Below are positions 1 to 29,295 of a stretch of DNA of 29,295 nucleotides, piece by piece. Every line of letters begins with the position of its first letter. Position 1 is the stretch's first letter. This DNA is from a virus, in the IMG/VR virus record IMGVR_UViG_3300035659_000076, positions 1-29,295 of that record. The stretch is one strand, 5' to 3'. The notes beneath the pieces were generated by a model. The model had not been told where the DNA came from, did no database searches, and saw nothing but the letters and a program-made list of their open reading frames with translations. The translations under genes and the position numbers were made by a program.

Positions 1-3000
1 GGGACGGGGGGCGTCCCTTCGCCCAGGTTCGTGAAGCTCCGGACCCGCTGATCGTACATGAACTCGTCCAGGGGGGTACCGCCAGAGTATACCCTGAAGC
101 CGGCATGCCGGTGGGGGACCTTCGTATATAGGTGGTCCGGGGAGGCGTACGCGTTGCCCTGGTTCAGAACCTGGTGGGGAGGGACTCTCCTGTCGGTGAT
201 GGTCATCTTCCCGAGAGAGTACTTGATCGGCCCCCAGACGGTCCTGGACATCTCCACAGGATCGAAACCCCCGAAGGTCACGACCTGGCGGGAGTCAGAA
301 ATCTCCTTCAAGAAGCTCGAAGAGGACGGGGGGAGCTTGAGGGAGTCATAGCTGACGGATATGGAGGCGATGCTCGAGCCGTCCAGGAAGACGGACACGC
401 CGTTGACGGGGTCCCTCACTATCCTGTAGAGGTGCGGAACGGTCCAGTCGACCTGGGTCAGGTAGTAAGAGCTGAGGAGGGACGGATCCCCGCCAGAGTA
501 TATCCCGGCGAACCTCCTGGACGGGGCCAGCGGATCGGACAGCTTGCTGTCCTTGAAGAGGGCCACGGAGCTCCAGTCGGTCACGCTGAGGGCCGTCCTC
601 AGGTCGCCGTTCGCCACCGGCGATCCGCCGGACCCGAACGAGACGGACGGTCCGGAGAACCCCTGGTTCAGCGTGACGTACGAGAACGTCCCGAGGGCGA
701 CGCCGTCGGCCAGGACGACGCAGAGGCCGGCGCCCTTCGACGTGAAGACGTTCAGGGTGTGGGGCTTTCCGTCGTCCCATGCGAACGGGAACACAGCCTT
801 CTGATCGAGGGCTCCCGTCCCAGGGTTGTACGAGAGGACGTTCAGGAAGGGGACCCCGGAGTTGTCCACCGAAGTCTGGACCTCGACGTTCTTGCCCGCA
901 GGGCCCTCGTCGACGTTCAGGACGGAGCCCGCGAAGCGCAGGTTCGTCCCGGACATGACCTGATCGCCGGCGGTGAAGGAGAGGACTCTGAGCCTGGCGT
1001 CCAGCTTCCAGTCGAACGACGGATCGAGGATCGGGGCGGTGAAGAGCGGATCGGACTCCGTATAGGACCTGAAGTCGGACGTGCTCGAGTCCGACACCCT
1101 CATCGTCCTTCCGAACATGGAGGACTGCTGTCCTCCGGACGCGGCCCACGGAGCCACGTCCTCGTCGGGAAGCGACTCGCCGAACCACGAGATCTTCGGC
1201 TCCGGGTTGGAGTCCCGGCCGAAGTACGTGCCGAGGGCGACGCCAAACTTCTCCAGGGCCGTGCCGCCGAGCATGACGAGCTTGGACGACGAGCCGGACT
1301 GCACGTCCGTGAACCTGACCCTCCCCGATCCGTCGTCGGAGGCCAGGGCGAACCCGACCGCCGCATTGATCACCGCCACAACCTGGGCTGCGGTCGTGAC
1401 CGGGGCCGGGAAGACCACCTCGATTGACTGGGAAGAGCCGATAGAGAGGATGGCCGAGTCGAAGGCCGCTATCGGGAACGGCTGCGTGCTCGTCCCGGTG
1501 ACGGTGGCCGGCGACGGCATGTGCTGAAGGAAGACGAGGTGGGTCGAGAACGTCCCGTCGTCGACGAAAAGGCCGGCGCCCTTGTTGTCGAGGCTGAACG
1601 TCCAGTACGAGACGCTGGCGGTGAACTCTATCGCCGACGTGGTCCGGACGGAGAGGATCGGCTCGGACCTCAGGTAGCCCCTATACTCGCCCGTCGTGAG
1701 CCCGAGGGCGTCGACGGTGGACCGGGGGACGCTGGACGTCGAGTCGACGACCAAGTTCGGGCCCGAAAGGATTCTCTCGGTGCCTCCCTGCCCCAGGACG
1801 ACCCACGGCGCGACCGGATCGAGCTCCGGGACAACCACAGCGTCATAGAGGACCGACTTATTGTCGGCTATCTGGTTGTAGTCGGTCGGAATGACGTTCG
1901 CCCTGATGAACGACCAGCCGCTGGTGGACGAAGAACCCCTCCATACGGCCCCGAAGAAAACCTGCTGGGCCGGGTCGATCCGGATGTCCAGGTCGGACGT
2001 CGAAGGGAGGTCCTTGTGCGCCGTCGCGGCCGCGGCCACGACCGATCCGCTGACGTACAGGGAGACGTTCCCGTCCTGGTCCCTGTGGAGCCTGTACGTC
2101 GCGACGACGGTCCAGTCGGCCGCGGAGCTGTTCCAGCTCGAAGCGTCCTCCGGGAAGCCCCTGGAGGTAAGTATCCCGACCTGCCTCACGGGACCTACCA
2201 CGTTCGTGAGGTCGTCCACGTAGTGGACGCCGGAGGCAGTCCTGTGGGCGGCGTACTTGGAGGCGGTCTCGTTGGTCAGGGCGAGTGCTGTCGGAAGGTC
2301 CTTGGCGTCCGGGGAGATCAAGGAGTTGAGGGGGTCCGCCACGACGTGGACGGTCCCGAGGCCCTTCGCGGCGTGCGAGTTGTACAAGGCCTTCATCCTG
2401 TTGGCCAGGACTATGAGGGAAGGGAGGTCCTTGGCGTCCACGACGTCCACGGCGTCCGAGGGGTCGTTCGGAAGGTGAGTACCGGTCAGCATGAGGTGAG
2501 CGCCGTACTTCGCCTTGACCGAGTTCGCGAGGGAGATTCCTGAGGAAAGGTTGTTGGCGTCGGTCTCGATGAACCCGATCAGGGCTGTGCGCGAGCCGTC
2601 CGCCACGCCGAAGCCGACGCCGGTGAACGACCCGTCGATCGTGGCCTCCACGACCCTCGCGCGGAAGGCCGCGGACACGGTGCTCGGGAAGGTGAAGTCC
2701 GCCTTGTGCGTGTAGAACGGCGGGTCCTCCCCGGGGCCGGCATGGAAGTTCGGATCCACAATGGTGAGCTCGGATCCGTCGGGGGCGAGGGAAAAGCTCC
2801 CGGTCCCCTTGAGCGTCCAAGGATCAGAAGAGTTCTCCGGGAGCGTCGTCGGGTCATACCTGATGACTGTCTCGGAGGCCGTGGTCGCGAGAACCTGATA
2901 GGCAACCCTGTTGTTCGGGACGTTCGTGAGGAGAAGGTTAGGATCGTTCAGGGACGCCGTGTACGACCTCTCGAGACCCTTGTACTTCCATCCGGTCGTG

Positions 3001-4067
3001 ACCGGGAGAGAGGGGGACCGGACGGTCCTCGGGTTGGCGGGATCCACGAGCGTGGACCTGACCTTGTACTTGTGTCCCGGGAATCCGGAAAGACCCTTCC
3101 CTCCGGCCTGGTTCAGTGCGAACTCCGGCGAGTTCAGCCTCTCTATCTGCACGGGAGGATCGTCGAGCCAAGAATAGTCGATGGTCACGGAGTCCGTGGA
3201 CGCGGGCCTCGTCGCGAGCACGACCGCACCCATGAGGCCGAACACGGCGTCCACCGGCGCCGGAGAACCGTTGACCCTGACGGTCACGTCGAGCGGGCTG
3301 TCCGCTATCTGCCCGTACCGTGGGTCGCTGAGGGTCCACGGGAACGGGCCCGTCAGCGGCCCGCTGCCCTTCACGACGGAAACGGAAGGGGCTGTAACCC
3401 TGTTCACGACGTCCCGAATGCCGTGATATATCAGGGCGTCCCTGTGGCTCTCGAAGCGGATTCGGAGCTCGTTCGCCAGAAGGACGGCCTCGGGGAACCC
3501 CGAGGCCGTCGGATAGAACACCGTGTTCGCCGTGTCCGGGATGGAGTGGACGGACGGCGCAGGGCCGACCTTGACGATGTGGCTGAGGAAGGCCGTCCTC
3601 AGGAGGTTCAGGAGTATGATGGCTGACGGCAGGTCGACCGAGTCCTCGAACGAGACTGTGTCCAGGATGTCCTGGCTCTCGTGGACCGCCGGGGGCAGGT
3701 CCGCCGTCATGACGTGAGCGTTCACCTTCGCCTTCAGGTCGTTCGCGAGCGCGACTATCTGGGCGACCGTGGGGACGACGTTCGAATAGTCGAAGCTCGC
3801 GCCCTTGAGGACGAGCCTGGTCGAGCTCCTGAAGCCGGACACGAGGAAGGTTCCGTCGTTCCTCCCGTTCGGGGATCCTGATATGGAGATGGTCCTCCCG
3901 ACGGTTGAAGTCCCGAAAGACCCGGTCGGTATGACTATCTCCGTCTCCGACACGACGCGCAGGTTCACGCCGGACAGAAGCGCGACCGGCTTCTTCACGA
4001 TCGGTCCTCTGTTCGTGTACAAGGTCCGGTCGGCGACCGACGGGAGTCCGGAAATCGGTACGGGCAT
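1..4067 (-). CDS. Giant tail fibre/adhesin-like protein with LamG-like domains (3' end cut by window)
   Basis: The reading frame is open from an ATG at 4067 to the left edge, giving at least 1355 residues with no stop, so the C-terminus is missing. Upstream of the ATG is an AGGTAGG-like purine stretch, and the gene begins 26 bases after the previous stop. Residues about 99-225 and 503-626 hold repeats of the form LANxLKxxFNxH...VHxxxD. The rest is beta-rich, with several stretches resembling concanavalin A/LamG folds: near residues 646-678 (LYVSG), 812-836 (GLFVDDG), 1100-1122 (HTLNVFTSKGAGL) and 1205-1230 (HLYRIVRDPVNGVSVFLDG). Such folds are common in phage adhesins that bind surface glycans. 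Its place at the distal end of a W-J-I-fibre order fits a receptor-binding fibre. The fibre role is inferred; the domain calls are from pattern only. Confidence 0.75.
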   Translation of the reverse strand, partial: MPVPISGLPSVADRTLYTNRGPIVKKPVALLSGVNLRVVSETEIVIPTGSFGTSTVGRTISISGSPNGRNDGTFLVSGFRSSTRLVLKGASFDYSNVVPTVAQIVALANDLKAKVNAHVMTADLPPAVHESQDILDTVSFEDSVDLPSAIILLNLLRTAFLSHIVKVGPAPSVHSIPDTANTVFYPTASGFPEAVLLANELRIRFESHRDALIYHGIRDVVNRVTAPSVSVVKGSGPLTGPFPWTLSDPRYGQIADSPLDVTVRVNGSPAPVDAVFGLMGAVVLATRPASTDSVTIDYSWLDDPPVQIERLNSPEFALNQAGGKGLSGFPGHKYKVRSTLVDPANPRTVRSPSLPVTTGWKYKGLERSYTASLNDPNLLLTNVPNNRVAYQVLATTASETVIRYDPTTLPENSSDPWTLKGTGSFSLAPDGSELTIVDPNFHAGPGEDPPFYTHKADFTFPSTVSAAFRARVVEATIDGSFTGVGFGVADGSRTALIGFIETDANNLSSGISLANSVKAKYGAHLMLTGTHLPNDPSDAVDVVDAKDLPSLIVLANRMKALYNSHAAKGLGTVHVVADPLNSLISPDAKDLPTALALTNETASKYAAHRTASGVHYVDDLTNVVGPVRQVGILTSRGFPEDASSWNSSAADWTVVATYRLHRDQDGNVSLYVSGSVVAAAATAHKDLPSTSDLDIRIDPAQQVFFGAVWRGSSSTSGWSFIRANVIPTDYNQIADNKSVLYDAVVVPELDPVAPWVVLGQGGTERILSGPNLVVDSTSSVPRSTVDALGLTTGEYRGYLRSEPILSVRTTSAIEFTASVSYWTFSLDNKGAGLFVDDGTFSTHLVFLQHMPSPATVTGTSTQPFPIAAFDSAILSIGSSQSIEVVFPAPVTTAAQVVAVINAAVGFALASDDGSGRVRFTDVQSGSSSKLVMLGGTALEKFGVALGTYFGRDSNPEPKISWFGESLPDEDVAPWAASGGQQSSMFGRTMRVSDSSTSDFRSYTESDPLFTAPILDPSFDWKLDARLRVLSFTAGDQVMSGTNLRFAGSVLNVDEGPAGKNVEVQTSVDNSGVPFLNVLSYNPGTGALDQKAVFPFAWDDGKPHTLNVFTSKGAGLCVVLADGVALGTFSYVTLNQGFSGPSVSFGSGGSPVANGDLRTALSVTDWSSVALFKDSKLSDPLAPSRRFAGIYSGGDPSLLSSYYLTQVDWTVPHLYRIVRDPVNGVSVFLDGSSIASISVSYDSLKLPPSSSSFLKEISDSRQVVTFGGFDPVEMSRTVWGPIKYSLGKMTITDRRVPPHQVLNQGNAYASPDHLYTKVPHRHAGFRVYSGGTPLDEFMYDQRVRSFTNLGEGTPPV
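2190..2560 (-). repeat. His-containing helical protein repeats, three copies (cluster B of the distal fibre gene)
   Basis: Three tandem coding repeats of about 35-45 residues occupy residues about 503-626. Each has a helix-like segment such as LANSVKAKYGAH, LANRMKALYNSH or LTNETASKYAAH, followed after 6-12 residues by a second His and an Asp (VHVVADPLN, VHYVDDLTN). Copies are joined by AxDLP linkers. They match the repeats in the neighbouring gene. Confidence 0.8.
3390..3772 (-). repeat. His-containing helical protein repeats, three copies (cluster A of the distal fibre gene)
   Basis: Three tandem copies lie near the N-terminus, residues about 99-225. Core segments are LANDLKAKVNAH, LLNLLRTAFLSH and LANELRIRFESH, each followed by a second His (AVHESQD, SVHSIPDTAN, YHGIRDVVN). 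Linkers include SVDLPS. The match to the other clusters is direct from the translation. Confidence 0.8.
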
Positions 4068-4093
4068 GCCTACCTATCGTAGAAAAGACGGAT

Positions 4094-7000
4094 TCAGGGG
4101 AAGTCGCTGGGCCTCACGGACACAAGGAGGGGTCCGGGGGTGCTGGACACTACCTCCACGAAATACTGGCCGGAGATGACCGTTGTGAACGGCATGGTGA
4201 ACAGGCCGGCCCCGCTCCCGAAGGCGACGCCCGGACCTGTGCGCGACCCGGACGTGACCCATACGAAGACGTACCCGGGGACGGAAGGCGCCCACGACGG
4301 AGTCTCCACGGTCACGTGGAGGTATGTCGCCACGGAGTCGGCCGTGAAGAACATGTGGGCGGCGTACCCGCCTGGCATGTTGTCGGAAGCCGTCCCGGTC
4401 CCGACCGCCAACCCGACAGTAGCCTCCATCAGGGTCGGGACCGGAGGCTCCGACCGGGACGGGAAGTCCACCGTGATGGTCGGGGTGTCCAGAGCGTTCT
4501 GGACGGTGACCTCGACGATATATCTGCCGCGGGTGAAGTTGTGCAGGACCTGGTTGAATGACGGACTGGCGGGGGTCGAGGCCAGGAGGTTCATTTCCTG
4601 GTCGTACAGGTATGTCTCGATCGGTAGTGCGGACGGGAAGGCCAGGATGGCGGCCACGTGGTCGTCATAAGAGTCGACGGAGAAATAGGCCGCAGGGCGT
4701 CCGTCCCCGTAATGGATGGAACTGTAGCCACCAGGACCGATCGAGAACGGCCCGACAGCGAACACGTTCGGAATAATGGGTATGAGGAACTCAGGCGGGA
4801 TGAACCTCCCGACACGGTTCCCGAACTTGTCGTGCATCCCTGCGGCGTCGGCCGAATACGGGGATGGCGACATGTTGTTGATGACGGTGGAGAGGGCGTC
4901 CGGTCCGGACCAAGACGAACGGCCGACGTTAACCGAAGGGGAGAACGATAGATCGCCCGGCCCTGGGTTCGACTGGATCATGGGCTTCGAGAAGAACCAT
5001 CGGACGGAGTCCGGCAGGAGCCTCATGCCGGACGGCGTATGGGCGACGCCGGACTTCGGGACGGCCGACGCGAGGTAAGGGGAGTACGACTTTCCGTGGA
5101 ACGAAAGACGGGACTCGGACACCCTCCTCACGTTCCCGTTCCTGACGTCCCTGAAGAAACCCTTGTTCTCCATTCGAAGGACGTACCTCTCACCTTCCTT
5201 GAACCCCTCCGCCCCGACGTCCACGGTGTCGTAGAGGGAGTGAGACGCATAGATCGCCCCGGCCGAGAGGTGTATTCCGGTATTGACGTTGTGTACGCCG
5301 AAGATCTCGGACATGGTCGACGCCAGTGAAACGGCGGAGCCGAAGTCCGAAGCGTAGGGGGTCAGGACGGGGTTCGGGTCCGGGCCGACGTGAAAAGACG
5401 TCGAGACCGAATGCTCGTCATACACGTCCCTCAGCCTGTTCAGCGCGGCGATAACGCTGGGGAGGCTCTCCGAGGGGAACTCGGAGTCCAGAAGGTAGTT
5501 CACGGTGTCCTGAACCTTGTGGCCGGCCCCGTTCGGGGGCTGGTTGTGCCACCTGTAGGCCTCCATCAGGTCGGTCGTGAGAAGGAACAAAGACCTGAGC
5601 GAAGGGACGAGGGAGACGGATGAGACCGGGATCCTCGAGCCCGACGGATCCGTCACGCTCAGCTTCGTGAGGTCCGGATAGTCCAGGCCCTTGTCGAACC
5701 GCGCAAAAAGGTGGTCCGGGGCCGTCTGGGCGGTTATGAGGACCGGCGGGGCGAACCCGGGGCTGGCTACAATGACGTCGAAGAACGAAGTGACGGAGGA
5801 CAAGTCCTCGGTCCGTACGCTGGCGCTCACCTGGTAGGAAGGGACGCTGCTGTCCGCGCCAATCTCGAGCTGAGCGAAGTACGTAAGGCTGTCGACGGGA
5901 GGGAATGAGGAGGCGGCGGACGCCCTGTTCCGGACGATGAACGGATAGGGGATGGGGAAGAAAAGAGGAAGGTGCCCGGGATACTGGGCCCTGAGTACGA
6001 GGCACGCGTTCTGGGCGTCCAGGATGGTCGTGTGGTAAGACGGGACGACCGCGGACGTATGGGCCGTGTCCGGGTACAGGTGGGTGAACTTGTCCAAACC
6101 GTGGGCCACGAACTTCGACTGAGCCTCCTCGACGAAGCGCATGGCGTCCTTCAGGGTCACCGTCCCGAGAGGGAGGAGGAGCTTTCCGGAATACGGTGCC
6201 GACGGGTTGTTCGACAGGTCAGCGACGACGTGATAGTCGGTGCTCACCTCGTGGTTCAGGACCTTGGACCGGAGCTCATCCGCGAGGACGGACGCGGTGA
6301 CGGCGTCGACGGCGTCCGACAGGACGACGGGGAAGTCGACGTCCGGGGACACGTGGACGCCGAGGGCCGTCCGGTGGGTGTCGAACTTGAGCTTCAGGTC
6401 GTTAAGCACGACGATGGCCTCCTCCAGGGTCGAAGGCCCCGGACTGAGGACCTCGTCGGCCGGATCGGCCACGAGGTGGAAGGCGGGCGAGCCCGCATGG
6501 GCGTTGAACCTGGACTTCAGGTCGGCGGCCAGGGCTATGACGGCCGTCTCGTCGGGGGCCGCCACGTACTTCGGATGAAGGAGCTGGCTTGCGACATGGG
6601 CGTTGAAGGACGACTGGAAGGCGGTGCAGAAAGTCAGAAGGTCGAAGAGGACCGGGAACGGGGAGGGGAGCGACACGAAATCGCCGACCGGATGGAACCC
6701 TTGCTGTTTTACGAGCCACTTCGACGTGTCCAGTACGTCCGGACCGAGCATCGGCCTGTTGAAGAAGACGTTCACGAGGGCCCTCCCGGGGCCGCGCGGA
6801 TCGTCCGAAAGGCTGTCGACGTACGCCCTCGTCACGTGAGCGCTGAACACGGACCCGAAGTAGTACGGGAGCGGCGGCGGATCCGCGACGGTCAGGTCCA
6901 CGATCTCGTTGGAGACGTTGTAGGACGCATCCCTCACGCCGCGGAACGACACGGCCGGCGGCCCGTACAGGAACGGGAAACCGGACAGGGAGAAGCGAAC

Positions 7001-7579
7001 GTTATTCTCCGGGATCGACGGGTCCCACGGGACGGAAGTGAGATACGACTGCTCGTATCCGGCCGGGGAGTCGGCCGGCAGGTCGACCGCCGCCAGGATC
7101 CCGGACGCCGCGGTCGTGTACGGCCCGACGGGCCTGTCGAACACGACGTCCACGAAGCCCTGACCGGCGAGGAACGCGTCGACCGCCTGGGGAGGGTCGG
7201 GCACCGAGGCGGTGAACTGGTGTCCGGATACGGAGTTCTCCCCATAATAGCTGAAGACGCCCTCGGCGGCCAGGACGTACTGGTTCGGATACGTGAGGGC
7301 CGATCCAAGGGTCAGGGACACGGACATCCTGTCAGAGTCGTCGAACGACGCCGACGTTATCGTCGGGACGTACGACGGGGGTCCGGGGAGGGACGAAATC
7401 GAGTACGACCCGGGGGACAGGGCGGAGTCGTCCACCGGGTTGGAGAAGAAGACTCTGACGGACCTTCGGCCGACGACAGCCGCCGACATCGTGAAGGACG
7501 GGCTCGGGACGTTCGTCGGAGTGAAGGTGAGACGGCCGAGGACGAGGTCCGACTGGGACGAGTTCGGGACGTACGTCAT
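4094..7579 (-). CDS. Giant fibre/adhesin-like protein with Ig-like domains and His-repeat modules (1161 aa)
   Basis: The protein starts at an ATG two bases after the TAG of the gpI-like gene, with a GGGGA stretch upstream. Residues about 30-300 resemble tandem bacterial Ig-like (Big_5/SwmB-type) domains: VRVFFSNPVDDSALSPGSY, VDVVFDRPV and VNVFFNRPM recur in the position where such domains have V.V.F..PV. Residues about 309-541 and 662-788 hold the LxxDLKxxFNAH...HxxxD repeats also seen in the next gene. The C-terminal 250 residues include two beta domains ending in similar strands (RYIVEVTVQN, QYFVEVVSS), like pre-peptidase-type jelly-rolls. By position this is the P2 gpH-like slot, so a fibre or fibre connector is likely. 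No enzyme motif was seen. Confidence 0.8.
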   Translation of the reverse strand: MTYVPNSSQSDLVLGRLTFTPTNVPSPSFTMSAAVVGRRSVRVFFSNPVDDSALSPGSYSISSLPGPPSYVPTITSASFDDSDRMSVSLTLGSALTYPNQYVLAAEGVFSYYGENSVSGHQFTASVPDPPQAVDAFLAGQGFVDVVFDRPVGPYTTAASGILAAVDLPADSPAGYEQSYLTSVPWDPSIPENNVRFSLSGFPFLYGPPAVSFRGVRDASYNVSNEIVDLTVADPPPLPYYFGSVFSAHVTRAYVDSLSDDPRGPGRALVNVFFNRPMLGPDVLDTSKWLVKQQGFHPVGDFVSLPSPFPVLFDLLTFCTAFQSSFNAHVASQLLHPKYVAAPDETAVIALAADLKSRFNAHAGSPAFHLVADPADEVLSPGPSTLEEAIVVLNDLKLKFDTHRTALGVHVSPDVDFPVVLSDAVDAVTASVLADELRSKVLNHEVSTDYHVVADLSNNPSAPYSGKLLLPLGTVTLKDAMRFVEEAQSKFVAHGLDKFTHLYPDTAHTSAVVPSYHTTILDAQNACLVLRAQYPGHLPLFFPIPYPFIVRNRASAASSFPPVDSLTYFAQLEIGADSSVPSYQVSASVRTEDLSSVTSFFDVIVASPGFAPPVLITAQTAPDHLFARFDKGLDYPDLTKLSVTDPSGSRIPVSSVSLVPSLRSLFLLTTDLMEAYRWHNQPPNGAGHKVQDTVNYLLDSEFPSESLPSVIAALNRLRDVYDEHSVSTSFHVGPDPNPVLTPYASDFGSAVSLASTMSEIFGVHNVNTGIHLSAGAIYASHSLYDTVDVGAEGFKEGERYVLRMENKGFFRDVRNGNVRRVSESRLSFHGKSYSPYLASAVPKSGVAHTPSGMRLLPDSVRWFFSKPMIQSNPGPGDLSFSPSVNVGRSSWSGPDALSTVINNMSPSPYSADAAGMHDKFGNRVGRFIPPEFLIPIIPNVFAVGPFSIGPGGYSSIHYGDGRPAAYFSVDSYDDHVAAILAFPSALPIETYLYDQEMNLLASTPASPSFNQVLHNFTRGRYIVEVTVQNALDTPTITVDFPSRSEPPVPTLMEATVGLAVGTGTASDNMPGGYAAHMFFTADSVATYLHVTVETPSWAPSVPGYVFVWVTSGSRTGPGVAFGSGAGLFTMPFTTVISGQYFVEVVSSTPGPLLVSVRPSDFP
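5215..5593 (-). repeat. His-containing helical protein repeats, three copies (cluster B of the proximal fibre gene)
   Basis: Residues about 662-788 hold three copies: LLTTDLMEAYRWHNQ with GHKVQD; AALNRLRDVYDEH with FHVGPDPNPV; and LASTMSEIFGVH with IHLSAG. They are more divergent than cluster A, but the spacing of helix, first His and second His is kept. Confidence 0.7.
5955..6651 (-). repeat. His-containing helical protein repeats, about five copies (cluster A of the proximal fibre gene)
   Basis: Residues about 309-541 hold about five recognisable copies plus one degenerate one. Cores are AFQSSFNAH, LAADLKSRFNAH, VLNDLKLKFDTH, LADELRSKVLNH and VEEAQSKFVAH. Each is followed by a second His and usually an acidic residue (FHLVADPAD, VHVSPDVD, YHVVADLSN, THLYPDTAH). 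Confidence 0.8.
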
Positions 7580-7581
7580 GG

Positions 7582-8394
7582 CTAAAAGTCCCCGCTGTGA
7601 TCCTCAGAGATCACGTTCGACGATCTCCTGAATCCGTCCTGGTCAACGCCGTAGATTCCGGTGAAGAACTTCCTGAAGTCCTCGTAGCCATAGTTGGCCA
7701 GGTCGAAGGTGAAGGAGTCGACGACCTTGTTCGGGTTCGTCTTCGTCTGCTGTCCCCTGTAGGCATCCTGAAGGACGTACTTGATCCTGTAGAGGGTGTG
7801 GGCCGGACGAATGATGTTCAGGAGGATCCTCATGTTCTTGTCCGCGAGGAACACGTCCACGCTTCCGGGACTGGAGAGGATGACCTCGACGTCGAACCCG
7901 AACTCGTCCGATATGTCAAGGCCGGATCCGGCCTTGCGGGCCTCGAGGAAGGCCTCCCTGACCGTGACGGTTCCGCCGGTGATAATCTCGGCGGCCTTCT
8001 TGACGGAGTCCGGGACGCTCCCCTTGAAGTACAGGGAGATGACCTGCTGAAGGAAGACCCGGAAGTCGACGTCGGTCTTCTGGAGATCCGGAATCCCGTC
8101 GGTCTGCGGGTTCGGAAAGACGACGGATGTGACCACCTGGTACAGGAACTCCGTCCTGGTGGCGACGTAGTATGTGTCGTTCTGGATGTCGCCCAGCGAC
8201 ATCCTTATTCTCGAGAGCGCGATCGCCATGGCCTTGAGCTCTCTGGCGTAGTTCGGACCGTCGATGGTGGACTGCCAGTAGGACGACAGGAGCCTGAGGA
8301 GGATGCGGAACTCCTCGTCGGCGGCGACAAGCAGCCTGCTCTCGTACTCCTCGCCGCTATCGTCCGAGTTCTGGTTGATCCTTACGATAGCCAT
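7582..8394 (-). CDS. P2 gpI-like baseplate/tail protein (270 aa)
   Basis: I chose the ATG at 8394 because it overlaps the TGA of the J gene in a TGATG junction. The longer upstream extension of this frame is antisense-like sequence inside J. The protein is mostly helical near the N-terminus, with a mixed C-terminal half. Residues about 193-210 read RPAHTLYRIKYVLQD, which resembles the RPAHT-type stretch I associate with phage tail proteins encoded just after baseplate J. In P2-like phages gpI follows gpJ and joins the wedge to the tail fibre, and the next gene here is a giant fibre-like protein, as expected. At 270 residues it is longer than P2 gpI (about 176). The call rests mainly on synteny. 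Confidence 0.65.
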   Translation of the reverse strand: MAIVRINQNSDDSGEEYESRLLVAADEEFRILLRLLSSYWQSTIDGPNYARELKAMAIALSRIRMSLGDIQNDTYYVATRTEFLYQVVTSVVFPNPQTDGIPDLQKTDVDFRVFLQQVISLYFKGSVPDSVKKAAEIITGGTVTVREAFLEARKAGSGLDISDEFGFDVEVILSSPGSVDVFLADKNMRILLNIIRPAHTLYRIKYVLQDAYRGQQTKTNPNKVVDSFTFDLANYGYEDFRKFFTGIYGVDQDGFRRSSNVISEDHSGDF

Positions 8395-11300
8395 CAGGTA
8401 GCCGCCCGCCACGTGAGGGTCAGATCGCCGGGAGTCAGGTATTCGACGGACGAGACCTGGATGTCCTTCGAGCCCTTGTCGTTCGAAACGATGTAGGTCG
8501 CGGCGAACGAGTGATTCTCCGGGACGTCCGGAGGGGAGAGGCCGTCGTTCACGGACACCACCACCTTGTTGGCGGTAAGGACGAGCCTCGCGGCCGCGAC
8601 GGCCGACGGGGTGATGTAGACCGGGGTGAGGGTCGCGTCGTCCGAGTATCCCGGGATGACCGCGCCCTGCGACCCGATTATCCATGACCTGTACGCCCCG
8701 AGGCCGACGGCGTTCAGGGACTGCGCGGCCTCCATGATCAGGTTGTCCATGTAAACGCCGTGGTGGACGGTCGCGCCGCCGCCGCCGTCGACCGTGTTGA
8801 ACGGAAGAGCCTGGGTCATGATATAGACGGCGTTGGCGTACGCGGAGATGGTCGGCAGGAACGTCGAGTCCGACGGGAAGGAGTCGCGAACCCTGATGGC
8901 CCCGGTCTGGAGGGTCATCTTCGTGAAGGGCTGAACGATGAAGTCCACGCCCGTGACGCCCTTCATCGACGACGACACGTCAGTCTGGTATATCGGCTGC
9001 CCGATCCCCTTCTTGTCCGTCAGGACGGACACGGCGGTCCTGACGTTCGCGTCCACCCCGGCCTGGTCCGCGTTGGCCAGGAGCTGGATGGTGGCCTCGG
9101 TCGACATCGGGTTCTCGACGGCCTGCTTCACGAGCACGTCCGCCGTGACGTGCTTCATCTTGTCGACCTTCTTCTGGAGCTGCTGAAGCACGTCGTTGAC
9201 GACGTAGGTCACGGAGAAGTTCTCGTCGTGCTCATAGTCGACGGACACCGTCGAGCCCGACTGGATGGCGCTGGCGCTCGCCCGGATGATCTTCAGGGGG
9301 ACGGTCTGAGTCCCGGATATGACGAGGTAGTCCGGACTCGCTGAGCTCGGACCGTTGTACAGGATGGTCCGGTCCTTGGAGAAGACCTGAAGGGTGAACT
9401 CGTTCACCCCGACCGAGTTCATCGACTCGACGAACTCCCCTATCAGGACGTGCCTCTCGTCGTTCACCTGTATGGCGGACCCGGACGGACGGCTTCCGAC
9501 CTGGTTGATCTCCACGTAGTCCGTGGCTATCGTGCTCTCGCCGTCGAGGAGAGGGTCCTGTGACTTGAAGAGCGTGTACCCGAGGGCCGAGTCGAGGGCC
9601 CCGGAGATCTCCCCGACGACCGACGTGACGCGCCGGACCGGCTGCAGAGACCCGACGAACCGGTTGTTGCTCCGGAAGCGGTAGTCGCCCTCCACGAAGT
9701 CGTCCAGGAGAGTGATCGGCTGGGGGATGAGAGTGCTGAGCTGGATAGTCCTGTAGTCCAGTATGACGACCCCGGTCAGGTCGTAGGACGTCGTCGGGAA
9801 GTTCGAGTGGTTCCTGAGGCCGAGGCCCTGGCTCGGGTTGAACAGCATCTCCTGTATCGGGTTGGACTGGGTGAGCCTCGAGTCCCTTGCCCTGAAGATG
9901 AGCCCGGCCGGATCGATCACGTCGAACCTGACGTTGTTGGCGACGGAGAACTGGAACGCGAAGGTCTCGACCTCGGTCCTCTCGTTCGTCCCCTTCACGT
10001 ATATGTCGACCTTCCCGCCGATGTGCTTCTGGCGGACGGGGTCCCAGTCGCGCATCATGTACGGATCGCCGGACCTGACTATCCTGGACTCGAAGACCCC
10101 GGGCGTGAGGGCGGCGGTCTGGGCGTATCCGCCGGAAGTCCCGGTGTCGAGGGAGGAGAGGGCCCTCATGGCGTTCTCCGCGACCGTCAGGTTCGAGTCC
10201 AGGTCCTGGCCGAAGTCGGCGGCGACCTCGTTCACCGTCGAGAGCCCCTTGGCTCCGGACGACACGATGTCGAGAGAGTTCGCCGGGACGTTCCCGTTGG
10301 CGCCGGGGCTCTCCGCCACCATCTGGACCTTGAGCTCATACCGGCGCTTGTCCGGGTTGTAGTAGGCGGAGGCGGTGAGGGCCGGGAGCGTGACCTGGCC
10401 CCTCGATATGAACCTGGGGGCCGTCGGCGTGGTCGAAGAGGTGACGACCGCTCCCTGCTGGACGATGAGGTCCTTCACGGGCTTCGTCGTCGTATAGAAC
10501 GTTTGGACCACCGTCGAGGGCCTGAACCCTCCCCTCTTGACGTCGAAGTTCAGCGCCAGAGAGTCGAACGAGCTGTCGATGAACACCTGCACCGCGGCGT
10601 CGTCGTTCGTGGACAGTGCGGTCTTCAGGTTCGTCTTGTACGCGGACTGGGTCACGGGGATGCTGGTGCCAGTGAGTCCGGGATCGTCGATCGCGAGGAG
10701 GGCCGGGAACGACTTTGCCCTGTGGACGAAGTCCGCCAGGAAGTAGGCCTTCTGGACCTCGTTCGCGAACGGCTCGATGTGGACCTCGCGGACCGTGGAC
10801 CCGGGGATGAGGGCGAGCTCCGGGGAAGACTTCTGGATCTCCCCGATGTAGTCCTGGGTGATCTGCTTCTGATCCCTAATCCTGACTCCCCTTATGAGAG
10901 AGTTGAGTGCGAGGGGGAATCCCGACATCTCCGTGGAGTACCGGCTCTCCTGGAGGATCCCGTTCGCCTTGTCGAAGTAGACAGCCGTGACGACGTAGTA
11001 CAGGGGGGCGTCGAGGGCCACGACGGAGAATGTGTCGTTGTTGAGGATACCCGATCCGACGCTCGCCCCACGGTCGTGGTTGAAAAGGTACTTCTTCGTC
11101 TCGAAGAGGCTCGTGACCGTGTAGGAGAACCTGTATCCGGGAGCCCCGATGAGGGACGCGAAGTTCAGGCTCTTCTGCTCGATAACCTCCTGCGTGACGG
11201 GGTCGACGGTCTCGGTCAGGATCCTGAGATCCGCCGAGTTGAGGCCCGTCCCGTCAAGGTTGACGAAGTCGTACGTCTGGGTCTCGATCGGGAACTCGTC

Positions 11301-11837
11301 CACCGACGTCCCGACGGGCGTGCTCGCGGGAACCATGTCCGCGTTCACGCGGAGATACCCGGACCCAGTCCCGGCAGGGCCGGTCGAGGCGTAGACGTTG
11401 AAGCCGGCGGGAGGGGTGAAGCCGTTCTCGGCCCAGGTAATGTCGACCGTGGTGGCCCTTCTCCGGAGCTGGACGCCGGTCGGAGGGGCGAAGATCTGCT
11501 GAAGGTCGACGTCGGAAGCCACCGTGATGGTGGCGGTCGAGACCGGACTGACCCCTCCGGAGAGGTCTATGGCCCTGAGGCGGATGACGTTGACGCCCTT
11601 CTCGAGCTGAAGGCCGTTCGGGAAGCTCACCGGGTTCGGGACGGAGAAGTCCGGGACGATCAGCCCGACGAGGGTCGGATCGGACACGAACCCGCTCCCG
11701 TTGACGTCCACCTGAACGTCGACCGTGTTCGGATCGACGGTTCCCGAAAGGAACAGGCTGAACAGGTTCGTCGTTACGACAAGGTTCGTGGTCGAGCCGG
11801 ACCCGTCGAAGTAGCTTATTCTGGGGGCGGTGGCCAT
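8394..11837 (-). CDS. Baseplate J-like (gp47/gp6-type) wedge protein with Ig/Fn3-like N-terminus (1147 aa)
   Basis: Residues about 509-520 carry ESPGANGNVPAN, the A..PG..GNVPAN signature of the baseplate J family. They are preceded by the usual helical lead-in (RIRDQKQITQDY, EVQKAYFLADFVHRAK, residues about 310-375). The C-terminal part (HVTADVLVKQAVENP, then a DVSSSMKGVTGVDFIVQPF stretch) also fits J. Residues 1-110 look like a bacterial Ig-like fold, and residues about 115-300 look like Fn3 (PPTGVQLRRRATTVDITWAE). J proteins form the wedge ring. Typical members have about 300-650 residues, so this one is very large. GGTGA lies just before the ATG at 11837. Its stop overlaps the next start. 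A homing endonuclease gene separates it from the gp25-like gene. Confidence 0.85.
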   Translation of the reverse strand: MATAPRISYFDGSGSTTNLVVTTNLFSLFLSGTVDPNTVDVQVDVNGSGFVSDPTLVGLIVPDFSVPNPVSFPNGLQLEKGVNVIRLRAIDLSGGVSPVSTATITVASDVDLQQIFAPPTGVQLRRRATTVDITWAENGFTPPAGFNVYASTGPAGTGSGYLRVNADMVPASTPVGTSVDEFPIETQTYDFVNLDGTGLNSADLRILTETVDPVTQEVIEQKSLNFASLIGAPGYRFSYTVTSLFETKKYLFNHDRGASVGSGILNNDTFSVVALDAPLYYVVTAVYFDKANGILQESRYSTEMSGFPLALNSLIRGVRIRDQKQITQDYIGEIQKSSPELALIPGSTVREVHIEPFANEVQKAYFLADFVHRAKSFPALLAIDDPGLTGTSIPVTQSAYKTNLKTALSTNDDAAVQVFIDSSFDSLALNFDVKRGGFRPSTVVQTFYTTTKPVKDLIVQQGAVVTSSTTPTAPRFISRGQVTLPALTASAYYNPDKRRYELKVQMVAESPGANGNVPANSLDIVSSGAKGLSTVNEVAADFGQDLDSNLTVAENAMRALSSLDTGTSGGYAQTAALTPGVFESRIVRSGDPYMMRDWDPVRQKHIGGKVDIYVKGTNERTEVETFAFQFSVANNVRFDVIDPAGLIFRARDSRLTQSNPIQEMLFNPSQGLGLRNHSNFPTTSYDLTGVVILDYRTIQLSTLIPQPITLLDDFVEGDYRFRSNNRFVGSLQPVRRVTSVVGEISGALDSALGYTLFKSQDPLLDGESTIATDYVEINQVGSRPSGSAIQVNDERHVLIGEFVESMNSVGVNEFTLQVFSKDRTILYNGPSSASPDYLVISGTQTVPLKIIRASASAIQSGSTVSVDYEHDENFSVTYVVNDVLQQLQKKVDKMKHVTADVLVKQAVENPMSTEATIQLLANADQAGVDANVRTAVSVLTDKKGIGQPIYQTDVSSSMKGVTGVDFIVQPFTKMTLQTGAIRVRDSFPSDSTFLPTISAYANAVYIMTQALPFNTVDGGGGATVHHGVYMDNLIMEAAQSLNAVGLGAYRSWIIGSQGAVIPGYSDDATLTPVYITPSAVAAARLVLTANKVVVSVNDGLSPPDVPENHSFAATYIVSNDKGSKDIQVSSVEYLTPGDLTLTWRAAT

Positions 11838-11850
11838 GTCACCAACGCTA

Positions 11851-11911
11851 CCCGGATAAACGGGCCCTCAGGCCGAGGGGCTGGAAGAAGACCGGAGATG
11901 CTTTATCCGGG
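11851..11911. repeat. 10-bp perfect inverted repeat around the 3' end of the homing endonuclease gene
   Basis: CCCGGATAAA at 11851-11860 is the exact reverse complement of TTTATCCGGG at 11902-11911, separated by 41 bases. Between them is a smaller hairpin, CCCTC-AGGCC-GAGGG (11865-11879), that spans the endonuclease stop codon at 11868-11870. The arms lie in the J/endonuclease spacer and in the last codons of the endonuclease. It could be a weak terminator or processing structure; no long T-run follows. Confidence 0.6.
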
Positions 11912-12707
11912 CAATGCGGAGCCTCACACACACCTTGCACTGGAAGCGAACTACCCCGCCGTTCATCGAACGATAAGTTTCGCTGATAGGTACAAGGCCA
12001 TGAACAGAGCACTTCTGGTGAGTCATGGTCCGGGTCTTCTCTCGTGCCTCCATGGACCTGAGCGCCCTGGCGGCCTTCATTCGAGGGCTCCTCCGGATAG
12101 ACTCGGACATCTTCGCGACATGCTCCGGACCGAGTTTCCTTCCGCGATGCGCGGACCTTATCCTCTCACACGTCTCCGGAGTGTGGGACTTCCCGCTAAA
12201 GGCTGTCGCCATTCGGGCCCTGACTTCCGGCCTTGAAGAGATCTCCCTGTTGATAGCGGCCTTCCGCTCACAGTATTCGAGGGCGCTTTGAGCCTGCCGG
12301 ATCTTGGACCGGACCTCCGGGTCGTTGAAGGTGGCCCGGGCGGCCTCCGTACATCTCTTCCGATAGGCGGGATCGTCCCACGGATTTTTCCGAATCAGAT
12401 GAGGTGCGTGAGCTCCGCCCTTCGTCAGGTTGAAACCCTTCTCCGGGTTCCTCGTGTCGTAGAGCTCGATCCAGCACTTCTCTGCGAGGTTCGCCACTTC
12501 AAGATCGGTGCAGACCTCGAGGATCTCGTGCGAGAAGGCCTCAGGCCCGTATTTCCGGATGGCGTTCGGGAAGTGCCATCGGCCGCCCTTCGAAGATCTG
12601 GATTTCGAAACGTGTTGGTTCCACCGTTTCAACATCGTCTGGACCGTAAGTCCTACATATCGGCGACCAGAACTGACGTGCGTGTGGCAGTAGATCGTCC
12701 AAACCAT
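11868..12707 (-). CDS. Free-standing GIY-YIG homing endonuclease with NUMOD3-like repeats (279 aa)
   Basis: The N-terminal 98 residues form a GIY-YIG nuclease: TIY at 4-6, YVG at 17-19, Arg28 in LKRWNQH, catalytic Glu76 in LAEKCWIELY, and GFNLTKGG at 91-98. Residues 170-208 contain NUMOD3-type DNA-binding motifs (GKSHTPETCERIRSAHRG, then LGPEHVAKMSESIRR). An additional basic repeat region lies at 110-165 (DDPAYRKR, NDPEVRSK, RPEVRARM). The C-terminus has C233-x2-H236 and C257-x2-C260, a likely zinc site. Such enzymes cut a target allele so that their gene is copied in. Both flanking genes appear complete, so this is not inside an intron. It uses more CGN arginine codons and more A/T-ending codons than its neighbours, consistent with separate acquisition. 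No good Shine-Dalgarno is visible. Confidence 0.92.
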   Translation of the reverse strand: MVWTIYCHTHVSSGRRYVGLTVQTMLKRWNQHVSKSRSSKGGRWHFPNAIRKYGPEAFSHEILEVCTDLEVANLAEKCWIELYDTRNPEKGFNLTKGGAHAPHLIRKNPWDDPAYRKRCTEAARATFNDPEVRSKIRQAQSALEYCERKAAINREISSRPEVRARMATAFSGKSHTPETCERIRSAHRGRKLGPEHVAKMSESIRRSPRMKAARALRSMEAREKTRTMTHQKCSVHGLVPISETYRSMNGGVVRFQCKVCVRLRIARIKHLRSSSSPSA

Positions 12708-12716
12708 CTTGGACGA
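12695..12716 (-). promoter_or_regulatory. Hairpin enclosing the start codon of the homing endonuclease
   Basis: TCGTCCAA (12695-12702) and TTGGACGA (12709-12716) form a perfect 8-bp stem with a 6-base loop, GATGGT on the mRNA strand, that contains the ATG (12707-12705). The structure would hide the initiation region. T4 I-TevI is known to be limited by an RNA hairpin over its ribosome-binding site, so a similar control is plausible here. Confidence 0.55.
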
Positions 12717-12733
12717 ATGATGTCATAAACGTT

Positions 12734-13915
12734 CTAGCCCCTGAGCAGGAAGTCGGGCTGAGATGCGAACCTCAGGACTTGTGTCGGGTCCTGACCGAGG
12801 ACGGAGAACGGGTTGGGGTTCCCGACGACCCTCTTGAGCTCTATGGGCCGGAAGCTCCGGGTGGAGACAGTCGCCGTCACTATGGCCACGGTCGGATCGT
12901 CCGGCGGCGTGGTGACGCTGACGCTGTCCATGGAGCGGGGGAACTCCTCGTCCGTCACGTTCTGAAACTGGAAGTTCTGGGCCTGCTGGGCCTTGATGTT
13001 CTGGTAGGTCGAGAAGGCCTTCGACACGTCCATGGATATCATCGAGTTGATGGTCCCTGAGGTCGAGGAGGCCTTTCCGCCTATCTTGTCCACGAGGTGG
13101 GATCCGAGCCACGGCCACTTCCAGTGGGACCCGGCCTTCGTGAACATGAACTTGTCGAGCTCCTGAAGGAGGAGGTCCGCCCCGTCCACGGTCTCGTACG
13201 TCCCGTTCAGGATGCTGTAGTCGAACTCGATGCGGATCCCGAAGCACCTGCGGCAGTTGGCCGGGGCCGTCTGGTACGTGAGCTGGGCGATCGGAAGGCT
13301 GTTCGGCAGGGGGTCGGAGAGCCGGATAATCCTGTCCGTCTCGATCGTCGACTGAGGATCCCCGGTCAGATCCCACGACGGGAAGAGCTTTTTTCCGGAT
13401 ACGACCCGCCCCGGGATGACCCCGATCCTGGAGAACCCTCCGACTATCCTGGCCGTACTGATCAGGGAGGACGTCTTGTCGGACCACCTGGGATCCGGGA
13501 ACGAGAAGGACTGGCCGCGGGCGGGAGCTCTGGACCTGAAGACAACCCTCTTGTTCTCCGCCGTGATGGCGAGCTCGGGGATCTTTATCCCGAGGTCCCT
13601 GGCCAGGTCCGACGCCCTGACGGAGGTGCCGATGAGGAGCTGGACTATGCGGGGCGGGCCGCTCCCAGTATCCACGTAGATGAGGTCGTCCTTCCCGGAC
13701 GTGATCCTGAAGGGCTCATAGGTCGTGGTCGTCAGCTCTGCGAACGAGTAAAGGCCGCCCGGCGGCACCTCGACTCCGTTCAGATAGAGGACGACGGACG
13801 AGCCTATCGGGGGCCGCTGGAACCGGACGACGTCCTTGCTGACCGCGTCTATGGAGGCGCTCTCCAGGACGACCTGGTGGGAGCACACCTTCTCGGTGGC
13901 GAAGTCGTAGCTCAT
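12734..13915 (-). CDS. gp25/gpW-like baseplate wedge protein with N-terminal extension (393 aa)
   Basis: The C-terminal domain (about 238-380) fits the gp25-like family. LLLQELDKFMFTKAGSHW is followed by a WLGSHLVDKIGG segment, then a helix and the final strands (VAIVTATVSTRSF). Just before it, C221-x2-C224 (ANCRRCFGIRIEFDY) matches the CxxC stretch that I recall preceding the gp25 domain in some myovirus proteins. The N-terminal 200 residues are beta-rich and begin with a module containing VVLYLNGVEVPPGG, similar to LYIDGVSVEP in the 1758-residue protein encoded upstream. gp25-like proteins join the wedge to the sheath start. The ATG overlaps the TGA of the preceding gene (ATGA). Typical gp25 proteins have about 110-160 residues, so the extension is notable. 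Confidence 0.75.
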   Translation of the reverse strand: MSYDFATEKVCSHQVVLESASIDAVSKDVVRFQRPPIGSSVVLYLNGVEVPPGGLYSFAELTTTTYEPFRITSGKDDLIYVDTGSGPPRIVQLLIGTSVRASDLARDLGIKIPELAITAENKRVVFRSRAPARGQSFSFPDPRWSDKTSSLISTARIVGGFSRIGVIPGRVVSGKKLFPSWDLTGDPQSTIETDRIIRLSDPLPNSLPIAQLTYQTAPANCRRCFGIRIEFDYSILNGTYETVDGADLLLQELDKFMFTKAGSHWKWPWLGSHLVDKIGGKASSTSGTINSMISMDVSKAFSTYQNIKAQQAQNFQFQNVTDEEFPRSMDSVSVTTPPDDPTVAIVTATVSTRSFRPIELKRVVGNPNPFSVLGQDPTQVLRFASQPDFLLRG

Positions 13916-14646
13916 GCTCTCTGGGACTCCCCGTCGATGAGCGCGGACTCGTTCGGAAAAGAGTGATCTCCGGGCTTCCCGATGTCGAGCCCGAACTTGT
14001 CGATGGGGTTGTCGATGACGTTCGCGCGCCCCGGGGTGTAGAACATGGCGAGCAGGTCCGTGATCTGCTGGTCGACGGAGGAGCCGGAGTCCTTGGCGAG
14101 CATGGCGTCCAGCATCTTCTTCTCCGTGAGGAGCTGGTCCGAATAGTCTAGCGCCCGCTTGATCTTGAACTCCAGATGCTCACGCTTATGCTTTATGGCC
14201 TCGAGCTGCCACTTCTTCAGCTTCTCCACCATGACTCCGAGGTCCCTGTCGAACCTCTGGTTACCCCTGTACCTCCTGCCGCTCGAGTACAGGTCCGAGT
14301 ATCCGCCCTCGACGGCGCCGGTCTCCGTCGACTTCTGGACGTTAGTCCCGCGGGTCAGGAACACGGGATCGTCGGAGGTCCTGAGGAGCATATCCCTCTC
14401 CGGAACGCCGCCGAGAATGCGGTAGGCCCTCATGAGCTTGGCGCCGTAGCTCGAGGGAGGGCTTACGGTGAAGCTCTCCGGATACCCGGTCTCAGGGCTG
14501 TAGACGGTCTTGAAGATCCCGATCCTGGACGACTCGGAGCCGAGCCACGCGGACCGGTCCTTCAGGTCCTTGGACTGGATTTTCGTGAAGGTCTCGAGCT
14601 CGTCCCACTGGCCGGTCGTGAAGGTTCCGAAGAAGTTGAACGCCAT
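13912..14646 (-). CDS. Coiled-coil baseplate-associated protein, function unknown (244 aa)
   Basis: I prefer the ATG at 14646, which has GGAGG seven bases upstream, over a TTG at 14682 that has no ribosome-binding site. The protein begins MAFNFFGTFTTGQWDELETF. A long charged helix runs over about 133-182 (VEKLKKWQLEAIKHKREHLE and following) and is likely a coiled coil. I recognise no enzymatic motif or named family. It lies between the 754-residue protein and the gp25-like wedge gene and overlaps the latter by 4 bases, so it is probably a baseplate structural or assembly protein. A 102-base spacer precedes it. Confidence 0.8.
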   Translation of the reverse strand: MAFNFFGTFTTGQWDELETFTKIQSKDLKDRSAWLGSESSRIGIFKTVYSPETGYPESFTVSPPSSYGAKLMRAYRILGGVPERDMLLRTSDDPVFLTRGTNVQKSTETGAVEGGYSDLYSSGRRYRGNQRFDRDLGVMVEKLKKWQLEAIKHKREHLEFKIKRALDYSDQLLTEKKMLDAMLAKDSGSSVDQQITDLLAMFYTPGRANVIDNPIDKFGLDIGKPGDHSFPNESALIDGESQRA

Positions 14647-14748
14647 CCCTACACCTCCACCGTCAGAGAGAACATCCTGCAAGACCGTACTGAAAGGAGG
14701 CCCATCGATAGTCCAGACAGTTTCTCTCGAACGGTGTCACGGATAGTT
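14647..14748. other. 102-bp intergenic spacer, longest in the minus-strand operon
   Basis: No gene is seen between the TAG at 14749 and the ATG at 14646. The only clear element is the GGAGG ribosome-binding site at 14654-14658. GAGAGAA and TTCTCTC segments could pair across about 50 bases, but this is weak. I found no convincing -35/-10 pair. An internal promoter is possible because neighbouring spacers are 0-30 bases. Confidence 0.4.
14654..14658 (-). promoter_or_regulatory. Ribosome binding site GGAGG deciding the start at 14646
   Basis: GGAGG on the minus strand lies seven bases from the ATG at 14646. This makes that ATG preferable to the in-frame TTG at 14682. Confidence 0.75.
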
Positions 14749-17013
14749 CTAGAACTGGTTGAGCGTCAGTATGAATGCGAGCGCTTTGAAGGCAGCCACG
14801 GAGCCGGCCCCGGGACCGCCGAAGGTCATCACGAGCCCGGAGTGCAGGCCGAACGGGGAGTCCGTGGGCTTCTGGGTGGACTCGAGCATGGCGGAGGCCA
14901 GGGAGTCGGCGGATCCGCTCGCCGAGGAGACGCCGAGGATGGACACCCGGATGCTGATGTTCAGGAGCTCGATGAGGTCGATGATCGTCTTGAGGATGGC
15001 CTCGAGCTGCTGAATCTTCTGGATGAGGGTCTCGATGATCGCCTCGATCTCCTTGATGGCGCTCTCCATGGCCTTCAGGAGGGCCTTCAGGAACTGCTCG
15101 AAGTCGAAGATGAACGGGATGAACGCGGGGAACAGATCGCCTATCGTGACCGAGTACCACGACAGGTAGGAAGTCTGGGAGTTGAGCGACAGGCAGACGT
15201 TCAGGAATTCGGCCAGGCCCCTCCTGGCGTCCGCGTCGGCGACGAAGGTCTCGTTGTTGTCGTTGTGCTCCTTGATCGGGAAAGGCCCCTCCATGGGCTC
15301 GCCGTCCTTGTATCCGTCCTCCTTCGACAGGTAGGCCTCGATCTTGGCCTGGTCGGACGGCGACCCTCTGCCTCCGATACCTATGAACTTCCAGTTCGTC
15401 GACGGGATTCTGTGCTCGAAGGCGTCCTCGCGCCCGAGGACGTCGTTCACCGTCTGCTCGACGCCGCCGGACCTCCACTTCTCCAAGAGGAGGTCGATGA
15501 GCTTCGGGGAGCTCTGTATGGCGGTGCAAGTGTTGTTCGAGACCCGGCGGGCCGTCGTCTTGAAGAAAACGTTCTGGGCGAGGTCCACGGCGTTGTCTAT
15601 GCCGGACTTCAGAAGACCGACCTGGCCGCCGACCGCGGCGAGAGTGCCCCACCCGGTCTTCTGGGATACGCGGAACGCGGTGTCCCCTCCGCCGGACTGG
15701 GCGGGAGGGAACTCAAAGTTCAGCAGGAGCCCGGCCCGAACCGCGTCGTAGACGGCCTCGTACGGGTTGAAGCCGCCGTAGTCGGCCTTGCTCTTCGGGA
15801 CGAACCCCTTCGTGATGGCGCTGGGCTGGCCCATGACCACACCGCTCCCGTACCGGATGAACTTCTGGTTTCCGGAGCTCTTGACGAGCTCCGTGTTCTT
15901 ACCAAGTGAGTCCGCGGTCTTCTGGAGAGCGTCCTGATCATAGTCGGTCGTGTCGGTCGGACTGAGCTTCACGCCAGCGCTGATCCAGACGGAGGGCTTC
16001 CCGAAGTACGCCCTGACCCTGTAGTAGTACGTGCGGCCGGCCACTAGGTTCGGATCGTCGTCGATGTATCGGTAAGTACCGGTCGCGAACCCCTCTGCGA
16101 GCCTGACGCCCGAGACGTCGTGGCGGGCGTCCGCGAAGTTCCTGTAGACGTTCCCGCTCTCCTCCTTCAGCTCAACCTTGTTGGACGGCTTGGGGAAGCT
16201 GAACTTCCCCATCAGGCCCTGGTCGCCCTTGCTGGTCGTCTGAGTCTTGAGCTCGACGATCACGGCCTCTCCCGTCGGAGTGACGCTCCTCTCTACGATG
16301 AAGCTCGGCATCCTGAAGGAGTTCATGAAGGTGGAGAACTGGTTGATGAAGCTCGGGGCGTTGGACGCCGTCGGGGCTGAAGGCATGCGCCATTCGAGGA
16401 CCAGGGCCTTCTCGTAGGTCCCTCCAAAGAGCTGGCTGAAGTTCTTGACGACGTTCCTGGCTATGGCCGTAGGGTCGTCGCTCTTGAGGGCGGGACGGAC
16501 CTTCAGGTCCGTCGGGGCCGGAAGCCCCGTGAGGAGCTTCGGGTGCTTGATGAAGTTCAGCAGCGCCATGAGCTGCGTCATAAGGTCGCCGGGGGAGTCG
16601 ACGCCGATGTACAGGACGAGCATCGCCACGGCGGAGCCGTTCGGGTAAGTCGGCCTGAAGACGTCGGACGTGTCGTGGAACTTCCCGAACACCTTGGACT
16701 CGAAAGCCGGATAGGCCCCGGAGACCGACTGGAAGACGGCGGAGATGTCCTGCCTGGAGAAGTCCGGGTGCACGAGGAGCACGGAAAACCCGGTCGCGCG
16801 GAGCTGGTTGATGATGGTGCGGATCGCGGCGATGATGAGGGCGATGACCGCCTTCAGAGGATTAAGAAGGTCGAGCAGGAAGATCTTGATCAGGTCGAGA
16901 AGAGCCTCGAGGATAGCCTCCACCACCTCGAGCGCCATGAGCACGCTCTTCAGCGGCGGAAGAAGCGGTGCGAATGGATCGAACTTAATCGATACTGTGT
17001 TCCAGTCACTCAA
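14749..17013 (-). CDS. Structural protein with hydrophobic helical bundles at both ends (754 aa)
   Basis: The start is TTG at 17013 (SDWNTVSIKF follows), with GAGGG about ten bases upstream and 12 bases after the previous stop. The first ATG is only at residue 26, and the segment before it looks coding. Residues about 22-70 are Leu/Ile/Ala-rich helix (for example LEVVEAILEALLDLIKIFLL). Residues about 622-695 are a similar helical region (ALLKAMESAIKEIEAIIETL). Residues about 284-350 look Fn3-like (GRTYYYRVRAYFG). The helices contain charged residues in heptad-like spacing, so they may pack into a bundle and need not be membrane segments. I do not recognise the family. Its place between the spike and wedge genes suggests a baseplate or tail-tube-end protein. 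A pore or membrane-contact role is only a speculation. Confidence 0.8.
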   Translation of the reverse strand: MSDWNTVSIKFDPFAPLLPPLKSVLMALEVVEAILEALLDLIKIFLLDLLNPLKAVIALIIAAIRTIINQLRATGFSVLLVHPDFSRQDISAVFQSVSGAYPAFESKVFGKFHDTSDVFRPTYPNGSAVAMLVLYIGVDSPGDLMTQLMALLNFIKHPKLLTGLPAPTDLKVRPALKSDDPTAIARNVVKNFSQLFGGTYEKALVLEWRMPSAPTASNAPSFINQFSTFMNSFRMPSFIVERSVTPTGEAVIVELKTQTTSKGDQGLMGKFSFPKPSNKVELKEESGNVYRNFADARHDVSGVRLAEGFATGTYRYIDDDPNLVAGRTYYYRVRAYFGKPSVWISAGVKLSPTDTTDYDQDALQKTADSLGKNTELVKSSGNQKFIRYGSGVVMGQPSAITKGFVPKSKADYGGFNPYEAVYDAVRAGLLLNFEFPPAQSGGGDTAFRVSQKTGWGTLAAVGGQVGLLKSGIDNAVDLAQNVFFKTTARRVSNNTCTAIQSSPKLIDLLLEKWRSGGVEQTVNDVLGREDAFEHRIPSTNWKFIGIGGRGSPSDQAKIEAYLSKEDGYKDGEPMEGPFPIKEHNDNNETFVADADARRGLAEFLNVCLSLNSQTSYLSWYSVTIGDLFPAFIPFIFDFEQFLKALLKAMESAIKEIEAIIETLIQKIQQLEAILKTIIDLIELLNISIRVSILGVSSASGSADSLASAMLESTQKPTDSPFGLHSGLVMTFGGPGAGSVAAFKALAFILTLNQF

Positions 17014-17025
17014 GGCGGGCCCTCG

Positions 17026-17184
17026 TTACTTCCTGATGCCGTCCCTGGCACCGATCATTCGGGACAGGTTCTGCTTCTCCACGTCTATGGCCTTCTCCAG
17101 GGCGGACTTCGCGCTCTCGAGGACGGTACGGACGTTCTTGAACGAAAGGTCCTGGTCATGCTTCCACGAAGCTCCCCCGCTCAC
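17026..17184 (-). CDS. Small helical protein, GTG start overlapping the upstream stop (52 aa)
   Basis: The frame starts at GTG (17184) within a GTGA overlap with the TGA of the 1758-residue gene and ends at TAA (17026). The product is almost entirely predicted helix (NVRTVLESAKSALEKAIDVE), with charged and hydrophobic residues spaced as in a coiled coil. Codon choice matches the neighbours. The following gene starts 12 bases later. The overlap implies translational coupling and roughly matched expression. No family is recognised. It may be a small baseplate subunit or chaperone for the giant protein. An alternative is that it is spurious, but without it there would be an unexplained gap of about 170 bases in a packed operon. 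Confidence 0.65.
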   Translation of the reverse strand: MSGGASWKHDQDLSFKNVRTVLESAKSALEKAIDVEKQNLSRMIGARDGIRK

Positions 17185-20100
17185 AGCTGGCTCGCGATCA
17201 GCAGCTTCTGCTGATCGGCCACTATCTTCGCCGTGTTCTCCACCCTCCTTTGTTGGGCCAGGACCAGCTGCGTCAGTGTCCCGTTCTTCTTGTCCGTCCT
17301 CTGCTGTATCCATAGGAACCTCGTGTCGTAGAGCTTGTCGTCCAGGCCCAGTAGCCCGCCGATCTTCTTTATGAAAGACGCGACGTCGTTCTGGCGTGCG
17401 GTCACGGTCGCCTGCCTGGCCGCAACCCCGGCGAGGCCGATAGACCCGGCCCATACGGCCGTCACGCCGTAGAATACCGTCGTCTTGGTGAGGAACTCAG
17501 TGGCGAACTTGAACTCCTTCTCGGTGAGGAAAGACCAAGGGGATATTACCATGTACGGGTACGGACCGCCGACCGGGAGGGACGGATAGGGGGAGGAAGG
17601 ATCCACCGTCAGCGTGTGGGCAGTGACCGACGCGACGTTGTACAGGCCGGTCCCGGGCCCTGACGTCACGTAAAGGAGGCTCGAGGACGTGACGGGCGGG
17701 ACGGCCGTCGCGAAGTTCACGGACGGATCCGTGAGGACGTCCGGGACCAGGGCGTTGCCCGTGCCGGAGGCCTGCTGTTGCCCGAAGCCCCGGATCACGG
17801 AGTCGATGCTCTTGAGCTCCGAGTCCACCGGGCCTATCAGGGCTGGAGGTACGGGCGCGACGGCCAGGTTGGTCCCGACCACGGCGAGCTCCGACGCGAC
17901 GATGGACGTGATCTGGCCGTACGTGGAGGCGATGAAGATGTCGCTACCGACGAGGTCCGGGACCGGGAACGCGACGGACACCGTGAAGGACGTCACGGAT
18001 ATGGAGGCGAGGACCGTCCGGACGGCGCCGGCGTTCGGGCCGGCGAGGAACTGGACCTGGCTCCCGACCACGTACGGGACCGGGACGGCGAGGGTCACCG
18101 TCACCAGGTCGACCTGCACCTTCGCGTTCCCGATCCTGGTGAGGGCGTCCTGCTCCGCGGTCAGGAGGAGGGACTCGGACGAGGCAAGCCTGCTGAGGGG
18201 CGGGATGGAGATCCTTCCGTCGTCGCACAGCTCGGAGCCGTCGAGCGCGGGGATCCTCTTCGGCGCAGTCTCCGAGTTCCCGTACGTCACGGAGCAGTCC
18301 ACGAGCTCGTTCCCCGAGACGGGGACGGACATGGTCCCGATCAGAGGGAGCGGGAAGTAGTTGTTGTAGATCTGGCCGGTCTCCGGATCGATCCTCATGT
18401 CGCGGCCGGGCGTATAGAAGTGGTTGGCGGCGACGGACGAGTCCGTCGTGTCCTGGACAAGCCCGCCTGTCTGTCCGGAGTACGTCACGCCGGAGACCGT
18501 GACCGTGAAGGGCCCGGAGCCCGTGACGGACGAGACTGCCGTCGAGACAACGTTGAACGGCGACCCGTCGGGGTTGTACACGAACACCTTCTGGCCGGCG
18601 GAGAACCCGGGGACGAGGGTCTTCGGATCCCCGTTCTTGGCGATCACGAAGCTCGTGCTTCCGCCGGACGCCGCGGATGAGGTGAACAGGGAGGCCGCCC
18701 TCGAGGAGGTCATCGTGCTCACGGACGTGATGTTCTCAATCCCGAGGCTCCCGAGGGTCTTGTTATAGTCGATTATCGGCGCCACCTTGTTGTTCAGGGC
18801 CGCTGTCACGAACGGATCGACCGTCGGGAATATCCTGGAGAGGCTGTTCGGCTCGTACATGTACGAGTAGAACGGGGTGGCTCCGAAGATGAACGGGTTC
18901 AGGCTCACGAGCGTCACGTAGTCGAAGAGCTTGACCCGGTCGTCCACGTCGTTCGTGATGGACGGGTAGTCGCTGACGGTGTGGGTCTGGTCGTCGTACC
19001 GGAACCTCCCGAACTTCCCTCCTACCACCCTCCCGTCCAGGTCCGTAAGGACGTCCTCGTACTGGTTCACCAGGTCGTTGTAGAACTTGAGGAGCCTCCT
19101 CACAACGACGTCCACATTCCCTATGTGCTGCTCGTCGAAGTACAGGCTGGGGGAGCCCTGGTCCTTGGTCCTGAGGGCGGACCTGCTGGCGGTGTTCGGA
19201 CCGGAGACGCCGCTCGAGGCCGACTTCTTCAGTTCGTCCACGACCTCGGGGATGAAGGACACGATGGTCTGGGTTCTGTAGAAGAACGTGTCCGGCGAGT
19301 ACAGGCTGTACGTGGCGGCGAGCTTCTGGCCCTGAAGGCCGTTGGTCACTCCCGGAGCAATGCCGCGAGCGTAGTTGAACACGAAGGACGTCCCGACGGG
19401 CTGCGTCGTCCTGGCCACGTAGAACGCGTAAAGGGAGCTGCCGAACGCGACCTGGAAGTTGACCTTCACAATGCCGCCCTCGGCCACGGTGAAGTCGAGG
19501 TCCTTCGTCAGCGGGCGCGGTGACGATCCGTCGAGGAACAGGGAGAACGGGTATCCGACGTGGGCCGGCCTCGACGTGGAGAAGTCGGTACCGGGGTTCA
19601 GGACCGGCCTCACGGTTCTCGTGACGGACGGGATGATGTAGTTCCTGGCCGTCTTCACGGCCATGGTGACGTTCGTCCTGTTCGAGGCCTGGTCGTAGAC
19701 GGCCGACAGGGCGAGGAACGGATCTCCGTCGAGCGTGACGACGGTCCCGCCCCTGTACGGGGCTACGCCCTGGACGGAGAGGGTGGACGATCCCTTCGGG
19801 ACGACGTCGACCGGGCTCGTCTCCGGGGACGAGTAGCTGAGGGTTACGGGGCCGCTCACCTTCAGGGGGGCGAACCCTGTGTCGACCTCCGGGACGGGGT
19901 CGAAGGTGACGGACGTCGAGTCGGAGGACGGGTCGTAGACCACGGCGCTCACGAGGAACATGTCCTTTCCGTCCGAGAGGAAGGCCGATCCGGCAGACAC
20001 GACGTTGGTGACGTTCCCGTTGAACGTGGAGGTGGCCTGCCCGGCCACGATCTGGGCGCGGTCCAGGTCTATCGGGCTTCCGGTGAGCGTGAAGAGCTGG

Positions 20101-22457
20101 TTGCCCCCCGGGGCTTCGTTCACGAAGTAGTCGACGACGACGTCCTCCGTCGTGAGGGAGTTGGGGACGACGATGGTCCCCGGGGCGGTGAACGTGAAGT
20201 TCGTCGGCTCTACGGATACGCCGTCGATGTAGAGGGTGATGAGCCTCCCCGGCGCCACGGTCTTCCCGCCGGGGTTGAAGTGAATTATCCCGGTGCCCGG
20301 AATCGTGGTGGCGGCCTCCTGCCTCACCTTGAACGCGGCGTACTCCGTGACCGGAGTCGGCACCACGGTCACCCCGTCGTCGTCCGACTTCAGCCATATG
20401 TAGCTCACCTTGAATATCTCGCCCGGAGAGGCGGCCTTCACGATGTTGACCTGCCCGGTCTGGGTTATGACGGTGAAGTCCTCGGACGTCAGGGTGGTCG
20501 ACGGTCCGGAGAAGGAGGAGGACCGCTGGACGGTGATCTTCCTGAACGGCGGCCTAAAGTCGACGAAGAACCGGTCGGCGACGATCTCGATCCCGAACCT
20601 GACGTCCACGGAGTCGGACTGGGCGGACTTGAAGTCCCTCGAGACCACGACCTCCGACGTCGACACGAAGTTCGTCACCTGGTAGACGCCGGCGTTCAGG
20701 CCGGAAGAGACGACGATCCACGATCCGATGGACTGAGAGCCGAACACCGGGCGTGACGACTGAAACCTGTTCGGAAGGACGGAAGCCCCGAGCAGACCGA
20801 TCACGTTCCTCGGATCGTTCTCGCCGACGGGCTCGACGAACTCGACAAGCCCGCCGTTCGGGTTGAAGTCAAAGTCCGCTCCCGGACTGATCGGGGAGCC
20901 GTTCCTCGTCGCCCGAAATCCGAGGGGGCTGACAGCCTGATCCTCGAGCTTAAGGGTCGGTGTGGCCTTCTGGAGGGTGACCGACATGGTCCTTCGATCA
21001 GAGAACTTCACCTGCTTGGAGTCGAGCTCGAGAAGGTACCCAGTCCCGGGCTTCGTCGGATCCGCCCCGTCGACGAGCTCACCCGTGAATGTCCCTCCGC
21101 CGGGGGCCGGAGTCACGGAATACGAGAGGGGTGAATCGACGATGGGGATGGTGGGGAGGATCACGAACGGCGAGCTCAGGCCGTCCTGGACAACCTGGCC
21201 CTGGACGGAATACACCTCCACGAAGTCGGGCTCCTGCTCGAACCCGGACGTGTTCACGGCGCTCCTGTAGAGCTGGACCGACACGCCGCTCTCCATCTGG
21301 AGGTACGTGTCGATCACGTACACCTGGCTTGTGGGGAAGACGAGAAAGTCGTCCTGCGACACGTAAACGAGGCCCGTGACGGACTCCACGAGGGCCGTGC
21401 CGGAGTTCGGGGAGGAGGGGAACCCGTCGGAGAGCTTGAAGAACGAGATCTGGAGGTAGTACCGCGGGCCTGACGGAGGTTCGACGAGGAGCACGTAGCG
21501 AGTCTGGTCGGACGGGCTCATGAATCCGGCGAAGGATCCGCACGGGACCGGATAGAAGCTGGTCATCGGTCCGACGAGTGACCTGGTGAGGCCCGACGAC
21601 CCGACCACCACGCCGTCATAGTAGACGCTCTCCGTGGCGAAAGCGTCGACGTCCGCCGGGGCGAACACGACCCGCCCGGTGTCGTAGGAGAACGCGAAGG
21701 ATCCGGAGGCGGGAGGGACGATTGAGGTTTCCGTGGCGTACGGGACGGGGGTGAGGTACTTCCTGTAGCCGATCCTGACGCGCGGAGTCTGGACAGATCC
21801 CAGGATCGGGTTGAGGAGGAGCTTGTAGCTGACGGACGAACTGTCGGGGAGATTCCCGATGACGCCCTTGCTCTTGGACCTGTCGAAGAAGCCCTGCCGG
21901 GTGAAGTACACGGTGCCGCCGACAAGCGACAGATTGGCAAGGTCGGCTGGCCCGAAGTTCAGCTCTCCCTTGTCGAGCGTCAGCTCTGCGGTCCCGGCCG
22001 GGGGGCTTCCGAAGTCGACCGCTGACTCCACGATCGACACCGTGAACGTGGCCAGCCTGGTCGGATATCCGACGTACAGCTGATAGGGGGCGTCGGAGTA
22101 CGGGACCGACGGATCGGGGACGGGGACGATCAGCCGCGGGGAGTTTCCGAACTTCCCGACGAGGTCCGGCGACGACCCGGGCGTGGTGTTCCAGCGCCTG
22201 GCGAACGCGTCGAAGTCGAACCTCGTGACAGTGCCCTGGTTCTTGCTCCAGGAAAGCCTAAGGTCCGGAGAGCCAATATCCATCCCCGAGGCTGAGGGGG
22301 TCTGGCCTCCGACGAAGACCATATACTCTGACGGCTGTTGGACGGAGTCCAGCTGGCCCTGGTCCACGATGACGGACCGGGCGGGGTACGTGAAGGGGTT
22401 GTTCCCGGTGGCGACCCGGACTCCCTCGAGGAGACCCCCGCTTATGTTCAGAGACAT
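17181..22457 (-). CDS. Giant beta-rich tail/baseplate structural protein (1758 aa)
   Basis: The ATG at 22457 has GGAG about 11 bases upstream, 15 bases after the previous stop. The first 1050 or so residues are a chain of beta modules with recurring phrases of the type GxVxFxPxD...VxYxxDGV, such as TGRVVFAPADV, GIIHFNPGGKTV and LITLYIDGVSVEP. A second recurring phrase is xGPNAGxxxVxS, as in AGPNAGAVRTV and SGPGTGLYNVAS. A helical stretch follows at about 1075-1147 (VRRLLKFYNDLVNQYEDVL). The C-terminus, from about 1643, is helical, with a hydrophobic patch (VFYGVTAVWAGSIGLAG) and a charged coiled coil. No enzyme motif was seen. It sits between the spike and wedge genes, where P2-like phages have no such gene. 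It may be a central tail-fibre or baseplate scaffold. Function is inferred from context only. Confidence 0.8.
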   Translation of the reverse strand: MSLNISGGLLEGVRVATGNNPFTYPARSVIVDQGQLDSVQQPSEYMVFVGGQTPSASGMDIGSPDLRLSWSKNQGTVTRFDFDAFARRWNTTPGSSPDLVGKFGNSPRLIVPVPDPSVPYSDAPYQLYVGYPTRLATFTVSIVESAVDFGSPPAGTAELTLDKGELNFGPADLANLSLVGGTVYFTRQGFFDRSKSKGVIGNLPDSSSVSYKLLLNPILGSVQTPRVRIGYRKYLTPVPYATETSIVPPASGSFAFSYDTGRVVFAPADVDAFATESVYYDGVVVGSSGLTRSLVGPMTSFYPVPCGSFAGFMSPSDQTRYVLLVEPPSGPRYYLQISFFKLSDGFPSSPNSGTALVESVTGLVYVSQDDFLVFPTSQVYVIDTYLQMESGVSVQLYRSAVNTSGFEQEPDFVEVYSVQGQVVQDGLSSPFVILPTIPIVDSPLSYSVTPAPGGGTFTGELVDGADPTKPGTGYLLELDSKQVKFSDRRTMSVTLQKATPTLKLEDQAVSPLGFRATRNGSPISPGADFDFNPNGGLVEFVEPVGENDPRNVIGLLGASVLPNRFQSSRPVFGSQSIGSWIVVSSGLNAGVYQVTNFVSTSEVVVSRDFKSAQSDSVDVRFGIEIVADRFFVDFRPPFRKITVQRSSSFSGPSTTLTSEDFTVITQTGQVNIVKAASPGEIFKVSYIWLKSDDDGVTVVPTPVTEYAAFKVRQEAATTIPGTGIIHFNPGGKTVAPGRLITLYIDGVSVEPTNFTFTAPGTIVVPNSLTTEDVVVDYFVNEAPGGNQLFTLTGSPIDLDRAQIVAGQATSTFNGNVTNVVSAGSAFLSDGKDMFLVSAVVYDPSSDSTSVTFDPVPEVDTGFAPLKVSGPVTLSYSSPETSPVDVVPKGSSTLSVQGVAPYRGGTVVTLDGDPFLALSAVYDQASNRTNVTMAVKTARNYIIPSVTRTVRPVLNPGTDFSTSRPAHVGYPFSLFLDGSSPRPLTKDLDFTVAEGGIVKVNFQVAFGSSLYAFYVARTTQPVGTSFVFNYARGIAPGVTNGLQGQKLAATYSLYSPDTFFYRTQTIVSFIPEVVDELKKSASSGVSGPNTASRSALRTKDQGSPSLYFDEQHIGNVDVVVRRLLKFYNDLVNQYEDVLTDLDGRVVGGKFGRFRYDDQTHTVSDYPSITNDVDDRVKLFDYVTLVSLNPFIFGATPFYSYMYEPNSLSRIFPTVDPFVTAALNNKVAPIIDYNKTLGSLGIENITSVSTMTSSRAASLFTSSAASGGSTSFVIAKNGDPKTLVPGFSAGQKVFVYNPDGSPFNVVSTAVSSVTGSGPFTVTVSGVTYSGQTGGLVQDTTDSSVAANHFYTPGRDMRIDPETGQIYNNYFPLPLIGTMSVPVSGNELVDCSVTYGNSETAPKRIPALDGSELCDDGRISIPPLSRLASSESLLLTAEQDALTRIGNAKVQVDLVTVTLAVPVPYVVGSQVQFLAGPNAGAVRTVLASISVTSFTVSVAFPVPDLVGSDIFIASTYGQITSIVASELAVVGTNLAVAPVPPALIGPVDSELKSIDSVIRGFGQQQASGTGNALVPDVLTDPSVNFATAVPPVTSSSLLYVTSGPGTGLYNVASVTAHTLTVDPSSPYPSLPVGGPYPYMVISPWSFLTEKEFKFATEFLTKTTVFYGVTAVWAGSIGLAGVAARQATVTARQNDVASFIKKIGGLLGLDDKLYDTRFLWIQQRTDKKNGTLTQLVLAQQRRVENTAKIVADQQKLLIASQL

Positions 22458-22472
22458 GTCGGACAGTACTCC

Positions 22473-23051
22473 TCAGGTGATCTTCCCTACGCCGGTGCCG
22501 GCTCCGGGCAGAATGTTTGGCGGACCGGCTATGACGACGACGCCGATCACGGCGGCGATCACGGTGTCCAGCGACATCCCGACGGCGTCCCCGAGGGCGG
22601 ACGCCATGGGGCCGGTGAGGCCCGCGGCGGTCATCGCGGCGGCGAACACAGCCCCGCCCGTGCCGGTGGGGACGAGCTGGACCTTCCCAGCCCCTATACC
22701 CACCCCGGCGTTGACAGTCTGGACCGAAGCTCCGGCGAGGGAGAGGGACACGGCCATGGCTATGGCGTTCGCCGTCGAGGGTGCGAACGGACCGAGTATA
22801 AGGTGACCCGCCATCATCGGGCTCAGGACGCCGAGGATGACGCTCGGGGGGAGTATGAGGCCGAACCCGACACCGGTTCCGGCCCCGAGAGTGCCGGCGT
22901 CTATCGAGAGCACGGTGACGGAGGCGGACAGGTACTGAAACAGGCCGTTGGCCAGCCCTGCGGCGAGCTGGCCGCTGCCGGGCCCGATGACGGCGTTCGC
23001 CGCGAGCATCCCCTGGAATATGGGGAGGGTTGTTCCGGGGTCTACGGGCAT
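22473..23051 (-). CDS. Small Gly/Ala-rich protein next to the spike gene, unknown (192 aa)
   Basis: The ATG at 23051 follows the spike stop by seven bases. The protein is very rich in Gly, Ala, Val and Leu and poor in charge. Three related phrases occur: GAGTGVGFGLILPP (about 55-68), NAGVGIGAGKVQLVPTG (about 115-130) and GAGTGVGKIT at the C-terminus. This suggests an internal threefold repeat of a GxGVGxGK(I/V) turn-and-strand unit. I see no PAAR motif and no signal peptide. Hydrophobicity alone could suggest membrane contact, but the repeats and position suit a small structural protein packed on or near the central spike. I do not recognise the family with certainty. Confidence 0.75.
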   Translation of the reverse strand: MPVDPGTTLPIFQGMLAANAVIGPGSGQLAAGLANGLFQYLSASVTVLSIDAGTLGAGTGVGFGLILPPSVILGVLSPMMAGHLILGPFAPSTANAIAMAVSLSLAGASVQTVNAGVGIGAGKVQLVPTGTGGAVFAAAMTAAGLTGPMASALGDAVGMSLDTVIAAVIGVVVIAGPPNILPGAGTGVGKIT

Positions 23052-23058
23052 GTCCAGG

Positions 23059-25356
23059 CTAACCGATCGTCACGGTCGGAACCCCGAGGATCGGGATTCC
23101 CGTCAGATAGTCGAGGTGGGGGCCGCCGGGTCCCGGGATTCCGGCGACGGCGAACCCCTGGACGGTCGCGCCGATCTTCGTGATCGGGGTGGTCAGGGAG
23201 ATGAGGACCCCCGAGGTGATGGCGGCCGCGAGGGCCGAGACGACGGACACCGGCCCCGCGCCGCAGGTAAGGGACAGGCTACCGGCCCCGACGGTGGCCG
23301 CAAGGTTCCCAGTCCCGACGTTTATCAGGTTGTTCCCGGTAGCGACGGTCTGGATCAGGTTCCCGGCCGTGACGGTGTCGGCTATGCCGACGCCGGCCAC
23401 GAGCGTGCGGGTGATGGCCCCGGCGAGCATGGTCAGGGAGTCCACGCCGGAGACGGTCGTGCGGACCTTCCCGAGGGCGTACGTCGTAGTGACGATCTGA
23501 GCGTACTGCTCCTGGGTCTTGCCGAGGACCGAGTTCCCGAGGTCGCCCGCGACGGTGTTGATGAGGCCGCCGGCCCCGGCGTTTATCGTGATCTTCTGGC
23601 CAGACTGGGCGTTCTCGCCGCCGGCGTTGTTGATTATGTTCCCGCCCCAGGACACGAGCTTGGACCCGGTCCCGATCTCGCTCCCGGACCCGTTGTACGT
23701 GACGTCGTCGGCGACGCCCGTGTCCGGATCACCGTTGTGTATCCGCTTGACCCCGCCGTGGAGGTTCAGGACGACGGAGGACCCGGCGTACGGTCCGCCG
23801 TTGAACCTCCCGACGTCGAGGTTGATGCCGCCGACCGTCCTCATGTCGAGGCTCAGGTTCCCCGAGTTCTCGTCCGCGCCGATGATGGCCTTGAACAGGC
23901 CCTGGAGGTTCAGCTCCAGGGACTTGCCCTTCTCGTCCGGCTCTCCATACTGGGTCTTCGGGATGTGGCACATCACCTTGCCCTCCTTGGTGATGCCGAA
24001 GGCGAACTGGTTCGAGCTGCCCTGCTGCGGGCAGTTGATCCTGAAGAGCCTGGCGAGGCCGACGGCGTCCATGATCCCGAGCTTCGTGACCGTGTCCACG
24101 GCCTCGAGCGTCGGGAAGTCGGACGGGATCTTCTGGTTGGGGCTCGTGAAGAGCTTCATGCCGAGGACGCGCCTGTACAAGGGCCGGCCGGCGTCGGAGT
24201 GAAAGTCGTTCCCGACGACGGTCCCCTTCACGTCCTCCACGTAGGCCGGGAAAGGCGGGTCCACCTGGAAGCCGTCGCCCTCCTCGGTGACGGCCATGAT
24301 CCCGTCCGAGATGTGGCGGAGCTCGGTCCTGTCCTCGACGTACGCGTACAGCGTGTCGGCAAAGCTGAACCTGTGCTCGCCGTGGACGACGTACGAGATC
24401 CTCTGGCCGTCGGACGTGGTGATAGGCGGATAGATCGGATCGACGAGCTTGGAGTTTCCGGACGGGGACACGCCCTCCTCGAAGTTCGCAGACCCGTCCT
24501 CCTTGATGAGGCCGAAGTTCAGGAGGGCGTCGTACGCCGCCGACCGGTCCAAAGGCTCACCGTTCGCATCCTTCCCGTTCGCCGGGTCGCCGGGGCTGAC
24601 GATCGCCACCTTGGCGTCCTCGACCGGATAGAGGTCCGGGAGGATGTTGAAGGCGTTGCGCTTAACCAGTCCGCGGCGGTAGTATCCTGCGGAGTTGCTG
24701 GTGAACTCGTTGAGGGTCTGGAGGACGGCCGTCTGGTCGGAGTCCCTGAGGCGGAGCTCGTTCCCGGCGCGGTTGGTGAGGAGGACGTCCCGGTCCAGGA
24801 TGAAGTCCGACCCGCCGCTCGAGGAGGCGATGAAGTCCCCGGGATACCCCTTCCGGGCCTTGAGCCGGACGACGCCCATGTTGTACCGCGGGTCGTCCGC
24901 GAGCTCCGGATGGAGGTCCAGAGCCGCGGCCGCGTCCTCCGGAGGCATCGACATGAACGGCTCGTACTCGCGCGCCGCGAACGTCCCGCTCGTCAGGAAC
25001 TCGACGATGTACGGGGAGAAGTTGCGCGCCGAAGCGTCGACCTTCTTCCATCCGATCAGGACCTTCGTACCCTTCTCGGGGATGAGGCCCGCCCAGCTCC
25101 TCGGGCCGGACCCGGCCGCGGCGGGGAGCGGGACGTCGTGCCTCTCGCTCTGCATCGAGTCCAGGCGGACCGAGCAGACCATCGTCTCGGTGTCGACGTG
25201 GACTATGTGGCCGGCGTGCAGGTATGCGAACGCCTCGCGTCCCGAGGAGGAGGCCTGCTTCGGGCCGCCGGGGTGCCGCATGTCGCGCGACATCGACACT
25301 CCGCCCTTGGGGACTTCGGGTAGGTCGCCGGGTCCGCCTGTCTTTCCTCCTGCCAT
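23059..25356 (-). CDS. gp5/gpV-like central baseplate spike protein (765 aa)
   Basis: Residues about 45-121 look like the OB-fold of gpV/gp5 proteins (HAGHIVHVDTETMVCSVRL through IPEKGTKVLIGWKK to YIVEFL). A gp5-type segment follows, FIASSSGGSDFILDRDVLL then NRAGNELRLRDSDQT (about 170-210). From about residue 580 the chain becomes Gly/Asn/Thr/Val-rich with short repeating strands (LIQTVATGNNLINVGTGNL), typical of a triple-stranded beta-helix needle. It ends GVPTVTIG. No lysozyme domain is seen, unlike T4 gp5. The start is not certain: the ATG at 25356 has no Shine-Dalgarno, while the ATG at 25293 (residue 22) has GGCGGAG five bases upstream. The open frame beyond 25356 is antisense to the plus-strand gene and was excluded. 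Confidence 0.85.
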   Translation of the reverse strand: MAGGKTGGPGDLPEVPKGGVSMSRDMRHPGGPKQASSSGREAFAYLHAGHIVHVDTETMVCSVRLDSMQSERHDVPLPAAAGSGPRSWAGLIPEKGTKVLIGWKKVDASARNFSPYIVEFLTSGTFAAREYEPFMSMPPEDAAAALDLHPELADDPRYNMGVVRLKARKGYPGDFIASSSGGSDFILDRDVLLTNRAGNELRLRDSDQTAVLQTLNEFTSNSAGYYRRGLVKRNAFNILPDLYPVEDAKVAIVSPGDPANGKDANGEPLDRSAAYDALLNFGLIKEDGSANFEEGVSPSGNSKLVDPIYPPITTSDGQRISYVVHGEHRFSFADTLYAYVEDRTELRHISDGIMAVTEEGDGFQVDPPFPAYVEDVKGTVVGNDFHSDAGRPLYRRVLGMKLFTSPNQKIPSDFPTLEAVDTVTKLGIMDAVGLARLFRINCPQQGSSNQFAFGITKEGKVMCHIPKTQYGEPDEKGKSLELNLQGLFKAIIGADENSGNLSLDMRTVGGINLDVGRFNGGPYAGSSVVLNLHGGVKRIHNGDPDTGVADDVTYNGSGSEIGTGSKLVSWGGNIINNAGGENAQSGQKITINAGAGGLINTVAGDLGNSVLGKTQEQYAQIVTTTYALGKVRTTVSGVDSLTMLAGAITRTLVAGVGIADTVTAGNLIQTVATGNNLINVGTGNLAATVGAGSLSLTCGAGPVSVVSALAAAITSGVLISLTTPITKIGATVQGFAVAGIPGPGGPHLDYLTGIPILGVPTVTIG

Positions 25357-25376
25357 GACTGTACGGTACTGATGTA

Positions 25377-25383
25377 GAGGAGG
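25377..25383 (+). promoter_or_regulatory. Strong Shine-Dalgarno (GAGGAGG) for the plus-strand gene
   Basis: GAGGAGG lies six bases before the GTG at 25390. It is among the strongest ribosome-binding sites in the window and the main reason for choosing this GTG start. Confidence 0.8.
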
Positions 25384-25389
25384 CTTACC

Positions 25390-25782
25390 GTGCCACTGAT
25401 CATTCAGGCAGCCGCGATGTCGGGAAAGATGGTGGAGGGCGCGAGGTGGCTCGTGGACCTCCCTTGGATCCAGGAGGGCCACACCGTTTCCCTGAACATC
25501 CCGGTCAAGGACCCGGCCCTGATCGGGTACGTGGGGAGGCAGAACAGCCTGGACTGCGTCGTGGACAAGGAGGACGGCAAGTACAGCATCTCCCTGTCGT
25601 GCAAGGTCGTCAGGATCAGGCACATGGTGAGCACGGCGGCCGGAACGACGGAGTCACTCGCCATAGTGTCGCCGGTCAACAGGCTGGCCGAGGGGGTCCT
25701 GACGTACGTGCTCACCCCGGCAAAGTGCGACCCGAGGTTCGTCGCGGCCGTGCGCGGCGGTGAACCGCCGCGCGACGCCTAG
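25390..25782 (+). CDS. Lone plus-strand gene inside the baseplate operon, unknown (130 aa)
   Basis: The GTG start has an ideal GAGGAGG six bases upstream. Codon use resembles the structural genes (six of eight Arg codons are AGG, and third positions are GC-rich), whereas the opposite strand gives an unlikely protein. The middle, residues about 25-75, alternates strand-like segments (HTVSLNIPV, NSLDCVVD, YSISLSCKVVRIR), suggesting a small beta-barrel fold. I do not recognise the family. It is divergent from the spike gene (33-base gap). It converges on the hub gene so closely that the two stops share the palindrome CTAG. It cannot ride on the minus-strand transcript and needs its own plus-strand promoter. 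A regulatory, anti-host or virion role are all possible. Confidence 0.8.
   Translation: MPLIIQAAAMSGKMVEGARWLVDLPWIQEGHTVSLNIPVKDPALIGYVGRQNSLDCVVDKEDGKYSISLSCKVVRIRHMVSTAAGTTESLAIVSPVNRLAEGVLTYVLTPAKCDPRFVAAVRGGEPPRDA
25752..25773. terminator. Perfect 9-bp GC hairpin at the convergent gene ends (possible bidirectional terminator)
   Basis: GCGCGGCGG (25752-25760) pairs perfectly with CCGCCGCGC (25765-25773) across a TGAA loop. It lies in the last codons of the plus-strand gene and just past the stop of the hub gene. No T-run follows on either strand, so it may slow or stabilise transcript ends without being a classic intrinsic terminator. Confidence 0.5.
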
Positions 25783-28700
25783 GGGGTCCCGGGCTTCTTG
25801 ACCTTCGGCTTCGAGGTCGGGATGGGGTCCACGGGCCCGGGGGTGGTGGAGATGGTCGCGGTGAACGCGGCGCTCTGCGCGTCGACGAGAGGCTGGTTCA
25901 GGGCGGCCGGCGACGACGGGTTCACTATCAGCGACCTCAGGTTCGGGGAAGGCCTGCGGGGCTGGACCTGCTTGGGCTGCGGGCTTTGGGAGGGCGGGAC
26001 TCCGGTGGTGGCCTGAGTGAGGGCCGAGACCGCCGTGGCGTTGGCCGCCGCCGCCGTGGCCGCCGCCGCCTCCGCCGAGGGCTGCGTCCCGACGGTCCCG
26101 ACGGAGACGCCGACCGATCCGGAGGCGTTCCCGGCCGATACGGCGAAGACGGTGGTGCCGCCGGAAGCCCCGAAGTGCTCGAACGTCTGCTGGAGCTTCT
26201 CCTTGCCGTCGTCCCAGGCCTTCTTGAAGTTCTTTCCTGCGGCGGCGGTCATGCCGAAGTTCGAGTTCGCCACCTGGTTCCTGAGGGCGTCCAGGGCGGC
26301 CGGGTCCCCGGACGCGGCACGGGCGAAGAGGGGATCCTGTCCGTCATCCCCGAGGATGTTCGTCTGCTCCTCGGCGTCGAAGAGCTGGCTCACGACCCCA
26401 CGCTCCTCGGCGTTGGAGCGCCCCTCCCTCCTGGCGTTGGCCTCATAGTTCGTCGCGACGAGCTTCTGCAGGTACTTGGTCAGGGCGTCGAAGAACCCGC
26501 CGGTCGTCACGTTCCCGACTATGGCGTCCAGGCCCGTGAAGGTGGTCTGGACGTCCAGGCCCGGAAATATCTGCGCTATGGCCTTATTGGCCTTGTCGTT
26601 CTCCAAGGACAGGCTCGTTGGCGATCCAGGTGTCGCTCCGGACGTGATCTTCGCACCGAAAGCGTTCTCCACGTTCTGAGGCTTCACGTCCGCGCCGCTC
26701 TCGGCCTTCAGGACCTGCACGATGACGTCCGTGGGGAGGAGGGCAAGCCAGTCGGCGCGCCCTATCCCGCACGAGCAGCTGTCCAGCCCGTCCAGCCCGC
26801 CGATCGCGATGGTGGGCTTGAGCTCCCCGAGGGTCTTGGACTTCCTGGTCTGGTCGGCCTCCACGTAAAGGCTGTGCCCGACGTTCGCGTTGATCTGGTT
26901 CGTGTACGTGTTCTGATCCGTGAACTGGAACTCCTTTATGTCGGAGGACTTGTTCGAGCCGGTGAAGGTGGCCCCGGTCACATAGTCGTCCGGCTGCATG
27001 CGCTCGAACGACGCGGCGAAGTCCGCGGAGCTGCCGTCCTGGGCTCCGACGATCCCGGGGTCGGTCAGAAGCCCGCCCGTGGGCGCGAACTGGACGTTGA
27101 TCCTGTTGATCACGCCACCCGGAGCGTCCCCGGCAAGCTGGATCTTGCCCCTGTCGATGAAGGCCCCGCGCCCATACTTGTTGTGGCCTATGACCTCGAA
27201 CCCGAAGTCGTCCGAAACCGGTCGGACCAGTACGTTCAGGCTGGCGAGGGTTCGGACGGTCCCCTGGTTGGCCTTCGTCTGGGTGAGGGCGAGGCTCTCC
27301 TCGTCGTAGTCCTTCTGAAGAAGCGCGAGCTTGTCCTTCGCGACCTGGAGCTCGGCTCTCTTGTCCACGATGTCCGGAGGCTCCGTGGCGGTGGTCGTGG
27401 AAGTCCCGTCGGGGGTCCCCGGCGTCGGGGGCGCCTTCTTCACGGTCTTCGGGACGGAGGGGAGCTTCTTCAGGAGGACCGTCAGCTGCTTGTCTATATT
27501 GGAGACGGCCGTCACCTGCGCGTCGACCTTCCCCTTGGCGGTCTTCACGACCGCGGCCTGGGCGTCCACCGCCGCCTTCTGCTGCTCGGCCTTCTTCTTG
27601 TCGCTCCCGGCCGCCACGGTCTTGTCGAACGTGGACGGCTGATTCGGATCCTCTCCGGCCTTGTTCCAGGAGATCGAGTTCGTAGGGATCAGGGTCATCT
27701 CCTGGAAGACCCGGTCCTCGTCGCGGGCGTAGTCGTACGCCCCTCCGTTGGTCATGCCGGCCTCGTACCGGTGAGCTCGTAGGAACGATATGGTCTTAGC
27801 CCTGGCGTCGCCGCGGAGCCTGGAGAAAGTCTGAGTCACGGTGTGGTCGTAGTTGTACTTCGGACCCGTGTCCTTCTTACCCTTGTCCTGGTTCGCGGGG
27901 GCTTTCGACTTTTTGGAGCCCTGCTCCTCGAGTATCTTCGAAAGGACCGTCCCCTCGATCGTCGAGCGGTACACCATGACGGCGTTCGGAAATCCGAGGA
28001 GCTTCCCGGTCTTCGGACTACGGACTACGACGGGCTGGCCCATCGTCTCCTCGTTGCTGAGGCCGGCCGTGCCGCCAAGCCGGTTCGGAAAGCCTATCTC
28101 GTAGGTCGGAATCTGAACCGAGTTCCACGCACGGCGCCCGTCGACGACCTTGTTCTTGGGCTCCCCGTTCTTCCAAGGAACGCCGTAGTCCCGGACCATC
28201 TCGTCGCGCGTGTTCCCGGACTTCTTGATGAACCCAATGTTGTTCGGAGCTATGAACTTTGAGCGCTTGGCGATGAGCGTGAGCGTCGTAGTGGCCTGAC
28301 CGCCGACCGAGAACTGGTGCGAGATGCCGGTGACGTAGAAGAAGGAATCGTACTTCGGGAACCATATCGGGAAGCCGAGCTTCAGCTCCGGGCGCATCGG
28401 GATGGTGACGGATCCGGCCTGCCTCTTCGCATTCATGCGGTCGAGGTAGTCCATGAGCCAGTAGAAGAGCTTCTTGGGGTTTCCGGCCCACTCGCACTGG
28501 TAGTCCAGCCGACGCCACCCGTACCTGCGGAGAAGGTGGAAGTCGATGACGCCGGTCCTCGGAGTCGTGATCTCGTCGTTCAGGCCCCAGTCCATGGTGC
28601 CGCCGAAGGCGTTCCCGCTCGACGTGATGTGCGTGTATACCTCGGCCTCGGAGTCCGTCACCGAGTCGTCGATGATCTCATAGTTCTGTATCCAGCTGAT

Positions 28701-29295
28701 GGGCTTGTTCGGAAGGACGTTCAGGTTGTAGAACGGGGGCTTGAAGACTATGTCGCCGCTCGGGTCGCAGAAGAACTCCCACCCGGACTGATCGCGGCAG
28801 GCCTGGGCGATCGAGAGCTTCGACATAGCCTCGGTCTGGAAGAGCTCCACGTCCCCGGCCCTCGCTAGCTCCTGCTTGAACGGGGTTATCTCGTTCGGCT
28901 GGATCTTGAAGACGCTCGTGGCCTGGTTGTTCCCGGAGAGCTTTTCCTCCTGGTTGTTCATCTGGGCCGAAAGGTTGACGGGCGACACCGTGTCGCCGTC
29001 CCCCGTGAACGAGTACAGCTCTCCGGACGATCCGTAGATGACGAGGCTGTTCCAGATGTTGGCGAACTTCAGCTGCCAGTACGCCATGACGTCCTTGGCG
29101 TAAGCCCCTATGGCCGGACCCTCGGGACCCTTCTCCGGAGTGAAGGACGTGAAGGATCCCTGGGTGATCGAGAAGTCCCCCATCGACTCCTTGGCGAGCT
29201 TTATTATGATCGTCGACGGGTTCATCGCGGCGAACTGGTTCTGCCAGAGCTGGTATCCGCCGGCGCTGCCTCCGAAGCTCTCGGTGAACGCCGGG
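25779..29295 (-). CDS. gp27/gpD-like baseplate hub protein with long C-terminal extension (5' end cut by window)
   Basis: The frame is open to the right edge, 23 codons beyond the ATG at 29225, so at least 1171 residues are visible and the true start is outside the window. Visible residues about 171-190 read WEFFCDPSGDIVFKPPFYN, the G..F..DP.GDI.F.PP phrase of gp27/gpD hub proteins. Downstream are a tail-tube-type beta region (LKLGFPIWFPKYDSFFYVTG) and two charged coiled-coil stretches near 563-605 and 641-673. A Cys pair (DSCSCGIG) occurs near 835-843. An Ala-rich and then Pro-rich tail runs from about 1070 to the end. Hub proteins sit under the tail tube and hold the spike; the spike gene is the next minus-strand gene. 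The roughly 700-residue extension has no function I can name. Confidence 0.85.
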   Translation of the reverse strand, partial: PAFTESFGGSAGGYQLWQNQFAAMNPSTIIIKLAKESMGDFSITQGSFTSFTPEKGPEGPAIGAYAKDVMAYWQLKFANIWNSLVIYGSSGELYSFTGDGDTVSPVNLSAQMNNQEEKLSGNNQATSVFKIQPNEITPFKQELARAGDVELFQTEAMSKLSIAQACRDQSGWEFFCDPSGDIVFKPPFYNLNVLPNKPISWIQNYEIIDDSVTDSEAEVYTHITSSGNAFGGTMDWGLNDEITTPRTGVIDFHLLRRYGWRRLDYQCEWAGNPKKLFYWLMDYLDRMNAKRQAGSVTIPMRPELKLGFPIWFPKYDSFFYVTGISHQFSVGGQATTTLTLIAKRSKFIAPNNIGFIKKSGNTRDEMVRDYGVPWKNGEPKNKVVDGRRAWNSVQIPTYEIGFPNRLGGTAGLSNEETMGQPVVVRSPKTGKLLGFPNAVMVYRSTIEGTVLSKILEEQGSKKSKAPANQDKGKKDTGPKYNYDHTVTQTFSRLRGDARAKTISFLRAHRYEAGMTNGGAYDYARDEDRVFQEMTLIPTNSISWNKAGEDPNQPSTFDKTVAAGSDKKKAEQQKAAVDAQAAVVKTAKGKVDAQVTAVSNIDKQLTVLLKKLPSVPKTVKKAPPTPGTPDGTSTTTATEPPDIVDKRAELQVAKDKLALLQKDYDEESLALTQTKANQGTVRTLASLNVLVRPVSDDFGFEVIGHNKYGRGAFIDRGKIQLAGDAPGGVINRINVQFAPTGGLLTDPGIVGAQDGSSADFAASFERMQPDDYVTGATFTGSNKSSDIKEFQFTDQNTYTNQINANVGHSLYVEADQTRKSKTLGELKPTIAIGGLDGLDSCSCGIGRADWLALLPTDVIVQVLKAESGADVKPQNVENAFGAKITSGATPGSPTSLSLENDKANKAIAQIFPGLDVQTTFTGLDAIVGNVTTGGFFDALTKYLQKLVATNYEANARREGRSNAEERGVVSQLFDAEEQTNILGDDGQDPLFARAASGDPAALDALRNQVANSNFGMTAAAGKNFKKAWDDGKEKLQQTFEHFGASGGTTVFAVSAGNASGSVGVSVGTVGTQPSAEAAAATAAAANATAVSALTQATTGVPPSQSPQPKQVQPRRPSPNLRSLIVNPSSPAALNQPLVDAQSAAFTATISTTPGPVDPIPTSKPKVKKPGTP
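26041..26080 (-). repeat. GCC/GGC-rich low-complexity tract coding poly-Ala
   Basis: A tract rich in GCCGCC units encodes the Ala-rich linker near visible residues 1070-1088 of the hub protein (AEAAAATAAAANATAV). It is prone to slippage and likely flexible or helical in the protein. Confidence 0.65.

Follow-up and report, generated by a model that had tools for sequence, protein, structure and literature searches.

Virion proteins of tailed phages carry promiscuous Ig-like domains, including additional domains of the tail sheath, and these have been proposed to aid adhesion or stability (PMC9230969). Of the extra domains known from phage tail sheaths, most belong to the Ig-like type, whose function is still to be settled (PMC9230969). 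Recurrent paired His residues have been described in another setting, where HxH sites bind iron in trimeric phage fibres and spikes of the T4 gp37 type (PMC11705849).

Here, we analyzed a helical repeat family with a conserved His/His/Asp triad. It was found in a stretch of viral DNA of 29,295 bases (the window), which is the whole of virus record IMGVR_UViG_3300035659_000076 and evidently a fragment of a longer genome. We read the repeats as the units of a module that occurs promiscuously on the virion surface of large tailed phages, arranged in three-unit helical blocks that are likely metal-stapled, and we put the probability of this reading at roughly 0.6.

The repeat locus

The likely genes of the window are all on the minus strand. 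In the order of transcription, they encode proteins of 1171, 854, 192 and 1758 aa, followed by proteins of 754, 256 and 393 aa and a homing endonuclease, and lastly a Baseplate_J protein (Pfam E 2e-6), a ~270 aa protein, and the two repeat proteins of 1161 aa and 1355+ aa. The homing endonuclease gene (11868-12707, minus strand; GIY-YIG type by PHROG) lies between the Baseplate_J and 393 aa genes. LR745208, a 485-kb uncultured phage record, shares with the window the order of the genes for the 393-, J-, 270- and 1355-type proteins. There, the 270 aa-type and 1355-type proteins are fused into one protein of 1763 aa (L003, 18384-23675), with no 1161-type gene between them, and a gene that looks similar to the homing endonuclease gene is located a little upstream of the corresponding genes. 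The repeat locus belongs to the baseplate region of a giant phage; the giant phages with this repeat are known from sequence alone. The two proteins had originally been predicted to be giant fibre proteins. Both are virion proteins encoded at a baseplate locus, and possibly fibres.

The repeats span positions 2190-6651 on the minus strand. As listed in Table 1, 13 clear and two degenerate units (15 in total) form four clusters of 3, 3, 6 and 3, which agrees with the prediction of about 14 copies in four clusters. Six units belong to the 1355+ aa protein, and seven clear plus two degenerate ones to the 1161 aa protein. The clear units show a helix-type stretch, then H-x(6-10)-H, and mostly then x3-D; the His pair and the Asp had been correctly described. 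An AxDLP linker, also part of the predicted pattern, was seen in some copies (SVDLP, and AKDLP twice) and not in the rest. Leave-one-out HMMs recovered 10 of 14 copies at E < 1e-6, and the whole proteins scored 204 and 244 bits compared to 11 bits for the best of 2000 shuffles. Therefore, chance is excluded as the source of the repeats.

Table 1. Coordinates of the repeat proteins, repeat units and related features in the window
Feature	Positions	Strand	Remarks
1355+ aa virion protein	3..4067	-	runs past the window edge; two three-unit blocks; 44-54% identity over aa 1-720 to 1726-2641 aa proteins of large phage contigs
Block 1 unit 1	3648..3758	-	aa 104-140; H118, H129, D133
Block 1 unit 2	3510..3623	-	aa 149-186; H163, H174, D178
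Block 1 unit 3	3387..3488	-	aa 194-227; H208, H215, D219
Jelly-roll (ConA/LamG-like) domain	2064..2753	-	~aa 439-668; holds block 2 between two strands
Block 2 unit 1	2439..2540	-	aa 510-543; H524, H531, D535
Block 2 unit 2	2310..2417	-	aa 551-586; H565, H574, D578
Block 2 unit 3	2190..2291	-	aa 593-626; H608, H615, D619
1161 aa virion protein	4094..7579	-	six-unit cluster and three-unit cluster
Unit, 1161 aa protein	6554..6643	-	aa 313-342
Unit, 1161 aa protein	6440..6541	-	aa 347-380
Unit, 1161 aa protein	6317..6418	-	aa 388-421
Unit, 1161 aa protein	6194..6295	-	aa 429-462
Unit, 1161 aa protein	6044..6145	-	aa 479-512
Degenerate unit, 1161 aa protein	5906..6016	-	aa 522-558; without second His
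Degenerate unit, 1161 aa protein	5489..5590	-	aa 664-697; retains H-x7-H-x3-D; HMM ~0 bits; several orthologues have a three-unit cluster here
Unit, 1161 aa protein	5354..5455	-	aa 709-742
Unit, 1161 aa protein	5234..5335	-	aa 749-782
Empty site, 1758 aa protein	18663..18686	-	aa 1258-1265; orthologue of the 393-kb relative has six units between matching positions 1258 and 1265

Two further sequence features were observed in the 1355+ aa protein gene. The 28 bases at 3483-3510 border on unit 3 of block 1 and are a 93% match to their own reverse complement. At ~aa 255-300, a beta-type stretch 'DVTVRVNGSPAPVDAVFGLMGAVVL...VTIDYSW' resembles, by eye only, the stretches 'VSVSVNGQQVVVAGVDGPNGIVSL...VVINYFF' of a sheath protein (L024); given this likeness, virion genes may share more than one module.

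Copy number and conservation in relatives

A repeat consensus searched against IMG/VR identified eight loci, two of them with both repeat genes, and a second consensus identified 26 loci, further orthologues among them. Nine loci, on contigs of 69 to 436 kb, came from a scan with the orthologue alignment, and the whole 1161 aa protein, scanned against viruses, gave no match. Orthologues in IMG/VR were found on 11 other contigs of 69-436 kb. Those of the 1355+ aa protein extend several hundred to ~1300 residues past the point of the window edge, where they carry 2 to 19 additional units.

Total copies per orthologue ranged from 8 to 25, with the variation mostly C-terminal. Three-unit clusters accounted for 52 of 90, many of these being orthologous, and the C-terminal clusters of orthologues had 2, 4, 5, 10, 13 or 17 units, which are not multiples of three. 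Multiples of three are thus a tendency only, to which the C-terminal clusters are exceptions. A spacer whose copy number sets the length of a fibre, one of the functions originally suggested, would be consistent with this range, and the C-terminal variation leaves it some room. However, all high-identity orthologues keep exactly three units in each of blocks 1 and 2, and the triad is conserved far beyond what a spacer needs. Moreover, as described below, the units are predicted to be folded, blocks of three are preferred, and the arrays break into other domains, the sheath included. We consider a flexible spacer improbable.

Over 217 units, the motif was N-x8-H-x6-H-x3-D, with the first His at 100%, the second at 99% and the Asp at 98%, followed by Asn (85%) and Leu (81%); no other position exceeded 85%. 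These units were chosen with a profile, which inflates the percentages, whereas the figures from 12 orthologues are free of that bias. Across aa 1-720 of those 12, each of the 12 His in blocks 1 and 2 was invariant and the Asp of each unit was kept in 11 or 12 of the 12, while the remaining unit positions averaged 51-61%. Only one of the other five His of the window sequence, those outside the triads, was identical across the 12 orthologues. The original claim of a family common to both proteins with conserved His and Asp residues was thus borne out. One of these 12, a divergent and visibly AT-rich orthologue (L029, 4005-9857), retains every His of the two blocks at only 29% identity.

The spacing H-x6-H was found in 175 of the 217 units and was longer in nearly all others, often 10 or 14. 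In the sheath of a 393-kb contig (L034, aa ~925-1010), ~85 residues are inserted between both His of one unit. Because the loop between the His residues varies in this way, these two residues probably close off a loop at its base. More residues are inserted between units 3 and 4 of the same sheath, giving modules nested in modules.

Predicted structure

AlphaFold2 modelled aa 1-720 of the 1355+ aa protein from 12 sequences (mean pLDDT 73, pTM 0.47; aa 301-399 unmodelled). Helices were predicted at aa 97-120, 146-164 and 191-209 and at 507-525, 548-566 and 591-609, with local pLDDT in the unit helices mostly ~90-97, and five of the six ended one residue past the first His. A model of a six-unit sheath array from 17 sequences (mean pLDDT 81, pTM 0.53) likewise showed six helices; confidence dropped between the third unit and the fourth. 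On these models, one helix per unit is very probable. The three-unit block is likely to be the folding unit.

The first His was positioned 32 degrees from the hydrophobic moment of the unit helix, on the buried face. This position and the invariance of the triad fit metal binding, to which we give about an even chance. A purely structural hydrogen-bond network, in which the His residues cap the C-terminus of the helix and are bonded to the Asp without a metal, is a less probable explanation. The triad at the helix end, with the first His at that end, is a plausible capping box, and no measurement demands metal. Helix-capping residues, however, tolerate Asn, Ser or Gln, and two His residues at 99-100% down to 29% overall identity exceed what is expected of capping residues.

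Block 2 was predicted to interrupt a beta sandwich. The strands of the jelly roll run at aa 464-475, 481-489 and 493-502, then follow the three helices, and then strands at 627-633, 645-649 and 656-662, such that the block breaks the sandwich between strands 493-502 and 627-633. Foldseek matched this jelly roll to a sialidase lectin domain with a probability of 1.00 but an E-value of 3e-3, and the alignment was ~125 columns longer than the target. Excising block 2 raised the alignment score against the jelly roll of LR745208 from 88 to 104-121, whereas control excisions gave 88. By this comparison, the insertion site lies near aa 502-514 to 619-627, not to single-residue precision.

Insertion into loops implies that the chain ends of a block are probably near each other. 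Since each unit has a helix and a long return coil, blocks of three are preferred, and insertion occurs in loops, we infer a three-by-three packing of parallel helices.

Arrays in tail sheaths and other proteins

In the 273-kb and 393-kb contigs that carry orthologues, a separate locus encodes a tail sheath of 1684 and 1862 aa, respectively, with six units each; the sheath of phage G has 579 aa. The array-bearing sheath is homologous to annotated sheaths, and its C-terminal domain matched phrog_2839 at aa 1337-1686 (E 4.5e-23), with Pfam PF17482 below its cut-off. Sheath arrays of relatives had 3, 3, 6, 6, 6 and 9 units.

The occurrence in the sheath bears on the other function originally suggested, a repeated trimer contact in which units pair among three fibre chains like the HxH sites of T4 gp37-type fibres. 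The repeat is a His-rich motif of tail proteins, and trimeric fibres are known to carry HxH iron sites (PMC11705849). However, the spacing is H-x6-H and not H-x-H, the folds in which the units lie are those of a jelly roll and a sheath, the latter being no trimer of parallel chains, and the units are predicted confidently within one chain. A trimer contact is therefore very improbable.

In four large contigs searched, the family was confined to three or four virion proteins. These were the sheath, the 1161- and 1355-type proteins and, in a single genome, one further host; two of the frames, of 1566 and 1574 aa, were identified as sheaths from their flanks. This fourth host, in the 393-kb relative, is the orthologue of the 1758 aa protein of the window (51% identical) and has six units where the window has an empty site (Table 1). 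No repeat was found in the 1758-type protein of three other large contigs, so that the gain of an array in one lineage is the simpler reading. The array of the 1758-type protein was nearest to the sheath arrays of relatives (43% over 254 aa), not to those of its own genome, as exchange from gene to gene would give. In contrast, each array of the window was nearest to its own orthologues. The sharing between the two window genes had been attributed to duplication or exchange; such an event must be old for the window arrays, while the 1758-type array conforms to exchange.

The module also occurs outside this group. A contig of Polyangium sp., evidently at a prophage locus, encodes a stand-alone three-unit protein of 172 aa directly behind the major head gene and before the neck and sheath genes, and a 77-kb phage genome encodes a similar protein of 178 aa between the portal and sheath genes. 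Stand-alone units behind the head gene suggest capsid decoration. Three units were also present inside a protein matching an internal-virion PHROG and in several proteins of 280-320 aa. A 47-kb contig (L031) has three separate genes with one three-unit block each. Single-unit proteins of archaeal and similar contigs (L013, L039-L043) fitted weakly and were left out as evidence.

Conceivably, the block itself might act as an adhesin for a sugar on the host surface or for a metal-siderophore receptor; roles of this kind have been proposed for Ig-like domains of phages or for fibres that bear iron. The host proteins of virion-surface type, the neighbouring lectin-type jelly roll and the promiscuous spread are consistent with this. 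However, the conserved residues are predicted at a buried face and at the helix end, not on a binding surface, and direct binding by the block appears rather unlikely.

Database searches

Against GenBank phages, tblastn with the 1161 aa protein or the repeat consensus gave no match, and the sole match overall was LR745208, outside the repeats of the 1355 aa protein. Searches of LR745208, Tunturi_5 and phage G detected no repeat units. A PDB sequence search returned chance-level matches only (dehydrogenase, nucleoporin, triosephosphate isomerase), and no Pfam or NCBIfam family exceeded its cut-off, with scattered sub-threshold matches only. Foldseek with the six-unit array gave a best PDB match of E 2.3 (probability 0.02) and a best BFVD match of E 2.1 (probability 0.05), although a flexible model can mask a match to a single block.

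Several arrays weakly matched the profile of PHROG 6994, 'head fiber protein' (best 1e-4); PHROG 6994 against the whole records gave no match, and a control was equally silent. Kinship to the head fibre protein gp8.5 of phi29 was rejected: hhalign gave a probability of 1.2%, the repeat HMM found zero units, and the 245 aa stretch examined contained no His.

Discussion

That the repeats form one family and that it is mobile is nearly certain, and the surface position of the arrays is quite probable, judging from the host proteins. Each unit of ~41 residues would consist of an amphipathic helix of 19-20 residues and a long return coil. An essentially invariant His would end the helix, and the coil would provide the second His, usually seven residues on, and the Asp four further. 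Three units would usually make one block with its chain ends probably close together, which could be inserted into a loop of a beta domain while leaving the host protein undisturbed. The probable role of the triad is to bind a metal ion (Zn, Fe or Ni), either within one unit or common to three units at one end of the block, and this metal would stand in for a larger hydrophobic core. The blocks would decorate the tail sheath and proteins of the baseplate region, and the stand-alone proteins probably the capsid. They would have spread among virion genes by insertion, with growth tending to steps of three, and their role may be virion stability or weak contact with the host surface.

A more specific proposal, which we hold tentatively and at somewhat less than even odds, is a new metal-stapled mini-domain. 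Here, three single-chain helix-coil units would mimic a segment of a trimeric fibre, with the metal bound via H-x6-H-x3-D. The block would have reached genes for the sheath, the baseplate region and capsid decoration in giant phages and in smaller ones, growing in steps of three.

This helical family has no entry in Pfam or NCBIfam, gave no fold match here and has a strikingly rigid triad; it gives the impression of a mobile surface module that has not been described before. Close relatives offer both an empty and a filled site, so that the question of what such additional domains do for giant phages becomes testable. One module can be compared across sheath, baseplate and capsid settings, and its putative metal is directly measurable.

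Among known systems, the likeness to the phi29 head fibre gp8.5 and PHROG 6994 consists of the weak profile matches and of the position of stand-alone relatives next to a capsid gene. The sheaths of Bacillus phage G, Tunturiibacter phage Tunturi_5 and uncultured LR745208 have the same core as the array-bearing sheath, and none has the repeat. Iron-binding fibres share with the module recurrent paired His in tail proteins; however, their sites are H-x-H in a trimer (PMC11705849), whereas the module has H-x6-H-x3-D after a helix, single-chain units and a putative metal. In those fibres, six His on the threefold axis hold an octahedral metal, and three units with two His each would, as a conjecture, also supply six. 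Phage Ig-like domains are likewise additions, off the conserved core, to the sheath, tail and capsid proteins that large phages encode (PMC9230969). They are mostly beta sandwiches (PMC9230969), whereas the module is helical, with three-unit blocks and an invariant His/His/Asp; its units are predicted to be helical and had no Pfam match above cut-off. As with Ig-like domains, the module is spread across unrelated virion proteins and phages (sheath, 1355-, 1161- and 1758-type proteins, an internal-virion PHROG protein and a stand-alone capsid neighbour). The module is thus no member of the Ig-like domains but resembles them in behaviour.
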